A DNA stretch of 64,000 bases from Natranaerofaba carboxydovora. GTDB taxonomy: Bacteria; Bacillota; Natranaerobiia; Natranaerobiales; Natranaerofabaceae. Both the position numbers and the translations under genes were made by a program. The stretch spans positions 684,501 through 748,500 of the forward strand of contig NZ_CP054394.1 in assembly GCF_022539405.1 (NCBI RefSeq), written 5' to 3'. Below the pieces are notes generated by a model. It saw nothing but the letters and a program-made list of their open reading frames with translations. It was not told the origin of the DNA and ran no database searches. The stretch's first letter is position 1, and every line of letters begins with the position of its first letter. This document shows positions 1 through 64,000 of the stretch, piece by piece.

Positions 1-2
1 CA

Positions 3-74
3 GATCGCTATATAATTGGTCTGTATAAAGAACTTTTTGTACCAAGTCCTTGGAAGTTCAGGAAAGAAGAATAA
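3..74 (+). CDS. C-terminal end of a dGTPase-like protein (partial)
   Basis: The first bases hold an open frame, entering from the left edge, that reads DRYIIGLYKELFVPSPW and stops at 72-74. This tail resembles the C-terminus of clostridial dGTP triphosphohydrolases (HD superfamily), which often lie directly upstream of dnaG. Only 23 residues are visible, so the assignment rests on the short tail and on position. Confidence 0.45.
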   Translation, partial: DRYIIGLYKELFVPSPWKFRKEE

Positions 75-248
75 AATTAAAAAAATGGTATATACTACCG
101 TATACTTGTAAATCTCTAAATGAGTGAAAAATTAATAAAAATTAAATTAATTTAAATTATTTAAGATTTATAGGAGGAATTTTGGATAAATTAAAGAATA
201 CCATATACCTGTATACTAGAATATCATTATTCAGGAGGAATAAACTTA
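75..248 (+). promoter_or_regulatory. dnaG leader with two Shine-Dalgarno sites
   Basis: AT-rich leader. The dnaG site AGGAGG is at 233-238, ten bases before the ATG. A second AGGAGG at 172-177 precedes a TTG at 182 that would open a 27-codon frame running out of frame into the start of dnaG. Two similar short tracts (TACCGTATAC near 97 and ACCTGTATAC near 207) lie in the leader. No clear -35/-10 pair was recognised. Confidence 0.4.
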
Positions 249-2156
249 ATGGAGGGGATAATACCTGAAGATATAGTGGAAGAAATCCGAACAAGGTCAG
301 ATATAATATCTGTTATCTCTGAATATGTAAACTTAAGAAAGAGAGGTAAAAATTATCTAGGCTTATGTCCCTTTCACGATGAAAAAACACCATCATTTAA
401 TGTTTCGCCGGACAAACAATTATTTTATTGTTTTGGTTGTAATGAAGGCGGCAATGTATTTTCATTTCTTATGAAGGTTAATAATTTGACCTTTCCCGAA
501 GCATGTGAACACTTAGCAGAGCAAACAGGCGTAGAGATTCCAAAAAACAAAGTCCAAAAACCGGAACATGCTAGGGAAAAAGATGAAATTAAAAAATTAA
601 ATAACCTGTCAGCTTATTTTTATCATAAAATACTGTTAAAGTCAACTAAAGCAAGAAGTGCAATGCAATATTTATCAACTAATAGAGCTTTAGACAAAGG
701 TGTAATTGATAATTTTTTACTAGGATTTGCACCTAATGAATGGAATATATTAACTAATTTTTTGATTAAAAAAGGTTTTAATGAAGAGTTGATGATAAAG
801 GCAGGCTTAGTTAATAAAAGCAAAAAAGGTGATAGGCTATATGACAGGTTTAGAAATAGAATAATATTTCCTATAAGAGATCAAAAAGGAGATGTCTTAG
901 GCTTTGGAGGGAGAATTATTTCAGGTGAAGGACAGCCTAAATATCTAAACTCCCCAGAAACACCATTATTTAACAAAAAGAAAGTATTATATGGTATTGA
1001 TATGGCTTATCAAGATATAAGAAAAAATGACAGTGTTATAATTGTTGAAGGTTATATGGATGTCATAATGATGCACCAATTTGGATTTAAAAATGTTTTG
1101 GCACCTCTTGGAACCTCATTTACTGAAAACCAAGGTAGGTTAATAAGATACAATGCCAAAAATGTTTATATCGCTTTTGATGCAGACGCCGCAGGTGAAG
1201 CTGCTGCTTTACGGAGTATGGAATTGTTGCAAAACTTGGGCCTAAATGTTAGAGTTTGTAATCTTCCAGAAGGGTATGACCCAGATGATTATCTGAATAA
1301 ATATGGCAAAGACAATTTTAATGATAAAATTTTAAATGAATCTTTGCCTTTGATGCATTATCGCCTTAGACAAGCTGCTAAAGATAAAGATATAAAATCT
1401 ATTGAAGGAAAAAAGCAATTTGTTGAAGAAGTAATACCCTTAATTGCCAAACTAAAAAGTGCTATAGAGCAAGAAGAATATTTAAAAATGATATCTGACT
1501 GGATTGAAGTTGAAAAAGGCTCTTTAGAAAAAGAACTAAGGCGTGTTAGTACTACTAATACACAAAAAGAGATAAGAAAAAGTTATGATAATAAAGCAAA
1601 AAATCAAACAAAGAAAAAAGATAAAAATAAAGGTCAAATTCGTGCACAAGAGGAATTGATTATCTTAATGTTGAACTATTCTGAGACAGTACCGATGGTA
1701 AAGAAATATTTATATCCAGAAGACTTTACTAAAGTAGAATGGTCAGTAATCGTATATCGGCTTTTTCAACTAGAAAGTCAACGAGAAAAAGATTTTGACC
1801 TGTCATTAATGTTAGCAACAGATGATATTATAAAACTTAAAGATAACAAGGAAACAAATATAAATTTGGAAGACTTAGAAAAAGAACTTACAAGACTTGC
1901 TTTTAGGGAATTACCAGAACTTAAACATTCAGATATTAATAAGATGATTAAAGACTGTGTTTTCAAGATAAAAGGAGAAGACATAGAAAGAAAAAAAGAG
2001 AAGTTAAAAGAAGAGTTAAAAAAGTTGGACCCAAAAGAAGATTATCAAGAGTATAGAGAAAAACTTTTGGAGCTTCAAAAATATATAAAATTAGAAAAAA
2101 CTAAAAACCTCGACCTGGAGGGAAGGGGGGTAGGAGAAAAAAATGGCAAAGAATAA
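249..2156 (+). CDS. dnaG: DNA primase DnaG
   Basis: Makes RNA primers at the replication fork. The N-terminal zinc-binding domain (about residues 1-100) shows the CHC2 ligands in [11 protein letters not shown] and [10 protein letters not shown]. The Toprim core follows, with [10 protein letters not shown] near 275 and [11 protein letters not shown] near 310, and a helicase-interacting C-terminal part completes 635 residues, normal for Firmicutes. The ATG has a strong Shine-Dalgarno. The end overlaps rpoD by 14 bases, the usual dnaG-rpoD macromolecular-synthesis arrangement. The lysine- and glutamate-rich tail is ordinary low-complexity sequence. Confidence 0.97.
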
Positions 2157-3219
2157 GCAAACTTTCGAACAAATGAAAGAAGAATTGGTCAAAGTAGGGA
2201 AAGAACGAGGATTCTTAACCTACAAAGAGATAATGGATCAATTATCTGAATATGAGCTTACCAGCACTCAGGTGGATGATTTTTATGAAGAATTGTCACA
2301 GGCTGGTGTTGATATTGTTGATGCTGTAGGAGAAAGTACAAGTTCAGGTAACGAAAAAGAAGATATAGATCTTTCTCTTCCAGAAGGAGTTGAAGTAAGT
2401 GATCCGGTAAGAATGTACCTTAAAGAAATTGGTAAAATTCCCCTTTTGACTCCTGATGAAGAAATTGAACTTGCAAAAGAGGTAGAACAAAGTGATGAAG
2501 AGGCTAAGAGAAGACTAGCTGAAGCAAACTTGAGGTTGGTAGTTAGTATAGCAAAAAAATATGTAGGCAGAGGGATGTCTTTTCTAGACTTAATTCAGGA
2601 AGGTAACCTAGGGCTTATAAAAGCTGTAGAAAAATTTGATTATAGAAAAGGATATAAGTTTAGCACCTATGCTACCTGGTGGATTAGGCAAGCTATAACC
2701 AGAGCTATAGCTGACCAGGCAAGAACTATTAGGATACCTGTTCATATGGTCGAAACTATAAATAAGCTTATCAGAGTATCTCGTCAGTTAGTTCAGGATT
2801 TAGGACGAGAACCATTACCAGAAGAAATTGCTGAAAAAATGGGGATTAGTGAGGAAAGAGTAAGGGAAATAATAAAAGTAGCCCAGGAGCCAGTTAGTTT
2901 AGAAACACCAATTGGTGAGGAAGATGATAGTCACCTGGGAGATTTCATCGAAGACCAGGATGCTAAGCCTCCAGCTGAGGCAGCAGCTTTTGAACTATTA
3001 AAAGGGCAATTAGAAGGAGTTCTAGATACTTTAACTTCAAGAGAAGAAAAAGTTCTAAGGCTTCGCTTTGGACTTGACGACGGCAAGACAAGAACTTTAG
3101 AAGAAGTCGGAAAACACTTTGGAGTTACAAGAGAAAGAATCCGTCAAATTGAAGCAAAGGCACTGAGAAAACTTCGTCATCCTATGAGAAGTAAACGATT
3201 AAAAGACTATCTTGAATAA
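2143..3219 (+). CDS. rpoD: RNA polymerase primary sigma factor RpoD/SigA
   Basis: Housekeeping sigma-70 of 358 residues. Visible parts are a short region 1.1 (residues 1-60), region 1.2 ([17 protein letters not shown]), region 2 with the -10 recognition and melting helix ([20 protein letters not shown], near 180), region 3, and region 4 ending in the -35-binding helix-turn-helix ([21 protein letters not shown]). The long non-conserved insert of proteobacterial RpoD is absent, as expected for a Firmicute. Translation is probably coupled to dnaG because the ATG lies inside the dnaG end, after GGAGG-like bases. Confidence 0.97.
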
Positions 3220-3255
3220 ATTAATAAAAATAAATAAATTTTTTTTAAAAAAGTG

Positions 3256-3284
3256 TTGACTTGAAAGTTCAAATTGAGTATAAT
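3256..3284 (+). promoter_or_regulatory. Sigma-A promoter of the tRNA operon
   Basis: TTGACT at 3256-3261 and TATAAT at 3279-3284 are separated by exactly 17 bases and lie about 40 bases upstream of tRNA-Asn. A near-consensus promoter fits high stable-RNA transcription. Confidence 0.85.
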
Positions 3285-3322
3285 AGTCTCTGCCGGTCGG
3301 GAAAAGCCGGTAAGAAAAATGT

Positions 3323-3397
3323 TCCTCAGTAGCTCAACGGTAGAGCGACCGGCTGTTAACCGGTAGGTTGTAGGTTCGAATCCTACCTGAGGAGCCA
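3323..3397 (+). tRNA. tRNA-Asn (GTT)
   Basis: Acceptor TCCTCAG (3323-3329) pairs with CTGAGGA (3387-3393), followed by discriminator G and an encoded CCA. The anticodon loop is CTGTTAA, giving anticodon GTT, and the T-loop TTCGAAT is standard. First gene of a four-tRNA operon. Confidence 0.95.
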
Positions 3398-3401
3398 ATA
3401 T

Positions 3402-3477
3402 GGGCCCATAGCTCAGTTGGAAGAGCAACCGGCTCATAACCGGTTGGTCCCTGGTTCGAGCCCGGGTGGGCCCACCA
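3402..3477 (+). tRNA. tRNA-Met (CAT)
   Basis: Acceptor GGGCCCA (3402-3408) pairs with TGGGCCC (3467-3473), followed by A and an encoded CCA. Anticodon CAT. The first base pair is intact and the anticodon stem is ACCGG/CCGGT, without the three G-C pairs of an initiator, so an elongator Met is most likely. A tRNA-Ile with a modified CAT anticodon cannot be excluded by eye. Confidence 0.88.
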
Positions 3478-3488
3478 TTAAAAGCAAT

Positions 3489-3564
3489 GGCCCCTTGGTC
3501 AAGTGGTTTAAGACATCGGCCTTTCACGCCGAAGACAGGGGTTCGAATCCCCTAGGGGTCACCA
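3489..3564 (+). tRNA. tRNA-Glu (TTC), intact left copy
   Basis: Acceptor GGCCCCT (3489-3495) pairs with AGGGGTC (3554-3560) with one G-T pair. Anticodon TTC and encoded CCA. From base 3492 on, this gene lies in the 157-bp segment repeated at 21354-21510. Confidence 0.95.
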
Positions 3565-3648
3565 TTAAGTGGGCGAATAGCTCAGCTGGGAGAGCACCTG
3601 CCTTACAAGCAGGGGGTCACAGGTTCAAGTCCTGTTTCGCCCACCATT
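3492..3648 (+). repeat. 157-bp direct repeat, left copy (island boundary)
   Basis: Bases 3492-3648 read the same as 21354-21510 over all 157 positions I compared. The identity begins at the third to fourth base of tRNA-Glu, includes all of tRNA-Val and ends two bases after its CCA. A constant offset of 17,862 was checked at several landmarks. The repeat bounds the island and probably contains the attachment site, but the crossover point cannot be narrowed from this window. Confidence 0.9.
3571..3646 (+). tRNA. tRNA-Val (TAC), left copy
   Basis: Acceptor GGGCGAA (3571-3577) pairs with TTCGCCC (3636-3642), then A and CCA. Anticodon TAC. Last gene of the left tRNA cluster. An identical second copy lies at 21433-21508. 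The island begins just downstream. Confidence 0.95.
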
Positions 3649-3717
3649 ACTATCACTACTTGAAACATAACAATCGACTAATAAGGTGGTCTAACTAAAA
3701 CCCACTTTAACACTAAG

Positions 3718-3730
3718 AAACCACTTTCTT
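3718..3730 (+). repeat. Left 13-bp island-end inverted repeat
   Basis: AAACCACTTTCTT at 3718-3730 matches the reverse complement of 21318-21330 at the other end, and a TGTCC follows in both when read inward. The left site is 70 bases inside its tRNA repeat and the right site 24 bases. Such paired sites could be arm-type recombinase binding sites, which is inference. Locally AAGAAA/TTTCTT also forms a small hairpin. Confidence 0.55.
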
Positions 3731-3733
3731 GAT

Positions 3734-3758
3734 GTCCAACAAATTTGGACATAAGGAG
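3734..3758 (+). promoter_or_regulatory. Hairpin and RBS before the integrase
   Basis: GTCCAA (3734-3739) and TTGGAC (3745-3750) form a 6-bp stem with a 5-base loop directly before the Shine-Dalgarno AAGGAG (3753-3758). The RBS sits ten bases before the ATG at 3769 and decides that start over an upstream in-frame TTG at 3745. Confidence 0.5.
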
Positions 3759-3768
3759 TGGATTTTTT

Positions 3769-4689
3769 ATGTTATTGAAGTTTGCGATTCAGGATTTTAT
3801 CGAGGACAGAGAGTTTAAAAACTTAACGAAAAAAACTATTACAGGTTACAATGCTACTCTTCAAGAATTTCAAAGTTTTGTTTCAGAGCAGGATATAGTT
3901 GATGCTACTGACATAACTACCTCTCACATTAAATCTTACCTTCTCTACTGCAAAAAACAAAGAAATAATAACCCTACATCAGTAAATCACAAACTCCATA
4001 ATCTCAAAATATTTTTCAACTATTTAGAAGAGACTGAGGTAATTAGCGAAAAGAAGAATCCTACTAAAAAAATTAAATATGTGAAAGAGGAGATTAGAAT
4101 AGAAGTTTTTAGCGATAATCAAATTAAACGTATGCTTGATTATTACAGAAGACTAAAACGCAGGGATAAAGCCTTCTATGCTTACAGAGATTATACTTTG
4201 ATTGTATTTCTTCTGGGTACTGGTAGTAGGTTAGGCGAGTTAACCAATTTACGTTGGAGAGATATTGATTTTATTAACTATACTATTACCTTCTACGGTA
4301 AAAAGCGAGAGTATTCTTCTATTCCAATGACAGAAAAGCTAAAAAAAGAGTTGCTAGAATATAAAGCTTATTGCGAGAGAACATTTGATAAATTATCAGA
4401 TTACGTTTTTACCAACAGGGAAAACAAGAAACTAACAGACAATGCAGTAAAATGTATTTTCAAAAGATTAAAGAAAGTAATGAATTTTAAAGATGTAAGA
4501 TTATCTTGTCATACATTTAGGCATACTTTTGCGGTAAATATGATTAAAAATAATTGTGATGTCTTTACCCTTCAAAAGATGCTTAGACATAACGATCTCT
4601 CTATGAGTAGAAGATATGTGGATTTGTTTGGTAGTGCCTTGAAGGAGCAGAATGATAAATTTAATCCTCTTAATGGAATAGATATATAA
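3769..4689 (+). CDS. Tyrosine site-specific recombinase (integrase)
   Basis: 306 residues. The N-terminal SAM-like core-binding domain (about 1-95) has the pattern FEDREFKNLTKKTITGYNATL. The catalytic domain carries the conserved residues: Arg in GTGSRLGELTNLRWRDID (near 155), then HTFRHTF (near 250), a later RHNDLSMSRRY box with the final His position, and the nucleophile Tyr in RRYVDLF. It belongs to the XerC/D-like phage integrase family, acting by strand exchange through a 3'-phosphotyrosine. Its place beside the left tRNA repeat makes it the likely agent of island integration and excision. Confidence 0.92.
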   Translation: MLLKFAIQDFIEDREFKNLTKKTITGYNATLQEFQSFVSEQDIVDATDITTSHIKSYLLYCKKQRNNNPTSVNHKLHNLKIFFNYLEETEVISEKKNPTKKIKYVKEEIRIEVFSDNQIKRMLDYYRRLKRRDKAFYAYRDYTLIVFLLGTGSRLGELTNLRWRDIDFINYTITFYGKKREYSSIPMTEKLKKELLEYKAYCERTFDKLSDYVFTNRENKKLTDNAVKCIFKRLKKVMNFKDVRLSCHTFRHTFAVNMIKNNCDVFTLQKMLRHNDLSMSRRYVDLFGSALKEQNDKFNPLNGIDI

Positions 4690-4738
4690 AGAAAAAGTTC
4701 TGAAATAATATTAAATCTTTTTAGTTTAATAGAAAAGG

Positions 4739-4772
4739 CCATGCTAATATTGATCTAAGCATGGTTTTTTTT
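4739..4772 (+). terminator. Intrinsic terminator after the integrase
   Basis: CCATGCT (4739-4745) pairs with AGCATGG (4758-4764) and eight T residues follow. It closes the tRNA-integrase transcription unit. Confidence 0.8.
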
Positions 4773-4920
4773 AATAATAAAAAGAAAATATTTCCTATAG
4801 ATAGAAGGGATTTTATTTTTACAACAAGAATTAACAATTATGAAAAGATTTTAAATAATATATGGTTGAGTTAGAAAAGGCCTAGATTGAAGTGTAAGTT
4901 TTGAAAGGAGAGAGGTCATT

Positions 4921-5858
4921 ATGAAAGTTAAAGGTATTGTTATATTGATGTCATTATTTATTGTTATTTTTATAGTTGGATGTGAAGTAGATGAAAAAAC
5001 TCAAGCTGAAAGTATGGCAGTTGAATTTTCGGCAGAGTTATTGGATATGATATGGAATCTGGTGATTTAAGTGTTAAAAAAATAGGCGAAGAAATTGAAG
5101 GAGATTTTTACAAGGTTTCTGGTATTATTAAGAGAGAACATGATTCTAGGCATTTTGATATAGTTACAGTTGTTGAAAATAAAGAAGATGATGAATGGAG
5201 ATTAGATAATATAAAAGTAGATGGTAAACAACATGATGTAGATGGGAGAAGGCTTTGGGGAGATGTAGGTGATTCCTGGGATTTTAAAAAGACGATTATT
5301 GACGCAGATGGAGTACCTCCAAAGCCAAGAGAAAAAGGGGTAAAAGGTACTGAGCCTGACTCAGCAAATGATTTAGAAATTGATTTTATGACATTTAATG
5401 ACCGTTGGGATCATCAAATTGAACATTATGAACCTGATGAATTTATAAGTGAGGATGAAATAAAAAGTATGGAAATATCAGACTATGAAGCAATATATGC
5501 AAAACATGGTTTGGTGGCAGAAACTAATCTCTTCGATTGGTTGATTGTAGAAGTAAGTTCCGACTATGAAACTGATGAGCTACGGTATATTGCTTTAGAA
5601 TGGGAAAATGTAAGTGAAACTAACTATACTTTGATAATGCAAGCTATATGGACTTTAATTTTTATTACAAGTGATTTAGAAGCAAGTGAATTAACTAGTA
5701 ATGTGTCACAAGAATTAGGTATTACAGATTTAGATGGGTATTTTGTTAATGAGTATGAATTTATAGGTAATGAGTCAATAATTGAGTATGAAGGAATAGA
5801 GTATGATTTATATTCATCGGATGCTTGGGGAGAATTTATAATTTCAGTATCTGATTAG
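4921..5858 (+). pseudogene. Frameshifted lipoprotein gene, function unknown
   Basis: An ATG at 4921 with a good RBS opens a lipoprotein signal peptide (MKVKGIVILMSLFIVIFIVG then C), but the frame stops at 5070. The rest continues in another frame from about 5052 to 5858 (268 residues, acidic), starting MESGDLSVKKIGEEI. Joining the frames near 5046-5054 gives one lipoprotein of about 312 residues. I see no slippery heptamer, so this is a mutation or a base-calling error rather than programmed frameshifting. No family recognised. Confidence 0.65.
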
Positions 5859-5951
5859 GATTTGTAATTAGAAGAATCACTTAAGAGACAATTGATGCCA
5901 ACGGAGTTGGAGGGCTATATGTATAAAATTTTTGACAGTAGGTGATTTAAT

Positions 5952-6767
5952 TTGCTTGAAATAGCTAGGATGTTTTTGAACAAAAGAGATAAAATACAGG
6001 AGAATATGAAGCCTACTGAAATTTATAATGAAGGATGGCTATTAAGATTTGTTTTAGATTGGTTTTCAGAAAACAGAAGGGATATTGATGAAAATAACCC
6101 ACTCTTATTTTTAAACAGTTCAAAATGGTACTCAGAAGGGATACTACCTACAAAATTTTTCCCTAATTATAATAGAGACAAACTTGCAGAAGGGAATACT
6201 TATGCTGATGCTATAATAGGAGATATTAAAATAGGTAAAAGGGGTAAAGGGGATGTATCATTTGTTGCACCTTATAGACAGTTAATTGTAATTGAAGCTA
6301 AAATGTACAGTGATCTTTCACAAGGAATAAGTAATGCCAACTTTTTTGATCAGGCAGCCAGAACTGTTGGATGTGTAGCAGAAATGTTGGCAGAAGTAAT
6401 TGATGAAATCGAATGTTATAATAAAGATATTCAAAATCTCGAAAGTTTAGCATTTTATGTTGTTGCTCCTGCAGAACAACTGATTGAAAAAGATATATTT
6501 GAAAAATGGGTTGATAAAGGGTCTATTAAAAGTAAAATGAAAAGAAGAATTGAGCAATATAACATGCCTGAAAGAATGGATGATTATAGAAGAAAGAAAT
6601 CCTGGTATAAAAACATATTTGAGCCTACATTAGACCGAATAAAGTTATGTTGTATTACTTGGGAAAATATAATTGAAAATATCAGAGAATTAGATTCAAA
6701 TAATGGGGAAGAAATTAAAAGCTTCTATAACTATTGTAAAGAATATAATAAACAAAAAAAACGGTAA
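5952..6767 (+). CDS. Putative PD-(D/E)XK nuclease, function unknown
   Basis: 271 residues from a TTG preceded by AGGTGA at a normal distance. The middle shows a nuclease-like order: Asp in TYADAIIGDI (near 80), then FVAPYRQLIVIEAKMYS (near 105) with the E-x-K pair on a hydrophobic strand, then a Gln in the following helix (NFFDQAARTVGC). This is the core pattern of PD-(D/E)XK nucleases. No named family recognised. The next gene starts 52 bases downstream and is probably cotranscribed. A role in defence is inferred from the island context only. Confidence 0.55.
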   Translation: MLEIARMFLNKRDKIQENMKPTEIYNEGWLLRFVLDWFSENRRDIDENNPLLFLNSSKWYSEGILPTKFFPNYNRDKLAEGNTYADAIIGDIKIGKRGKGDVSFVAPYRQLIVIEAKMYSDLSQGISNANFFDQAARTVGCVAEMLAEVIDEIECYNKDIQNLESLAFYVVAPAEQLIEKDIFEKWVDKGSIKSKMKRRIEQYNMPERMDDYRRKKSWYKNIFEPTLDRIKLCCITWENIIENIRELDSNNGEEIKSFYNYCKEYNKQKKR

Positions 6768-6819
6768 TGATTTTCGGGAGCTTAAAGCAAAAAGTTATGA
6801 AAAGGAAGGCTTATAAAAT

Positions 6820-7380
6820 ATGAAATTTGAAAGAACAAATGTAGAATATCCATTATGGCGAAAGAAAGTAGATTCATCTCTGTTTAATGATAAAGGCACT
6901 ACAATCCCAAAATGGGTATGTAAAATATGGAATATTGAAAGTGAGTTTTACGATTGCACTAAAAAGAAACATAAAAAATCGCAAGTTAGTATTTATTTTG
7001 AGAACATATGCTATAATGGAAATGTTACAATTGCGTCTAAAGGAAGAAAAACACCAGCTTATAGATTGTGGTTTTCAGAGGACTTGTTATACCGCTTAAA
7101 AGATGTATATTTAATGAGTTATATGAGAGATATTGAACAAAGACTTAGGGAAGAAAATGAAACCAAAATTGAGGACGAAATACCATTTTGGGAATTTCTT
7201 GACATAGAGTATGACGAAACTAACAAAACATTTTATTTTACTGCTCACTATACACAAAAACCAAGTTTTCCAGAGTTATTCAAAAGAATGATTGATTCAC
7301 CTATACTACATAAAATTGATGATGAATTAAGGGATAAAGAAGAGTTTAGAATTTATAAGCAGAACTGGAAACCAAGGTGA
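6820..7380 (+). CDS. Unknown protein paired with the putative nuclease
   Basis: 186 residues, ATG with RBS AAGGAAGG. Mixed alpha/beta, rich in aromatic residues (PIPFWEF-like stretches and FTAHYTQKPSFPELF), no signal peptide, no known motif. It directly follows the PD-(D/E)XK-like gene, suggesting a two-component unit. Its last codons run exactly into the left end of the IS66 element: the TGA at 7378-7380 uses IS bases. The C-terminus KQNWKPR therefore may be native or may be cut by the insertion. Confidence 0.5.
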   Translation: MKFERTNVEYPLWRKKVDSSLFNDKGTTIPKWVCKIWNIESEFYDCTKKKHKKSQVSIYFENICYNGNVTIASKGRKTPAYRLWFSEDLLYRLKDVYLMSYMRDIEQRLREENETKIEDEIPFWEFLDIEYDETNKTFYFTAHYTQKPSFPELFKRMIDSPILHKIDDELRDKEEFRIYKQNWKPR

Positions 7381-7411
7381 GCGTCAAATAGCGCCCACCT
7401 TGAAATAAAGA

Positions 7412-8968
7412 TTACTTTTGGATTTTACACTCTGAAGGGATAGCATCAGACCATGGTAGTAACTCATCAATAGCTTCTTGGTCTTGAAGATCAATATTAG
7501 GAAGGTTTTCAAACAGGAATTTGAGGTATTCAAATGGTTTCAAACCGTTTTCTTTGGCTGTTTCTACAATACTGTAAATTGTAGCACTGGCCTTAGCACC
7601 CTTAGGAGTATTGGCAAACAACCAGTTTTTTCGACCCACTACAAAAGGCTTGATGGAACGCTCAGCTCTGTTGTTATCTAACTCTAAGCGACCATCTTCT
7701 AAAAACTTCACAAGTTTAGGCCACTGATTTAAACAGTAGTTGATAGCCTTACCAAAGGCACTTTTAGGAAGAACTTTAGGTTTTTGTTCTTTAAGCCATG
7801 CGTAGAACTCTTCTAATACCGGCAAACTACGCTCGTGCCGAATTTTGTGACGCTCTTCGGGCGTTTTATCCCGAAGGTCATGTTCTATGGCAAAGAGTTG
7901 GTTGCAAAACTCCAGTCCTTTCTTAGCACTTACTTGAGCATTTTGTTGGTCTTTTGGGAGCGCTTTTAATGCTTCATCAAATTTACGCCTAGCGTGAGCT
8001 AAACACCCAACAAGGCTGATATCAGATAAATCATTGTACCCTGAGTAGCCATCAACCTGTAAGAATCCTTCAAAATCAGCCAAGAACTTTCGGGGGTGCT
8101 TACTTGCCCTGGTGGTTCTGTAGTCATAAAGTATTATTGGTTCATCTTCTCGTCCGGTACGGTAAAGCCAAAGAAATGATTTATTCTTTGCAGACCTACC
8201 ATCTTCACGAAGTACCTGAAGATTGCTCTCATCAGCATGCAAAATGTCTTTTTCAACTAATAGTTCATGTAATCTATTGTATAAAGGAGTGAGCCAGCGA
8301 TTTGAGCATTCTATCATCCAGTTAGCCATAGTCTGTCTTGACAGTTTTATACCCAAACGAGATAACTGTTGTTCCTGACGATAAAGGGGCAGAGCATCTA
8401 CGTATTTTTGGTTCATGATATGAGCTACGGCAGAAGAGGATGCTACACTGCCGGGTAAAACCGGGTTAGGCATGGAAGCTGTAATTATGGAGTTCTCAGT
8501 GCCTTCCTTATCACAGCGGCGACAAGCATAAACATAGCGTACATGTTTAACTACGCTTGCCTTAGCAGGAATGATCTTTAGTTCTTTTCTCTCTTCTGTA
8601 CTCATTTCATGAAGCTCGTCACCACAGCAGGAACACACCTGCTCCTCGGGGGAAAGGCGGTGCTCGATAGTCTCTTCAGGCAAACCGTCAAGCTGGTCTT
8701 CACGGTGCCCTTTACTTTTACGGCGCTTGTATGTAATTTCCTCCAGTTCGGGTTCTTTAGAATTAGAATCAGATTCTTTTTCAGCTTCGTTAAAGAACTG
8801 CAGCTGATCTGGAGGGGTGGCTTCACTAGAACTTCCAAACTGCTTTTTTTGCTTAAGACGAAACTGTTCCTTTAGCCAGTCGTTTTGTTCTTTTAAATCA
8901 GCATTTTGGCGTTCCAGTTGGTCACATCTATTTTTTAATTGGTTAATGGTTTCTGATTTATTTTCCAT
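7412..8968 (-). CDS. tnpC: IS66 transposase TnpC
   Basis: DDE transposase of 518 residues. It has an N-terminal leucine-rich coiled coil (QLKNRCDQLERQNADLKEQN), a QFGSSSE segment typical of IS66, a zinc-finger region (CSCCGDEL, then YACRRCDKEG), and a catalytic domain with Asp in ILHADESNLQVL, Asp in LQVDGYSGYNDL and Glu in NNRAERSIKPFVVGRKNWLF. Length and motifs are intact, so it may be active. Last gene of the element. Confidence 0.95.
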   Translation of the reverse strand: MENKSETINQLKNRCDQLERQNADLKEQNDWLKEQFRLKQKKQFGSSSEATPPDQLQFFNEAEKESDSNSKEPELEEITYKRRKSKGHREDQLDGLPEETIEHRLSPEEQVCSCCGDELHEMSTEERKELKIIPAKASVVKHVRYVYACRRCDKEGTENSIITASMPNPVLPGSVASSSAVAHIMNQKYVDALPLYRQEQQLSRLGIKLSRQTMANWMIECSNRWLTPLYNRLHELLVEKDILHADESNLQVLREDGRSAKNKSFLWLYRTGREDEPIILYDYRTTRASKHPRKFLADFEGFLQVDGYSGYNDLSDISLVGCLAHARRKFDEALKALPKDQQNAQVSAKKGLEFCNQLFAIEHDLRDKTPEERHKIRHERSLPVLEEFYAWLKEQKPKVLPKSAFGKAINYCLNQWPKLVKFLEDGRLELDNNRAERSIKPFVVGRKNWLFANTPKGAKASATIYSIVETAKENGLKPFEYLKFLFENLPNIDLQDQEAIDELLPWSDAIPSECKIQK

Positions 8969-9033
8969 ATTTAATTAATTCTACTTAAATGGTAAAAAGC
9001 CCTTTAATATCAGGGCTTTTTGGAGAAAAAAAT

Positions 9034-9390
9034 TTATAATATTGTTCTTGCCTTTACTTCTTTATGGGCATCACCCTGATCAAGGGAGAGGCCATCCAAC
9101 AGCCAGCGTAGCTGGCGGTAGGTTATTTTCATAGGAACAGGAGAACCTTCATCTGGCCATTTAAACTTGCCTTCTTCTAAACGCTTATAATATAGCCAAA
9201 AACCGTTGTTTGACCAGTGGAGTATTTTTAATTTATCTTTTTTCCTGTTGCAAAAGACAAAAAGGCAGGGAGAGAAGGGATCTAAATCAAAGGATTCTTT
9301 TACAATTACTGCTAAGCCATCAATTGATTTTCTAAGATCCGTTTTGCCCCTTGCCAGGTAAACTCGTTCTATGGTAGCTTCATTTAACAT
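9034..9390 (-). CDS. tnpB: IS66 accessory protein TnpB
   Basis: 118 residues with the IS66 Orf2 pattern: RVYLARGKTDLRKSIDGLA, then FVFCNRKKDKLKILHWSNNG and GFWLYYKRLEEGKFKWP. The start overlaps the end of tnpA by seven bases, indicating translational coupling. Needed for transposition of IS66-type elements; its biochemical role is not established. Confidence 0.95.
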   Translation of the reverse strand: MLNEATIERVYLARGKTDLRKSIDGLAVIVKESFDLDPFSPCLFVFCNRKKDKLKILHWSNNGFWLYYKRLEEGKFKWPDEGSPVPMKITYRQLRWLLDGLSLDQGDAHKEVKARTIL

Positions 9391-9692
9391 AGTCCAGACA
9401 ATGTATTAACTAAGTCTTTTAAAAGACTTTTATCATAGCCAGGTTTTACTTCTATTGAGGCTTTACCTACTTTTACTGTAATATTACTTTCATCTGAATA
9501 GTCTACTTCTACTGGTGACCATTTAGTTTCTTTGGAAGGAGCATCTTCTTTGTATTTTCTACACCAGTAGCGTAATCGATTGAGTTTAACACCATTAGCC
9601 TTGGCCCAATCTTTTGCTGTTTGGCCGCTGGCCCGAAATGCTGAGACTCTCTCTTTCCACTCAGCTCTTAACTGTTCATTTGTTTTTGCCAT
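9384..9692 (-). CDS. tnpA: IS66 accessory protein TnpA (helix-turn-helix)
   Basis: 102 residues. The N-terminal part reads like an IS66 Orf1/IS3-type HTH: EQLRAEWKERVSAFRASG, then KDWAKANGVKLNRLRYWCRK. First gene of the element, close to its right terminal repeat. Confidence 0.92.
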   Translation of the reverse strand: MAKTNEQLRAEWKERVSAFRASGQTAKDWAKANGVKLNRLRYWCRKYKEDAPSKETKWSPVEVDYSDESNITVKVGKASIEVKPGYDKSLLKDLVNTLSGLC

Positions 9693-9778
9693 AAAAAATC
9701 ATCCCCTTCGTGGTTATTTGGGGAAGATTATGGCATATTGTATGAAGAAAATCTAGGTGGGTACTGTTTGACGCTTAC

Positions 9779-10243
9779 CCATTAGTAGTTGATGAATCTT
9801 TTAACGATAACGAAGATAATTTTACTGAGGATTATACAACGGATGAAAAAAGTGGGCTTACAGATGAAGAAGTTGATTACATAACTGAAAATGGTGAGAT
9901 AGTTATGGAAATTGGTGAAGTTTTTAGAGAACTTACATATTTAATGCGTAGAGGTGATTGGACTGATTCTTGGGCTAGTCAAATAAAATTCCAAATAGAT
10001 AGATTAGAATCTTTAAGAGAAGAAGTGATTGCAATTGATGAGCCAGAAAGATTTACTAAATCTCATGATTATTTAATTGTAGCACTAGACAATTATAGCA
10101 AAGGCAATGAATATGTAATTTATGGAATAGAAAACTATAATATGGAATACTTATTAAAATCAACTGAATATTTTGACGAAGGAGATAGATATTTTAACAA
10201 TGCAAAAGACGTTATAGGTGAAATTATAGCGGATTTTAAATAG
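9779..10243 (+). pseudogene. 5'-truncated gene cut by the IS66 element
   Basis: The reading frame is already open at the IS boundary (PLVVDESFNDNEDNFTEDYT...) and stays open to 10243, so the gene's start, probably including a signal peptide, has been lost. An internal ATG at 9905 has no convincing RBS. The remainder (about 154 residues) is acidic, helical and ends IGEIIADFK. It resembles the extracellular part of a small lipoprotein; no family recognised. Confidence 0.7.
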
Positions 10244-10795
10244 TATTAGTAATGAGTATTACTCTGAACTAAGCGAAATAGAAAAGATAATTCTAGTAAA
10301 CTAAAGTATTCCGACTACTAACTTAGAGGATATTTGAAGCAACAGTCAAAAGCTTGCAAATAGGAATAACACACTATTCCTCCGAAAGAGTAATATTAAG
10401 GATAGGTGTACTACTTAAAGATTCTAAAAAAGACCAGTTTACAGAAAGTGAAAAGTCAATCTATTTACAAGAAAAGACCCTTCCCCTATTTATGGAGTGG
10501 AGCAATAAGTTCCGCTTTTTTTATTATAAATTAAATGTGGGGCAGGTGTACAAAATTAAAACCTATTGTTTTTTAAATTAATACTTATCAGTACTATTCA
10601 CAGTAGATACGAAACGAGAAGATGTCAATATTGACTCTGGAGTAAACAGTCCATTTTTTAATTATAGTTATTCTAACCTAACCTGCCACTATATGTTTTG
10701 GTTAACTTCCCACTTTATAAGAACCTAAAACAAGGTTAGACTTTTTGCCCCCCAGAATCATCTTTGAATTTGGTTAGCTGACAGCTTTATTTATA
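10244..10795. other. 550-base stretch without a convincing gene
   Basis: AT-rich sequence. A 75-codon frame from a TTG at 10354 to 10581 lacks an RBS and ends abruptly, so it may be a remnant. Nothing else is recognised apart from the DUF262 gene terminator beginning at its right end. Confidence 0.5.
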
Positions 10796-10823
10796 AAAAC
10801 CCTTTTTAAAAGGGATTTTTTAG
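10796..10823 (-). terminator. Terminator of the DUF262 gene
   Basis: On the minus strand AATCCCTTTT pairs with AAAAGGGTTT, followed by T residues (plus-strand A run at 10796-10800). The hairpin overlaps the stop codon at 10806-10808. Confidence 0.6.
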
Positions 10824-12554
10824 TATTGTTTCTAACTCGTCTTTCATAAGTTTTTTTCTTTCCTTAATAAATTCATCAAAATTATCAAGACTTAAGTTAA
10901 TATCTGGGATGTAGTTTTTATTCATAAAGTCTTTTCTCTCTTGATCATTTGGATACATTTGATACAACCATTGTTTAAAATCTATATTAGACTTTTCCTG
11001 GTTTACTCCCCCTTGCAGTAGTTGTAAATTGGCAAGACAATTATAATTTTGTAAACAAAACTCTATTTTTTCTCTAGAAAAATTTCTTTTTCTTAGCTTA
11101 GCTTCAGTAAAATAACTTTTTGGGAAGATATGATCTATCTGAAAATTATTCCGATAATCGACCCATGGATATAATAGTGCTAAAGTTGAAAAAGTATACC
11201 CTGAACCATATCTAAGGAAAAACAGGTCATCTATCTCCTCGTCATTAAAAGTAATTGGTTTTATTCCTTTTAATTTATAAATTATATCTGATAAAGGAAA
11301 TTCAGCATTTTTGTTAGCAAGAACCTCTCTTAATGCTCTCAAAACGTTATCTGAGTGGCCACCAAACACCTTTTTAAGTAGTGAAATAATAAGCCAGTAG
11401 CGAATTTTTTTTCTATCTTTCATATGATTTGATGAAGTCAAGAAATTATGAGGCAAGCCTTTGCTTAACAAATAGTAAGCAATTGGAATCAAAGCATTGT
11501 TAGAAGTAAGAGTGTCTCGAGAGTATCCAAAGCCTGAAACTAAATTTACAGTTAACCTTATTGCTTCAGTGATTTCATCCCAATTGTTTTCAATTGTTAA
11601 CATATTATATGAGTTAAAATTGTCTACTTTGAATCGGATATCTCTAATATCACTTAATACTAAAGCACTTTTTAATATAAAATCTTTGTTAAAGTTAAAA
11701 CCTGCTCCAATGTTATTTATTTCATCAACAAATCTAGTTATTTCCTCTCTTGCATCTCTTTTTTCCCATTGAGCAGTTGCTATCGAAAGTAATAGGTCAG
11801 AATAGTTTAATTCAGTTCCGCCACTATTAACTCTTATAAAAATATTCAATACTTTATCTAGATCATCATCTGTCTCTAAAAAATAATTTATTATCTTATC
11901 TTTATGGATAATAGCATGTAGTTTATACAATATCTGATTGGCAAGTTTCTGGCTTTGAGCTTCAATGTCTTGGTTAAATATATTACCTATTAAGTAGTTG
12001 TTAGGCTCATGTTCTTCTTTCATATCCATAATTTCACTTACTTTAAACCAATGAAAATCTCCTGATTTTTGCTCAGCCTCCTCAGTAGTTAAAAACTTAA
12101 ACTCATAATCCATATCAGCTTCATCATTTTCTTTTAAAAGATTCAGATATAAATGTCTTTCAGGAAAAGCTTTATCATTATCCCATCTCTTTCTAGGAAG
12201 CTTGTATGAGTAACTACCTTTTAAAGCTATATATAAAGCTGTTAGGCGTTGCTGACCGTCTAATATTGCTGTAATGTCGTCTTCCCCTCCAACATCCGCT
12301 TTGGGATTTCTTCGGTTATCGCGTTCGTGATAATTTCTAACGAATTCATAAAACTGATATTCTTTTATTTGTTCTTTTCTAACTTTCCAGAATAAAAAAG
12401 AACCTATAGGGTAATCTCTCATCAAAGAATCAAACAAACGCTCTATTTGTTCTGCATCCCAGACAAATTCTCTCTGAATAGCAGGAAGCAAATATTCCTT
12501 TCTATATATCATTTGTACTGCATCCATTATCGTGATAGGAGTTTGAAAAGACAT
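10806..12554 (-). CDS. DUF262/HNH protein (GmrSD-like)
   Basis: 582 residues. The N-terminal DUF262 domain shows LLPAIQREFVWDAEQIERLF (near 17) and ILDGQQRLTALYIAL (near 95), the ParB/GmrS-like nucleotide-binding region. The C-terminal part has an HNH-type motif, FQIDHIFPKSYF, then Asn-rich NYNCLANLQLL (near 475-520). Such single-chain DUF262-DUF1524 proteins are related to GmrSD, which restrict modified phage DNA. ATG with RBS AAGGAGG. It faces away from the R-M operon across a 442-base gap. A defence role is a family-based inference. Confidence 0.82.
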   Translation of the reverse strand: MSFQTPITIMDAVQMIYRKEYLLPAIQREFVWDAEQIERLFDSLMRDYPIGSFLFWKVRKEQIKEYQFYEFVRNYHERDNRRNPKADVGGEDDITAILDGQQRLTALYIALKGSYSYKLPRKRWDNDKAFPERHLYLNLLKENDEADMDYEFKFLTTEEAEQKSGDFHWFKVSEIMDMKEEHEPNNYLIGNIFNQDIEAQSQKLANQILYKLHAIIHKDKIINYFLETDDDLDKVLNIFIRVNSGGTELNYSDLLLSIATAQWEKRDAREEITRFVDEINNIGAGFNFNKDFILKSALVLSDIRDIRFKVDNFNSYNMLTIENNWDEITEAIRLTVNLVSGFGYSRDTLTSNNALIPIAYYLLSKGLPHNFLTSSNHMKDRKKIRYWLIISLLKKVFGGHSDNVLRALREVLANKNAEFPLSDIIYKLKGIKPITFNDEEIDDLFFLRYGSGYTFSTLALLYPWVDYRNNFQIDHIFPKSYFTEAKLRKRNFSREKIEFCLQNYNCLANLQLLQGGVNQEKSNIDFKQWLYQMYPNDQERKDFMNKNYIPDINLSLDNFDEFIKERKKLMKDELETILKNPF

Positions 12555-12996
12555 AAATAATTAACCTCCTTCTGATCAAATAGGCAATAAAAATATTTTT
12601 TTGTTTAAAGAAATGAACAAATCTTCTTTTTACAAAAAGAATTAGCCCTCATATGTTGTTTTATTTCGACTTTTAGCAAATAATTCCTTCTATTACTCAA
12701 ATAATTTAAAAGAAATGTAAGATCTATCATAAATTGTGATAATTTTATATCAAACCCTTCATTTAAAGGACTTTAAGTAAGTTTTTTCGGAGGGGTGAGT
12801 TTAGTAAAGGAATATACTTTTTCCTGTCGAATCAGTAAATGAGAACTTAAGCAAACGTGCTAATCAGAATGTTTTTTTAGATTGTTGAACGATAACTAAT
12901 ATGAAATAAAACAAGTAGTATATTATTTCTTTGTTGATATTTGAATAAGTTAAAAAGAAGAATTTATCAAATGTTTTTATAAAGGAGGTAAGCGTA
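12555..12996. other. Divergent intergenic region
   Basis: 442 AT-rich bases between the divergent DUF262 gene and the R-M operon, so both promoters should lie here. TTCTTTTT/AAAAAGAA near 12630-12645 makes a small hairpin. No clear -35/-10 pair and no controller-protein gene recognised. The right end has the R-M operon RBS (AAAGGAGG, near 12980). Confidence 0.5.
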
Positions 12997-14481
12997 TTGG
13001 ATGATTTAACGACTTTAAAGGTTCTTTTTAAAGACGCTGGTGTACACCATAGGAGTTCATTACTAGCAGAAGCTATACATACTATAGAAAGATATTTAGA
13101 TATTGACGAAGATTATTTAAGAAGTATAGTATGGGTAGACAAAGATGGAAATAGAGTACAAATGATATCTAACAATCAGATTGAAAATATAATTACTAAG
13201 CGAGACATAAATCTTAAAGACGTTGATCCTAAAAACGAAAGAATAGAGAAAATAAAAAAAATCGCTACTCAATATGTTCATGTTCCAATTATTAAAGATA
13301 TAAATAAATATTTTATTCCATCGAGAAAGGCAAATAAGTTAGCAGTAGATTTAGGTTGTATAGATAATATTAATAAAATAGAAAAATATGACTCGTTCAA
13401 TCAACTAAATAAAGTTGAAAAAGATGAACTGCTCTCATTCTATAACAAAAATGACATAACAAATATCCAGTCTTTAAAACAACTTACTAAAAGAAGCCAA
13501 ACTATTGTTGATACAATAAAGACTTTATGTCTATTTAATAATTACAGTATTAATGATGAGTCAAGTTTGAAAAAAAACTTTTTATTAAACTGGTACAATC
13601 TTAAGCTTAATCCTTCATTAGTTAAAGACATTATTTTAAATAATATACCAGATCTCAGTAGTGAAATAAGTGAAATGATAACTAATAAAATAACTGCAAT
13701 ATTTCAACTGTTGAATTTAGATCCAGTATATTTCGATATAGCATTAGCTTACCTGGAAGAGATTGCTAAAATAAAAAAAGATGTTCCTCAAATGGCTCAT
13801 CAAGCAATAAAAACTGGGAATCCATTTCTCTTTAGGTCACTCTTTTTAAGTTATGATGAAGCGAAAGAGTTTGCACTTGGAGGGAAATTAAATAGTAGCT
13901 TAGAAACAAAGTATGGCAATCTTTTTGAAAAGCTTATAGCAAGTTTTAATGCGTGTCGAGTAATAAAAGAAGGCGGAATTGATGTAGCTGTAAAAGGAGA
14001 AGTGTTTGATATAAAAAGCGGGCCAAATGTAATGAATAAGAGTCAAGTTGACGCTTTTTCCGCTAAAAAATATTTAATTGAAAAAGAGAACTTACTACCT
14101 GAATTTAATGAATATAAAGTTGCTATTGGGTATGGAAAGCCTGAACAACTTAACTCTTTTATGTCAACAATAGAAAAAGAAATTTTCACTGGTAGAAAAG
14201 CGTGGGAAAAGCTGACAGGGAAAAATTATAGTCCAGAGATTGCTTTTGAGATTGCTTGTTTTGTTGCCAAAATTTTTGGTAGAAAAAGTCTTATTTCTTC
14301 TATGTTAGGTAGAGAAGATAATGAGATTCAAAGTAATAAATTAAACTTGTTAAAAGAAGATCGACTTTTCAAAGATATGTTTGATGGCTTATTTACTGAG
14401 GCAAAGTTATCAAACGAAGCAAGAAACGAACTAAATAACATAAGGTCACTAATTGACCAGACTGAATCTAAGTTTTACTAA
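12997..14481 (+). CDS. Putative type II restriction endonuclease, larger protein
   Basis: 494 residues from a TTG after AAAGGAGG. The N-terminal half is helical and unrecognised. The C-terminal half has a nuclease-like core: LETKYGNLFEKLIASFN, GGIDVAVKGEVFDIKSGPNVMN (D, then D-x-K) and VAIGYGKPEQLN near 345-400. The KSGPN-x-MN block and flanking pattern recur in the protein encoded 1.4 kb downstream, so the two are probably homologous. Adjacent to a cytosine-5 methyltransferase, it is likely a restriction subunit; I recall the motif from PmeII-type annotations but cannot confirm that family. Confidence 0.72.
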   Translation: MDDLTTLKVLFKDAGVHHRSSLLAEAIHTIERYLDIDEDYLRSIVWVDKDGNRVQMISNNQIENIITKRDINLKDVDPKNERIEKIKKIATQYVHVPIIKDINKYFIPSRKANKLAVDLGCIDNINKIEKYDSFNQLNKVEKDELLSFYNKNDITNIQSLKQLTKRSQTIVDTIKTLCLFNNYSINDESSLKKNFLLNWYNLKLNPSLVKDIILNNIPDLSSEISEMITNKITAIFQLLNLDPVYFDIALAYLEEIAKIKKDVPQMAHQAIKTGNPFLFRSLFLSYDEAKEFALGGKLNSSLETKYGNLFEKLIASFNACRVIKEGGIDVAVKGEVFDIKSGPNVMNKSQVDAFSAKKYLIEKENLLPEFNEYKVAIGYGKPEQLNSFMSTIEKEIFTGRKAWEKLTGKNYSPEIAFEIACFVAKIFGRKSLISSMLGREDNEIQSNKLNLLKEDRLFKDMFDGLFTEAKLSNEARNELNNIRSLIDQTESKFY

Positions 14482-14509
14482 TAAAATTATAAATACTGGA
14501 GGAGTTTTC

Positions 14510-15778
14510 ATGGATAATTATAATACAATATCTCTTTTTTCAGGTGCAATGGGCTTAGATATAGGTTTAGAGCAAGCTGGGTTTGATATAAAAGTTTGTA
14601 TTGAAGTGGATAAAGTAGCTTGTGAAACAATCAATAAGAATACAAATATTCCTGTTATAAATGATGATATATATAATATTACTTCGGATGAAATTCTTAA
14701 TGAAGGAAGATTGAAAAAAGATGAAGTCTTTCTTATAGCAGGTGGCCCACCGTGTCAAGCGTTTAGTACTGCTGGAGAAAGAAGAGGGTTTAGTGATATT
14801 AGAGGTAATGTTATATTAAATTTTTTAAGAATTATTAAAGAGATAAAACCTAAGTTTTTTATTATGGAAAATGTTAGAGGATTACTTTCTACCAAAATAT
14901 ATACACTACCAGAAGAGTACATAGATGAATACAAGGATATTTTAAAAATAAAAGGTGGTATTGTGTATTTTCTTTACAATGAATTAAAGAAATATGGTTA
15001 TACGATAAGTTTTTCGCTTTTTAATAGTGCAAATTATGGTGTTCCACAAAAAAGAGAGCGAATCATAATGTTTGGTAATTTAGGCGAGAAAAGAATACCA
15101 TTACCTAGTCCAACCCATTCTGAAGATGGTATACTTGGACAACCTTGGACAACTTTTGGACAAGTTACAAAAGACTTAAAAGAAGAAGATCTGAATTATT
15201 TAGAACTTGCTGATAAACATAAAAAGTATTTAAACTTACTAACAGAAGGGCAAAACTGGAAGGATTTGCCTAATGATATTAAAGAAAAAGCCATGGGGAA
15301 GTCTTTTAAGCTAGGTGGAGGAAAGACGGGATTTTATAGAAGAATATCTTATGATAAGCCTGCTCCTACCCTTGTTACTAGTCCAACAATGCCGGCTACC
15401 ATGTTAGTGCATCCTGAAAAATTAAGACCATTAGCTATAGAAGAATATCGCAGGCTGCAACAATTTCCTGACAATTGGGAGTTTGCTGGACATATAAGAG
15501 AACAGTATAAACAAATAGGAAATGCTGTCCCTATTGGTATGGGATATGTGGCAGGAAAGACTATACTAGACTTTTATAAAGGGGATTATAATCCTGAAAG
15601 AGAAAAAAACAATAGTATACCATACTCGAGGTACAAGAACTGTTCAGATTTTGAATTCATACCTGAATTTTATAAAAAAGTGCAAAAAGAAAAGGAAATG
15701 TTTGGAAATAAGAACTTAGATAATATTAGTGATTCTGCTAATGGGTTTGAACAACTTGCACTATTTAAATCGAATTAA
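14510..15778 (+). CDS. DNA (cytosine-5-)-methyltransferase
   Basis: 422 residues. The start is the ATG at 14510 behind GGAGGAG; a longer frame runs upstream into the endonuclease gene. Motif I SLFSGAMGLDIGLEQAGF (AdoMet), motif IV GGPPCQAFSTAGERRG with the catalytic Cys, motif VI MENVRGLLS, motif VIII VPQKRERIIMFG, target-recognition region about 210-300, motif IX/X RPLAIEEYRRLQQFP and QIGNAVPIGMGY. All catalytic motifs are intact. Methylates the cytosine of the cognate site to protect it from the flanking endonucleases; specificity cannot be read from sequence. Confidence 0.96.
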   Translation: MDNYNTISLFSGAMGLDIGLEQAGFDIKVCIEVDKVACETINKNTNIPVINDDIYNITSDEILNEGRLKKDEVFLIAGGPPCQAFSTAGERRGFSDIRGNVILNFLRIIKEIKPKFFIMENVRGLLSTKIYTLPEEYIDEYKDILKIKGGIVYFLYNELKKYGYTISFSLFNSANYGVPQKRERIIMFGNLGEKRIPLPSPTHSEDGILGQPWTTFGQVTKDLKEEDLNYLELADKHKKYLNLLTEGQNWKDLPNDIKEKAMGKSFKLGGGKTGFYRRISYDKPAPTLVTSPTMPATMLVHPEKLRPLAIEEYRRLQQFPDNWEFAGHIREQYKQIGNAVPIGMGYVAGKTILDFYKGDYNPEREKNNSIPYSRYKNCSDFEFIPEFYKKVQKEKEMFGNKNLDNISDSANGFEQLALFKSN

Positions 15779-15851
15779 GTCTTTTTGTGGAAGGTAAAAT
15801 GAGTAGTGATTGTTGCTTCTATTAATGGTTAATATTTAAGGAGGGAAGCAC

Positions 15852-16781
15852 ATGAGAGACATTGAGGTAGACTTTTTAGGGGAAGTTATAAAAGAAGGAA
15901 TTAAAGGTGTAGGAAAGCACACTTTTAATAAGGTTACCACTTTGAGAGAAACCTTTGAAGATTTTAGCACTATTACAAAGGAAGAGTTAATAGAATTAGG
16001 AATTAAAGAAGAAATAGCAATAAATATTTTTGAAAAAATCAACGAGTTAGATTTTAAAAAAACGGTTGAGGTTTTGTTTACCGAATATATAATAAAAGAT
16101 TTTCTAAATAAAAGCTATGAAAAAATCAATGAATTAGATTTGAATGATTTAGACATAAATATTTTTTTAATTAAAGCATTAGCTTTTTCTAAAGCTGAAG
16201 AAGTGATAGAATTTTACATACATCAACGAATTACGAGATCGGTGGTTACGAGTTGGGGAATTTGTTTAGAAAAAATATGTGTATTTTCAGGGGCTAAAAA
16301 GATACCTGAAAATGAGAATGTAGAAGATCAAGGAGAAAAATTTGATATTAAAAAGTCGTATGATGATATTGACTATTATATACAATTGAAATCTGGGCCA
16401 AATACTATGAATGTTCAAATGGTTAAAGCTTTAAATAGAATGATTGAAAAAATTGAGCAAAAAAATGATAATGTAAAAGCTATTTTAGGTATGACATACG
16501 GAAAAAATTCGGCTATCTCAGGTCAAATTAAAAAATACTTAGAAGATTTTGATGACAGAGCTTATATTGGTAAAGAGTTTTGGAATTTAATAAGTGGGAA
16601 AGAAAACTTCTATTCAGAGCTTTTTGAAATAATTGATAAACTATCTTATGAAGTCAAAGATTATACCTTCTTTGAGTTAGTAGAGAAAAAGAAAAAGGAT
16701 TTAGAAGAAGAATGGAGAGATAAATATGGAAACTTAGGGGAAAAGGGTTTCAAAGAATTTATTAACACCTATCTTGAATAG
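15852..16781 (+). CDS. Putative type II restriction endonuclease, smaller protein
   Basis: 309 residues, ATG with RBS AAGGAGGG. The central core TSWGICLEKICVFSGAKKI, EKFDIKKSYDDIDYYIQLKSGPN (acidic residues, then Q-x-K) and ILGMTYGKNSAIS, followed by AYIGKEFWNLISGKENF, parallels the larger upstream protein. Together they suggest two subunits, or two endonucleases, around one methyltransferase. TSWG plus KSGPN occurs in several type II endonucleases annotated as PmeII-like, from memory. The 73-base gap to the methyltransferase suggests cotranscription. Confidence 0.72.
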   Translation: MRDIEVDFLGEVIKEGIKGVGKHTFNKVTTLRETFEDFSTITKEELIELGIKEEIAINIFEKINELDFKKTVEVLFTEYIIKDFLNKSYEKINELDLNDLDINIFLIKALAFSKAEEVIEFYIHQRITRSVVTSWGICLEKICVFSGAKKIPENENVEDQGEKFDIKKSYDDIDYYIQLKSGPNTMNVQMVKALNRMIEKIEQKNDNVKAILGMTYGKNSAISGQIKKYLEDFDDRAYIGKEFWNLISGKENFYSELFEIIDKLSYEVKDYTFFELVEKKKKDLEEEWRDKYGNLGEKGFKEFINTYLE

Positions 16782-16887
16782 AACGGACTTTGTTGGCTAT
16801 TGAAGAAGTTTTTTTTTGATTTAAAAGGATTACTTCCAAATTTGTTGAATTAGTTCATCGAATTGAACTGAGTTAAGAAATTTAATA

Positions 16888-17597
16888 TTGCGAGGTGAAC
16901 CAATGGGTTATAAACTGTATGATTTAGAAGATAATGAAGTTACGGGTGAAAATGAAAAGCTCCAAGAGAAATCAATTTGGCATGATAAAGGTAACGAGAA
17001 AGAAAAAGTATTTGTAAAAAAATATGGGAAAGAGCTTAAAGTTAGGATGAACCCACAAAAGGTTACAGACCCTACTGTACCAGATCTTGAACAAAATAAG
17101 GTTGATTATACCATCTTAGCTGATTTAAAATGTCAAAACACACCTATTTTTAGAGCAAAAAAATATTATGGAATAGATGACCCAACTTATGCAGTGACTT
17201 TTAATTTAAAGGACGCATTTAATTATGGTTCTTATGGAAATAATTATACTAACTTGAAATCTATTTCTGGGTGCATTGGGTTGCTGTGAAAATGGAAACT
17301 GAGTTTAATAGTATAACTTATACATATTCAGTAAAACCACTACAAGGTGTTTGGGAAGTAGACTATTCATGGATTGAGAGTGAACGGCATAACCTAAATA
17401 TTCATTGGTATAATCAACGCGACCCTAAATGGATCGACATTAATAGTCCGGAAGGGAGAAAATTAGTTGAATTTGAACCGAGGCTTAAGCAGAAGAATAG
17501 TAATAAAGTATATTCGATAAAGGATAATCGTGGTAACGCTACTTGTAGTTATGTGTTAGATTTAAGAAAATTAAACGAAGTTATTAGGGAACTGTAA
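16888..17597 (+). pseudogene. Frameshifted gene, function unknown
   Basis: Two overlapping frames form one interrupted gene. 16888-17289 (RBS GAGGTG before the ATG at 16903) ends after NLKSISGCIGLL, and the other frame, open from 17253, continues IYFWVHWVAVKMETEFNS to 17597. A single-base loss near 17258-17262 would join them into about 230 residues. Hydrophilic, no motif recognised, no signal peptide. No slippery heptamer was seen, so mutation or sequencing error is more likely than programmed shifting. Confidence 0.6.
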
Positions 17598-17741
17598 TAA
17601 TTTTAAAAATCACTTGAGAACCAGTTAAAGGAGCAACTATATTTTTAAAGCTAGAAGGGAATTAATAATTTCGAGCTATTGTCAAGTAGTATGAATTCTA
17701 AGTATGATTTTGCAGAAATCCAGGATAATTAGAACGAGAAG

Positions 17742-18214
17742 TGTTACAATAAAAATTCAAACTTATTAAAACCTTCATTGGAAAGTGTTTACGAGGCTTT
17801 ATCTCAACAATTACCAAATAATGAAAATCTTAAACTTCTAAGGAATGATTGTATTAATTGGAAAGCCAAAAATCAGGAATATTACGCTTTTTCCGAAAAT
17901 AGTATAACTTTGTTCATTCTAAAAAAAATAAAGAAGTAATAGAATTCTACAAAGCTCTTAAAAAGTTTATAACTCACTTATACCCACTAAATAAATGCAA
18001 AGCTTTAGAAAAACAATTTAAAAACTAAAAAGGATATATAAACTATTAACGAAATAATTAATAAAAATGGATTTCTCCAAAAAGCTCCTGAAAAAGTTAT
18101 TAACCAAAAAAAAATGATGGAGTGGAACGTAGGAAAATAAATTTTAATGAAATCAAAGAATTATTAGATTATGCATTTGCTCAAGTAACAGATTTATATG
18201 AGAATGTATATTAA
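17742..18214 (+). pseudogene. Decayed gene remnants in three frames
   Basis: Three protein-like fragments follow each other in different frames: 17742-17939 (KPSLESVYEALSQQLP...LKLLRNDCINWKAKN), 17930-18028 (KEVIEFYKALKKFITHLYPL) and about 18055-18214 (NFNEIKELLDYAFAQVTDLY). Each has protein-like composition but no start or RBS. This is best read as one gene, or parts of two, broken by several indels. No family recognised. Confidence 0.5.
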
Positions 18215-18245
18215 AGCAGATTAGAGAAATAAGAATTCTACTTTG

Positions 18246-21104
18246 ATGGAGTTTATAAAAAAACACATAAGGGTGAGAAAGTTGTTGTCAGATTTAATAT
18301 ATCTTGATATAGAAACAACTGGCTTAGATAGTAAAAAAGATGAAATTATTGAGATTGGAGCAATAAAGGTTACTAGTGAGAAAGTAGAAAAATTTCATCG
18401 AATTATAAAACCTGAAAAAGAACATATACCGCTTCATATTTACGATCTTTGTGAGGGACTTACAGAAAATGATATACAAAAGGGTTATTTATTTAATGAA
18501 ATAGAAGATGAATTTTATGACTTTATTGAAGATTTACCAATTGTATGCCATAATGCAAAATTTGAAAAATCTTTTTTAGAAGAAGCTTTAAATTTTCCTA
18601 TTTACAACAAATTTTTAGACAGTCTAGAATTATTTTGTATATTTAAGCCTCATTTTTCACATCACAATATTGATTACTTGATTAAAAATTATCTACAAGA
18701 AACAAGAGATGAAAAACATCGTGCACTAGAAGATGCATATGATACTAGGATACTTGTTGAAAAACTCCTAGATGATTTAATTTCAACAGATATAGATCTA
18801 CTAGAAGATTCTTTGGACTATATGGATTTCTCAGATTGGCCGTGGCTACCTTATTTAGATGATATATTATATGATTATAAAAATAATAAAGTAGATATTG
18901 ATAATATTTTTGAAGAAAGCGAAGACATCTCGGAAGATTTATTTATAGGCAATGACATTTTTTACTCTTTAGATGATCTAGAAGAAATTATGAGAGATGA
19001 GGAGCTTTGGGAAAAAGAATTTCCAAATTATGAGTTTCGAAATGAGCAGTATGAAATTGCACGCACAATGACTGAAGCATTTGAAAACGAACAAGTCTTT
19101 TTTGTAGAAGCTCCCACAGGAATTGGTAAAACCTTATCATATTTATTAGTTGCTACTATATGGGCTTATGACAAGGATGAAAAAGTTTTTATAAGCACTA
19201 ATACAAAAAATTTACAACAACAAGTACACGAAGAGATTCCTAAAATTGCTAGATTGTTGGGATTTGACAATCTTAAGATAACCGATTTAAAAGGAATAGA
19301 AAACTATGCTTGTAAAGAAAAAATTAATAAAGAGATACAGAAAACATCTAAAAATTTAAGCGAGAGATTAACTAAATTATATTTACGTAACTGGAGTAAA
19401 AGGGCAGCTTCGGGAGATCTCGATGGTGAAACTTCATATTGGTTTGCAAAGAATAATGAATATTTTAAAGAACATAAAGAAGAGTTGTTTAATGCCATTA
19501 GATGTAAAAGTGAAGATTGCTATAAAAGCAACTGTAATTATAATCAGGAATGCTTCCATAAAAGAAAGTTGAATGACTTGGAAGAATCTCACCTATGTAC
19601 GATTAATCATTCCCTGCTTTTAAATTGGCCAGGCTATACTAATATAGATAAAGTCATAATTGATGAGGCTCATAATTTAGAAGAGCAGTCATTAAATAGT
19701 TTTACAGAAAGAGTATCGTCCAGTGATTTGAAATTTCTTAAAAATAGGTTAACTCAAGGTAATAAAGCATTACTTATATTGCTTCAATATTATATATCTA
19801 ATAATAATCTTGAAGGTATTGAAATTGATTCTTGTTATAATATTATTTACGGAATAGATGACGAGTTAGACGAAATTAGAAAAAAAGGTAATGAATTAGC
19901 TAAGAAAGGAAATAAAAGTGATTATGATGATAAATATACATTTAGAGACAAGATTTTAGATGATGAATTTATTAAGCTAATTAATTCATGTAGGCAAACT
20001 TTACTTAGGATAGCTGATGAAATTGAAAATGTGAGCAATCAAATTTTAAAAATTAAAAGTGAATTTGAGACACAAGATTTATATGTAATGACACTCGAAT
20101 ATATTAAAAAATGTCGCAAATGGGCAGGAATTCTAAACAAGTCAACTAACCCATCAAGTGGTTTTTGTAGTTATTTTGAAATGCATCCTAATAAAAAAGA
20201 TGAAAAGCAAAAAGTTAATAATAAAGAGAAACAGTATTACAAATGGCAAATTTGTCATGCTCCTTTGAATATTGACGATAATTTTTATGAAAATGTAATC
20301 AAAAATACATCGGGTTCTATGGTGACTTCAGCTACACTTGTTAGAAATGGTAGTTATGAAGAAATAATTAAAGCCCTAGGGTTTGATAATCTAGGTGAAG
20401 AAAAAATTAAAACTTTGCCTCCTATTGATCCAGTTTTTGATTATCATAATAATTCTGTTTTAGCAATTCCAACAAATGTACCAACACTTGATTATAATTC
20501 TGAAGAATTTTTAGATTTTATGGCTAATACGATAATTGAAACATCAGAGATAATTAACGGAAGAACTATGGTATTATTTTTAAGTTTAGAGAGAATGGGG
20601 ATAGTTATAGACAAAGTCAAGGATACCCTGGAACAAAAGGGGATACGTGTCTATGATGCGAGGACAAGTAGAGAAAAAAAGGTTAAAGAATTTAAAAAAC
20701 AGAGAGGGGGAGTTTTATTTGGATCAAGGAGTCTTTTTGCAGGTGTTGATATTAAGGGGTATGCCTTAAGTTGTTTAATAATAGAAAAGTTAGACTTTCC
20801 ATATCCTTATTCCCCCTATTATAAAGATAAGGCAGAACAACTAGAATGTAAGGGGCAAGATGCATTTAGGGAACTTTCTCTAAGAAAAGCGATTTTCACC
20901 CTTCGCCAGCAATTCGGTCGTTTAATAAGAACTAGAGAAGATAAGGGATTTGTTTTGCTTGTTGGTGTAAATAGAAATAAGTCTTACTATAATGAGCTTA
21001 TTGGAGAATTACCAGACCCATATAAATTTGAAGGTGACCTAGAAAGTATCAAGAACTTAATGGTAGAAAAATTTGAGGAATGGTATAATGGGATAGACTT
21101 TTAG
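18246..21104 (+). CDS. DnaQ-DinG family exonuclease-helicase
   Basis: About 952 residues. The N-terminal DEDD 3'-5' exonuclease (15-185) has YLDIETTGL, CHNAKFEKSF and HRALEDAYD. A DinG/XPD-type superfamily 2 helicase follows, with Walker A EAPTGIGKTLSY (near 285), candidate iron-sulfur Cys (NYACKEK, then RCKSEDCYKSNCNYNQEC near 420-435), DEAH box VIIDEAHNLEEQ (near 475) and motif VI RQQFGRLIRTRED near the end. No good RBS precedes 18246. GGGTGAG lies before in-frame TTG codons at about 18281-18287, which would give a start right at the exonuclease. On an island it may act in element DNA processing or defence; that is inference. Confidence 0.9.
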   Translation: MEFIKKHIRVRKLLSDLIYLDIETTGLDSKKDEIIEIGAIKVTSEKVEKFHRIIKPEKEHIPLHIYDLCEGLTENDIQKGYLFNEIEDEFYDFIEDLPIVCHNAKFEKSFLEEALNFPIYNKFLDSLELFCIFKPHFSHHNIDYLIKNYLQETRDEKHRALEDAYDTRILVEKLLDDLISTDIDLLEDSLDYMDFSDWPWLPYLDDILYDYKNNKVDIDNIFEESEDISEDLFIGNDIFYSLDDLEEIMRDEELWEKEFPNYEFRNEQYEIARTMTEAFENEQVFFVEAPTGIGKTLSYLLVATIWAYDKDEKVFISTNTKNLQQQVHEEIPKIARLLGFDNLKITDLKGIENYACKEKINKEIQKTSKNLSERLTKLYLRNWSKRAASGDLDGETSYWFAKNNEYFKEHKEELFNAIRCKSEDCYKSNCNYNQECFHKRKLNDLEESHLCTINHSLLLNWPGYTNIDKVIIDEAHNLEEQSLNSFTERVSSSDLKFLKNRLTQGNKALLILLQYYISNNNLEGIEIDSCYNIIYGIDDELDEIRKKGNELAKKGNKSDYDDKYTFRDKILDDEFIKLINSCRQTLLRIADEIENVSNQILKIKSEFETQDLYVMTLEYIKKCRKWAGILNKSTNPSSGFCSYFEMHPNKKDEKQKVNNKEKQYYKWQICHAPLNIDDNFYENVIKNTSGSMVTSATLVRNGSYEEIIKALGFDNLGEEKIKTLPPIDPVFDYHNNSVLAIPTNVPTLDYNSEEFLDFMANTIIETSEIINGRTMVLFLSLERMGIVIDKVKDTLEQKGIRVYDARTSREKKVKEFKKQRGGVLFGSRSLFAGVDIKGYALSCLIIEKLDFPYPYSPYYKDKAEQLECKGQDAFRELSLRKAIFTLRQQFGRLIRTREDKGFVLLVGVNRNKSYYNELIGELPDPYKFEGDLESIKNLMVEKFEEWYNGIDF

Positions 21105-21269
21105 ATTATGATGATGAGTAAAAAATTTACGAAAGAAGTCTCATTATATATAAATATATAAGCAAAGTTGAACACAATTATTTCGATTTTTTGTTAAAAG
21201 GTGTTTATCTGTTGGTAATACAAAAGATTGTTAATTTACGACCCGATAAGACTATTATGTCAAGACCAC
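21105..21269. other. Non-coding stretch after dinG
   Basis: AT-rich and without a gene. No terminator with a strong stem was seen for the DinG gene. The right-end promoter begins at 21270. Confidence 0.5.
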
Positions 21270-21298
21270 TTGACTTTTAGTTTCGACTACCTTATACT
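21270..21298 (+). promoter_or_regulatory. Sigma-A promoter at the island right end
   Basis: TTGACT at 21270-21275 and TATACT at 21293-21298 with a 17-base spacer, pointing at the right-hand tRNA copies about 55 bases downstream. It lies inside the island, so the element could drive the tRNA genes it has cut from their original promoter. Confidence 0.75.
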
Positions 21299-21317
21299 GA
21301 GGACATGTTGAGGCAAA

Positions 21318-21330
21318 AAGAAAGTGGTTT
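21318..21330 (-). repeat. Right 13-bp island-end inverted repeat
   Basis: AAGAAAGTGGTTT is the exact reverse complement of 3718-3730 at the left end. Confidence 0.55.
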
Positions 21331-21350
21331 TGTAAACAGGTGTAATATTC

Positions 21351-21426
21351 TAACCCTTGGTCAAGTGGTTTAAGACATCGGCCTTTCACGCCGAAGACAG
21401 GGGTTCGAATCCCCTAGGGGTCACCA
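21351..21426 (+). pseudogene. tRNA-Glu (TTC) copy with damaged acceptor stem
   Basis: Identical to the left tRNA-Glu from its fourth base, but the first three bases are TAA instead of GGC. Against the 3' strand AGGGGTC, acceptor positions 1 and 3 are mismatched, leaving a broken terminal stem. Probably non-functional, or at best poorly processed. Confidence 0.75.
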
Positions 21427-21510
21427 TTAAGTGGGCGAATAGCTCAGCTGGGAGAGCACCTGCCTTACAAGCAGGGGGTCACAGGTTCAAGTCCTGTTTC
21501 GCCCACCATT
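21354..21510 (+). repeat. 157-bp direct repeat, right copy (island boundary)
   Basis: Same 157 bases as 3492-3648. The flanks differ immediately on both sides (TAA before versus GGC; TAATAC after versus ACTATC). Confidence 0.9.
21433..21508 (+). tRNA. tRNA-Val (TAC), right copy
   Basis: Complete and identical to 3571-3646, with an encoded CCA. It can be transcribed from the promoter at 21270-21298 and is followed by the terminator at 21524-21551, so it is plausibly functional. Confidence 0.93.
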
Positions 21511-21523
21511 TAATACAAATAAT

Positions 21524-21551
21524 AACACCTTTCAGAGGTGTTTTTTATTTT
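21524..21551 (+). terminator. tRNA operon terminator
   Basis: AACACCT (21524-21530), loop TTCAG, AGGTGTT (21536-21542), then a T-rich run. Probably the original end of the Asn-Met-Glu-Val operon before the island arrived. Confidence 0.85.
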
Positions 21552-21630
21552 TTTATAATTTTTGATTTGATGCAGGAATTTTTATTTGTTTTAATGAAAA
21601 GATTAAATGACAAAGGTGATTTAAAATACT

Positions 21631-22401
21631 ATGAGAATACCAAAAAGAATTAAACAGGTAGCTGACATGATTCCACCGGGCTGTGAGCTGATTGTCGATG
21701 TAGGAACAGATCATGCATACTTACCAGTAGAATTAATTAGAACTGCTAAATCCAAAAAAGTAATAGCAACAGATATTGCCAAACAACCAATCAAACAAGC
21801 CCAACAGACTGTTGAAAGATATGGGTATCAAGATAAAATAGAAATAAGGCTTGGAGATGGATTACAAGTAATTAAAAAAGCTGAAGCTCCCGATATAATA
21901 GTTATAGCTGGTCTCGGGGGAAAAACTACGGCTGAAATATTAGAGCAAAGAAAAGATTTATGGCATGATAATAGAGTAGAATTATTACTGCAACCTATGG
22001 ATGATTTGAAAGAAGTAAGAAAATATTTATTTAGTGTTAATTATCAAATAAAAGACGAGAAAATGGTAAAAGAAAGAAGAAAATTTTATACTTTAATATA
22101 TACAATTCCAGGCAAAGATGATCAATGTTATATAGAAAATATAGACAATGTAGAAGGTTTAGATGACGAAGTGATATTAGAACTTGGCCCGTGCTTACTG
22201 AAAAATCCTACAAAAGAAGTAGTCGAGTACATAGATTATACTATTTACAAGAAAAACAAAATGATCTCAAATTTGGAAATGGCTAATAAAGAAAATAAAA
22301 TAATAAACGAGAAGCTAATGAGAGCTAAAAGAGAATATAAAGTGCTCGAAGAGGTGAAGGAACTTGTACTTAAAAGGTTGGCAAATGACGAAAAAAATTG
22401 A
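21631..22401 (+). CDS. trmK: tRNA (adenine-N1)-methyltransferase TrmK
   Basis: 256 residues. Methylates N1 of adenine 22 in tRNA. Rossmann AdoMet motif LIVDVGTDHAYLPVEL near residue 20, then VIAGLGGKTTAEIL near 88 and QPMDDLKEVRKYL, the usual TrmK/YqfN landmarks. C-terminal coiled-coil tail. ATG after AAAGGTG. It overlaps the next gene, as in many clostridia where trmK and the Nif3-like gene follow rpoD. Confidence 0.93.
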   Translation: MRIPKRIKQVADMIPPGCELIVDVGTDHAYLPVELIRTAKSKKVIATDIAKQPIKQAQQTVERYGYQDKIEIRLGDGLQVIKKAEAPDIIVIAGLGGKTTAEILEQRKDLWHDNRVELLLQPMDDLKEVRKYLFSVNYQIKDEKMVKERRKFYTLIYTIPGKDDQCYIENIDNVEGLDDEVILELGPCLLKNPTKEVVEYIDYTIYKKNKMISNLEMANKENKIINEKLMRAKREYKVLEEVKELVLKRLANDEKN

Positions 22402-23482
22402 AGAAAAAGCCCCATTAAAATATGCTGTCAAAAGCGATAATAATGGTTTACAAGTGGGCTCGTTGAATGAAGAAGTGAGAAGATGCTTACTAACATTGGA
22501 TGTAACCAAAGCGGTATTAACAGAAGCTATAGAAAAAGAAGTAGACATGATAATATCACATCACCCTTTTTTATTTGAACCAGTGAATAGTATTAATAAG
22601 GACTATGGTTTAGGCGAGCTTATTGCCCGGGCAATAAAAAATGATATAAGTATTTATAGTGCTCATACTAATCTTGACGTAGCTCCAAAAATAGGAGTGA
22701 ACGAAATGCTAGCTGATAAACTTAGTTTGAAACACACAAAGGTTATGTATCCTACATATGAAGAAGACTACTACAAGTTGATTGTTTATGTGCCTCAGGA
22801 GTATGAAGATAAATTAAAAGAAGCTATTTTTTCTGCTGGTGCAGGTTGGATAGGTGAATACAGTCATACCTCTTTCAAAACCGAAGGAGAAGGAACTTTT
22901 AGACCTCAAGCAAGGACCTCCCCCTATATAGGCCAAGAAGGTGAAACTACAGAGGTTAAAGAAACAAAGCTTGAAACCATTGTAGATAAAACTTCCCTAA
23001 ATTGTGTGATAGAAAATATGAAAAAAGCTCATCCTTACGAAGAGGTTGCTTATGATCTTTACTCTTTGAAAAATAACGAGAAAGTGTATGGTTTAGGTTT
23101 AATAGGTGAATTAGAGAAGGAAATTTCCGGAGAAGAATTCGTTAAACAACTAAAAGAAAAGTTAAACATAGATAATATAAGATTGGTTGGGAGAAAACCG
23201 GATAAAATTAAAAAAGTGGCTGTGTGTGGAGGAAGTGGCGAAAGCTTAATTTCAAAAGCTATTGCATCTGGAGCTGATGCTTATTTGACAGGTGATATAA
23301 AATATCATGGTGCCCTTGATGCTTTTGAAAGGGATTTTTTCATCATTGATGCCGGACACTATGCTACAGAAAGGCCAGTTTTAGAACTTTTGAAAAAATA
23401 TTTGGAAAATGCATTTTCATCTGAATATAAAACAGAATTTGTTTTAAGTAAAAATCAAAAAGATCCTTTTGAATATAGTTAG
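22385..23482 (+). CDS. Nif3-like dinuclear metal-centre protein (YqfO type)
   Basis: 365 residues from the ATG at 22385, which overlaps the end of trmK; an upstream TTG frame is less likely. Nif3 landmarks: DNNGLQVG (near 20), ISHHPFLFEPV (metal His), SAHTNLDVAP, and near the end AYLTGDIKYHGALDA and GHYATERPVLE. A central insert domain of about 100 residues (from YYKLIVYVPQEYEDKL) matches the longer YqfO form. The biochemical role is unsettled; GTP cyclohydrolase I-like annotation is common. Confidence 0.92.
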   Translation: MTKKIEEKAPLKYAVKSDNNGLQVGSLNEEVRRCLLTLDVTKAVLTEAIEKEVDMIISHHPFLFEPVNSINKDYGLGELIARAIKNDISIYSAHTNLDVAPKIGVNEMLADKLSLKHTKVMYPTYEEDYYKLIVYVPQEYEDKLKEAIFSAGAGWIGEYSHTSFKTEGEGTFRPQARTSPYIGQEGETTEVKETKLETIVDKTSLNCVIENMKKAHPYEEVAYDLYSLKNNEKVYGLGLIGELEKEISGEEFVKQLKEKLNIDNIRLVGRKPDKIKKVAVCGGSGESLISKAIASGADAYLTGDIKYHGALDAFERDFFIIDAGHYATERPVLELLKKYLENAFSSEYKTEFVLSKNQKDPFEYS

Positions 23483-23490
23483 GCCGCACA

Positions 23491-23514
23491 AAGGTAGAGG
23501 TAAACCTCTACCTT
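23491..23514 (+). other. Hairpin after the Nif3-like gene
   Basis: AAGGTAGAGG pairs with CCTCTACCTT around a TAAA loop, a perfect 10-bp stem. No T run follows, so it may stabilise or process the transcript rather than end it. Confidence 0.55.
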
Positions 23515-23538
23515 ATATTATTCTATAGGAGGTAGTAT

Positions 23539-24252
23539 ATGGAAAGAAACAATCTTATTTATCAATTACAAGAAATTGATAAAAAAATTACTGACGTTAG
23601 CAAGCAGTTAGCAGAAAAGAAGGAAGCAAAAGGATTAAAGGAATTAGAGTCACAAAAAGATAAACTAGAAAACGATAAGCAGTTGTTAGAGGAAACAATT
23701 GAGGCAAAAGAAAAAGAATTAAAGAAGTGTGAGTTAGAAAGTGAAAGTTATTTTCAAGAAAAAAGAAAATTAGAGAACGAAATATACTCGGGTGAAATAA
23801 ATGATGTAGATCAATTGGAAAAAATGAGGAAAAAGGCGGACCAATATGAAAAAAAAGAAGATGAAATTGCCCATAGGTTTTATGATCTAACAGAGGAACT
23901 AAGCGAGAACAAAGAAGAATTAGAAAAAAAGGTCGAGAATATAAAAATTATCAACAAACAGATTTCGGATAATAAAAAACAACTAGAGGAGCAGATTAAA
24001 CAACAGGAGAATATTTTGTCGGAATTAAAATATAAAAAGGAAAAAATAGTTTATAAGTTAGATGAAAAAATCCTTGAGGAATATGAACTTTTATTCGAAA
24101 AATATCCAGATAGTGCTGTGGTCCAAGTTATGCATGATATGTGTGCAGGATGTAATATTGCACTGCCAACGTCGGTGTTAAGCGAACTTCATGTTGAAGG
24201 GATTAAAAAATGTAGCAATTGCGGTCGAATTTTGGTAGATTTAGATTTATAA
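23539..24252 (+). CDS. Coiled-coil protein with C4 zinc ribbon
   Basis: 237 residues, ATG behind ATAGGAGG. Long charged coiled coil (about 1-185) followed by a zinc ribbon with two Cys pairs: MCAGCNIALP and KKCSNCGRILVD near the C-terminus. This is the DUF164/zf-RING_7-like family usually encoded between nif3 and rnpB in clostridia. Function not established. Confidence 0.9.
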   Translation: MERNNLIYQLQEIDKKITDVSKQLAEKKEAKGLKELESQKDKLENDKQLLEETIEAKEKELKKCELESESYFQEKRKLENEIYSGEINDVDQLEKMRKKADQYEKKEDEIAHRFYDLTEELSENKEELEKKVENIKIINKQISDNKKQLEEQIKQQENILSELKYKKEKIVYKLDEKILEEYELLFEKYPDSAVVQVMHDMCAGCNIALPTSVLSELHVEGIKKCSNCGRILVDLDL

Positions 24253-24282
24253 GTCATTAAATTAATAATTGAATTAACATTT

Positions 24283-24311
24283 TTGACATAAAAAAATTAA
24301 TGTGATAAACT
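24283..24311 (+). promoter_or_regulatory. Promoter of rnpB
   Basis: TTGACA at 24283-24288, 17-base spacer, TAAACT at 24306-24311, about 30 bases before the RNase P RNA helix. Confidence 0.7.
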
Positions 24312-24340
24312 ACAATATGCCTGAGTGGCAGAATATTAAA

Positions 24341-24725
24341 TATTGCCAAGTAGATCGGGTAGTTGCGAGTACAGCAAAAAGCTGTACTCGAGGAAAGTCC
24401 GGGCTCCGTAGGGCAGGGTGCTGGGTAACGCCCAGTGGGGGTGACCCCAGGCTAGTGCTACAGAAACTATACCGCCGAAGAGCTTTTAGTTCTTCGGTAA
24501 GGGTGCAACGGTGCGGTAAGAGCGCACCAGCAGCCAGGTAACTGGCTGGCTCGGTAAACCCCACCCGGAGCAAGGCCAAATAGGGAAGGTATGACGTGGC
24601 CCGCCGACCTTCCGGGTTGGCCGCTAGAGGTGTCAGGCAACTGACATCCTAGATAGATGACTACCATCATGTGACCTGATAGGTTACATGATACAGAACC
24701 CGGCTTATAGATCTACTTGGCAATA
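24341..24725 (+). ncRNA. rnpB: RNase P RNA
   Basis: Catalytic RNA that trims tRNA 5' ends. The 5' strand TATTGCCAAGTAGATC pairs perfectly with the 3' strand ending GATCTACTTGGCAATA (helix P1). The conserved core GAGGAAAGTCCGGGCTCC begins at about 24390, and the 3' partner with AGAACCCGGCTTATAG lies just before P1 closes. About 385 nt, normal for bacteria. Protein-like frames across it are spurious. Confidence 0.96.
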
Positions 24726-24794
24726 TTTCCTTGTTTAAATATAAATTTTTTATATGAATTTCAACTTTATTAAAATTACGGAGGTTTTAGATTA

Positions 24795-25595
24795 ATGAAA
24801 ATTAAAATTTTGATTTTGGCTTTGGTCATGGCTCTGTCAGTTACTTTTATCGGTTGTGGCAACGGAGAGGGAGAGGAGAAAGAAAAAGAAAAAGAAGAAA
24901 GTTCAAAAGAAATGCAACAAGATGATATGGAGATACCTGAATTTGAAGAAGTTAAAGATGATTTAAAAGAAGATGTTACAATGCAAAAAATAGGTGAAGT
25001 AATTGAACCTAAGCTTGAAGAATGGCGAGAAGATATGGAGATAGAAACCGAGGGATTAGATGAAGATGTAGCTGCTGTAGTAAATGGTGAGGAAATATCT
25101 GAGTCTGATATTAGTAACGAGCTTGATCAACAAGCTATGATGCAGGAAATGCAGGGTATGGAAGTTACAGATGAGCAAAGAGAACAAATGAGACAAGATG
25201 TAATTGAAAGTATGATATCTAGAGAAATATTATTTCAAAAAGCTCTAGAAGAAGGTTTTGAGCCCGATGAAGAATTCATCCAGGAGCAAATGGGAGAAAT
25301 CGAAGCCCAGTTTGAATCAGAAGAACAATTTAACGAAGCTTTAGAAGAAGAAGGCTTATCAAAAGAAGAATTAGAAAGTATGGTTTCTGAAGATTCAAAA
25401 GTAAGTGCCTTTATAGAAAGTTTTAGAGATGAAGTTGAAGTGACAGAAGAAGAGCTAAAAGAAGTATACGATCAGCAAATTGAACAGATGGAAATGCAAA
25501 TGGAAATGCAGAAGCAAATGATGGAACAAAAAGAAGGCGATGGTATGGATGCTGATATGATGAAAGAAATGAAAGAATTAGAAGATAAAAAATAA
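24795..25595 (+). CDS. SurA/PrsA-like chaperone lipoprotein, acidic
   Basis: 266 residues, ATG after GGAGG. Lipoprotein signal peptide ending FIGCG (Cys 21), then a Glu/Lys-rich linker, then a SurA N-terminal-like domain: AAVVNGEEISESDISNELDQQ, REQMRQDVIESMISREILFQKALEEG. No parvulin PPIase domain follows, and the protein ends in a Met- and Gln-rich helix. Acts outside the membrane as a probable folding helper. Very acidic, in line with a halophile. Confidence 0.78.
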   Translation: MKIKILILALVMALSVTFIGCGNGEGEEKEKEKEESSKEMQQDDMEIPEFEEVKDDLKEDVTMQKIGEVIEPKLEEWREDMEIETEGLDEDVAAVVNGEEISESDISNELDQQAMMQEMQGMEVTDEQREQMRQDVIESMISREILFQKALEEGFEPDEEFIQEQMGEIEAQFESEEQFNEALEEEGLSKEELESMVSEDSKVSAFIESFRDEVEVTEEELKEVYDQQIEQMEMQMEMQKQMMEQKEGDGMDADMMKEMKELEDKK

Positions 25596-25625
25596 AAAAT
25601 ATATAAATAAAATTGTTGTAACAAT

Positions 25626-25656
25626 AATAGGGGTTAATAAAGACCCCTATTTTTTA
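25626..25656 (+). terminator. Terminator between the two lipoprotein genes
   Basis: AATAGGGG (25626-25633) pairs with CCCCTATT (25644-25651), followed by T residues. Confidence 0.85.
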
Positions 25657-25718
25657 TTTGATTAGTTATATTTAGTGGGTTACAATATTAGTAATCTAGT
25701 GACTAGGGAGGCTTTTTA

Positions 25719-26402
25719 TTGGTGAAAAGATATGTCTTCAGCTTTTTTCTGATTGTCTTTTTGTTACTTTTTTTCATTGGCTGCGGTGGGGACAATGATG
25801 AAGTGATTGCAGAAATAAATGGTGAGAAGATAACAAAAGAAGAGTATAATCAAAGATATCAACGAATTGAAAAATTTTATAATGATCAGGGTGCAGAGAT
25901 AAACGAGATGGAAACCAAAATTGAAGAAGAAATAATTGATGATTTGGTTGTAGAAAAAATCTTAGTCCAGGAAGCTGAAAGAAAAGGTGTAGGGGTTGGG
26001 GATAAAGATTTAGAAGAAGAGTTTGATTCGATAAAAGGAGAATTAGGAGGTAAGGAAGGACTTCAAAAAAGTCTAGAACTTTATGATATGACCGAAAGTG
26101 AATTAAGAAAGGAAATTACAAATCAAATGTTATTTATGCTTCTGATGGAAGAAGTAATAGATATGGATGATATTGAAGTAACTGAAGAAGAATTAAAAGA
26201 AAGATATGAAGAAAAAATAGAAAAACATGATATAAAACAGGAGATGATTCAATCTGAACAAGAAGGTATAAGTCAGCTTGAATCATTTGAGGCAATAAAG
26301 CCAGAACTAGAAGAAATGATAAAACAAGAAAAAAAGCAGGAATACTTTGAAGATTATATTGAAGAATTAAAAGAAAGAAGCAATATCGAAATTTTAAAAT
26401 AA
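25719..26402 (+). CDS. SurA N-terminal-like lipoprotein
   Basis: 227 residues from TTG (or the next codon GTG) behind GGAGG. Lipoprotein signal peptide ending FFIGCG, then VIAEINGEKITKEEYNQRYQ, IIDDLVVEKILVQEAERKG and VTEEELKERYEEK, the SurA/trigger-factor-like chaperone fold without a PPIase domain. Related in plan to the lipoprotein gene just upstream; probably an old duplication. It converges on yjbQ with a two-base gap. Confidence 0.78.
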   Translation: MVKRYVFSFFLIVFLLLFFIGCGGDNDEVIAEINGEKITKEEYNQRYQRIEKFYNDQGAEINEMETKIEEEIIDDLVVEKILVQEAERKGVGVGDKDLEEEFDSIKGELGGKEGLQKSLELYDMTESELRKEITNQMLFMLLMEEVIDMDDIEVTEEELKERYEEKIEKHDIKQEMIQSEQEGISQLESFEAIKPELEEMIKQEKKQEYFEDYIEELKERSNIEILK

Positions 26403-26404
26403 AA

Positions 26405-26812
26405 CTACTTAGCTTCCTGCCAATAGATTTTAAGTTTTCTTGACCTTGGGCCATCGAACTCACAAAAAAATATTCCCTGCCAGGTCCCCAGGTCTAATTT
26501 ACCATTTGTCACAGGGATAATAGCATGACAACCTATTAAGCTAGATAGAAGGTGGGCAGAGCTATTACCTTCACCATGTTTGAAAGTAATATTAGGGACC
26601 ATTGTTTTTAAGGCATTCTCGAGATCTGTACCTACATCAGGATCACAGCTCTCATTAACTGTAATTCCTGCTGTAGTATGTGGTACAAAAAGATTTAGTA
26701 TGCCCTCCTTCAAATTGTATTCTCTGGTTAAACTATTGATTGAAGATGTAATATCGATTAATTCTACATGCTTATTTGAAGAAACTTTCAACTCAATGGG
26801 CATCATTTTCAC
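26405..26812 (-). CDS. YjbQ family protein (UPF0047), copy 1
   Basis: 135 residues starting at GTG, or the ATG two codons on, behind GGGAGGA. UPF0047 landmarks: LFVPHTTAGITVNESCDPDV, NSSAHLLSSLIG and LDLGTWQGIFFCEFDGPRSRK. The conserved His and Asp/Glu suggest a metal site. Family members are annotated as secondary thiamine-phosphate synthase; the physiological role is uncertain. A second, divergent copy lies at 58057-58473. Confidence 0.92.
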   Translation of the reverse strand: MKMMPIELKVSSNKHVELIDITSSINSLTREYNLKEGILNLFVPHTTAGITVNESCDPDVGTDLENALKTMVPNITFKHGEGNSSAHLLSSLIGCHAIIPVTNGKLDLGTWQGIFFCEFDGPRSRKLKIYWQEAK

Positions 26813-26862
26813 TAGTCCTCCCTCTGTAAATTAAATTAATTATTACTTATAGTAAAATTATC

Positions 26863-27570
26863 TTAATCAAAAATATCCACAGGATGTTCAAAATAACCTT
26901 TGAATTCTTTTAATTTTTTCATAGAAACAGGACCAGTTCCCGGAACTGTAGTGCTTCTACTAACTGTATTAAGTTGAATTCCATCAACAGAAAGTTTATT
27001 AACAAACCTTGCCATCTCCTTGACTTCTTCATCTGAGTCGTTGATACCTTTGACAAGAAGAATCTCTACCCAAATGCTTCCCTTATACTCACAGCATAAT
27101 TTCTCAAATCCTTTTAACAAAGAATCTAATGATAAATCTTCAGGTGGCCTATTAATTTTTTTATAGCTATCTTCAAAGATTGCATCTAATGATGGAACAA
27201 TAAGATCAGCTTTTTTTAAATCTGATATAACATCATCACGGTGCAGTAGAGTTGAGTTCGTTAGAACTGCTACCCGAATATTTAAAGCACTTTTGATTTT
27301 ATCTATGATCGTGCCTAGTTCGCTATGTAAAGTTGGTTCTCCTTCTCCTGAAAAAGTTATATAATCTAAATCATTTGTAGCAGTACTTTTTATTTCGTCT
27401 ATAACGTCTTTTGTTGGTGCGTATTCTCTTCTTTCTAGGGTTAACGTTCTTGTTGGCACGGCCTCTTCACAGTAAACGCAATCAAAGCTACACACTCTAT
27501 TTGGTGTTACATTTACTCCTAAGGATAATCCAAGCCTTCTAGAGTGTACAGGTCCGTAAATATATCCCAA
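26863..27570 (-). CDS. Radical SAM protein (COG0731 type)
   Basis: 235 residues from a TTG behind AGGAGGC. The N-terminal signature GPVHSRRLGLSLGVN is followed by CSFDCVYCEE (CxxxCxxC for the 4Fe-4S cluster) near 28-35, FSGEGEPTLH (AdoMet-binding GGE-like motif) near 75, and IPSLDA-type strands. It belongs to the Fe-S oxidoreductases related to TYW1. Substrate unknown. Confidence 0.85.
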   Translation of the reverse strand: MGYIYGPVHSRRLGLSLGVNVTPNRVCSFDCVYCEEAVPTRTLTLERREYAPTKDVIDEIKSTATNDLDYITFSGEGEPTLHSELGTIIDKIKSALNIRVAVLTNSTLLHRDDVISDLKKADLIVPSLDAIFEDSYKKINRPPEDLSLDSLLKGFEKLCCEYKGSIWVEILLVKGINDSDEEVKEMARFVNKLSVDGIQLNTVSRSTTVPGTGPVSMKKLKEFKGYFEHPVDIFD

Positions 27571-27741
27571 TTTAAAAAGCCTCCTATCAATAAATATTTT
27601 AATCTAATGACTATTTTTTGACTATACTTTTATTTTAAATTATTATTTATTTTTTTTCATCTATTTAATTTTATTAATAATGAAAAAGTTACTGTAGAAA
27701 TAGGAAGAATATAAAGGTATAATGGATTATGTGAAATATAG

Positions 27742-27765
27742 GGCTGCATAATTGTGCAGCCTTTT
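27742..27765 (+). terminator. Hairpin with T run before the TrmI-like gene
   Basis: GGCTGCA (27742-27748) pairs with TGCAGCC (27755-27761), followed by TTTT. A TATAAT-like box at about 27716-27722 lies upstream, so the hairpin may sit in the leader of the next gene and attenuate it. Confidence 0.5.
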
Positions 27766-27801
27766 AATTGATCTAGCAAAAAGAAGGAGTGTGTGTAAAT
27801 A

Positions 27802-28575
27802 ATGGAAGAATTCAAAGGTGGACTAAAAGAAAAAGTAATGATTACAGATAGAAAAAAGTTTACAAAGATATTTGATCTTAATAACGAATTCGTACAACTT
27901 CCTACAGGTAATATGAACTGTGAAGAACTTAGAAGTATGGAAAAAGGCAGTTCTTTCGTCTTGAATGGCAGGGAATATATAATTCTTGATTGTGACCTTC
28001 AGGATTATATTATGAAAAAACTAACAAGGAAAACTCAAATAATTTATCCTAAAGATGCAGGATACATACTTATAAAGCTAGATATTTTTCCAGGAAAAAT
28101 TGTAGGTGAAGCTGGGACAGGTTCTGCTGCTTTAACAAATATTTTCTCTAGAGCTGTTGGTAATGATGGCAAAGTAATTACTTTTGAAAGAAGAGAAGAT
28201 TTTAAAAAAATAATCTCTAAGAACTTAGCTGGTGCCAGGGTATTTGATAATGTTGAAGTTATAAATACTTCTCTTGTAGAGGCTAGCGAAATAGATGTTG
28301 AATTTGATGCTTTTTTTCTGGATGTAAGAGAACCCTGGAATGTATTAGATCAAGTCTACAAAGTTCTAAAACCTTCTGGGCATTTAGGCATATTTGTACC
28401 AACAACAAACCAAATAGAAGATACTCTAAAAGGTTTGGACAAAGATAAATTCTATCTTGTTGAAGTGACAGAAATTATGATTCGAAAGTACAAGGATAAT
28501 TCGGATAGAATCCGCCCGGAGGATACGATGATTGGTCATACCGGGTACTTAATCTTTGCAAGAAAACTTGCTTAA
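27802..28575 (+). CDS. TrmI-like tRNA (adenine-N1)-methyltransferase
   Basis: 257 residues, ATG behind AAGGAG. GCD14/TrmI plan: N-terminal beta domain, then QIIYPKDAGYILIKLDIFPG (near 75), AdoMet motif I VGEAGTGSAALTNIFSRAVG (near 105), VITFERREDF, and FDAFFLDVREPW (motif IV). Methylates N1 of adenine 58 in the T-loop of tRNA in characterised relatives. Single gene; its neighbours face away. Confidence 0.88.
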   Translation: MEEFKGGLKEKVMITDRKKFTKIFDLNNEFVQLPTGNMNCEELRSMEKGSSFVLNGREYIILDCDLQDYIMKKLTRKTQIIYPKDAGYILIKLDIFPGKIVGEAGTGSAALTNIFSRAVGNDGKVITFERREDFKKIISKNLAGARVFDNVEVINTSLVEASEIDVEFDAFFLDVREPWNVLDQVYKVLKPSGHLGIFVPTTNQIEDTLKGLDKDKFYLVEVTEIMIRKYKDNSDRIRPEDTMIGHTGYLIFARKLA

Positions 28576-28588
28576 ACCATCTCCTCGT

Positions 28589-29869
28589 TCAAACCATTTC
28601 AATGAAGCTTTCTAGCCTTGTACGCAGCTGACCTTCAGAAAATTTACCTTTATCAACACAGTCGCTGTCTATAGATAAGAATGGGATATTATCTTTCTGT
28701 AATATTTTTTTCAAGTTATAAACAGCTCCAATGGTTGGATGACACCCCCAGTGGGAAAAGTGGATTATACCATCAGAGTTATAATCCTCGACCATTTGTT
28801 TTAAGGAGTCAGCTCGTTTTTCAATAGGGCCAACCATGGGATTTGATAAAACCTTTTCTGCCAGGCTCAAATAAGGTTTTCCAGGGTCTAACTCTGGCCA
28901 GTAAACATAATTCATCTCTTCAAATACAACTTTAGCATTTAATTCTTCAAGAATTTCAAACAAGTTATTTTTGTAAAAAGGTCTTAAATGTGACCAAATA
29001 ATTTTTAGAGAACCATTTAGTTCTTCGTCTACATTATTTCTTGTAATTTGATAGTTTTCGTCTTTGGCTGGAGCAATTAATTCCCTGGTTAAGGTCCTAA
29101 AGACTTCAGGAGTTTTTGGATGGCCTTGTCCCAAAAAATGCAGTAGTACCAAAGTAATTGCATTTTCGCCAGATAGATATTTGGTAGGATTTTTGCGTGC
29201 CTCATAGAATTCTAGCTGTGCCTTTCTTGCTTTGTTAGAAATATGAATTTTTTCTTCGAGGCTTTCTTCGATTAAATTATTACCGGTGATTTTTTCAATT
29301 TCCTGGGTTATTTCTTTTAGTTGCGATGCAACATATTCTTTTGCTTTTTTATCACTTGTAACAGGAACATCCAAAATATAATAAGGTTTGTCATATATTT
29401 CTGCAAGATAGCGAAATAATTGTGGGGCTCCGTCACATAGGTGAGAACTTGCCAGGAAAACATCTGGAATAGGGAAATAATCTTCAAAGGCTCCTGTTGC
29501 CGCTACACGGTGAAATGAACAACCATCAGGAGATATTTCTTCCTGCTCTGCTTTTTTTAGTAATGAAGGAGATATATCCAGTGAAGTTGCTGTAGCAGCT
29601 GCAACTTCTGGCGAAAAAGGCACAAAATCAAAAGCATGTATTAATTCGTCAGGAAAAAACGCAGAGGTGAAAGCGACTCTTTTTTCTTGACGATATGCAG
29701 ATGCAGTTAGATCTAGCATCATATTAGTAACCTCTTGTATTCCTTTAAAAGGAAATTCCCCGTGTTTAACAAAGAAAAAATTAGCTAGCTCATATGTTCT
29801 AGGGGAAGATAGTAATTTTCTACTAAGATTTTCGCCTAATTTATTTTTAAAATGTTTAATGGGATCCAT
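28589..29869 (-). CDS. 2-hydroxyacyl-CoA dehydratase-like protein, larger subunit
   Basis: 426 residues, ATG behind GGAGGT. HgdB/BadD superfamily features: VAFTSAFFPDELIHAFDFVPF near 65 (the classic PEEL-IxAAG position), Cys in SPDGCSFHR, ASSHLCDGAPQLFRYLAE near 145, SHWGCHPTIGAV near 365, IPFLSIDSDC near 395, and a terminal LRTRLESFIEM. These Cys probably hold an iron-sulfur cluster. Last gene of an activator-first operon. Substrate unknown: dehydratase, benzoyl-CoA reductase or double-cubane reductase families are all possible. Confidence 0.85.
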   Translation of the reverse strand: MDPIKHFKNKLGENLSRKLLSSPRTYELANFFFVKHGEFPFKGIQEVTNMMLDLTASAYRQEKRVAFTSAFFPDELIHAFDFVPFSPEVAAATATSLDISPSLLKKAEQEEISPDGCSFHRVAATGAFEDYFPIPDVFLASSHLCDGAPQLFRYLAEIYDKPYYILDVPVTSDKKAKEYVASQLKEITQEIEKITGNNLIEESLEEKIHISNKARKAQLEFYEARKNPTKYLSGENAITLVLLHFLGQGHPKTPEVFRTLTRELIAPAKDENYQITRNNVDEELNGSLKIIWSHLRPFYKNNLFEILEELNAKVVFEEMNYVYWPELDPGKPYLSLAEKVLSNPMVGPIEKRADSLKQMVEDYNSDGIIHFSHWGCHPTIGAVYNLKKILQKDNIPFLSIDSDCVDKGKFSEGQLRTRLESFIEMV

Positions 29870-29912
29870 TAAGCTTAAATACCTCCTGTTGCTAATCTAT
29901 TTAAATGAATTT

Positions 29913-31028
29913 TTACTCAATCATTTCCAAAAAGGCATCTAATCTAGTCTTAAACTGACCGGATTCTTGTTCTTCTAACTCGGTGTTGATTTTTAAGATA
30001 GGTATTTTATTATTGTAAGTATGTTGAATTAGGTTTTTTAATCTGAGATATTCGTAATTGCTAAAATCACAAAAGCTTAATTTGTGATAAATAACAGCTT
30101 TTATATTATAATTATTTAGCAATGAACTAAATATTTCTGTCCTTTCATTACTAGAAGAAAATATTCTGGGACAGGATGGTTTATTTAGATAAATGGAAGC
30201 TAAATAATAGAGCAAATCATCTAAATTTTGGGCTGTATTATAAATGTCTGTCAAATTGCTTGTCCTCTGGCTAACTAAATACCTGTTACTTAGACAGTTA
30301 TCCATAATAATTTCTTCTTCTATTTCATTACTTATCATGTTTAAAAGACTTTTGGATGGAAGGGCTCCCTCTAATAAAATATAGTCGTTGCTATCTTCAT
30401 TTTTATATTTATCATTTTCATCTTCTACTTTTTCTGCAGATAATGCTGAAAAATTTGTATTTTCTAACCTGGAGTTAAAGCCACACCTATCTGAATAATA
30501 TAGGTCATCAAAAAAGTCAAAAACATCTGTTGAATAATCTGAAGCTATTTTTAGTGGAAAAGCGAGGTTTAGATGCGGCCAGTTATTTTTTAAGATCTCT
30601 GCTGTTTTATGATACAATTTAATAGTTTCTGCTAAGCTTTCAGTTGTAACATTACCATTTATATTTTCTAGGAATATTTTTAGATTTTTAATTTGAAAAG
30701 CAAAGTATTCGCATGCTGCTTTTGTATTTAGCCGGGGTACATGTAAAAGATGTACGGGCAGATCAAAATTTTCCTTGACCACATTGTATAAATGAAGCAT
30801 TGCATTACAGGAGTTAGCAACAATTAAACCTTCAAAAGAATTTTTGTCTTGCTCTATTTTTTCAATAATATTTCTTACATAAGGGCAAAAATTAGGAGGA
30901 AGGTATTTATCCTTTCTACTACCTTCATTATAAGGAAGGATTCTATGAGGAGTGAACCCGGCTGCATGTATCAGCTCCTCCGGTACATATGTACAAAACC
31001 ATCCTATTAGATTATTATTTTTTTTCAT
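29913..31028 (-). CDS. 2-hydroxyacyl-CoA dehydratase-like protein, smaller subunit
   Basis: 371 residues, ATG behind GGAG. Same superfamily as the next gene: LIGWFCTYVPEELIHAAGF near 7, NFCPYVRNIIEKI near 45, NSCNAMLHLYNVV near 70, and the end TRLDAFLEMIE. The middle part is Asn/Asp-rich and shorter than in typical HgdA/B subunits. Lies between the activator (eight bases upstream) and the larger subunit, so a heterodimer fed electrons by the activator is likely. Confidence 0.82.
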   Translation of the reverse strand: MKKNNNLIGWFCTYVPEELIHAAGFTPHRILPYNEGSRKDKYLPPNFCPYVRNIIEKIEQDKNSFEGLIVANSCNAMLHLYNVVKENFDLPVHLLHVPRLNTKAACEYFAFQIKNLKIFLENINGNVTTESLAETIKLYHKTAEILKNNWPHLNLAFPLKIASDYSTDVFDFFDDLYYSDRCGFNSRLENTNFSALSAEKVEDENDKYKNEDSNDYILLEGALPSKSLLNMISNEIEEEIIMDNCLSNRYLVSQRTSNLTDIYNTAQNLDDLLYYLASIYLNKPSCPRIFSSSNERTEIFSSLLNNYNIKAVIYHKLSFCDFSNYEYLRLKNLIQHTYNNKIPILKINTELEEQESGQFKTRLDAFLEMIE

Positions 31029-31035
31029 AACTTTA

Positions 31036-31830
31036 TTACCACTCCTGGTTAAGAGTTTTTTTGGCGAGCTTATTAGCTTTAATAGCTGCTCCTAGAGCAC
31101 CGACTAATTGGGGTTCTTCAGGGATAAAAATTGAACTATTAAATCTTTCTTCTAAAACTTTAACAATCCCTTTGTTTTTGGCAACACCACCTGTCATAGC
31201 AATTGGTTTTTCTAAGTTAATTCTATGTGCAAAACCTTCTGTTCTATCACCAATTGCTTCGGCTAACCCTCTGATTATTTCACCTTTGTCATTTCCTTCT
31301 GCTATTAATGATACGACTTCAGATTCGGCAAATACAGCACACATATTACTTATAGGTATACTTTTCTTTACTCTCTCGGCTGTATGGGAAAAATCATCGA
31401 TGCTAACCTCTAAAGCTTCTGCCATTACTTCTAAGAATCTTCCAGTACCTGCCGCGCATTTGTCATTCATTACAAAATCTTCAACATTTCCCTGTTCGTC
31501 TAATTTTATTGCTTTACTGTCTTGCCCTCCGATATCTATTACAGTTTTTATTCGTGGGTTTAAATAATTGATGCCAAGAGCGTGACAGGTTATTTCGGTT
31601 ACCTGCTTGTTAGCAAAGGGCGCACTTATCCTACCATAGCCGGTAGCTACAATATACTTGACTTCTGAAGGACTGGTGCTTGTCTTATCTAGAATATCAT
31701 CGTATACTTTTTTGGCAGTGTTTTTGCTGTTCGCTCCTGTGGTAGTGATATTGTAGTCAACTATTTCACTGTCTTTTAAAATTACTGCCTCTGTTGACAA
31801 AGATCCAATGTCAATACCAGCTACTATCAT
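31036..31830 (-). CDS. Dehydratase/benzoyl-CoA reductase activator ATPase (HgdC type)
   Basis: 264 residues, ATG behind GAGGTGA. ASKHA-fold ATPase: VAGIDIGSLSTEAVIL at the N-terminus (phosphate 1), TVIDIGGQDSKAIKL near 100, MNDKCAAGTGRFLEVMAEAL near 122 and ISNMCAVFAESEVVSLIAEG near 155. The two Cys are the ligands of the homodimer-bridging 4Fe-4S cluster in HgdC. It couples ATP hydrolysis to low-potential electron transfer to the two downstream subunits. Confidence 0.93.
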   Translation of the reverse strand: MIVAGIDIGSLSTEAVILKDSEIVDYNITTTGANSKNTAKKVYDDILDKTSTSPSEVKYIVATGYGRISAPFANKQVTEITCHALGINYLNPRIKTVIDIGGQDSKAIKLDEQGNVEDFVMNDKCAAGTGRFLEVMAEALEVSIDDFSHTAERVKKSIPISNMCAVFAESEVVSLIAEGNDKGEIIRGLAEAIGDRTEGFAHRINLEKPIAMTGGVAKNKGIVKVLEERFNSSIFIPEEPQLVGALGAAIKANKLAKKTLNQEW

Positions 31831-31862
31831 TACTTTATCACCTCGATTAGGTTATATATAGT

Positions 31863-31892
31863 AGATTATCATATTTCTTTAAAAGGTGTCAA
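31863..31892 (-). promoter_or_regulatory. Promoter of the dehydratase-like operon
   Basis: On the minus strand TTGACA (31887-31892), an 18-base spacer and TAATCT (31863-31868), about 35 bases before the activator ATG. Confidence 0.65.
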
Positions 31893-31930
31893 AATCAACA
31901 TGTGTCCCGTTATGCAGGAAAAGGGCTATA

Positions 31931-31960
31931 TTGACACTTTTATGTATATTATGGTAATAT
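31931..31960 (+). promoter_or_regulatory. Promoter of the radical SAM-cbiA unit
   Basis: TTGACA (31931-31936), an 18-base spacer and TAATAT (31955-31960), diverging from the dehydratase promoter. It leaves a leader of about 80 bases before the radical SAM gene. Confidence 0.65.
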
Positions 31961-32045
31961 GAAGCAAAAATTCATAATAGTTCATTTATTTATATATTAA
32001 TAAGATAAAGTTTAATATTAAACTTTAATTTGAAGGGAGAGGATA

Positions 32046-33395
32046 ATGATGCTAAACTCAGAAGGAGCAAAGCGCTTTTTAGGAGAAAAGATTTTTAATC
32101 AGGCACTTAATTATCTAGAAAAAGATCCTGTGAACAATCTTGATAAAATTTTTGACTTGCTGACTAAAGCTCCCCTTGCTCCAAGGCATCGACAGCAAAT
32201 TAAAGGTGTTAAAGTAGCATTCAATAATAATCCCGCAATTAAAGAGTATGTAGAGAGGATTTTTAATAATATAGATATGGAAGTGGCAAAAGTTCTTGCC
32301 ATGAACTTTTTTATCAATGCAACTTTTATTGGGGTACCTAAGCAGATGCAGTTATCAGAAAAACTTGGTTATTCTGTGCCATTTGCCTTTTTGATTGACC
32401 CCACTAGTAAATGTAATTTGAACTGTGAAGGATGCTGGGCGGGCAAGTATGAAGACCATAATTCTTTAAGCTTCGAAGATGTAGATAGACTGATAACAGA
32501 AGGAAAAGAACTTGGGATGTATTTCGTAGCTATGTCAGGAGGAGAGCCTTTCTTATGGCCGCACTTGTTTGAGTTATGTGAAAAACATAATGATGTAGCA
32601 TTTATGTTATATACAAATGGTACAATAATTGATAAAGATATTGCTAAAAAGATGAAGGAAGTAAAAAATATTAGTCCCGCAATTAGTATAGAAGGCGACA
32701 GGGAAACAACGGACAATAGAAGAGGGAAAGGTACTTATGATAAAATAATGATTGCAATGGATAACTTGAAGGAAGTTGGAGTTCCTTTTGGCTTTAGCGT
32801 GACTGTGACAAGACAGAACTGTGAAGAAGTTTTTTCTGATAAATTTGTTGATACAATGATAGAAAAAGGTGCAGTATATGGCTGGTCGTTCCACTATATA
32901 CCAATTGGAAGTGATCCTGATTTTTCAAGGATGATTACTCCAGAGCAGAGAAGAAAGCTTGTTGATAGGGTTAACCAGATTAGAAATGAGAAACCAATAC
33001 AGATTGCTGATTTTTGGAATGATGGGCATATAACTGGTGGTTGTATAGCCGGAGCAAGGCGTTATTTCCATATCACAGCAAGTGGCCATGTAGAACCGTG
33101 TGCCTTTGTGCACTTCTATAAAGATACTATAGAAGGCAAATCTTTAAAAGAGATACTACAGTCACCGATATTTAGCGCTTATCAAAAAAGACAGCCTTTT
33201 AGTGAAAATCTGTATAGGCCCTGTCCGCTGATAGATGCACCTCATGCTTTGAAGGAAATTGTTGAAGAATCAGATGCTATACCTACACATGAAGGTGCTG
33301 ATGCTGTGTTAAAAGGGGAAGAAGCCAAGAAGATGGAAGAGATAGCAGCAGCATGGGAAAGAGAAGCAGAAAAGATTAAGGAATCAATAGAATAA
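32046..33395 (+). CDS. Radical SAM protein (HpnH-like)
   Basis: 449 residues; ATG (or the next ATG) behind GGGAGAGG. An N-terminal helical segment of about 115 residues precedes the radical SAM core: IDPTSKCNLNCEGCWAGKY (CxxxCxxC) near 125, MSGGEPFLWP near 160, and LYTNGTIID. The C-terminal part has further Cys (GGCIAGARRYFHI, VEPCAFVHF, YRPCPLIDAP), an auxiliary-cluster-like region. Substrate unknown. It sits 31 bases before cbiA, so it may share its promoter, but a cobalamin role is not shown. Confidence 0.8.
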   Translation: MMLNSEGAKRFLGEKIFNQALNYLEKDPVNNLDKIFDLLTKAPLAPRHRQQIKGVKVAFNNNPAIKEYVERIFNNIDMEVAKVLAMNFFINATFIGVPKQMQLSEKLGYSVPFAFLIDPTSKCNLNCEGCWAGKYEDHNSLSFEDVDRLITEGKELGMYFVAMSGGEPFLWPHLFELCEKHNDVAFMLYTNGTIIDKDIAKKMKEVKNISPAISIEGDRETTDNRRGKGTYDKIMIAMDNLKEVGVPFGFSVTVTRQNCEEVFSDKFVDTMIEKGAVYGWSFHYIPIGSDPDFSRMITPEQRRKLVDRVNQIRNEKPIQIADFWNDGHITGGCIAGARRYFHITASGHVEPCAFVHFYKDTIEGKSLKEILQSPIFSAYQKRQPFSENLYRPCPLIDAPHALKEIVEESDAIPTHEGADAVLKGEEAKKMEEIAAAWEREAEKIKESIE

Positions 33396-33426
33396 AATAT
33401 TATATTTAGAGAGAAGGGGTAATAAA

Positions 33427-34851
33427 ATGAGTAAACGTCCTAGACTTGTAATTGCAGCACCACAAAGCGGAAGTGGTAAAACAACAGTAACTCTGGCTGT
33501 TATGAAACGTTTAGTGGATGAAGGATATAATGTTCAGGGTTTTAAAGTTGGGCCTGACTATATTGATACTAGCTATTATCAAGGGATAACATCAAATCCA
33601 GGAAGAAACTTAGATTCATGGATGACTTCAAAATACATGGTTAAAGAGTTTTTTCAGGAAGGATCAGAGAAAGCAGATATTTCGGTAATAGAAGGAGTTA
33701 TGGGTTTATTTGACGGTTATAGTGGCAAGGACGACAGGGGTAGTACAGCCCAGATTGCAAAAGAGCTAAATGCCCCTGTCATTTTGGTAGTAGACGCTAA
33801 AAGCCAGGCAAGAAGTGTGGCTGCACTTTTGCATGGCTTTTATCATTTTGACCCAGATGTGGATTTAAAAGGCGTTATTTTTAACAAAGTAGGTAGTGAC
33901 AGACATTTTACCTACTTAAAAGAAGCGTTATCTTCTACTGATTTGCCTATCGGGATAATTGGTTATTTCCCTAGAGAAGAAAATTTAGTACTTCCAGAAA
34001 GACATTTGGGACTAGTACCTTTCCTTGAGCAAAATGAAAGTAAAGAGATAAATACTTTTATGGACTCTCTGTCAAATATCTCGAATAAATACTTAGATTC
34101 AGAAAAGCTCGTTAAACTAGCCTATAGTGCGCCAGAGTGGGAGCAGATTCAACCTAATTTTTTTGTTAAAAGAGGATCAGGTAATACAGATAAAAATAAT
34201 CCAAGTATTGCAAATGACAAAAAAAATGTTGTAACTGTTGCCTATGATAAAGCTTTTAGTTTTTATTACCAGGAAAATTTGGAATGGTTAGAAAAACAGG
34301 GACTTAACCTGGTTTATGTTTCTCCTTTGAGGGATGAAAAGTTACCTGAAAACACAAAAAGTTTATATATAGGCGGTGGGTTTCCTGAATTATTCACAAA
34401 AGAGTTAAGCGAAAACAAAAATTTCATTGATAGCGTGAGACAATTAGCAGAAAGTGGAGCACCAATTCTAGCAGAGTGTGGTGGCTTAATGTATTTATGT
34501 GAAGAGTTAGAGAATATAGAAGGAGACAGCTACGAACTTGTAGGTCTTGTTCCTGCCAAAATTCAAATGAAAGATAAACTTAAAGCCCTTGGATATAGGG
34601 AAGGGAAATCAAAGGTAAATAATTTCTTTTTAAATAAAGATGAGGCGGTAAGAGGGCATGAATTTCGTTATTCTGAGATGGTGGCGAAGGATGAAGAATC
34701 TTTTCCCTGGGCTTATGAATTAAGCGGTAGATTCGGGACAAGAAAGGAAGGATATTCAAAAGAAAATATCTTAGCAAGCTATTTGCACGTTCATTTGGGT
34801 TCTAACCCTGAAGCGGGCTTGAACTGGGTTGAAAGTATCAAAAAAAATTGA
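33427..34851 (+). CDS. cbiA: Cobyrinate a,c-diamide synthase CbiA
   Basis: 474 residues, ATG after GGGG. Glutamine- and ATP-dependent amidation of the a and c side chains of cob(II)yrinate. The N-terminal synthetase domain has the P-loop AAPQSGSGKTTVTLAV, FKVGPDYID and VIEGVMGLFDG. The C-terminal class I amidotransferase has LYIGGGFPELF, nucleophile Cys in LAECGGLMYL (near 360) and His in ASYLHVHLGS. It is separated from the riboswitch operon and on the opposite strand. Confidence 0.95.
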   Translation: MSKRPRLVIAAPQSGSGKTTVTLAVMKRLVDEGYNVQGFKVGPDYIDTSYYQGITSNPGRNLDSWMTSKYMVKEFFQEGSEKADISVIEGVMGLFDGYSGKDDRGSTAQIAKELNAPVILVVDAKSQARSVAALLHGFYHFDPDVDLKGVIFNKVGSDRHFTYLKEALSSTDLPIGIIGYFPREENLVLPERHLGLVPFLEQNESKEINTFMDSLSNISNKYLDSEKLVKLAYSAPEWEQIQPNFFVKRGSGNTDKNNPSIANDKKNVVTVAYDKAFSFYYQENLEWLEKQGLNLVYVSPLRDEKLPENTKSLYIGGGFPELFTKELSENKNFIDSVRQLAESGAPILAECGGLMYLCEELENIEGDSYELVGLVPAKIQMKDKLKALGYREGKSKVNNFFLNKDEAVRGHEFRYSEMVAKDEESFPWAYELSGRFGTRKEGYSKENILASYLHVHLGSNPEAGLNWVESIKKN

Positions 34852-34932
34852 TTCAGGTGAAAAAAAACTTCCTTTATAGTGTATCAATGTGGTATACTCT
34901 TTCTGATATTTACTAGAAAGGAAGTTTTGTTA

Positions 34933-35640
34933 TTGATAATGCCCTTAGTTATTTTATTAATTAATGTTACTTATGTTTCTTTATTAACAGTTCGTACAAT
35001 GCTAACTCTAAAAGGACAAACTTACCCTGCAGCAGCAGTCAGTGCCTTTGAGGTTTTGATGTTTGTTCTTGGCTTAGGTCTTGTCATGGATAATCTTGGA
35101 GAGATTCAAAATTTAGCAGCTTATGCTATTGGTTTTGCTTTAGGTATAATAGTTGGAGCAAAAATAGAAAGTAAGCTTGCTCTAGGATATGCTACGGTCA
35201 AGGTGATAAGCAAATATTACAATTGTAACTTTCCTCAATACTTAAGAAAAGAAGGTTTTGGGGTTACCTCCTGGGTAGCAAAAGGAGGAGCCGGTAAGAG
35301 ACTTGTCATGGAGGTACTTACATCTAGGAAGGATCAGCATGATTTATATAATTATGTATTAGCCTTTGATCCTAATGCATTTATTATATCTCACGAACCT
35401 CAACACTTTAGAGGTGGTTTTTGGCTTAATAATTTGAAAAAATATGCAAAAAAACACGGTAAAAACTTCAATTATCCAGAGGATAACTTCCCTGATATTG
35501 ATGAGGAAGTAGTAGAGCAGATACAAGAGGATAGTGATTACATAGATGAAGAAGTGGTTAAAAATTATAATGAGGGAACTGCTGTCTCAGATGTATCAGA
35601 GGAAACTGTAGTGTCAGATTGTGAGAATAAACAGAATTAA
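34933..35640 (+). CDS. UPF0316 membrane protein (DUF5698-DUF2179)
   Basis: About 235 residues. Three N-terminal membrane segments (VILLINVTYVSLLTV; AAAVSAFEVLMFVLGLGLVM; LAAYAIGFALGIIVGAKIES) are followed by a cytoplasmic DUF2179-like domain with GFGVTSWVAKGGAGK and FIISHEPQHFRGGFW. The tail is acidic. Start uncertain: AAAGGAAG at 34915-34922 favours the TTG at 34933 or the ATG at 34939. Function unknown. A terminator follows. Confidence 0.8.
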   Translation: MIMPLVILLINVTYVSLLTVRTMLTLKGQTYPAAAVSAFEVLMFVLGLGLVMDNLGEIQNLAAYAIGFALGIIVGAKIESKLALGYATVKVISKYYNCNFPQYLRKEGFGVTSWVAKGGAGKRLVMEVLTSRKDQHDLYNYVLAFDPNAFIISHEPQHFRGGFWLNNLKKYAKKHGKNFNYPEDNFPDIDEEVVEQIQEDSDYIDEEVVKNYNEGTAVSDVSEETVVSDCENKQN

Positions 35641-35648
35641 GATTAATA

Positions 35649-35676
35649 AAAAAGGCTACTAAATAGCCTTTTTTAT
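35649..35676 (+). terminator. Terminator after the UPF0316 gene
   Basis: AAAGGCTA (35651-35658) pairs with TAGCCTTT (35664-35671), with A residues before and T residues after, so it could serve both strands and also close the converging cbi operon. Confidence 0.85.
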
Positions 35677-35778
35677 TAAATAACTCTGTTATGTTCATTT
35701 TGTTGGCAATACAATAGTACCTATCTGCTGCAGGCGTATCGCAAAGCTTGTTTATGGTAGTAGGCAGGTGTTTTTGAT

Positions 35779-36417
35779 TTAATCTTTTGAAGAAGCGATT
35801 CTTAAGAGAGCATTAACTGCGGCAGAAGCAATTGGGCTTCCGCCTTTGAACCCTTGTACAGTTATACTAGATAGATTTTCATTTAGAAGAGCTTCTTTTG
35901 ACTCTTTAGCTCCAATAAAACCTACAGGGACACCGATAATTAAAGCTGGCGTGATATTTTTTTTATTAAACATATCTAAAACTGCAAACAGTGCAGTTGG
36001 TGCATTTCCTATAGCTATAATTTGATTATTAAGAAAATCATCAAAGGTATACATTGCAGAAGCTGATCTGGTCTTACCTGTGTCTTCGGATATTTTATGT
36101 GTCTCAGGGTCATTTACCTTACACAAAACATCCCCGCCAAAATTTGAAAGGCGTTTTTTATCTATACCGGTCTTAACCATGTTTACATCAGTGATTATAC
36201 TGCACCCATTTTTTAATGCTTCTACACCTTTATCAACAGCATCTTTAGAAAAAGTTATGTCATTTCCTATTTCTAAATCACCAGTTGTATGAATAATTCG
36301 TTTTACAATTGGTAGTTCTTCCCTTGCAAAGTTTGTTAGGTCCACGTTTTTTTCGATAAATTTCATACTTTCCTTTTCTATTTCTGCAGGCTTTAGATTA
36401 TTTTCATATGCGGCCAT
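35779..36417 (-). CDS. cbiC: Precorrin-8X (cobalt-precorrin-8) methylmutase CbiC
   Basis: 212 residues. Moves the C11 methyl to C12 to make cobyrinate. The catalytic His is in KRIIHTTGDLE (near 43); GCSIITDVNMVKTGI, AIGNAPTALFAVLDM and IIGVPVGFIGAKESKE are the usual family blocks. ATG behind AAAGGAG. Last gene of the minus-strand cobalamin operon. Confidence 0.96.
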   Translation of the reverse strand: MAAYENNLKPAEIEKESMKFIEKNVDLTNFAREELPIVKRIIHTTGDLEIGNDITFSKDAVDKGVEALKNGCSIITDVNMVKTGIDKKRLSNFGGDVLCKVNDPETHKISEDTGKTRSASAMYTFDDFLNNQIIAIGNAPTALFAVLDMFNKKNITPALIIGVPVGFIGAKESKEALLNENLSSITVQGFKGGSPIASAAVNALLRIASSKD

Positions 36418-36449
36418 CCTGTTATATTCTCCTTTCCCTTGAATTCCCT

Positions 36450-36827
36450 TTAATTTTTAGAGTTTTCGGCTCTTTCTTTTAAGATAGGAACTAAACGTTC
36501 GTCTGCACCTATAGGGTCAGCTATTTGAAATGAAGTACTAGGGTATTTTTCTTTTAATTCATCAATTTTTTTGGGGATATCTTTTGTAAGATGTATACCT
36601 GGAAATAAAAAAACGGGTACCACAGTTATGTTGTTTACTTCTGTTTTCGAAATCTCTTCTATTGTGTCTTCAAGGGTTGGAGAGGTAAACTGTAAAAATG
36701 ATGAATAAATTGGATGTTCACTTTCCTTTTCAAGCATTTTAGCAAGGTCTTTTAAGATATTGTTTGCATCTTCCTTTTTACTCCCGTGTCCTAATAATAC
36801 TATTGCTTTTTCCTGAGCTTTTGTCAT
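36450..36827 (-). CDS. cbiX: Sirohydrochlorin cobaltochelatase, short form (CbiX)
   Basis: 125 residues, ATG behind AGGAGG. Inserts cobalt into sirohydrochlorin. The metal-binding His occurs in LLGHGSKKED near 13 and the second in FLFPGIHLTKDIP near 76. At this size it is the single-domain CbiXS form expected to work as a homodimer. It lies late in the operon although it acts early in the pathway. Confidence 0.92.
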   Translation of the reverse strand: MTKAQEKAIVLLGHGSKKEDANNILKDLAKMLEKESEHPIYSSFLQFTSPTLEDTIEEISKTEVNNITVVPVFLFPGIHLTKDIPKKIDELKEKYPSTSFQIADPIGADERLVPILKERAENSKN

Positions 36828-36855
36828 TTTGATAATTCCTCCTTATAAATGATAA

Positions 36856-37665
36856 TTAAGTAATGTTTGAAATCCAATCTAAGATTTCTTCTTTTGAGTG
36901 AGTAGTTAAAATATCTTTATAAACTGGCCTGTCTATTATAACAATATTTATATCGAGGTCTAGTGCTGCATGAATTTTTTCTGGAGTACCACCAGACTCT
37001 CCGCTGTCCTTGGTAACAATTACTGATATATTATAATTTTCTATTATAGCTTTATTTAGGTTATAATTTAAAGGTCCTTTTATTGCAATTATTTCATCTG
37101 GAGTAAGTCCTAGTTCTTGGCATTTTATAATACTATCTTTTTCTGGCAAGATTCTGGCATATAATTTTGGTTGGAAAGTGTATTCATCTTTATTATAGTT
37201 TTTATTAGTTAATAATGAGTTTCTAATCGTGACGAATGGTTCTAAGTTATTACTTCCAGTTGTCAAAAGCACCCTGTCACCAAGTGAAAAAGCCTTTTTC
37301 GCAGCTTCATCAAAATCTTTGACGTAGGATATATTTTCCTTTGCTTTTTGACCTTGCAGTTTTGTCCTTGGTCTTTCAAAGCGTATTAAAGGAATATCGC
37401 ATTTGTCACAGGCGGCTTTGGTATTGGATGTTACGTTTATTGAATATGGATGACTTGCATCTATTACAGCTTTAATGTTGTTATCTTCTAAGATTTTGTG
37501 CATTTTGTCGCCACAAAGCCTTGAACGGAAAGGCTTTAAGCCGTGTTTTGTGATTAAGTCTTTTCCGTATGAAGTGGCAGCGCTAATATAAATATTATAT
37601 CCTTTTTCCTCTAGGAAACTCCCTAAGATTATTGAATCTTCAGTGCCTCCTATGATAAGGATCAT
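36856..37665 (-). CDS. cbiJ: Cobalt-precorrin-6A reductase CbiJ
   Basis: 269 residues. CobK/CbiJ blocks: MILIIGGTEDSIILGSFL at the N-terminus, VIDASHPYSINVTSNTKAAC near 65, LIRFERP near 92, VLLTTGSNNLEPF near 130 and IVTKDSGESGGTPEKI near 218. NAD(P)H-dependent reduction of the ring. It overlaps the end of cbiH by four bases (translational coupling). Confidence 0.95.
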   Translation of the reverse strand: MILIIGGTEDSIILGSFLEEKGYNIYISAATSYGKDLITKHGLKPFRSRLCGDKMHKILEDNNIKAVIDASHPYSINVTSNTKAACDKCDIPLIRFERPRTKLQGQKAKENISYVKDFDEAAKKAFSLGDRVLLTTGSNNLEPFVTIRNSLLTNKNYNKDEYTFQPKLYARILPEKDSIIKCQELGLTPDEIIAIKGPLNYNLNKAIIENYNISVIVTKDSGESGGTPEKIHAALDLDINIVIIDRPVYKDILTTHSKEEILDWISNIT

Positions 37666-38492
37666 ATTTTATAACCCCTTGGAGTTATAAATTTGTCTAG
37701 TTCTATATAACTCTGAGAATTTCCTATTATTACAGTCGAGAGCATATCTACTTCGTCATAAGGTATTTGGCTAAGAGTAGTCAAAATAGCTCTTTCATTA
37801 GGACGTTTGCAATTTTTGACAATCCCAACCGGTGTATCATGGCTTTTTAATTCTAATAATAACTCAATAATAGTTTGAAATTGGACCTGTCTTTGGTTGC
37901 TTTTGGGGTTGTAAAGGGTTATAACAAAATCACCTTCTGCTGCTTTTTTTACCCTGTTTTTTATAACGTCGAAGGGTGTTAACAGATCACTTAAACTTAT
38001 CGTTACATAGTCATGCATGAGAGGTGCTCCAAGTACAGATGCAGATGCGTTTGAAGCGGTAAGGCCTGGAATAACCTCAACATCTATATTGTAATGTTTA
38101 CTAAGCTCTAAAATAGGCCCTGCCATACCATAAACACCAGGGTCACCACTAGAGACAACAGCTACTTTTTTTCCTTCAGAAGCAGTGTTAAGAGCTTTTT
38201 TGGCTCTTTCTATTTCTTTTTTCATCCCAAACTCCAAAAACTTCTTATCGCTAGTATCAAATTCAAAATTCTTGACCAGTTTTATATACGTTTTGTAACC
38301 GATTATAATTTCAGCTTTTTGTAGTGCATTCTTTGCTTCTATGGTTAGTGTGTGCTCTCCTCCGGGTCCAAGGCCCACAACGGCCAGGGAACCCTTGCTA
38401 GAGCTGTCGTTACATTCCTGGATTTGGATATCGTTTTCTTCATGATTACTGTACCTTTTTTCTGAGCTGCTTTTTTGGCTGCCGGTTCGCAA
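37662..38492 (-). CDS. cbiH: Cobalt-precorrin-3B C17-methyltransferase CbiH
   Basis: Up to 276 residues. Tetrapyrrole methylase fold with LAVVGLGPGGEHTLTIEA, VAVVSSGDPGVYGMA, VEVIPGLTASNASAS and LYNPKSNQRQ. The family start should be just before LAVVGLGPGG (about 38383), but the nearest in-frame start codon upstream is the TTG at 38492, giving a 36-residue extension inside the end of cbiG. No ATG, GTG or TTG with an RBS sits at the expected place, so the true start is unresolved. Confidence 0.9.
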   Translation of the reverse strand: MRTGSQKSSSEKRYSNHEENDIQIQECNDSSSKGSLAVVGLGPGGEHTLTIEAKNALQKAEIIIGYKTYIKLVKNFEFDTSDKKFLEFGMKKEIERAKKALNTASEGKKVAVVSSGDPGVYGMAGPILELSKHYNIDVEVIPGLTASNASASVLGAPLMHDYVTISLSDLLTPFDVIKNRVKKAAEGDFVITLYNPKSNQRQVQFQTIIELLLELKSHDTPVGIVKNCKRPNERAILTTLSQIPYDEVDMLSTVIIGNSQSYIELDKFITPRGYKI

Positions 38493-39460
38493 ACTCCACC
38501 AACTCCTATTATTTTATTTACAAATTTTGAATTTGTATATTCTGTTTGATAATCAGTTAACTCATCAGGTTCATAAAAAAATAAAGGTAGATTAAGATAG
38601 CGTGCTGCTTTTATCAGTCCAAACTCGCATCTTTTTTGTTTTACACTTGCGATTGCCCTAAGTGACTTGCTAGATATATTTACCTTATTTAGTACATTAT
38701 CTAGGTGTTCTAAGATCTCTTCAAAAGAGCTCCCTTTTCTACAACCTATCCCTGCTACGACACTTTTTGGTCTAAGGCAGAGTGTGTATGGGTGTGCAGG
38801 GTTTATTTTATCTGAGAGCACTACTTCAGGGATGTTTTTAGGAATGTTCTCTTTTGTATTGTCTGTATTTTTATAATCTGCTATGTCTTCACTTAAAAGG
38901 GTCTCTAATGTAAAATCAGAATATAATTCTGACTCTTTTTCTAGCTCTTCTTTGAAAGGTGAATCAATCTTCCAAATTATTTTTTCGCCCTTTATTATCT
39001 TTGAATTTATATCTAACAGCACTTTTCTGTTGTTATTATAATATTCTGGTGTCAAATTCCATCTACTTGCTAAATAATCAGGTGTCAATAAACCTTTTAG
39101 ATCACTTGTTGTTGTGATTACAGGGGTAGCTCCAAGGGTTCTGGCGATTTTTTCTGTTAGGATATTAGCACCGCCAAGATGACCGGATATCATACTAATG
39201 GCAAACTTTCCTTCTGTATCAACTACAACTACTGCGGGATCATTATACTTATCTACTAAAAAGGGTGCCACTTTTCTAATAGCTATCCCCATTGCTCCTA
39301 CTATAATTATCTGACGGTAACTTTTGAAAGCTAGTTCTAAAGCTTTGTCTAAAGAAAAAAATAAACTTGATTTTGGAAAAACATTATGAATCTTTTTTGC
39401 TATCTCAAAAGCCTGCTTGCCAGGGGCAAATATGGCGGGTCCTAACTGCCTATAATTCAT
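38345..39460 (-). CDS. cbiG: Cobalt-precorrin-5A hydrolase CbiG
   Basis: 371 residues, ATG at 39460. Opens the delta-lactone ring and releases acetaldehyde. N-terminal part with IIVGAMGIAIRKVAPFLVDKYNDPAVVVVD and FAISMISGHLGGANILTEKIA; C-terminal CbiG domain with VVAGIGCRKGSSFEEI and GVGGVCEPAAKKAA. The last 35 or so residues (PWPLWALDPEESTH) are read in another frame from the start of CbiH, an unusually deep overlap. Confidence 0.95.
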   Translation of the reverse strand: MNYRQLGPAIFAPGKQAFEIAKKIHNVFPKSSLFFSLDKALELAFKSYRQIIIVGAMGIAIRKVAPFLVDKYNDPAVVVVDTEGKFAISMISGHLGGANILTEKIARTLGATPVITTTSDLKGLLTPDYLASRWNLTPEYYNNNRKVLLDINSKIIKGEKIIWKIDSPFKEELEKESELYSDFTLETLLSEDIADYKNTDNTKENIPKNIPEVVLSDKINPAHPYTLCLRPKSVVAGIGCRKGSSFEEILEHLDNVLNKVNISSKSLRAIASVKQKRCEFGLIKAARYLNLPLFFYEPDELTDYQTEYTNSKFVNKIIGVGGVCEPAAKKAAQKKGTVIMKKTISKSRNVTTALARVPWPLWALDPEESTH

Positions 39461-39496
39461 GGCTCTTACTCCTTTGAATGACTTTTTGCACCAGAA

Positions 39497-40297
39497 TCAA
39501 TTATTAGTTTTATTTCTGTAACCGTGTTCAAAATCTGGATGATATAGTTTTGAATCCTTATAAGCGTTTTTATCTGCGTCTAATACTTCTCCTACCATAA
39601 TTAAAGCGGTTTTTTCTATTTTAGCTTCTTTAACTTTTTCTTCAATGTTACTCAAAGTTCCCTTAATAATTTTTTCTTCTGGCCAGGTGGCTTTATATAT
39701 TACTGCAGTAGGGGTAGCGTCTGTCATGCCGCCTTCTTTTAGCTCTTCAACTACCTTGCCAACATCTTGTATACTTAAGTATAAGCATAGTGTTGCATTG
39801 TGAGCGGCCAAATCTTTTAGGTCTTCTTCATTAGAATGTGAAGTTTTCCCTTTGACCCTTGTCAAAATCACAGTCTGGGTTATATCGGGTAGTGTAAGCT
39901 GACGTCCTAGACTTGCTGCACTTCCCTGAAAGGCGCTTATGCCTGGTATTACTTTAGTTTCTATATCTTTTTCATACAGAGCATCTTGCTGTTCCTGGAT
40001 TGCTCCGTAGAGGGAAGGGTCGCCTGTATGCAATCTGACAACCATTTTACCATCAAACACATATTCAGTAATAAGCTCAACTACTTCATCTTTTGTCATA
40101 TTGGCACTGTCATAAGTTTTACAGCTATCTTTTTTTACATTTAACAGCTCAGTGTTAATTAGTGAGCCGGTATAGACTATAAGGTCAGCATTTTGAAGGA
40201 GTTTATCACCTTTTTTGGTGATTAAATCAGGATCTCCAGGACCTGCACCGACAAAATAAACCGGATATCTGCGATTGTCTTTATTTTCTTTTTGCAA
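39497..40297 (-). CDS. cbiF: Cobalt-precorrin-4 C11-methyltransferase CbiF
   Basis: About 266 residues. Methylase fold: VYFVGAGPGDPDLITKKG, LIVYTGSLI, VVRLHTGDPSLYGAIQEQ, KVIPGISAFQGSAASLGRQLTLP and RVKGKT are diagnostic of CbiF/CobM. GCAGGTG at 40304-40310 favours the TTG at 40297 as start; a GTG at 40306 overlaps the RBS. The start lies within the end of cbiL. Confidence 0.95.
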   Translation of the reverse strand: MQKENKDNRRYPVYFVGAGPGDPDLITKKGDKLLQNADLIVYTGSLINTELLNVKKDSCKTYDSANMTKDEVVELITEYVFDGKMVVRLHTGDPSLYGAIQEQQDALYEKDIETKVIPGISAFQGSAASLGRQLTLPDITQTVILTRVKGKTSHSNEEDLKDLAAHNATLCLYLSIQDVGKVVEELKEGGMTDATPTAVIYKATWPEEKIIKGTLSNIEEKVKEAKIEKTALIMVGEVLDADKNAYKDSKLYHPDFEHGYRNKTNN

Positions 40298-41066
40298 TCT
40301 GATCACCTGCCATATTTGGTATTCTTGGATTTACTATTATAGTGGAAAAATAATCTATCTTTTCACCTTTTAGGTCTTCAAGATTTGTAATAATGGTTTC
40401 TTGATCTTGTCCTAACCTTGACATCAAAACTGCTTCGTGAGCTCTATCTGCTTCTATTAATTGACTTAACAGTCCTTCAAAATTTGAAGAAACTTTCATA
40501 AATACTATTGTCTCGTAGTTTAACAGTTCATTTTGGTAGGTGCTATCTTTTTCTACAGGTATTACAATAACCTTTTCATCTCCTAACACCAGGGGAAGGT
40601 TAATCCTACTGCTGATTGCGCTAAAAGAATAAATCCCCGGGATAGTTTCTACAGGATAGTTAGGATAGTTGTCACTTATTATTTCAAGGAGATAACCGTA
40701 GGTACTATAAAGAGTAGGGTCACCTAATGTAATTATAGAAACAGTTTTGTTTTTATTTAACTTGTCAATTATTATATCGACTGCTTTATCCCAATATGCT
40801 TTAAGTTCGTCTTTATTTCGTTTCATGGGGAATATTAGATCTTCAGTTTCTGGCATTTTGTCAGTACAGCTAAACTCTTCAAAAGCCTTTTTTGTTATAT
40901 CATAAGCAAGGCTGTCCTTTTCAGGGGTTGCTTTGGGGATAAATAATACATCACTTTCCTCCAAAGCTTTTAATGCTTTTAGAGTTAAAAGTCCTGGCTC
41001 ACCAGGCCCAATACCTATTCCATATAATTTAGCTGTGGAGTTTTTTGAACTGGTTTCACTATTCAT
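40281..41066 (-). CDS. cbiL: Cobalt-precorrin-2 C20-methyltransferase CbiL
   Basis: 261 residues, ATG behind GAGGTG. Methylase fold: LYGIGIGPGEPGLLTLKALKAL at the N-terminus, VLFIPKA, VSIITLGDPTLYSTYGYL, VETIPGIYSFSAISSRINLPL. These fit CbiL/CobI. A structured intergenic region of 170 bases separates it from cbiET. Confidence 0.95.
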   Translation of the reverse strand: MNSETSSKNSTAKLYGIGIGPGEPGLLTLKALKALEESDVLFIPKATPEKDSLAYDITKKAFEEFSCTDKMPETEDLIFPMKRNKDELKAYWDKAVDIIIDKLNKNKTVSIITLGDPTLYSTYGYLLEIISDNYPNYPVETIPGIYSFSAISSRINLPLVLGDEKVIVIPVEKDSTYQNELLNYETIVFMKVSSNFEGLLSQLIEADRAHEAVLMSRLGQDQETIITNLEDLKGEKIDYFSTIIVNPRIPNMAGDQIAKRK

Positions 41067-41121
41067 TGTTTTTTCACCTCAAAAATTATCGTTTTCCAAG
41101 AATTTAAGACTATTAACAAAT

Positions 41122-41165
41122 CAAAAAAATTTTGTTTCATATTAACTTTTGCACTAAGATCAAGT
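41122..41165 (+). repeat. Intergenic repeat, copy C (weakest)
   Basis: TTTTGTTTCATAT, then CTTTTGCACTAAGATCAA on the plus strand, resembles the repeat before cobS (48332-48376) and before cobO (51340-51383), but with more mismatches. Here it lies between minus-strand genes. Confidence 0.4.
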
Positions 41166-41242
41166 TTAGCTGCATACTATTAGCGAACTTTTAATTTGTA
41201 TGCTTTTTACAAATCCTAGTGAGCGTTGGTATGCAGCTAAAC
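41164..41242 (-). other. Structured intergenic hairpin between cbiET and cbiL
   Basis: GTTTAGCTGCATAC (41164-41177) and GTATGCAGCTAAAC (41229-41242) are a perfect 14-bp inverted repeat enclosing about 51 bases, within which ATTTGTA/TACAAAT forms an inner hairpin. The outer arm covers the cbiET stop codon. It could be a terminator-like or processing element, or a small mobile palindrome. Confidence 0.6.
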
Positions 41243-42523
41243 GCTTTTTGTGGCTGTAATTATAGAAACAGGATTCTTACTTTTCCATAGTGATACGGCT
41301 CCGAGGCTTTCAAGATTATTAACCTGTAGGCTTGTAACGTCTATGGTCCAGTTTTTGTTATTTTTTAAATAATTATAAGCCTTTTCAAAAGTTTCAAAGG
41401 CAATTGTAGGTATAACAACAGCACCTTCAAATTTATTTTGCTCTTCTAAATAATTAATAATTTCGATTATCTTTTTGTCACTACCACCGATTACAACTCT
41501 ATCAGGGTTTGGCAGTTCTTTTAATACTTCCGGTGCTTTCCCTCTGATGGGTATAACCTGGGGGCAATTAAATTTTTCTATATTTTTTTTGATTAATTTT
41601 ACTGCTTCATCCTTGTGATCGATAGCATAAACAGCTCCGCTGGTTCCGATGTTTAATGCTCCCTGTATAGATATAGAACCTGTACCGGCTCCGATATCCC
41701 AAATAGTTGCTCCTTTGAAAAGATTTAACTTGGCAAGGATTATAGTTCTTATCTCTTCTTTTGTCATAGGAACTTTTTCTCTGATAAATTCGCTATCCTT
41801 GATCATTATGTTTGTATAAGAACCATCAATGTTATCATTATTATTAACTTTAGAATGATTTCTAGCATTGCTGGTAGAGCAACTATTAGTAAAGACTAAG
41901 AGACAATCTTTTTTTGGTGAATAGCTATCAAGATTTTTTATAGTAGTTTTTAAAACTTCTTCTTCTGGAAGGGTAAGATTTGCACAGATTGCCACTTCCT
42001 GATCTTCTGGGATATTGTTTTGAAGAAGTTTTTCTTTAAGCTCGTGAGTATCAAGGTTACCCAAAAGAACGCAGGTCTTATCTTGATTTCGTAAATGTTG
42101 ACAAAGTTTAGAAAGATTTTCGCTTCTGCCGTGAAGGCTTAAGATTACCCCGTCATGCCATATTTCATTTAATCTTGCAAAAGCCACCTGAATCGAGCTA
42201 ATCCCGGGGATAATATTGAAACTTTCCCCGGGGAATTTCTTTTTTAATAGGGATAATAAACTATAAAAACCGGGATCTCCGGTAAGTAAAATAGTAGCTT
42301 CTAAACCTTTATTAAAAACCTTTTCCTCTAAAAAATCAATGACTTCATTTAAATTTTTATCAAAAATAAATTTTTCTTTAGGGTTTGAGTTAATTTTATC
42401 AGAAATAATAGCGGTTTTTTCGCTAGCTACAATTATACTTGCATTTTCTATTTTGGTTTTAGCGATAGGAAGGAGGTAGTCTTCACTTCCTGTTCCACAT
42501 CCTACTATGTTTATTTGTCCCAT
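41237..42523 (-). CDS. cbiET: Fused cobalt-precorrin C5,C15-methyltransferase/decarboxylase CbiET
   Basis: About 428 residues. CbiE domain (1-200): INIVGCGTGSEDYLLPIAK, ATILLTGDPGFYSLL, FNIIPGISSIQVAFARL. CbiT domain (250-428): MTKEEIRTIILAKL, ATIWDIGAGTGSISIQGA (AdoMet motif), AVYAIDHKDEAV and VVIGGSDKKI. Together they methylate C5 and C15 and decarboxylate the C12 acetate. CCCTCTTT at 42531-42538 (minus strand AAAGAGGG) favours ATG 42523 over ATG 42529. Confidence 0.96.
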   Translation of the reverse strand: MGQINIVGCGTGSEDYLLPIAKTKIENASIIVASEKTAIISDKINSNPKEKFIFDKNLNEVIDFLEEKVFNKGLEATILLTGDPGFYSLLSLLKKKFPGESFNIIPGISSIQVAFARLNEIWHDGVILSLHGRSENLSKLCQHLRNQDKTCVLLGNLDTHELKEKLLQNNIPEDQEVAICANLTLPEEEVLKTTIKNLDSYSPKKDCLLVFTNSCSTSNARNHSKVNNNDNIDGSYTNIMIKDSEFIREKVPMTKEEIRTIILAKLNLFKGATIWDIGAGTGSISIQGALNIGTSGAVYAIDHKDEAVKLIKKNIEKFNCPQVIPIRGKAPEVLKELPNPDRVVIGGSDKKIIEIINYLEEQNKFEGAVVIPTIAFETFEKAYNYLKNNKNWTIDVTSLQVNNLESLGAVSLWKSKNPVSIITATKSV

Positions 42524-44547
42524 TTCCATCCCTCTTTTTCACATATAGTTTTAGCTTTTTGGCTGGCTGCAAGTATATTACCACTTCTATCCGTTAAAAT
42601 AGCGCCAACATTTAAGTCATTTTTTACCAACTCTTCACAGTTGGCTGTTATTTTTTCTGCGATGGAGTTAAGAATTTTGCCAGTATCAGTGTCATTATTG
42701 CCTTCGTCATCATCTTTTAAAAAGCTTAGCATCTCTTCGGTGGTATTAGAGTGATATAGTCTTTCTATAAGTTTTTGGCTTGCCCCGTTTAGTGCAGAGT
42801 GGGTAATAAAAACTTCTTTTCTTGCATCAGCCATCCTACTGTGAGTTTGATAGATTCCGGCTGCAATCTTACTTAGTTTGCCAATATGGCCAAATAGCAA
42901 GATATCGCTGTCATCATCTAATATTTCAGTAGCTGATGATAACATGTATCCAACAAAATTACCAATGAATACAATGTTTTCTTCAGGTATGTTTATAGCT
43001 TTAGCATTATTTTCACCGATTTTGCCCGGTGTGAAGACAGCAGTGCTTAAGTTTTGTGCTTTTATCTGATGCAGCTGCATGTATAACGAGTCCCTGTAGG
43101 CTTCAGTAGACATAGGTTCTACAATACCTGTCGTTCCAAGGATTGATATACCGTCCATTATACCTAATTTTTCGTTTAGGGTTTTTTTGGCTATTTTATC
43201 GCCACCTGGCACCCATATAGTTACTTTTGCACCATTATCTAATGGGAGAATTTCTTTTAAGTTGTCTTCTATCATTTTTTTAGGTCCAGGATTAATAGCT
43301 GCATCACCTTTTTTTGCCGGAAGTCCTGGTTTAGTTACTGTTCCTACTCCATGTCCGCCTTCTATTTCGACTTCCCCAGTTTTATATGTCAGTTCTACCT
43401 CTGCCATAATCATAAGATTATGAGTGACATCAGGGTCATCTCCACCATCTTTTCTAACACCGCAGTGGAATGTGTTATCTCTTGATGGAGGAGCTATACT
43501 GCTGCAGGCGATGTCAATTTTTAAGTTTTGGCCGTTTAAAGTTTTTATTTGTACCTCACCTGGACATTTGTGATTTATTAAAGAATATAGAGCGCCTTTA
43601 GCTGCTGCACATGCTGTACTTCCTGTAGTAAAGCCTTTTTTTAGGTTGCCTGATTTTTTCTCTGGTGTTTTTTTTGCTTTAGGGCTTTCGCTGTAGAACT
43701 TTTTGATCTTAGCGTTTTCTTTTAACAGCTCATCCTTGGCCTGTCCAATTGTAAGGGGTAGTGTACTTTCTAAACCTTGTTCAGATTGAATAATCTCATA
43801 TAGATGAGAGATTCTTGGCAGTCTTAACCCGGCTTTTCTTAGGGTGTTTTTAGTTTTGGGATTGATTACATCTTTTAGAGGGCCTTGTTTCTTAACTTCT
43901 CCTTCTTGTAAAATAATTAGCTCATCAGCTGCTAAAGGAATTAAATCTACATCCTGAGTTGCCATAAAAATAGTGATTTGTCTTTCTTTATTTAATCTTT
44001 TAAAAAGCTTTAGAAGGTTTGAAGCTGTCATCGGGTCAAGACCTGCAGTAGGTTCGTCAAGTAACAACAATTCGGGGTCCATGGCTAGGACCCCTGCAAG
44101 AGCTACACGTTTTTTTTGGCCAAAACTTAATTGATCGATACTTCTATTTTTGAGGTCTAGGGCGCCGACCTGCCCAAGGGCTTTATTGGCTTTGCTTTTT
44201 GCTTCTTCAGGTGATAGTCCGCTGTTAAGGGGACCAAATGCTACATCTTCTAAAACATTGTTGACAAATAACTGATCTTCGGGATTTTGAAAAACCATCC
44301 CGATTATACTATAGAGTTCTTCATCTTTATAATCGTTAAGTTCTCTGCCATTTAGTAATATGTTGCCATCGGATGCTTTTTTTAACGGAGTTAATCTTGA
44401 GATTATATTTAACAAAGTAGATTTACCGGATCCATTAACCCCCAAAAGTCCGTAAAATTTGCCTTTGCCAATTGTTAAATTGATATCTTTTAATGCTTGG
44501 ATATTACCTGGATAGGTATATGAGATTTTTTTTAGTTCTAATTCCAT
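42511..44547 (-). CDS. CbiO-CbiD fusion: cobalt ABC ATPase plus cobalt-precorrin-5B methyltransferase
   Basis: 678 residues in one uninterrupted frame. The N-terminal 270 residues are an ECF-type ABC ATPase (CbiO): Walker A LLGVNGSGKSTLLNII near 35, Q-loop MVFQNPEDQLF near 85, signature LSFGQKKRVALAGVLAMDPE near 140, Walker B LLLLDEPTAGLDP. After a Lys-rich linker (about 270-300), CbiD begins: KKGFTTGSTACAAAKGAL, CSSIAPPSRDN, CGVRKDGGDDPDVTH, GVGTVTKPGLP, GTTGIVEPMS and LLFGHIGKLSKIAAGIYQTHS. Both halves have complete motifs. These are normally separate proteins with unrelated tasks. Confidence 0.93.
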   Translation of the reverse strand: MELELKKISYTYPGNIQALKDINLTIGKGKFYGLLGVNGSGKSTLLNIISRLTPLKKASDGNILLNGRELNDYKDEELYSIIGMVFQNPEDQLFVNNVLEDVAFGPLNSGLSPEEAKSKANKALGQVGALDLKNRSIDQLSFGQKKRVALAGVLAMDPELLLLDEPTAGLDPMTASNLLKLFKRLNKERQITIFMATQDVDLIPLAADELIILQEGEVKKQGPLKDVINPKTKNTLRKAGLRLPRISHLYEIIQSEQGLESTLPLTIGQAKDELLKENAKIKKFYSESPKAKKTPEKKSGNLKKGFTTGSTACAAAKGALYSLINHKCPGEVQIKTLNGQNLKIDIACSSIAPPSRDNTFHCGVRKDGGDDPDVTHNLMIMAEVELTYKTGEVEIEGGHGVGTVTKPGLPAKKGDAAINPGPKKMIEDNLKEILPLDNGAKVTIWVPGGDKIAKKTLNEKLGIMDGISILGTTGIVEPMSTEAYRDSLYMQLHQIKAQNLSTAVFTPGKIGENNAKAINIPEENIVFIGNFVGYMLSSATEILDDDSDILLFGHIGKLSKIAAGIYQTHSRMADARKEVFITHSALNGASQKLIERLYHSNTTEEMLSFLKDDDEGNNDTDTGKILNSIAEKITANCEELVKNDLNVGAILTDRSGNILAASQKAKTICEKEGWKWDK

Positions 44548-44571
44548 AATTAACTACACCTCTGTATTACA

Positions 44572-45405
44572 TTATAATAAAATTTGTATTAGATCGGTTA
44601 TGAACATGTGACCTAGATAAATGCTTCCTACTATAGTAAAAAACGAAATAAATATTATTGAAAGAAAATAAAAATCATTAAGGTTATAATTTGGAAAGGG
44701 TAAGTAAAACAGTTTTTCTTTATATCCTCTGACTTTTAATGCCGCATCAGTTCTTAAAGCCTGATCAAATGCCTTTAAAAAAAGTGTGCCAGCCAAAGTT
44801 ATTGTAGACTTGGCAGACCTTAAGAAGCTGGTATAGCCAAGACGTGTCTTTTGAGCTTTTTGTACTTTTTTTATCTCGTCTTTTAAGTAAATAAGATAAC
44901 GAGTTGAAAAATTAAATATGTCAATTATCTCATGAGGAACTCTAAAATGCTTAAAGAGCCCAACAAGCTCGGCTTTTGATGTAACAAGACAAAAAAACCA
45001 TAAGATTGATGCAAGCAGTATAATCCTCAAAAAAATAGATAAGCCAAAATTTAAACCTTCGTAAGTTGCGATCAAGTCAAAACCTACAAATGGCAGCTCA
45101 AAACTGAATATCTCGGCTCCTTTTCTGGTGAATAGATTAAATATAAAAAGGAAAAAGCCCATACTGCCAGGTACTATAAATCTTAACAGGGCAGCTTTGA
45201 CTGTAGTAACGGTCTTGTCATGCTCTATGTTTAATAGAAATAAGAAGATACACATCCCTAACAGTAAAAATAATAACTGGACAGGTAATGATATTATAAA
45301 TGCTATTGTAAATAAAACTGCAGAAAAAGCAAATTTGTTTAGAGGATGGAGCGATGTGAAAGCCAGTTTGGGTCTAATATAATTCTGGCTTAAAATCTTA
45401 ATCAT
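44572..45405 (-). CDS. cbiQ: Cobalt ECF transporter transmembrane protein CbiQ
   Basis: 277 residues, about five to six membrane segments (LFTIAFIISLPVQLLFLLLG, FIVPGSMGFFLFIF, ILLASILWFFCLVTS and a C-terminal FYFLSIIFISFFTIVGSIYLG). The coupling region includes KKVQKAQKTRLGY and DQALRTDAALKVRGY, typical of CbiQ. It joins CbiM to the CbiO ATPase domain of the next gene. Confidence 0.93.
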   Translation of the reverse strand: MIKILSQNYIRPKLAFTSLHPLNKFAFSAVLFTIAFIISLPVQLLFLLLGMCIFLFLLNIEHDKTVTTVKAALLRFIVPGSMGFFLFIFNLFTRKGAEIFSFELPFVGFDLIATYEGLNFGLSIFLRIILLASILWFFCLVTSKAELVGLFKHFRVPHEIIDIFNFSTRYLIYLKDEIKKVQKAQKTRLGYTSFLRSAKSTITLAGTLFLKAFDQALRTDAALKVRGYKEKLFYLPFPNYNLNDFYFLSIIFISFFTIVGSIYLGHMFITDLIQILL

Positions 45406-45471
45406 TGACTAATCACCTCTATGTGAAATGTTAAGTTTAGGTCAGTTTGGTCCAACTTATTGGTAGCTTTT

Positions 45472-46167
45472 CTAATTGTGTTTTAACGGATCAATAATAG
45501 ATACAGGTCTTAGGTGTTCGAAAATCTGCGGCCTTCTTGACATAAGAAATTTTAAAACTCCGACTGTAATTATACCTTCAACAATTGCAAAAGGAACCTG
45601 GGTTGGAGCATATGCTATGGCAGCAGTTGCCCATGCTGTACTAAAGGCAGCTTCATGGACTTCTGAGAGAGCTATTTGAGTAGAGGAAATAGCATACACA
45701 ATTATACTTCCCAAAAAACCAGCCAACCAGGTTGTAGCTATAAAAAAGAAATTAGAATTTTTGTAGTTTATTTTGTCTGAGTAATAAAATATAGCCCAGC
45801 CAAAAAATCCGCCAAACCAGGTGGCAAAAGTGTTAGCGCCGAGGGTTGTTAAACCTCCATGAGAGAAAAATAAAGCCTGGATAAACAATGATAGAAAAAT
45901 GATTATGGGTAATAATTTTGGCCCGATAATAAAAGCTATTATCGCAGCTCCCACCATGTGTGCACTGCTTCCAATTACAGGTATAGGAAAATGTATCGTT
46001 GAGATTACAAAAGATACTGCGGTCAATAGGCCCAAGATACCTTTAATGCCCGGAATATCTTTGGCTTTGTTTCTAAAAGCCATTACTGCCGTTATAAGAG
46101 ATCCTCCAGTTAGAGCCCACCAACTAGCAGCTTGTGTTATGCCCATTGCACCATCAGGTAAATGCAT
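45472..46167 (-). CDS. cbiM: Cobalt ECF transporter substrate-binding protein CbiM
   Basis: 231 residues starting MHLPDGAMGITQAASWW; the N-terminal His in MH-x-PDG is the cobalt ligand. About seven membrane segments with IHFPIPVIGSSAHMVGAAI and FFSHGGLTTLGANTFATW, both family signatures. ATG behind GAGGAGG. First gene after the riboswitch. No cbiN was found between cbiM and cbiQ. Confidence 0.95.
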   Translation of the reverse strand: MHLPDGAMGITQAASWWALTGGSLITAVMAFRNKAKDIPGIKGILGLLTAVSFVISTIHFPIPVIGSSAHMVGAAIIAFIIGPKLLPIIIFLSLFIQALFFSHGGLTTLGANTFATWFGGFFGWAIFYYSDKINYKNSNFFFIATTWLAGFLGSIIVYAISSTQIALSEVHEAAFSTAWATAAIAYAPTQVPFAIVEGIITVGVLKFLMSRRPQIFEHLRPVSIIDPLKHN

Positions 46168-46205
46168 TATAACTTCCTCCTCTAGTGTTGTTAATTTTAT
46201 TATTA

Positions 46206-46245
46206 GGCAAAATAAAAATCCCAGCCTTCTAGGAAGAAGCTGGGT
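46206..46245 (-). terminator. Riboswitch expression-platform terminator
   Basis: On the minus strand CCCAGCTTCTTCCTAGAAGGCTGGG folds into a stem (split here as CCCAGCTTCTTCC and TAGAAGGCTGGG) followed by ATTTTTATTTT. It lies between the B12 aptamer and cbiM, so folding of the aptamer can decide termination. Confidence 0.8.
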
Positions 46246-46354
46246 ACCCGGCTGTACTATGTCTTATTATTACTAACTGCGTTCTAAGCTACAGTTAGTC
46301 TAGACAGTCCAGCGTGGGTACTCTGCCTTTATCCTCGAAGGCTATTAGAGTACC

Positions 46355-46530
46355 GGCCTCAGGGCAGGTTTCCTGGCTTATGGCCCAAGTAAGGTGTTAT
46401 AGCCTTCCCGGGAAAGAAACTTTCCAGTGGCTAAAACACGATAATTTGGCCAATTACAGTGGCGGGACCGCTCAGGATTTTCACCTGATTCCCTTTTAAC
46501 CATTAGTAATGGCACCCTGAGGTAAAACTC
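46355..46530 (-). promoter_or_regulatory. Cobalamin riboswitch
   Basis: The minus strand contains the B12 box AGCCAGGAAACCTGCC (plus 46360-46380 region) and upstream core pieces GGGAATCAGGTG, AAAATCCTGAGCGGTCCCGC and GCCACTGTAATTGG. This order matches the cobalamin aptamer. With cobalamin bound, it should favour the terminator at 46206-46245 and switch off the eleven-gene cbi operon that follows. Confidence 0.95.
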
Positions 46531-46552
46531 GTATTTATATTGCTTTTATATA

Positions 46553-46581
46553 ACTATACCATAAGAAGGTTTGGTGGGCAA
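46553..46581 (-). promoter_or_regulatory. Promoter of the cbi operon
   Basis: On the minus strand TTGCCC (46576-46581), a 17-base spacer and TATAGT (46553-46558), placing the transcript start just before the riboswitch aptamer. Confidence 0.7.
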
Positions 46582-46763
46582 GTGAAAGTTAGAAGTGATA
46601 ACCCAAAACAAAAGTGCTAGGAAATTTGTGTATGGTTAATATATATTTATAAATATGGCAAAAAAATTCGGTTTATGATATAGTGTTTTAAGGATACTCG
46701 GACGTTCGTAGTTCGAGTAAGCTAGATTTTTGATGTTGAATTTTCGTGTTAAAGGAGAATTTC

Positions 46764-47300
46764 ATGTCTAAACTTATTTTGGTAACAGGTGGAGCTCGCT
46801 CAGGGAAAAGTGATTATGCTGAACAACTAGCCAAAGAATCTCCTTTGCCTGTGTCATATGTAGCTACTGCTGAGCCGCATGATGAGGAGATGAAAAGAAG
46901 AATAGAAGTTCACAGAGAAAGAAGGCCTATAGATTGGGAAACAATTGAGGAGCCTTTATATCTTTTTCATAGGTTTAATTCTTTATGTAAAAAAAAGCAA
47001 CTAATTTTGGTTGACTGTGTAACCGTTTATCTTTCAAATAAACTTATGAAATACTGGGATAAGTGGGATGAAAGATTTGAAACTTTTGTGCTAGAAGAAT
47101 TCAAAAAAATGATTGATATTATAAAAAAAAATGAAGCAGAAACTATCTTTGTTACCAATGAAGTTGGTTTTGGTTTGGTGCCTGAACACAAAATGGGTAG
47201 GGTTTTCAGAGATCTTGCAGGTCGTGCCAATCGTATAATTGCTGAGTCCTCTGATGAAGTATATTTAGTTATTTCAGGGATACCTACGCAGATAAAATAG
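46764..47300 (+). CDS. cobU: Adenosylcobinamide kinase/GTP guanylyltransferase CobU
   Basis: 178 residues, ATG at 46764 behind AAAGGAG (an upstream in-frame start is less likely). P-loop LVTGGARSGKSDYAEQL at the N-terminus, AEPHDEEMKRRIEVHRERRP near 38, and VTNEVGFGLVPEHKMGRVFRDLAGRANR (split motif) near 130. Activates adenosylcobinamide for nucleotide loop assembly. First gene of the plus-strand lower-pathway cluster. Confidence 0.95.
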   Translation: MSKLILVTGGARSGKSDYAEQLAKESPLPVSYVATAEPHDEEMKRRIEVHRERRPIDWETIEEPLYLFHRFNSLCKKKQLILVDCVTVYLSNKLMKYWDKWDERFETFVLEEFKKMIDIIKKNEAETIFVTNEVGFGLVPEHKMGRVFRDLAGRANRIIAESSDEVYLVISGIPTQIK

Positions 47301-47312
47301 GAGGGGGCAACA

Positions 47313-48251
47313 ATTTTTTCACCTGTATTGATAACTGGAGCTTTTTTGCTTGACTTACTTATAGGAGATCCTTTTGGAAGGTATCACCCGGTTTGTTTGA
47401 TTGGAATTTTAATTGACAAGCTTAAAGATCTAGCTTTTAAAATATTTAAAACACCAACCAGCTTAAAAGCTGGCGGAGTTGTATTGGCACTCATCGTAAT
47501 ATTTATAACCTACTATGTATCAGTTCTGTTGGTGAGTATAGGCTGGTGGGTTGAACTTTTACTTCTTTATTTTTGTATTTCTATTAAAAGTTTGACCTAT
47601 CATTTAAAAGATGTATTAGATCCTCTTATGCATGGGGATTTGGATAGTGCAAGAAAAGCAGTTGGTAAAGTTGTAGGTAGGGATGTTTCAAGGCTAAATG
47701 ATAGTGAAGTATCAAGGGCAGGAATTGAGACGGCTGCTGAGAGTTTTGGAGATGGTATTATGGCGCCCCTTTTTTTTGGAGCTATTGGTGGGGCTCCCCT
47801 CGCTATGACATATAAAGCTGTCAACACCTTGGACTCTATGATTGGGTACAAATTTTTGCCTTATAGAGATTTAGGTTATTTTTCTGCTAAACTTGATGAT
47901 GTTTTAAATTATATCCCTGCAAGATTATCGGCATATATATTCCTTTTGGTTGGAAGGCTAAAAAAGTTAAATTATAAAAAAGCGGTTTCATTAAGAAAAA
48001 AAGATGCCAGTAAACATCCAAGTCCAAATGCTGGCCAATCAGAAAGTGTTGTGGCTGGTTTGTTGGAGGTTAGACTTGGAGGTCTTAATTATTATAATGG
48101 GGAAGAATCTTTTCGGGCATATATGGGAGAAAACCAAAAGCTTCCAGGACCTCATCATCTAAAAAGTGCAATAAATCTAATAAATATTTCGGCCTGGATG
48201 GCCCTGCTATTCTCAGTTGTTTTATCGCTTATTATAAACTATTTGATTTAA
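47313..48251 (+). CDS. cbiB: Adenosylcobinamide-phosphate synthase CbiB
   Basis: 312 residues if started at ATT 47313. GGAGGGGG at 47300-47307 lies five bases before this in-frame ATT; the next ordinary start, TTG 47328, is 20 bases away. CbiB landmarks: LLDLLIGDPFGRYHPVCLIG near 12, GRDVSRLNDSEVSRAGIETA near 118, ESFGDGIMAPLFF, MIGYKFLPYRDLGYFSAKLDD and SKHPSPNAGQSE. Four to five membrane segments. Attaches aminopropanol phosphate to cobyric acid. Confidence 0.93.
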   Translation: MFSPVLITGAFLLDLLIGDPFGRYHPVCLIGILIDKLKDLAFKIFKTPTSLKAGGVVLALIVIFITYYVSVLLVSIGWWVELLLLYFCISIKSLTYHLKDVLDPLMHGDLDSARKAVGKVVGRDVSRLNDSEVSRAGIETAAESFGDGIMAPLFFGAIGGAPLAMTYKAVNTLDSMIGYKFLPYRDLGYFSAKLDDVLNYIPARLSAYIFLLVGRLKKLNYKKAVSLRKKDASKHPSPNAGQSESVVAGLLEVRLGGLNYYNGEESFRAYMGENQKLPGPHHLKSAINLINISAWMALLFSVVLSLIINYLI

Positions 48252-48331
48252 ATTCATCATGTTCTATTTGTATGGTATGATAAAATATAAACGTCGATTC
48301 TCCTGCTTTCTCATCAAGATGTATTACAATT

Positions 48332-48376
48332 AAAAACAAAACTTTTTTTCATATGACTTTTTGCAGTAAAATTAAC
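48332..48376 (+). repeat. Intergenic repeat, copy A (before cobS)
   Basis: AAAAACAAAACTTT, then TTCATATGACTTT and TGCAGTAAAATTAACA. It matches the sequence before cobO (51340-51383) with about four substitutions and a two-base gap. Confidence 0.65.
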
Positions 48377-48416
48377 ATTATAACCAAGGTTAATTACTGG
48401 AAGGATGCCAATTATA

Positions 48417-49208
48417 ATGAACTTATTTAAGCAAATAAAGACTTTTTACAAAAGGCTATATTCTGCAATTACACTCCTTACGGTAGTTCCCATGCCTGGA
48501 TGGCAGTTAGATTTCACAAGGACAACTCATTATTTTCCCTGGGTTGGTGTGATTTTATCTTTTATATATTTGTTTTTGTTCTTGGTTTTAGATGGGCTTG
48601 TTTCTCCTTTTATGCTTGCTTTTTTACTGGTACTGTTAGATGGGTTTTTGACAGGTGGGCTTCATTTAGATGGTTTTTCTGATTGGATAGATGGTATATA
48701 CAGCCGCAAAGAAGGCGATGATTTAAGAGCGGTTTTGAAAGATAGTAATATCGGAGCAATAGGAGCGGCAGGACTTGTTTTTCTGATATTAGGAAAAGTG
48801 ATATTTTTAAGAGAAGTTTTAATTAGTGAGTTTTCTTTGGTGTGGATTCTTTTTTTCCCGTGGTTTGCGAGAATTCTGATGTATTTAGTGATAGTTTCTT
48901 TTCCCTATCCTTCAGGGAAAAAAGGGCTTGGACAAATATGTCAGGAGGACTACAGTATACTTGGTCATCTATGGGCTGTATTGTCCGGAGGGGTACTGCT
49001 TTTAGCATTGTATTTTTTCTTTCCAGAAAATTTAACGGGTACAATCTTAACAGAACTTATCATAGCTGCTGTAATATCAGGGAGTTTGACCTATTTATTT
49101 ATTAAACGTTTATCTATCAAACTTGGTGGGGTAAATGGAGATGGTTATGGTGCCTGCTGTGAATTTTCCCAGGTAATGGTTCTTTTAATGGGAAGTTTTC
49201 TTATATAA
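48417..49208 (+). CDS. cobS: Adenosylcobinamide-GDP ribazoletransferase CobS
   Basis: About 263 residues; the ATG at 48417 is better spaced from GGAAGG than the one at 48405. Membrane protein with several hydrophobic segments. Signatures LTVVPMPGW, TGGLHLDGFSDWIDGIYS (Mg-binding Asp) near 80, DSNIGAIGAAGL and GGVNGDGYGACCE near the C-terminus. Joins adenosylcobinamide-GDP with alpha-ribazole. Confidence 0.95.
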   Translation: MNLFKQIKTFYKRLYSAITLLTVVPMPGWQLDFTRTTHYFPWVGVILSFIYLFLFLVLDGLVSPFMLAFLLVLLDGFLTGGLHLDGFSDWIDGIYSRKEGDDLRAVLKDSNIGAIGAAGLVFLILGKVIFLREVLISEFSLVWILFFPWFARILMYLVIVSFPYPSGKKGLGQICQEDYSILGHLWAVLSGGVLLLALYFFFPENLTGTILTELIIAAVISGSLTYLFIKRLSIKLGGVNGDGYGACCEFSQVMVLLMGSFLI

Positions 49209-49265
49209 TAAAACTGTACTTTGGTGCAAAAAGTCTACTCACAAAAGTATGATGTTTTATTTGTA

Positions 49266-50243
49266 ATGGTGGTGAATGAATTGTCTATAAACGAAAAATG
49301 GGTTTGTCTTAAAGTGCCACTAACCTGTGGAGAATGGGTTCAGGGAAGACTAAACGGTGATGATTTTTTGGTGTCATGTCCTATAGACATTTTTACTAAA
49401 ATATCTTTGTCGTGTCAAGAAAAAGAAACTCAAGACATTAGTGTCACTGCAAATAGGATAGATCATGATGGCAATGTGACCTATCCTCCTAAGGCCATAA
49501 ATGCTGTAAAAAAAGTTTGCAGTGAACTGGGGATTAATGGCTTTGATTTTAAACTTGAAATAGAATGTCCTAAACCTGAAGGAAAAGGATTTGCGACTAG
49601 CAGTGCAGATGTACTTGGAAGTATTATGGCTGTATTAAAATTATTTAATTTGGACATACCGGCTAGTAAATTTTTTAGAATCGGAGTAGAGATTGAACCA
49701 AGTGATAGCATTGGATTTTCTGGATTGTGGAAGATTAATCATAGAATAAATTCTGCTAAACAAATGGCAAACTTTGATCCTGTTTATCTAGGTGAGATCC
49801 TCAAGGGTCAGGTTATGGTGATTGACCTGGGTGGAAAAGTTGAAACTATGGAATTTAATCAAAATAAATATTTGACAGACCTTTATGATAAAAATGAAGC
49901 GACGAGCTTAAAAGCTTATAATTATATAAAAGAAGGTATAAATAATAGAGACCTTTCTTTGATGGCTAAAGGTTCGACTTTGAGTGCAATCTCTCACCAA
50001 AAGATTTTGCCAAAAGCAGAACTAGAATGTATTATTGACAACATAACCACCCTAGAAGCCCTTGGAGTAGTTGTAGCTCATAGCGGGACTCTTGTTGGGA
50101 TTATATATCCTGAAGAAAAAAAAGATATGACTGATTTTTACTCCTGGCATAGAAAAGAAGGCCCCGGTGAAATAATTGGGAACTACCCGCTAAGAGGTGG
50201 AGGTGTAGAATGGATTGGAGGTGGGGTTATTGAAGCCTCATGA
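49266..50243 (+). CDS. L-threonine kinase (PduX-like GHMP kinase)
   Basis: About 325 residues. GHMP fold: VPLTCGEWVQGRLNGDDFLV near 20, ATP loop PKPEGKGFATSSADVLGSI near 110, EIEPSDSIGFSGLW, and the late GVVAHSGTLVGIIY motif. PduX makes threonine phosphate for the CobD decarboxylase encoded next, supplying the aminopropanol linker. Start unsettled: ATG 49266, or TTG 49281 which has GGTGGTG upstream. Confidence 0.88.
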   Translation: MVVNELSINEKWVCLKVPLTCGEWVQGRLNGDDFLVSCPIDIFTKISLSCQEKETQDISVTANRIDHDGNVTYPPKAINAVKKVCSELGINGFDFKLEIECPKPEGKGFATSSADVLGSIMAVLKLFNLDIPASKFFRIGVEIEPSDSIGFSGLWKINHRINSAKQMANFDPVYLGEILKGQVMVIDLGGKVETMEFNQNKYLTDLYDKNEATSLKAYNYIKEGINNRDLSLMAKGSTLSAISHQKILPKAELECIIDNITTLEALGVVVAHSGTLVGIIYPEEKKDMTDFYSWHRKEGPGEIIGNYPLRGGGVEWIGGGVIEAS

Positions 50244-51318
50244 ACACGGAGGGCAGATTTATCGCTGGGCAAAAGAATTTGAACTTGACCATGAAGAGAT
50301 TGTTGATTTTAGCGCGAATATTAATCCTTTAGGTCCCCCAGAGAATTTAAAAAAAGAACTAACAAAAGAGTTAGATAATCTTCCTAATTATCCAGAACCA
50401 GATGCTTTAGAGCTATGTCATGATATTGCAAATATGCATGGCATCTCAGAAGAAAATATATTGGTGGGTAACGGAGCAAGTGAGTTAATAGATTTGTTTT
50501 TTTTGTATAACAAGTTTCAAAAAGCTTTTTTTCCTGCTCCTACTTTTAAAGAGTATGAAAGGGCATGTAGATCAGTAGGGACAGAGGTAGAGAATTTTTA
50601 TATATATGATAGGCCTTTGAAAGATAGGTTAGATGATTTTATAAAAAAGATAAAAGAAAAATCACCTTCTGTTGTAGTGATATGTACTCCAAACAACCCA
50701 ACTGGTGAAGTCTTGGAACCAGTGGATATCAAGAGGATATCTGATGTGGTAAGAGAAATAAATGGCTGGCTTTTTATTGATAAATCTTTTATAACTTTTG
50801 TAAGAGAAGATTGGCCAAAACTCATCTGGGATAATACTATACCTGATAATACTGCTATAATTTATTCTTTTACCAAAATGTATGCCATAGCAGGACTTAG
50901 ATTAGGCTATATAATTGGCCCTTCTAAAATGATTTCGGAGATGAAAAAATTAAGAAATCCCTGGAGTGTTAATCATCTTGCCCAGGTAGCAGGAAAGGTA
51001 TGCTTAACAGAAAAAGAATACGAAAAAAAGACTAGAAAACTTGTAGATAAAGAAAGAGATAGATTAATAGAAGGTTTAGAAAAGCTAAACTTTAAGACAT
51101 TTCCTGGGAAAGCCAATTATGTACTTGCCAAAATACAAGATAATAAAAATTTAAATTCATGTAAGCTGTGGGAAGGCCTTGCCAAAAAAGGTGTACTTAT
51201 TAGAAACGCAGAAAACTTCGATGGTCTAGATGATAGCTTTTTTAGAATAGCAGTTAGGCTTCCTGAGGAGAATGAAAAACTTCTAAAATCCCTTGAGGAT
51301 TTTTTGAAGACTCTTTAA
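50230..51318 (+). CDS. cobD: Threonine-phosphate decarboxylase CobD
   Basis: 362 residues from TTG 50230, five bases after GGAGGTGG; it overlaps the kinase end. Class II aminotransferase fold: HEHGGQIYRWA, VDFSANINPLGPP near 25, ILVGNGASELIDLFF, CTPNNPTGEVLEP, and YSFTKMYAIAGLRLGYIIG with the PLP Lys. Gives (R)-1-amino-2-propanol phosphate. Confidence 0.95.
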   Translation: MKPHEHGGQIYRWAKEFELDHEEIVDFSANINPLGPPENLKKELTKELDNLPNYPEPDALELCHDIANMHGISEENILVGNGASELIDLFFLYNKFQKAFFPAPTFKEYERACRSVGTEVENFYIYDRPLKDRLDDFIKKIKEKSPSVVVICTPNNPTGEVLEPVDIKRISDVVREINGWLFIDKSFITFVREDWPKLIWDNTIPDNTAIIYSFTKMYAIAGLRLGYIIGPSKMISEMKKLRNPWSVNHLAQVAGKVCLTEKEYEKKTRKLVDKERDRLIEGLEKLNFKTFPGKANYVLAKIQDNKNLNSCKLWEGLAKKGVLIRNAENFDGLDDSFFRIAVRLPEENEKLLKSLEDFLKTL

Positions 51319-51339
51319 TAAATGGCTCTATTATAGCTC

Positions 51340-51383
51340 AAAAACAAAACTTTGTTCAATGACTTTATGCAGTAGAATCAACA
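51340..51383 (+). repeat. Intergenic repeat, copy B (before cobO)
   Basis: AAAAACAAAACTTTGTTCA, then ATGACTTTATGCAGTAGAAT and CAACA. Pair of copy A before cobS. Confidence 0.65.
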
Positions 51384-51413
51384 ATAAAAGTGAATCGAAG
51401 GGGGAGATTTAAC

Positions 51414-51947
51414 ATGGGGGAAGAACAGAAAGGTTTAGTTATAATCCATACTGGTCCGGGAAAAGGGAAGACTACAGCAGCTTTTGGGCTATGTCTTCGG
51501 TCAGCAGGTAGAGGTTACAAGAGTAGGGTCATTCAGTTTCTAAAAGGCGGCGACAGATCAGGGGAACTACTTGCCTGTGAAGAGTATCTTCAAAAGATGG
51601 TGGAGATTCATACTTACGGCAGAGAAGGATTTATAGGGGGAGAACCTCTTGAAGAAGACTATGATATGGCAGAAGAAGCTTTAGAAAAAGCCAGGGAAGT
51701 CCTTAATGATCCGGAAGTTGGCCTTGTAATATTAGATGAGGTTAATGTTGCTGTTTCTCTTGGTCTTTTGGGGGTTAATGAGGTTTTGGAGCTGTTAAAA
51801 GAAAAGCCTGAAGATAAGCATGTAGTATTAACCGGCAGGGAAGCACACAGAAAGCTAATTGAAATAGCTGATACAGTTACTGTTTTTGATGAGAACAAAC
51901 ATCATTTTAGTGCCGGGGTATCAGCAGTAGAAGGGATTGAGTACTAA
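51414..51947 (+). CDS. cobO: Cob(I)yrinate a,c-diamide adenosyltransferase CobO
   Basis: 177 residues, ATG behind GGGGGAG. P-loop IHTGPGKGKTTAAFGLCLRS near 12, VIQFLKGGDRSGELLA, and VILDEVNVAVSLGLL (Walker B region) near 108; VLTGREAH near 140. Adenosylates the corrinoid cobalt. Its stop overlaps the cbiP ATG. Confidence 0.95.
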   Translation: MGEEQKGLVIIHTGPGKGKTTAAFGLCLRSAGRGYKSRVIQFLKGGDRSGELLACEEYLQKMVEIHTYGREGFIGGEPLEEDYDMAEEALEKAREVLNDPEVGLVILDEVNVAVSLGLLGVNEVLELLKEKPEDKHVVLTGREAHRKLIEIADTVTVFDENKHHFSAGVSAVEGIEY

Positions 51948-53515
51948 TGAGTAATGATGAACTCTGTCCATGTATAATGTTTCAGGGAACTTCCTCTGAT
52001 GCTGGTAAGAGTGTTCTTGCAACGGCACTGTGTAGAATTTTGGCTAATATGGGTTATAAGGTAGCCCCTTTCAAAGCTCAAAACATGGCCAATAACTCCT
52101 ATGTCACAGAAGAGGGACATGAGATTGGTAGAGCACAAGGGGCTCAGGCAGAAGCTAGTAAAGCAAAAGCAGAAGCTTCCATGAACCCTATACTTTTAAA
52201 ACCATCTAGTGACGGTGCTTCCCAGGTTGTTGTGATGGGAAAAGCTCTAGAAGAGGTAAAAGCCAAAGAGTACAGGGAAAACTGGGTACCGTATCTATGG
52301 CCTAAAGTTCAAGAAGCTTTGTATGAGTTAAGAAAAAAATATGATTTTGTTGTGATGGAAGGGGCAGGAAGCCCCGCAGAGGTAAACTTAAGGGAAAGGG
52401 ATTTGACCAACATGGAAGTGGCAGGTGAAGGTGATGCAAGAGTGGTTCTTGTTAGTGATGTAGAAAAAGGGGGAATGCTTGCTTCTGTAGTTGGCACCCT
52501 GGAGTTACTAGAAGACTGGGAAAGAGATCTAGTTTATGGGATAGTTGTAAACAAATTTAGAGGGGACTACAAATTATTAGAGCCAGGATTAGACTTTTTG
52601 GAAAAGAAAACAGGTAAGCGAGTACTTGGAGTCATTCCATATTTTACCGAAGAACTTGTTGAAGCTGAGGATTCTTTGTCTTTGTCTAGAAAGATTTCCA
52701 GTGGAAGTGATGGAATGGAAGGGGATAAAGCCAAAGGAAAAATAAAAGTTGGAGTTGTTAATTTAAGCAGAATTTCTAATTTTACTGATTTTGACCCTCT
52801 TGAACAACATCCTGAAATTGAATTTAAATATCTTCCTTTAGAAAAAGAAATAGACGATATTGATTGTCTAATATTACCGGGGACTAAAGCAAGTAGACAG
52901 GACCTTATTAATTTTATGGAATCAAAACTATATAGCTCAATTAAAGAAAATAATATTTTTGAGAAGAAGCCTATTATGGGGGTGTGTGGCGGCTATCAGA
53001 TGCTTGGTAATGCCATAAAAGATTATGAAGGGATAGAAGGTCGCCCGGGAGAGTTAGAAGGACTTGAGCTCTTGCCCCTGGTGACCGAATTTATAAAAGA
53101 TAAATGTACTGTGCGGGTTAGCTGTAGAGTTACATCAAAAAATAATATTTTTGCTCCCATAAAAGACGAGAATATTACGGGCTATGAAATTCACCTGGGA
53201 AATACTAGGGTTTTAGATGAAGATTATAGTTGGCTATATGATGAAAAAAATAACTCAAAAGGAGCTATTAGTAAGGATAGCAGGATTTTGGGGACTTATC
53301 TTCATGATATATTTGATAACGAAAAATTCTTGCAGTGGTTTTTGGCCTGGGTGAAGTCGTGGAAGTATTCGAATAATACTTCAAGAATAGAAGAATTTTA
53401 TTTTGAAGACAATTCTGGAAGACTAAGTAAAGAAGAAAATTATGATAAACTAGCAGAAATAGTAAAAGAAAACCTTGATATTGACTCTCTTTTAGATGGG
53501 ATGATAAAAAAGTGA
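51947..53515 (+). CDS. cbiP: Cobyric acid synthase CbiP
   Basis: 522 residues. Four successive glutamine-dependent amidations. P-loop FQGTSSDAGKSVLATALCR near 10, FKAQNMANNSYVTEEGHEIG, EGAGSPAEVNLRERDLTNM near 140, and an amidotransferase domain with LPGTKASRQDL, GVCGGYQMLG (Cys nucleophile, near 347) and GTYLHDIFDN (His). Overlaps cobO and the next gene by one to four bases. Confidence 0.96.
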   Translation: MSNDELCPCIMFQGTSSDAGKSVLATALCRILANMGYKVAPFKAQNMANNSYVTEEGHEIGRAQGAQAEASKAKAEASMNPILLKPSSDGASQVVVMGKALEEVKAKEYRENWVPYLWPKVQEALYELRKKYDFVVMEGAGSPAEVNLRERDLTNMEVAGEGDARVVLVSDVEKGGMLASVVGTLELLEDWERDLVYGIVVNKFRGDYKLLEPGLDFLEKKTGKRVLGVIPYFTEELVEAEDSLSLSRKISSGSDGMEGDKAKGKIKVGVVNLSRISNFTDFDPLEQHPEIEFKYLPLEKEIDDIDCLILPGTKASRQDLINFMESKLYSSIKENNIFEKKPIMGVCGGYQMLGNAIKDYEGIEGRPGELEGLELLPLVTEFIKDKCTVRVSCRVTSKNNIFAPIKDENITGYEIHLGNTRVLDEDYSWLYDEKNNSKGAISKDSRILGTYLHDIFDNEKFLQWFLAWVKSWKYSNNTSRIEEFYFEDNSGRLSKEENYDKLAEIVKENLDIDSLLDGMIKK

Positions 53516-54237
53516 CAAAAACTATTAAGGGAATAATATTCGACCTTGATGGTACTTTGTATGACCCTTTTTGGCCTGGACTTGTATCCCTTAAAGCATG
53601 CTTTGAATTAGCAGAAAAAAAAGGGTTTATTTGTGATAGCAGAAGACAGAGGCTAAAAAGAAAAATAAATGGGGAGGAACTTTATTCATACAAATTCTGG
53701 AAAACTATATTTGAGGAAGACAGTAAAAATACCGGTTCGGATGAGTTTCCTTTGAGCTTGATATTTAAAAAAGCCTGGTTTGATATGGATGAGAAAAAAG
53801 ATGAGTGCTGCGACTATTTGGAACGGGTATGGTATAAGGTTTTTTATGAGAAAATTAGGCCTTTTCCTTGGGTTCATAAGACAATGAAAGAGCTAGAAGA
53901 AAACGGTTTTAGAATTGGAATGATTTCAGATAGTCCCGTTACTTTTGGGAAAAAAAAGATAAGAGCCCTGCGATTGGATAATTATTTTGACTTAAACAAT
54001 ACAATTTGGACAAAAGAACTAGGGTACAAAAAACCAAGTAAACACTCATTTATAAAGATGTGCGAGATGATGGATAGTAACCCTTATGAACTTCTTGTGA
54101 TTGGAGATGTGTATCACAAAGATGGAAGCGGGGCAAGAAATGCCGAAATGAACTTTTTGCCAGTTAGCAGTAACTGTGATTTTAATTATTTTTTGAAACG
54201 GCTATGGGATGTTGTGGGAGGCAAAGGTAATGAATAG
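53512..54237 (+). CDS. HAD-superfamily hydrolase in the cobalamin cluster
   Basis: 241 residues from a GTG overlapping the cbiP stop (GTGA). HAD motifs: IIFDLDGTLYDP (nucleophile Asp), GMISDSPVTFG (Ser), YKKPSKHSF (Lys) and VIGDVYHKDGSGARNAEM (Asp pair). A helical cap of about 90 residues follows motif I. Tight coupling to cbiP suggests it could supply a phosphatase step such as alpha-ribazole-phosphate dephosphorylation, since no cobC is seen; that is inference. Confidence 0.85.
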   Translation: MTKTIKGIIFDLDGTLYDPFWPGLVSLKACFELAEKKGFICDSRRQRLKRKINGEELYSYKFWKTIFEEDSKNTGSDEFPLSLIFKKAWFDMDEKKDECCDYLERVWYKVFYEKIRPFPWVHKTMKELEENGFRIGMISDSPVTFGKKKIRALRLDNYFDLNNTIWTKELGYKKPSKHSFIKMCEMMDSNPYELLVIGDVYHKDGSGARNAEMNFLPVSSNCDFNYFLKRLWDVVGGKGNE

Positions 54238-54991
54238 GATGATAACAATATTTACGATGGTGTTTGTTGTAATTTTTTCTTCTTTTATAACTGGTTGTGC
54301 ACCAAGAATGGAAGATAAAACTTTAACTGTAGGTGCTGCATCATCTCATTATTTTGTATTCCAAGAGATAGGCAAAGAATTTGAAAAGGAGTATGGCATC
54401 AAGGTTGATTATAACTTTGGGGCTACAGGCCTTTTGTATCAGCAATTTAGACAGGGTGGGCCTATGGATGTTTTTGCTTCTGCCGATGTTTTGCATGTTG
54501 ATAGATTAGTTGAAGAAGGGATAATAGATCAAGAAGTACAGGAACTTTATGCAAGAGGAAGACTTGTTATAATAAGTCCTGGAGAAGATGTAGTAAGACT
54601 TGAAGATTTAGATAAAGAAAATATAGATATAATTGCTATAGCTAATCCAGAACATGCGCCTTATGGTAGAGCGGCGAAACAGGCACTTGAGAATAAAGGA
54701 ATATGGGAGAAACTATCTGAAAAAATAATATTTGGCTCTAATCTGAGAGATGCCCAAAGGTATGTCGAAAGCGGAGAGGCAGATGCTGCGATTATATCAT
54801 TATCAATGATAAAAGAACAGGACGAGTCCGCTTATTATGTTATCGATGAGAACTTACACGAACCTATTGATCAAAAAATAGGAGTTGTCAAAAACGCCAT
54901 AGCTAAAGATGAAGCGATTAAATTCTTTGAATTTGTAACCCGTTCTGAAAAAGGAAAAGAAATTATGAAAGATTATGGTTTTAGTCTTTAA
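54230..54991 (+). CDS. modA: Molybdate ABC transporter substrate-binding lipoprotein ModA
   Basis: 253 residues from ATG 54230 behind GGGAGGC, overlapping the HAD gene end. Lipoprotein signal peptide ending FITGCA. ModA features: LTVGAASSHYFVFQEIGKEF, YNFGATGLLYQQFRQGGPMDVFASAD, IIAIANPEHAPYGRAAKQAL. Binds the oxyanion outside the membrane. Converges with modC, their 3' ends overlapping by 11 bases, so modA is transcribed apart from modBC. Confidence 0.9.
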   Translation: MNRMITIFTMVFVVIFSSFITGCAPRMEDKTLTVGAASSHYFVFQEIGKEFEKEYGIKVDYNFGATGLLYQQFRQGGPMDVFASADVLHVDRLVEEGIIDQEVQELYARGRLVIISPGEDVVRLEDLDKENIDIIAIANPEHAPYGRAAKQALENKGIWEKLSEKIIFGSNLRDAQRYVESGEADAAIISLSMIKEQDESAYYVIDENLHEPIDQKIGVVKNAIAKDEAIKFFEFVTRSEKGKEIMKDYGFSL

Positions 54992-56090
54992 AAATGCTTA
55001 ACGATTCTGGTGGTAATGTAACATAAACGTTACTTTCACTAGCCAATTTAAGTTTATTATAAATATGAAGGGACACATGAATTTCTAAATCATAATCGTC
55101 TTCATTTTGTGGAAAAGAAAAAAGTTTTAAAAAAAGAGTATAGCTGGTACTGTGCTCTATTCTTTTGTCAAGCAGTGTTCCCTCAAAAACATTATCTTTA
55201 TTTAATCCCCTTTTTCCCAGGTCTTGCCTTACAAATAAAACCTCGGTAGGTCTTATGGAAACGTTTACACTTTCACCCAAATTATAATTAAGGTTTGGAG
55301 CTTTTAATATTAAACCATTACATTTTATTTTCGCATGATCGTCTTCTTTAGAGATTATTTTGCCAGAAAATATATTTCTATTACCTGTAAACCTTGCCAC
55401 GGTCCTACAGGAAGGCTCGTTTAAGACTTTTTCCTTTGGGCCCATTTGTAATATCTTACCATCGTCCATAACAGCTATGTTATCACTTAACATGAAAGCT
55501 TCTTCAAGGCTGTGTGTAACCAACAACGTTGTTACAGGAAATTTATTATGGATAGTTAATAGCTCTTCCTGCATCTTTTTTCTTACTGGAGCATCAAGGG
55601 CAGAGAAAGGTTCATCAAGGAGTAAAAGATCTGGGTCTACGACTAAAGTTCTTGCTAATGCTACTCGCTGCTTTTGGCCTCCGGATAGTTGACTTGGATA
55701 TCTTTTTCCCAGGTTATCAAGGCGCATAATTTTAAGCATTTGATTTACTTTTTCTTTTTTTTCAGATTTACTTAGATTTTTTAAGCCAAAACCTATATTT
55801 TTTTCTACAGTAAGATGCGGGAAAAGAGCATAATCTTGAAATAAAAATCCGATATTTCGCCTCTTTACAGGTGTGTTAATACTTTTTTCTTTGTCAAAAA
55901 AAATATTATTATTTAGGTTAACTTGACCTTCTTCTGGTTCTGTTAACCCGGATATGCATCTTAAGGTAAGGCTTTTACCGCATCCAGATGGACCAAAAAG
56001 AGCAGTGATTCCTCCCTCGACATTCAAATCTATATCAAGCTCAAAATTTTCATAGGTTTTCTTAATATTACAGTTTAGCATTCTTTTCAC
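54981..56090 (-). CDS. modC: Molybdate ABC transporter ATPase ModC
   Basis: 369 residues. Walker A LFGPSGCGKSLTLRCISGL near 33, Q-loop FLFQDYALFPHLTV, signature LSGGQKQRVALARTL near 130, Walker B LLLLDEPFSALDAP, H-loop LLVTHSLEEAF. The C-terminal part (about 235-369) has a MOBE/TOBE-like domain (NVSIRPTEVLFV). Start overlaps modB. Powers oxyanion import. Confidence 0.9.
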   Translation of the reverse strand: MKRMLNCNIKKTYENFELDIDLNVEGGITALFGPSGCGKSLTLRCISGLTEPEEGQVNLNNNIFFDKEKSINTPVKRRNIGFLFQDYALFPHLTVEKNIGFGLKNLSKSEKKEKVNQMLKIMRLDNLGKRYPSQLSGGQKQRVALARTLVVDPDLLLLDEPFSALDAPVRKKMQEELLTIHNKFPVTTLLVTHSLEEAFMLSDNIAVMDDGKILQMGPKEKVLNEPSCRTVARFTGNRNIFSGKIISKEDDHAKIKCNGLILKAPNLNYNLGESVNVSIRPTEVLFVRQDLGKRGLNKDNVFEGTLLDKRIEHSTSYTLFLKLFSFPQNEDDYDLEIHVSLHIYNKLKLASESNVYVTLPPESLSIFKD

Positions 56091-56745
56091 CTCTAGACAT
56101 TGTTCCTTCTAGCTTACTTAATAAAAATAAGACCGTTAGTGCCACTATGCTAATTATAGCAACAAGGGTGTTAGCTCTTGTGATCTCACCCGCAAGAACT
56201 GCATCGTAGATAGCAATGGGAGTTGTCTGGGTTCTTCCTGGTATATTTCCGCTTATCATAATAGTTGTGCCAAAATCGCCTATAGCCCTAGCGAAGGCTA
56301 GCACAATACCAGTGGCTATTCCACGCCATGCCAGTGGTATGGTTACAAAAAAGAATATCTCTAGTTCTGACCTACCAAGCAACCTGGCCGCATCCTCAAG
56401 GTTTTTGTCTACTGAGGAAAAAGCAGCTCTTGCAGATTTGATTAAAAATGGAACTGAGACAACATAAGAAGCAATCACGGCAGCTCTCCAGGTAAACACC
56501 AGGGGTATCCCTAATTCAAAAAAAATATCACCTATGAAACTAGTTCTTCCAATTAAAATAAGAAGATAATATCCAAGTACTGTAGGTGGCAGTACTATTG
56601 GTAAAGTAATAAAGGCTTCAACTAAAGATTTGCCTTTAAAGCTTTTTTTGGCTAAAAAATAAGCTATCGGTATCCCAGTTACAAATGCCCAAAACACTGC
56701 TATTATAGATACCCTAAGGGAAAGCTGCAGTGGGAAAAAGTCCAT
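56068..56745 (-). CDS. modB: Molybdate ABC transporter permease ModB
   Basis: 225 residues, five membrane segments: VSIIAVFWAFVTGIPIAYFLA, AFITLPIVLPPTVLGYYLL, AAVIASYVVSVPFL, ATGIVLAFARAIGDFGTTIM with the EAA-loop pattern just before, and TLVAIISIVALTVLFLL. Pairs with ModC (overlapping genes) and ModA. Confidence 0.93.
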   Translation of the reverse strand: MDFFPLQLSLRVSIIAVFWAFVTGIPIAYFLAKKSFKGKSLVEAFITLPIVLPPTVLGYYLLILIGRTSFIGDIFFELGIPLVFTWRAAVIASYVVSVPFLIKSARAAFSSVDKNLEDAARLLGRSELEIFFFVTIPLAWRGIATGIVLAFARAIGDFGTTIMISGNIPGRTQTTPIAIYDAVLAGEITRANTLVAIISIVALTVLFLLSKLEGTMSRGEKNAKL

Positions 56746-56786
56746 CTGTTAAGTCTCCTTAAAATAAATTGATATATCTCTATTGT

Positions 56787-56815
56787 ATTTTAAATAGCTA
56801 TTATATTTATGTCAA
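56787..56815 (-). promoter_or_regulatory. Promoter of modBC
   Basis: Minus strand TTGACA (56810-56815), 17-base spacer, TAAAAT (56787-56792), about 45 bases before modB. Confidence 0.7.
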
Positions 56816-56836
56816 ACCAAAACATAATTATTAGGT

Positions 56837-56865
56837 TTGCTTTTAATAGTACTTTGTATTATAAT
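56837..56865 (+). promoter_or_regulatory. Promoter of tatA-tatC
   Basis: TTGCTT (56837-56842), 17-base spacer, TATAAT (56860-56865), diverging from the modBC promoter 22 bases away. Confidence 0.75.
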
Positions 56866-56934
56866 CAGGAATGCAAGGTATAGTGAAAAGAGTATCATGA
56901 CTTTTTTAGCTTATTAAACTGAGGAGGGGTAAAA

Positions 56935-57195
56935 ATGTTTGGACGTTTTGGACCTTGGGAACTTATATTAGTGTTGATTATTGCCCTTGTGATTTTTGGG
57001 CCTAAAAAGCTACCAGAACTTGGAAGAGGCCTTGGAAAAGGACTAAAAGAGTTTAAAGGTGCAACAAAAGAGCTAAAAGATAGTGTAGAAGAAGTAGACA
57101 AAGAGATAAAAGATGAAGCTCAAAGTGCTACCGAAGGACTTAATGAAGATGAAAAATCTGATTCAGAAGCTGAACCAAAAAAAGCAGAACAGTAA
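56935..57195 (+). CDS. tatA: Sec-independent translocase protein TatA
   Basis: 86 residues, ATG behind GAGGAGG. Short N-terminus, one membrane helix (WELILVLIIALVIFG), the FGPKKLPELGRGLGKGLKEF hinge and amphipathic helix, then a very acidic tail. Forms the Tat pore. The neighbouring molybdoenzyme has a twin-arginine signal and is a likely client. Confidence 0.95.
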   Translation: MFGRFGPWELILVLIIALVIFGPKKLPELGRGLGKGLKEFKGATKELKDSVEEVDKEIKDEAQSATEGLNEDEKSDSEAEPKKAEQ

Positions 57196-57257
57196 AAAGT
57201 GATTGTACTGGCCTAATATAGGCGATAATATTTGCAGTCTAAAAGAAGGTGAATTAT

Positions 57258-58010
57258 ATGAGACGAAGTCGTTCGGACCCAAATGAGATGAGTTTTTTTG
57301 GGCACATTGGTGAACTTCGAACAAGACTAATCTGGGTAATTGCGACTTTGCTGGTCACAGTAGTTGTTGGCTTTATGTTCTCGGAGCAGGTACTAGAGAT
57401 ATTAAAAGCCCCTGCTGATGAGCTAGTTTATACAGCGCCTGCGGAAGCCTTTTTGACGCAGTTGAAGCTTGCTCTGATTACGGGGCTTGTTTTTGCTTTC
57501 CCGGTTATATTGTATAATATTATAGCTTTTTTGTTACCTGCTTTAGAGAAGCATGAAAGGCGTTATTTATTTATTGTAATACCTTTCGCCCTGGTCTTAT
57601 TTGTAGGTGGAGTTTTATTTGCTTATTTTGTTATGCTCCCAATAGCATACAGCTTTTTTATAGGTTTTGGTAACGAAGAACTTCAGCCTTTTATCTCTGT
57701 AAGAGAGTATGTATCATTTGCCCTTGGACTCATAATTCCTTTTGGGTTGGTTTTTCAGCTGCCTCTTATAACTATGATATTAAGTCAGCTTGACTTAATA
57801 GGGCCGACATTTTTGAAGCGTAATAGAAAGATTGCCCTTTTGGTTGTGTTTTTGGTAGGGGCAGTGCTTACGCCGCCGGATATAATCTCACAGGCACTTA
57901 TGGCTGGTCCATTGATTCTTTTATACGAAATTAGCATTATTATATCGCGTATAGTTGTTAGAAAAAAAGAAAAACAGGACCAAATAGCTGAACAGGATGA
58001 AAGATATTAG
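57258..58010 (+). CDS. tatC: Sec-independent translocase protein TatC
   Basis: 250 residues from ATG 57258 behind AGAAGG. Six membrane segments; N-terminal MSFFGHIGELRTRLIWVIA with the conserved HI-x-ELR-x-R, and FALGLIIPFGLVFQLPLI and AVLTPPDIISQALMAGPLILLYE (split family motif). Recognises twin-arginine signals. Cotranscribed with tatA; no tatB seen, as in many Firmicutes. Confidence 0.96.
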   Translation: MRRSRSDPNEMSFFGHIGELRTRLIWVIATLLVTVVVGFMFSEQVLEILKAPADELVYTAPAEAFLTQLKLALITGLVFAFPVILYNIIAFLLPALEKHERRYLFIVIPFALVLFVGGVLFAYFVMLPIAYSFFIGFGNEELQPFISVREYVSFALGLIIPFGLVFQLPLITMILSQLDLIGPTFLKRNRKIALLVVFLVGAVLTPPDIISQALMAGPLILLYEISIIISRIVVRKKEKQDQIAEQDERY

Positions 58011-58056
58011 AAAGATATTTAGTAAATTAGCAAGATAGTTTTTGGCAGGTGATTTT

Positions 58057-58473
58057 ATGAAATCTTATAAAGAATATTTGTGGTTTGAAGTTACTAAGAG
58101 ACAGGAATTTATTAATATTACTCCAAAAGTTAGAGAAGTAGTTAAAAAAAGCGGCGTGAAAGAAGGGCTTTGCCTTGTTAATGCCATGCATATAACTGCT
58201 AGTGTTTTTATCAATGATGATGAATCTGGTCTTCACAGCGACCTAGAAAAGTGGCTTGAGAAGTTGGCTCCTCATGAGCCGGTTTCTCAGTATGCGCACA
58301 ACAAAGCAGAAGATAATGCTGCAGCCCATATGAAACGTGAAATTATGGGACGTGAAGTTGTTGTAGCTATCTCAGATGGGGAGTTAGATTTTGGGCCCTG
58401 GGAGCAAATATTCTATGGTGAATTTGATGGCAGAAGAAAGAAAAAGGCATTAGTTAAAGTAATAGGTGAATAA
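58057..58473 (+). CDS. YjbQ family protein (UPF0047), copy 2
   Basis: 138 residues from ATG 58057 behind GGCAGGTGA. Family blocks [35 protein letters not shown] and [20 protein letters not shown]. Diverges clearly from copy 1 at 26405-26812: His lies in NAMHITAS rather than PHTTAG. Function uncertain. Confidence 0.92.
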
Positions 58474-58492
58474 ATTTTATAAACAGCAGTTA

Positions 58493-58543
58493 AAACTCCT
58501 GTATATAAGGTCGGGTATTGCCGGGTTTGTATCAGGAGTTTTT
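58493..58543 (+). terminator. Terminator after yjbQ copy 2
   Basis: AAACTCCTG (58493-58501) pairs with CAGGAGTTT (58533-58541) with a T run; the long loop carries a smaller inner hairpin. Confidence 0.75.
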
Positions 58544-58569
58544 ATGTTTAAAATATGGAGGTGTTTTCT

Positions 58570-59103
58570 ATGAAAACTCAAGTCGAGGGGATTAAACTTG
58601 AAATTATTCAAGGTGATATTGCAGCGCAGGAAGATATGGAAGCTGTGGTTAATGCTGCTAATGCTCATCTTAAGCCGGGTGGTGGAGTGGCAGGAGCCCT
58701 TCATAAGGCAGCTGGTCCTGGACTTGAACAAGAGGGTAGTAAATTTGCACCGATAAAGCCAGGAGAAGCAGTTATCACAGGGGGTCATAACCTGCCAAAT
58801 GATTATGTTATCCACTGTCTTGGTCCGGTTTATGGTAAGGATGAACCTTCCGATAAATTACTTGCTTCATGTTATAAAGAAGCACTTAGAATTGCCGATG
58901 AAAATAATATCTCTTCAGTGGCTTTTCCTGCGTTATCGACGGGAATATTTGGCTATCCAATGGAGGATGCTGCAAAAATTGCCTTTGAAACAATATTTGA
59001 AAAAGCAAAAGAGCTTAATAAAGTTTCTCATATCAGGTTTGTATTGTTTGACAAAAAATCTTATGATGTTCATGAAAACGTTTTAAGTGAAATTAAAAAT
59101 TAA
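58570..59103 (+). CDS. Macro-domain protein (ADP-ribose binding)
   Basis: 177 residues from ATG 58570 behind GGAGGTG. Macro fold: LEIIQGDIAAQEDMEAVVNAANAHL, GGGVAGALHKAAGPGL, HCLGPVYG and AFPALSTGIFGYPMEDAAKI near 120. Members bind or hydrolyse ADP-ribose derivatives such as O-acetyl-ADP-ribose. Overlap with the start region of the next gene suggests one transcript. Confidence 0.93.
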   Translation: MKTQVEGIKLEIIQGDIAAQEDMEAVVNAANAHLKPGGGVAGALHKAAGPGLEQEGSKFAPIKPGEAVITGGHNLPNDYVIHCLGPVYGKDEPSDKLLASCYKEALRIADENNISSVAFPALSTGIFGYPMEDAAKIAFETIFEKAKELNKVSHIRFVLFDKKSYDVHENVLSEIKN

Positions 59104-59134
59104 AAATGAAATGAATAAAAGAGAGGTGTTTTGT

Positions 59135-59815
59135 TTGGGGTATTTAGAAGATAATCTTGGTGAACTGCAGGTTGAAAAAACAGCCGGTAATACAATTGTT
59201 GAAAATTCAAAAGATAGTGCTTTGATAATAGTTGATATGCTGAAAGGATTTTGTGATACAGGACCACTTCAAAGCCCTTATAACCATGCTCTTGCAGGTC
59301 CAATAGCCAGTTTAGTGAAAAAATGGGAAGGCCCGATTGTATCGATTCAGGACGCTCATGATGAAGATGATAAAGAATTCAATTCTTTTCCGCCTCACTG
59401 TGTAGATGGAAGTAAAGAGGCAGAAGTTGTTGAACCAATATTGGATGCTTTACAAAATAAGGAATACGAAGTAGTAAAAAAGCAGACCTTAAGTCCATTT
59501 TTTGGAGCGTGGAATTTTGAAGATTGGCTTGTAAAACAGCAAGGTAGAGGTATTAAAGAGTATTATGTAGTGGGCAATTGTACAGATCTATGTATTTATC
59601 AAACGGCCATGGGCATGAAAATGTGGTTTGCTGGCAACAAAGAAGATGTTTCTGTAAATGTTATAGTTAATCTTGTTGATACTTATGACCTCCCCTTAGA
59701 AGAAACACCTGATGGAGTATCGTCTCACCCAAGAGAATTATTTAATAGGGTATTCTTACATCATATGAGTTTGAATAGTATAAATTTGATAGAGATAGAT
59801 CTAAAATTTAAATAG
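59135..59815 (+). CDS. Isochorismatase-family cysteine hydrolase
   Basis: 226 residues from TTG 59135 behind GAGAGGTG. Landmarks: ALIIVDMLKGFCDTGPL (catalytic Asp), VSIQDAHDEDDKEFNSFPPHC, VVKKQTLSPFFG (Lys) and YVVGNCTDLCIYQTAMGM (catalytic Cys region). Cys-hydrolases of this type include nicotinamidases. Together with the macro-domain gene it could serve NAD or ADP-ribose turnover; that is inference. Confidence 0.85.
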   Translation: MGYLEDNLGELQVEKTAGNTIVENSKDSALIIVDMLKGFCDTGPLQSPYNHALAGPIASLVKKWEGPIVSIQDAHDEDDKEFNSFPPHCVDGSKEAEVVEPILDALQNKEYEVVKKQTLSPFFGAWNFEDWLVKQQGRGIKEYYVVGNCTDLCIYQTAMGMKMWFAGNKEDVSVNVIVNLVDTYDLPLEETPDGVSSHPRELFNRVFLHHMSLNSINLIEIDLKFK

Positions 59816-59823
59816 CTATAATA

Positions 59824-59890
59824 AAAATCTATCAGGGAATTCCCTTAGGATAAATTTTTATTGGTGGGAATCCCTGATAGATTTTTTTTG
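59824..59890 (+). terminator. Strong terminator after the isochorismatase-like gene
   Basis: AAATCTATCAGGGAATTCCC, starting 59825, pairs with GGGAATCCCTGATAGATTT, ending at about 59884, with one small bulge, followed by a T run. Confidence 0.85.
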
Positions 59891-59926
59891 ACGAATATGT
59901 GAAAATATAAACGAATTTGGTTACTC

Positions 59927-60008
59927 TGTGCTAGATAAGGTTGTCGCAATAATACAAAAAACACTTAAAATAAAATTTTATTATTAAATGCAACCTTATT
60001 ATAGCACA
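59927..60008 (+). repeat. Long imperfect inverted repeat before the molybdoenzyme operon
   Basis: TGTGCTAGATAAGGTTG (59927-59943) pairs with CAACCTTATTATAGCACA (59991-60008) with one bulge, and AATAAAATTTTATT in the loop is itself palindromic. About 82 bases in all, between the terminator and the molybdoenzyme gene. Could be a structured leader, a binding site or a small palindromic element. Confidence 0.55.
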
Positions 60009-60060
60009 TTTATCAAACATTATCAAAAAAAATTTTAAATAATTTATGGAGGTGAAGTTT

Positions 60061-62667
60061 GTGAGCCTCAAGGAGATCATGCAAAGAGGTATCAAGAGGA
60101 GAACGTTTTTGACTGTAACTGGAGTTACTGGTATTGCTGCCTTCTTCGGTCTTGGATGCGAGCCGGAAGAGGTAGACGAGCCTGAAGAAGTGGATGAGCT
60201 TCTTCACTATGATCCAGCGGAATTGGATTATGACGAGGGGGAATGGAAACCTACAGGATGTTCTGGATGTACTTCCTGGTGTGCTAAAGTAGCACAGGTT
60301 ATTGACGGTAGGGTAGTAAGAGTTCAGGGTAATCCTGAATCAAAGCTTCATGGTGAGTCTAGTTGTCCAAGGGTACATCTTACATTACAACAGGTATATG
60401 ACCCTGACAGACTTAAGCAACCAATGAGAAGGACTAATCCAAACAAAGGGTTAGATGAGGATCCGCAGTGGGAGCCAATCAGCTGGGACGAGGCAATGGA
60501 TGAACTGGCTGATAAGATTATGGATTTGATTGAAAGAGACGAAGCTCATAAGTTTGCTCTTTTTAGAGGACGTTACACTAGCTTAAATTCAATTAATTAT
60601 GGAACTCTTCCAAGTTTATTGGGTAGCCCAAATAACATTTCTCACAGTTCAATCTGTGCTGAAGCTGAGAAGTGGGGACCATATTACACTGAAGGAATGT
60701 GGGGATATCGTGATCATGATTTGGACAACACGAAGTATGCCATATTCTGGGGTGTAGATCCACTATCAACCAACAGAATGGTTTCTTCAATGTTAGATGT
60801 ATGGCCAAAGATGATGGAAAATGGAGCCAAAGTAGTTGTAATTGATCCTAGATATTCAGCGAGTGCTTCTAAAGCCCACGAATGGCTACCTGTGAAAAGT
60901 GGTGGAGACGGTGCAATGGCTTTAGCTATGGCACATGTAATTTTGAAAGAAGGATTATGGTGCAGAGAATTTGTTGGTGACTTTGTAAATGGTGGAGAAT
61001 TTGTACCAGGAGAAGAAGTAAATGAAGATGATTTTGAAGAAACAGAAACTAAAGGTGTAGTTAAGTGGTGGAATTTAGAACTTAAAGATAGAACCCCTGA
61101 GTGGGCAGAAGATATATGTGGAATTTCAGCAGAGGATATTGAAAGAATTGCAATTGAATTTGCAGAAGCTGCGCCACAGGCTACATGTTGGATGGGTGGC
61201 GGTGCTGTTATGCAGATTAGAGGAGCTCCTAACTCTATGGCTGTTACAGCGCTTAATGGTCTTGTTGGTGCGGTTGATAGAGAAGGTGCTACTTCTGATG
61301 GAATGGGAGCACCAACCAATTCATTCCCAAGCGCAGATGATTTTTCAAGAGATATGGTAGATGATAGAAAGATAGACCAGCGTGGAACTCTTCAAATGCC
61401 AGCTATTGCTGATGGTGGCATAAGTTCGCCTGGTGTTGTTACTAATAACGTAGCAAGAGCTCTAAATGATGAGGATCCATATATGTTAGAGGTAGTTTGG
61501 AGTTACTGGAACAACTGGAACTATTCGGGTCCAGGAACAGATCGCTGGAATGAAGCATTGGCTAAACTAGACTTCTTAGTACATTCTGGAACTCATGAAA
61601 ATGAGATGGCATGGTTTGCAGACCTACTTCTACCATCAACTCATCATATGTTTGAACAGTACAGTATCCTTAGCCAAAAGGCAAGGCGTTATACTCATCT
61701 GTGGATGGGTAGTAGAGTAATAGATCCGGTATTTGATGTGAAAAACCCAGAAACTGAAATGGTATATATGTTAGCTGAGAAGTTAGAGGAAAAAGGGTTT
61801 TCAAATGTAATGGATTGGATCCAGACTTTTGAGGATCCAGAGACTGGCGACACTCCAGGAGATCCAATAGAATTTGAAGAAATAGCATGTAAGATTATGA
61901 CTCAGCCAATTTGGGATCCTGATGAGGAAACAGATGGAGATCAATTCAATGGTTGGGAAGACTTCAAGGAAGTTGGGGTCTATAATTCTGACAAGTATCC
62001 TGAAAGACATCGTTGGGGTAATTTTGATACAGAATCAGGTAAGTATGAGTTCTATCCTGAAAGAATGAAGAAATACTTTGAAGAATTTGCTGAAGAAAAA
62101 GGTATTTCCGTAGAAGAGTTACTAGAAGCATGTGATTATCAAGTTCCTGATGATTTAGATAAATTCTATGTACCGCATTATCAAGAACCTCTTATCCCAG
62201 GGCAGGATCAAGAAGATGAGTATCCATTAACCTTTATAGACTCTAAGAGTAGGTTAAATAGAGAAGGTCGTGCGCCTAACTGCTACTGGTATTATGAATT
62301 AAATGATGTAAATCCTGGTATGAAACCTGATGAAGATTCAGCACTAATCAACCCAGATGATGCAGCAGAATATGGAATAGAAGATGGGGATGAAATTAGA
62401 ATCATTTCACCTACTGGGGAGCCTGGAGAAGCAGTTTGTACAGCTAGAGTATTCCCAGGTGTACGCCCTGGAGAGATAGTAAAGGCGTTTGGTCAGGGTC
62501 ACTGGTCCCACGGTAGAGTAGCTGCAGGCGTCAACTCTAGGGATGATTATGATAGAAATAACCCAAGAGGTGGAAATAACAACGATATAATCCCAGCAGT
62601 GTACGAAAAATTAAGTGGAAGCACAGTTTTCTATGCTGGAACTAAAGTAAGAATAGAAAAAATATAA
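60061..62667 (+). CDS. ArrA-like molybdopterin oxidoreductase, Tat-exported
   Basis: About 868 residues from GTG 60061 (GGAGGTG seven bases upstream). Twin-arginine signal KRRTFLTVTGVTGIAAFFG, then Cys and a tandem EPEEVD repeat. The 4Fe-4S Cys lie in GCSGCTSWCAKV and, after about 28 residues, SSCPRVH. The Mo-ligand region RGRYTS, GSPNNISHSSICAEAEKW (Cys, near 197) and GPYYTEGMWGY best recalls respiratory arsenate reductase ArrA; thiosulfate or tetrathionate reductases are alternatives. C-terminal molydopterin-binding domain from about 720. Operon with the ferredoxin subunit. Confidence 0.85.
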   Translation: MSLKEIMQRGIKRRTFLTVTGVTGIAAFFGLGCEPEEVDEPEEVDELLHYDPAELDYDEGEWKPTGCSGCTSWCAKVAQVIDGRVVRVQGNPESKLHGESSCPRVHLTLQQVYDPDRLKQPMRRTNPNKGLDEDPQWEPISWDEAMDELADKIMDLIERDEAHKFALFRGRYTSLNSINYGTLPSLLGSPNNISHSSICAEAEKWGPYYTEGMWGYRDHDLDNTKYAIFWGVDPLSTNRMVSSMLDVWPKMMENGAKVVVIDPRYSASASKAHEWLPVKSGGDGAMALAMAHVILKEGLWCREFVGDFVNGGEFVPGEEVNEDDFEETETKGVVKWWNLELKDRTPEWAEDICGISAEDIERIAIEFAEAAPQATCWMGGGAVMQIRGAPNSMAVTALNGLVGAVDREGATSDGMGAPTNSFPSADDFSRDMVDDRKIDQRGTLQMPAIADGGISSPGVVTNNVARALNDEDPYMLEVVWSYWNNWNYSGPGTDRWNEALAKLDFLVHSGTHENEMAWFADLLLPSTHHMFEQYSILSQKARRYTHLWMGSRVIDPVFDVKNPETEMVYMLAEKLEEKGFSNVMDWIQTFEDPETGDTPGDPIEFEEIACKIMTQPIWDPDEETDGDQFNGWEDFKEVGVYNSDKYPERHRWGNFDTESGKYEFYPERMKKYFEEFAEEKGISVEELLEACDYQVPDDLDKFYVPHYQEPLIPGQDQEDEYPLTFIDSKSRLNREGRAPNCYWYYELNDVNPGMKPDEDSALINPDDAAEYGIEDGDEIRIISPTGEPGEAVCTARVFPGVRPGEIVKAFGQGHWSHGRVAAGVNSRDDYDRNNPRGGNNNDIIPAVYEKLSGSTVFYAGTKVRIEKI

Positions 62668-62730
62668 TTAAATAAACATTGACTTAAGCTTTAACTTATA
62701 TGAATTATAAGAAATCAGGAGGTGTAATAA

Positions 62731-63414
62731 GTGGCTAAGTATGGAATGGTCATTGACCTGGCAAGATGTGCTGGCTGTGGTGCCTGTGTAATGGCATGCA
62801 AGGCTGAGAATAATGTGCCAAAAGGTGTAAAATGGGCTAATTATAAAGTAGAGTACAGCGGAGAATTCCCAAATGTAGAATTTAGTTATATACCGACGCA
62901 ATGTAATCATTGTGATGATGCTCCTTGTGTTGAAGGGTGCCCTGCAAAGGGTGAAGCACTATATTATTCAGATAATGGAATGACTTTATTAAATCCTGAA
63001 GAATGTGTTCAGTGTAAAGCATGTGTGGACAATTGCCCTTATGATCAAATGAGTTTTAATGATGAAGAAGCTCATGAGTTTTGGAGAGATGAAAAAGGAG
63101 AGGAAGTAGCTGAAGCAGCAGGAAGTCCGGAAGTTGTTCCTTACTACAACCCAAATAGAGCACTAACTTATCAAGGGGTTAGAGGTGTAGATTATCCAGA
63201 AAAATGTACTTTCTGTGACCACAGGGTTTTAGTAGGAGGAAAAGAACCTGCTTGTGTAGAAGCTTGTCCTTGCAAAGCAAGAATCTTTGGAGATCAAGAA
63301 GACCCTGATAGTGAATTAAATCAACACTTAGAACAAAACGAAGAACATGATGCAGGTGTACTTGGAGATACCGAGCCGAATGTATTTTATGTAAATGAAT
63401 ATCAAAATAAGTAA
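62731..63414 (+). CDS. Four-cluster ferredoxin-type subunit (ArrB/PhsB-like)
   Basis: 227 residues from GTG behind AGGAGGTG. Four Cys clusters: RCAGCGACVMACK, QCNHCDDAPCVEGCP, ECVQCKACVDNCPYDQ and KCTFCDHRVLVGGKEPACVEACP (within two lines of the chain). No signal peptide, so it is probably carried out by the Tat signal of its partner. Passes electrons to the molybdenum subunit. No membrane anchor gene is visible before the window ends. Confidence 0.93.
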   Translation: MAKYGMVIDLARCAGCGACVMACKAENNVPKGVKWANYKVEYSGEFPNVEFSYIPTQCNHCDDAPCVEGCPAKGEALYYSDNGMTLLNPEECVQCKACVDNCPYDQMSFNDEEAHEFWRDEKGEEVAEAAGSPEVVPYYNPNRALTYQGVRGVDYPEKCTFCDHRVLVGGKEPACVEACPCKARIFGDQEDPDSELNQHLEQNEEHDAGVLGDTEPNVFYVNEYQNK

Positions 63415-63454
63415 TAGAAACAACCTTGTATAAGTACAGATTATATGATAATCT

Positions 63455-63486
63455 AAAAGCGCTGCGGTAGTATCCGCAGCGCTTTT
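63455..63486 (+). terminator. Strong hairpin after the ferredoxin subunit gene
   Basis: AAAAGCGCTGCGG (63455-63467), loop TAGTAT, CCGCAGCGCTTTT (63474-63486): a perfect 13-bp stem. The T tract is short, so it may only partly stop transcription into the chaperone gene. Confidence 0.75.
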
Positions 63487-63558
63487 ACTAAGTATAAGAG
63501 ATCATAGTGATATAATGAGTAAGAGAAACTAAAATTTATTTAAAGGAGAGAGTTGTTT

Positions 63559-64000
63559 ATGAATACCGATCAAAATATTCTTGATAAAGATAAAATGACA
63601 CCTGTAAGATTTGGATTTTATAACCTGCTTAGTGCATCGTTGTATCAACCTGAAGAAGATCTGTTGGAAGAAAATTTTGTCGATGTATTAGTTGAGCTGG
63701 CAAAAAATTTTAACTTAGAACTCAATGATGAAGCTGAAAAATTAAGAGAGCTAATAACTGGGAAAAGCTGTGATCTAAAGGACTTGAAAGTTGACTATGC
63801 TAAACTTTTTGTTGGTCCTTCAAAACTTCTTGCACCTCCTTATGAATCAGTATATAAAGACGAAGGATATACAGTGATGGGTGATTCTACAATGAAAGTT
63901 AAAAAGTTTTATGAAAAGGCAGGCATGAAATTGGATGATGATTGCAAAGAGCCTCAGGATCATATAGCATTTGAAATGAATTTTATGTCATTTTTATGCG
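63559..64000 (+). CDS. TorD/DmsD-type molybdoenzyme chaperone (partial)
   Basis: ATG 63559 behind AAAGGAGAG; 147 residues before the window edge. Helical protein with VRFGFYNLLSASLYQP, VDYAKLFVGPSKLLAPPYESVY and EPQDHIAFEMNFMSFL, the TorD-family landmarks. Such chaperones guide cofactor loading and Tat export of the enzyme encoded upstream. Confidence 0.9.
   Translation, partial: MNTDQNILDKDKMTPVRFGFYNLLSASLYQPEEDLLEENFVDVLVELAKNFNLELNDEAEKLRELITGKSCDLKDLKVDYAKLFVGPSKLLAPPYESVYKDEGYTVMGDSTMKVKKFYEKAGMKLDDDCKEPQDHIAFEMNFMSFLC

What the first reader, a model, noticed from the sequence alone, without database searches (positions are those of the whole stretch)
12997..16781. Two related endonuclease-like proteins around one cytosine-5 methyltransferase
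The 494- and 309-residue proteins share a KSGPN-x-MN block, a preceding acidic strand and a following GYGK/TYGK strand, yet differ in length and N-terminal part. One methyltransferase lies between. They could be a heterodimeric nuclease for an asymmetric site, or a specificity subunit plus a cleavage subunit. I do not recognise this arrangement as a standard type II system.
Basis: partly seen in the sequence, partly recalled or inferred. Interest (0 to 1): 0.66.

Follow-up and report, generated by a model that had tools for sequence, protein, structure and literature searches.

The report
Two restriction enzymes sharing one methyltransferase
A bacterial DNA-defence locus carries two distantly related DNA-cutting enzymes of the EcoO109I family with only one protective DNA-marking enzyme between them, probably one "key" that guards against two "locks".

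Summary
LONG (494 aa) and SHORT (309 aa) flank one m5C methyltransferase, and both carry the EcoO109I nuclease domain (PF14511; profile-profile probability 99%). Both keep a complete active site: LONG E311-D329-D338xK340, SHORT E140-D165-Q178xK180, the latter as in AvaII. So neither looks like a non-catalytic specificity subunit.

The heterodimer reading is not supported. LONG and SHORT are no recent duplication: they fall in different parts of the family tree, and each occurs elsewhere without the other. LONG's only full-length relative found, in the cyanobacterium Trichocoleus, is fused to its own m5C methyltransferase, with no SHORT in that genome. SHORT's relatives in Halanaerobacter, Natroniella, Omnitrophica and a proteobacterium sit beside one methyltransferase, without LONG. 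None of 34 distinct family loci outside the window holds two nucleases.

The window methyltransferase groups with those of SHORT-type systems, not with LONG's fused one, and is the only m5C methyltransferase in the complete 3.26-Mb genome.

Best reading: a composite Type II system in which one methyltransferase protects against two independently derived EcoO109I-family nucleases of the same or nested GGNCC-like specificity. That is inferred; recognition sites are unknown and site avoidance gave no support. New variant of a known kind.

The parts
12982..12989 (+). ribosome-binding site AAGGAGGT of LONG
   Evidence: sequence
12997..14481 (+). LONG: 494-aa EcoO109I-family restriction endonuclease with a unique ~240-270-residue N-terminal part; TTG start
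   Evidence: PF14511 E 2.3e-8 at residues 269-409; full-length relative in L032, 45% identity with a matching N-terminus
12997..13716 (+). N-terminal part of LONG (residues 1-240), predicted mostly helical, no Pfam family; role unknown (DNA recognition or dimerisation is a guess)
   Evidence: no family over cut-off; helical but low-confidence model
13714..14307 (+). nuclease core of LONG (residues 240-437); active-site residues E311, D329, D338, K340
   Evidence: EcoO109I Z 9.8, rmsd 4.2, 161 aligned; residue table
14510..15778 (+). m5C DNA methyltransferase (422 aa from ATG 14510; longest ORF begins TTG 14453); ribosome-binding site GGAGG at 14498-14502
   Evidence: PF00145 1e-64; only PF00145 match in the genome
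15838..15845 (+). ribosome-binding site AAGGAGGG of SHORT
   Evidence: sequence
15852..16781 (+). SHORT: 309-aa EcoO109I-family restriction endonuclease
   Evidence: PF14511 1e-22 and PF09520 RE_TdeIII 1.3e-8; model pLDDT 92.5; EcoO109I Z 15.9 over 235 residues
15852..16046 (+). helix-hairpin-helix domain of SHORT (residues 1-65)
   Evidence: UvrC C-terminal half Z 7.8, rmsd 1.9, 60 aligned at residues 2-63; HHH Pfam hits below cut-off in the relative L048
16269..16391 (+). active site of SHORT: E140, D165, Q178-x-K180
   Evidence: the same residue types and spacing as AvaII E123, D147, Q161, K163 (PMC7337904)

Best explanation
This is a composite Type II restriction-modification locus: a SHORT-type EcoO109I-like R-M unit (SHORT plus the m5C methyltransferase) that also holds a second nuclease, LONG, from a different lineage of the same family. 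Each nuclease most likely acts as its own homodimer and cuts unmethylated DNA. The single methyltransferase protects the host from both, which requires that both recognise the same sequence or nested versions of one GGNCC-like sequence (family precedents: EcoO109I RGGNCCY, AvaII GGWCC). Shown here: the genes, the shared nuclease domain, both active sites, the separate ancestries, the independence of each nuclease from the other in other genomes, and the absence of another m5C methyltransferase. Inferred: activity of both, homodimers, and shared or nested specificity.
For: Both are PF14511 members, homologous at 99% probability. The family profile finds EcoO109I (1wtd/1wte, 2.9e-12). The SHORT model (pLDDT 92.5) matches EcoO109I at Z 15.9 and AvaII at Z 5.6; the LONG model matches EcoO109I (Foldseek 1.8e-4; Z 9.8). 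Active sites are complete. LONG's relative in Trichocoleus L032 840-3533 is fused behind an m5C methyltransferase (PF00145 residues 9-370, PF14511 residues 684-823), and that genome has one family member. SHORT relatives L034, L042, L043 and L048 each adjoin one m5C methyltransferase, without LONG; 13 of 14 genomes searched have a single family member, and the 14th has one more, a fragment. Of 34 distinct family loci, 18 have a recognisable m5C methyltransferase and 0 a second nuclease. The window methyltransferase groups with L034 (100/98) and L043 (94/91), partners of SHORT-type nucleases; a clade with LONG's fused partner is rejected (AU p 5e-5). It is the only PF00145 in the single-contig genome, and no remnant of a second one lies in the window.
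Against: No recognition site could be shown. GGNCC is only weakly under-represented (1386 found, 1528 expected, ratio 0.91, rank 117 of 401 patterns) and RGGNCCY not at all (0.97). LONG's model is of low confidence (pLDDT 57). LONG's independence rests on a single relative. Nothing shows that either nuclease is active. Within the SHORT clade the nuclease and methyltransferase trees disagree (SHORT goes with L042/L048, 98/99; the methyltransferase goes with L034), so partner swaps happen and cognate pairs cannot be read from trees alone.
Confidence: 0.6

Rival explanations
1. LONG and SHORT form an obligate or preferred heteromer, either BbvCI-like (two catalytic subunits, quasi-palindromic site such as GGWCC read asymmetrically) or BslI-like (alpha2-beta2 on a palindrome), with one methyltransferase.
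For: Three adjacent co-directional genes with strong ribosome-binding sites and gaps of 28 and 73 bases; both nucleases homologous with full active sites. One methyltransferase can protect quasi-palindromic sites, and BslI is an alpha2-beta2 enzyme for a palindrome (PMC4081073, passages).
Against: Relatives of each are found without the other. The pair is not a duplication. Known family members with structures are dimers of one chain (PMC7337904, passages).
Confidence: 0.14
2. Only SHORT is the working nuclease; LONG is a bystander, silenced, or decaying after capture, and its site is not protected.
For: LONG is rare (one full-length relative found); its native partner appears to be a different methyltransferase lineage; it starts with TTG.
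Against: LONG is an intact 494-codon frame with a strong ribosome-binding site, all active-site residues, and 45% identity to its relative along the full length.
Confidence: 0.17
3. Division of labour: LONG and SHORT have different specificities and one of them is guarded by a non-m5C methyltransferase elsewhere in the genome.
For: Two PF02384 N6-methyltransferase genes exist far away.
Against: All 18 methyltransferases recognised beside family nucleases are m5C (which searched only with an m5C query); PF01555 gives no match over its cut-off and PF02086 none. The remaining 16 of 34 loci had no methyltransferase recognised by that query and were not examined further.
Confidence: 0.07

Closest known systems
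EcoO109I (RGGNCCY; PDB 1wtd/1wte) and its Pfam family PF14511
   Same: same nuclease domain in both LONG and SHORT; SHORT aligns along 235 residues (Z 15.9); partner is an m5C methyltransferase in 18 of 34 loci
   Different: one nuclease per locus elsewhere; here two. SHORT adds an N-terminal helix-hairpin-helix domain, LONG a ~240-270-residue helical part
AvaII (GGWCC)
   Same: SHORT has the same residue types in its active site: helix Glu, Asp, Gln-x-Lys
   Different: only weak structural match (Z 5.6)
LlaJI (GACGC/GCGTC)
   Same: an R-M operon with m5C methylation and two restriction genes (PMC1459862, abstract)
   Different: LlaJI has two methyltransferases, a McrB-like GTPase subunit without catalytic centre, and one PD-(D/E)XK subunit; here there is one methyltransferase and both proteins are catalytic members of one family
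Type IIT heterodimers (BbvCI, Bpu10I) and BslI (alpha2-beta2)
   Same: two different restriction proteins in one system (PMC4081073, passages)
   Different: Type IIT sites are asymmetric; LONG and SHORT relatives occur singly
Type IIC fused enzymes (compare the Trichocoleus relative of LONG, L032)
   Same: modification and cleavage in one chain
   Different: the review names gamma-class methyltransferases with an N-terminal nuclease as the usual plan (PMC4081073, passages); L032 has an N-terminal m5C methyltransferase followed by an EcoO109I-type nuclease

Membership tests
EcoO109I family PF14511 (LONG) | score over Pfam's curated cut-off | tested here: met
   34.5 bits against 22.5
EcoO109I family PF14511 (SHORT) | score over Pfam's curated cut-off | tested here: met
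   81.3 bits against 22.5
EcoO109I family PF14511 | PD-(D/E)XK-type active site (helix acid, D, x-x-K) | tested here: met
   LONG E311/D329/D338/K340, SHORT E140/D165/Q178/K180; D and K invariant in 35 of 35 rows (one of 36 members was left out because the motif search missed it)
EcoO109I family PF14511 | EcoO109I fold | tested here: met
   SHORT Z 15.9; LONG Z 9.8 over 161 residues from a low-confidence model
EcoO109I family PF14511 | recognition of a GGNCC-type sequence | tested here: inconclusive
   site avoidance weak or absent
Type IIP R-M system | one nuclease and cognate methyltransferase for a palindrome | tested here: inconclusive
   one methyltransferase but two nucleases; the site is unknown
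Type IIT / heterodimeric R-M system | two different subunits that act together | tested here: inconclusive
   comparative evidence against obligate pairing; no biochemistry
Type IIT / heterodimeric R-M system | asymmetric recognition sequence | not testable with these tools
   needs cleavage or methylome data
LlaJI-type | non-catalytic McrB-like specificity subunit | tested here: not met
   neither protein matches a GTPase family in Pfam and both have an active site
LlaJI-type | two m5C methyltransferases | tested here: not met
   one PF00145 in the whole genome

The most novel reading that the evidence does not exclude
A natural 'one key, two locks' R-M module: a single m5C methyltransferase protects against two active nucleases of separate ancestry with nested specificities (one wider, one narrower). 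LONG was captured from a methyltransferase-nuclease fusion lineage, after which its own methyltransferase was lost because the resident one covered its sites. Losing the module would expose the cell to two nucleases at once.
Probability: 0.33. Interest if true: 0.6.

Novelty: new variant of a known kind. Interest (0 to 1): 0.42.

Why it matters
R-M systems are usually described as pairs in which each nuclease has its own methyltransferase. A locus where one methyltransferase serves two nucleases of separate descent would show how such modules recombine, how a nuclease can change partners without killing its host, and how specificity nests within one enzyme family. The Trichocoleus relative also suggests an m5C methyltransferase-EcoO109I-type fusion, an architecture that the 2014 Type II review passages I read do not list. 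The practical side is two possible new enzymes from the GGNCC-type family, one with a large unclassified N-terminal part.

Tried and rejected
Recent duplication of one gene into two subunits: rejected by the tree (LONG with L032 at 100/99; SHORT in an 8-row clade at 98/98; the tool warns that long branches meet near LONG).

LONG as a non-catalytic specificity subunit: rejected as unlikely, active-site residues complete.

A decayed second methyltransferase in the window: none found by tblastn with three methyltransferases.

Reading the recognition site from avoided palindromes in 1.264 Mb of the genome: gave nothing for GGNCC-type sites.

More relatives of LONG: none in plasmids or phages by tblastn, none in the first genome-contig scan, none in viral contigs (one search gave only a family member, L031), none further in 398 genomes of the same phylum by PF14511 or 397 by an alignment (largely the same genomes). 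One full-length relative came from the second genome-contig scan, and 386 genomes of Trichocoleus's phylum gave only that one again plus a match to the nuclease core (L076, not pursued). These scans depend on short patterns and can miss relatives. SHORT alone gave no match in plasmids, phages or viral contigs.

Fold of LONG's N-terminal part: the model is too weak to call; Foldseek and VIA-align matches cover the nuclease core only.

Prior descriptions: full-text searches for two nucleases with one methyltransferase, for methyltransferase-nuclease fusions and for Trichocoleus restriction enzymes showed no description of this arrangement; only open-licence papers were searched and REBASE was not available.

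Full report
THE OBSERVATION. Three co-directional genes lie at 12997-16781: LONG (494 aa, TTG start), an m5C methyltransferase and SHORT (309 aa). The methyltransferase most likely starts at ATG 14510, 28 bases after LONG's stop; SHORT starts 73 bases after the methyltransferase. All three have strong ribosome-binding sites. LONG and SHORT align at 30% identity over 166 columns (E 3e-10), far above shuffled controls (47.0 bits against a maximum of 23.9 in 100 shuffles), and at 99% probability by profile-profile comparison.

WHAT THEY ARE. Both match Pfam PF14511, EcoO109I, over its cut-off; SHORT also matches PF09520, TdeIII. NCBIfam and PADLOC do not recognise LONG; PADLOC gives SHORT a weak Type II nuclease hit (3.3e-6). 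A family profile finds EcoO109I among solved structures (2.9e-12). SHORT's model is confident (pLDDT 92.5) and matches EcoO109I over residues 70-309 (Z 15.9, rmsd 4.0, 235 aligned) and, weakly, AvaII (Z 5.6); its first 65 residues match helix-hairpin-helix domains such as UvrC's (Z 7.8, rmsd 1.9, 60 aligned). LONG's model is weak (pLDDT 57), but residues 240-437 match EcoO109I (Z 9.8, rmsd 4.2, 161 aligned; Foldseek 1.8e-4). LONG's N-terminal part matches no Pfam family over its cut-off.

ACTIVE SITES. Over 35 aligned family members the Asp and Lys are invariant, and the helix residue is Glu in 31 and Gln in 4. The residue two before the Lys varies: A 16, Q 10, S 5, D 2, N 2. LONG and its relative L032 are the two with the textbook Asp; SHORT has Gln. 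Gln at that place is catalytic in AvaII, where Q161 holds the metal with D147, K163 nearby and E123 on the helix (PMC7337904, section 21 read). Both window proteins therefore look catalytic.

ANCESTRY. I gathered 36 loci with a family member outside the window (8, 1, 27); two pairs are the same locus (L037 = L014, L039 = L017), leaving 34. Of these, 18 have a methyltransferase related to the window's and 0 have a second nuclease; several are cut by contig ends. Of 14 genomes searched whole, 13 have one family member; the 14th, Natroniella, has a second, truncated one. LONG's only full-length relative found is in Trichocoleus sp. FACHB-40: one 897-aa frame with the m5C methyltransferase first and the LONG-like nuclease after it, 45% identical to LONG over the full length. 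SHORT's nearest are in Halanaerobacter and Natroniella, then Magasanikbacteria, Omnitrophica and a proteobacterium, the whole ones each beside one methyltransferase (the Magasanikbacteria locus L033 is cut by the contig end and shows none). In the nuclease tree LONG+L032 and the SHORT clade are well separated (100/99 and 98/98), with a long-branch warning at LONG.

THE METHYLTRANSFERASE. It is closest to that of Omnitrophica L034 (56% identity; support 100/98) and then L043 (94/91), both partners of SHORT-type nucleases. A clade with LONG's fused methyltransferase is rejected (AU p 5e-5). SHORT's closest nucleases, L042 and L048, have a different methyltransferase (about 30% identity), so partners have been exchanged within this clade. 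The window enzyme is the only PF00145 gene of the complete single-contig genome. Two PF02384 genes exist elsewhere; PF01555 has no match over its cut-off and PF02086 none.

MECHANISM. If both nucleases are active, the host can survive only if the one m5C methyltransferase blocks both, so their sites should be equal or nested. Family precedents are EcoO109I RGGNCCY and AvaII GGWCC (PMC7337904, passages). Steps shown: genes, folds, active sites, separate ancestry, single methyltransferase. Steps inferred: activity, homodimers, common site. Genome-wide counts do not help: GGNCC 0.91 and RGGNCCY 0.97 of expectation. The three genes share a low G+C (0.290, 0.318, 0.275 against a median of 0.369 for 488 long ORFs, 5th percentile 0.303), which suggests, without proving, a common horizontal origin; the neighbouring helicase gene is equally low (0.293).

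AGAINST THE HETERODIMER. LlaJI is the known m5C system with a specificity and a cleavage subunit, but it has two methyltransferases and a McrB-like subunit without a catalytic centre (PMC1459862, abstract); neither feature is met here. BslI and Type IIT enzymes show that two-subunit nucleases exist (PMC4081073, passages), and one methyltransferase can guard quasi-palindromic sites (same paper), so a heteromer stays possible. The independent occurrence of each protein makes it the less likely reading.

VERDICT. Recognition sites and activity remain to be tested.

Noticed in passing
window 10806-12554 (-): A GmrSD-like protein matching PADLOC HEC-05 (1.5e-234), next to the R-M locus: probably a small defence island.
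   Followed up: no
window 16888-17289 and 17271-17597 (+): Two overlapping ORFs in different frames, perhaps one gene broken by a frameshift; the first holds a PD...DLK-like stretch and has 36-38% identical hits in 4 Pseudomonas megaplasmids (hypothetical proteins where annotated), none in phages.
   Followed up: partly
L032 840-3533: An 897-aa fusion of an m5C methyltransferase and an EcoO109I-type nuclease in Trichocoleus sp. FACHB-40.
   Followed up: yes
own genome, 1.264 Mb sampled including the window: GATC is strongly under-represented (2876 found, 4236 expected, ratio 0.68) although no PF02086 methyltransferase was found; unexplained.
   Followed up: partly
window 3323-3646 and 21352-21508: tRNA-Glu(ttc) and tRNA-Val(tac) occur as neighbours twice, on both sides of the stretch that holds the transposase-like genes, HEC-05 and the R-M locus.
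   Followed up: no
RE and methyltransferase trees of L034, L042, L043, L048: SHORT-clade nucleases pair with two very different m5C methyltransferases (about 30% identity), a sign of partner exchange.
   Followed up: partly
L074 1546-1797: Natroniella carries, next to recombinase/integrase-like genes, a truncated second copy of a SHORT-type nuclease.
   Followed up: no

Follow-up and report, generated by a model that had tools for sequence, protein, structure and literature searches.

The window analysed here, a stretch of 64,000 nucleotides from Natranaerofaba carboxydovora (contig NZ_CP054394.1, positions 684,501 to 748,500), carries a cobalamin biosynthesis operon on the minus strand, in which a cobalamin riboswitch is followed by cbiM, cbiQ, cbiOD, cbiET, cbiL, cbiF, cbiG, cbiH, cbiJ, cbiX and cbiC. 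The riboswitch forms the head of the operon (46346..46534). It precedes cbiM (45472..46167), which encodes the S component and whose product starts with MHLPDG, and cbiQ (44572..45405), which encodes the ECF T component; both were identified with Pfam and NCBIfam. The gap of 66 bases between these two genes (window 45405-45472) contains no cbiN. Downstream, the cbiET fusion gene (41237..42529; ORF and NCBIfam) shares 19 bases with the end of cbiOD, and the remaining genes from cbiL to cbiC occupy 35779..41066 (ORFs and NCBIfam), with the names of cbiF and cbiC assigned from sequence similarity and operon position rather than from a library scan. The open frames of cbiH and cbiG (window 37662-39460) would overlap by 148 bases if cbiH began at its first TTG, and the real start of cbiH is probably further in.

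The gene between cbiQ and cbiET, cbiOD (42511..44547, minus strand; ORF, Pfam and NCBIfam), is one open frame of 678 residues with an ATG start, upstream of which a GAGGTG stretch resembles a ribosome-binding site. Its product is a CbiO-CbiD fusion protein, in which Pfam places ABC_tran at residues 19-168 (E-value 1e-31) and CbiD at residues 302-564 (E-value 1e-89). The CbiO (ECF ATPase) half covers residues 1-280 (43708..44547; Pfam, NCBIfam and motif alignment) and finishes right past the C-terminal PLTIGQA motif of CbiO. It is followed by a lysine-rich and probably flexible linker at residues 281-301 (43645..43707; IKKFYSESPKAKKTPEKKSGN) and by the CbiD half, a cobalt-precorrin-5B C1-methyltransferase, at residues 302-678 (42511..43644; Pfam, NCBIfam and conserved columns). 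A start-codon scan found no in-frame ATG, GTG or TTG in the linker or anywhere within residues 201-340, which leaves the CbiD half without a separate ordinary start. The base composition is equal in both halves (GC 0.37 and 0.38, GC3 0.28 and 0.28). The original prediction of a single chain with CbiO preceding CbiD is thus confirmed by the open frame and the complete matches to both domains.

The CbiD half matches the NCBIfam model TIGR00312 over its full length (model positions 1-346 of 346, residues 302-660) with 390.2 bits against a cut-off of 200. Of the 57 columns with at least 95 % conservation among 80 CbiDs, it retains 55. Compared with stand-alone CbiD the domain is complete, but its N-terminus is joined to CbiO instead of starting a few residues before GFTTG. 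A search of the genome, which is assembled as a single contig, found this CbiD copy as the only one.

Similarity to CbiO and ECF ATPases extends over the entire ATPase half, as seen from the ABC_tran match, from the best NCBIfam CbiO model (PRK13636, residues 3-280) and from the PDB, in which CbiO 3gfo was the best match (E-value 1e-59), ahead of the ATPases 5x3x, 4mki and 5x40. Since the cut-offs of the curated NCBIfam CbiO models were not reached (TIGR01166 with 185 against 211.8 bits, PRK13636 with 257 against 463), this half is named CbiO-type, and its role is assigned from its place beside cbiM and cbiQ. Walker A (GVNGSGKST), the Q-loop, the signature, Walker B and the D-loop were all found; the signature reads LSFGQ, in line with LS-F/Y-G-Q in the other CbiOs of the comparison. 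The H-switch reads ATQDVD, with Gln198 in place of the histidine. In an alignment of 150 ECF/CbiO-like matches found in other genomes, 142 have the histidine and none has a glutamine at this position. The expectation that all motifs of both proteins would be present is therefore only partly right, given the H-switch. A glutamine at the H-switch position is known for some ABC ATPase sites in other families.

Within the B12 operon, cbiOD is the ATPase gene of the locus that contains cbiM and cbiQ. The ATPase half agrees with the CbiO of the CbiMNQO cobalt ECF transporter (solved relatives 3gfo, 5x3x and 5x40) in its full-length match, its adjoining cbiM and cbiQ and its place in a B12 operon. 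It differs in that the protein runs on into CbiD, in the glutamine of the H-switch and in the lack of CbiN, for which no match to PF02553 was found in the whole genome. Four CbiQ-like T components are encoded in the genome, and a second M-Q-O set, which may serve nickel, is located at about 1842-1844 kb. In-frame joins of B12 pathway genes are also represented by CbiET, which adjoins cbiOD here, and by CbiFG and CbiHC, which are annotated as bifunctional (PMC8620254). These proteins combine two pathway enzymes, whereas in CbiOD one partner is a pathway enzyme and the other a transporter subunit.

A survey for the same domain order was conducted with a PF01888 search of 61 relatives and 398 Bacillota genomes, of which 182 of the latter contain CbiD. 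Fusions were sought by reading CbiD frames of at least 530 AA among the matches listed, and on this basis 12 of the 182 CbiD-bearing Bacillota genomes encode a complete CbiO-CbiD protein, namely the window and 11 others. They belong to six families: f1 (window), f29 (G105, G135, G208, G251 and G312), f34 (G074), f35 (G035), f39 (G111) and f49 (G049, G086 and G115). Two further f29 genomes, G272 and G293, in which the CbiO C-terminus runs into CbiD at a contig end, are not counted among the 12. In most of the six families cbiM and cbiQ adjoin the fusion gene, and where transporter genes do so the order is constant: cbiM, cbiQ, cbiOD, cbiE or cbiET, cbiL and cbiF. The linkers of the fusions vary in length and sequence. 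In five families (f12, f29, f36, f39 and f89), cbiO was found as a separate gene immediately upstream of cbiD. The 80 loci are enriched for long frames, and the ratio of fused to abutting genes is therefore not a rate. Among 30 further genomes, many of them from other phyla, five CbiDs were found, none in a frame of fusion length. The matches of a protein scan of genome contigs were nearly all free-standing ECF ATPases, and the scan did not help to find more fusions. CbiO-CbiD is a recurrent fusion of known parts, for which no description was found in the open-access literature searched.

Fused CbiDs are scattered over the CbiD tree, in which at least nine changes of the fusion state are needed. 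AU tests rejected one ancestral fusion passed on together with CbiD, both when all 11 fused CbiD rows were made a single clade (p 7e-56) and when this was done for the five with a common CbiO type (p 7e-46); the groups tested were set by fusion state before the trees were made. Fused and unfused CbiO are likewise intermixed. In f39, the fused G111 groups by CbiD with G039 and with G079, in which the two genes abut, yet G111 and G079 carry different types of CbiO. In f29, the fused G208 and the unfused G160 are sisters by CbiD. The genes have been joined or split several times, with gains and losses inseparable because the tree is unrooted, and part of the scatter of fused CbiDs may reflect splits or transfer of the fused gene. 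The closest sampled relatives of the window, G001 and G002, have no cbiO beside cbiD, and an unfused ancestor of the window gene was not seen among them.

CbiD joins whichever gene neighbours it. In G001 it is fused to a VTT-domain membrane protein (L147:2510-4375), and in G002 (L148), which belongs to the same family, the VTT and CbiD genes abut unfused. A CobU-CbiD fusion was found in G304 (L143:2680-4413), and CbiD-CbiE fusions in G278 (L135:6299-8320) and G297 (L136:1876-3681). CbiO also has another partner: in G276, ABC_tran is fused to precorrin-8X methylmutase as CbiO-CbiC (L144:4263-6320), between cbiQ and cbiD.

For two of the CbiO-CbiD fusions, those of G035 and G251, the neighbouring sequence that was read contains neither cbiM nor cbiQ, and both genomes encode complete separate cbiM-cbiQ-cbiO sets elsewhere. 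Their ATPase halves are eroded: G035 shows LSSIQ as signature and ATSN at the switch, and its Q-loop motif was not found, and G251 has DDP for DEP (CDDPT). The CbiD halves of both are intact despite the eroded ATPase motifs, and therefore a fused CbiD seems not to need a working importer half.

The explanation considered probable is a repeated fusion of operon neighbours, which would yield a bifunctional CbiO/CbiD chain whose tether to the importer is incidental. According to this explanation, cbiO and cbiD stood side by side in cbiM-Q-O-D-E-T-L-F-G-H, a common operon order, until the stop codon of cbiO was lost and the two became one frame, as has seemingly happened several times in Bacillota. 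The N-terminal half would act as the CbiO ATPase of a CbiMQO cobalt importer, and by analogy with the solved CbiMQO, which has two CbiO per complex (PMC7689651), two copies would be present. The C-terminal half would be an independently folded CbiD that methylates cobalt-precorrin-5B and is carried on the flexible lysine-rich linker. The predicted outcome is a fixed 1:1 co-synthesis with two CbiD units passively placed under the importer, and presumably neither cobalt nor corrinoid would be channelled. In favour of it are the single frame with two complete domains, the riboswitch-led operon around it, the lone CbiD copy, the fusions in six families beside abutting genes in five, the scatter of fused CbiDs and the joins of CbiD to other neighbours. 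Counting against it are the inseparable gains and losses and the absence of a cbiO beside cbiD in G001 and G002. The H-switch glutamine and the lack of CbiN also count against it, as they may place the importer activity in doubt.

The original prediction went further and proposed that the fusion could tie corrin synthesis to the cobalt importer at the membrane. A physical tether is compatible with a single chain encoded beside cbiM and cbiQ, since an assembled importer would bear CbiD on its cytoplasmic side. That the fusion was selected for this purpose, attaching CbiD, and with it an assembly line for corrin at the membrane, to the importer and so coupling cobalt supply and ring methylation, appears rather unlikely. 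The recurrence of the same pair in six families, mostly with adjoining cbiM and cbiQ, and the probably flexible linker would fit such a role, but the linker is not constant among the fusions and unrelated neighbours are fused to CbiD as well. CbiD acts after cobalt insertion and has a cobalt-containing ring as its substrate. The metal is inserted into sirohydrochlorin by CbiX or CbiK at an early step of the pathway (PMC7689651). Since cobalt insertion precedes CbiD, the enzyme does not use imported cobalt, and the importer is not expected to pass cobalt to it directly. If the tether were important, the ATPase half should also remain intact wherever it is fused, which is not the case in G035 and G251, whose fusions lie away from cbiM and cbiQ in genomes with separate full importers. 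A more elaborate arrangement, in which the two CbiD units per CbiMQO organise the downstream corrin enzymes as a membrane-side B12 metabolon scaffold and CbiD would be under the control of the ATPase cycle or of the state of cobalt import, is distinctly improbable.

Another possibility is that the ATPase half is decaying in the window as well, so that CbiO would be poor or inactive and the protein mainly a CbiD with an ATPase relic, as is apparently the case in G035 and G251. Gln198, the genome without CbiN, the second M-Q-O set and the eroded motifs of those two copies are consistent with such a decay. It is nevertheless judged unlikely, given that the ATPase motifs are otherwise intact, as are the CbiO motif at the C-terminus of this half and the adjoining cbiM and cbiQ, that the second M-Q-O set may serve nickel, and that the glutamine has precedents in other ABC ATPase families. 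Hardly any weight can be given to a sequencing error that masks a stop and restart, with two proteins made. This is a general possibility for which no supporting evidence was found, and it was rejected: a split would need both a sequencing error and a missing start in the region around the linker, and the same architecture recurs in 11 other genomes. The single-contig assembly also argues against it.

When a transporter ATPase and an enzyme from the middle of a pathway share one chain, a possible contact between them readily comes to mind. The recurrence of this fusion provides natural test cases, with fused, abutting and decayed forms within one bacterial phylum. The main lesson is one of caution against inferring function from fusions of operon neighbours.

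As a minor observation, CbiD of the Bacillota genome G314 matches in two pieces and contains an in-frame TGA (G314:C1:2749132-2749900); it is possibly a pseudogene.
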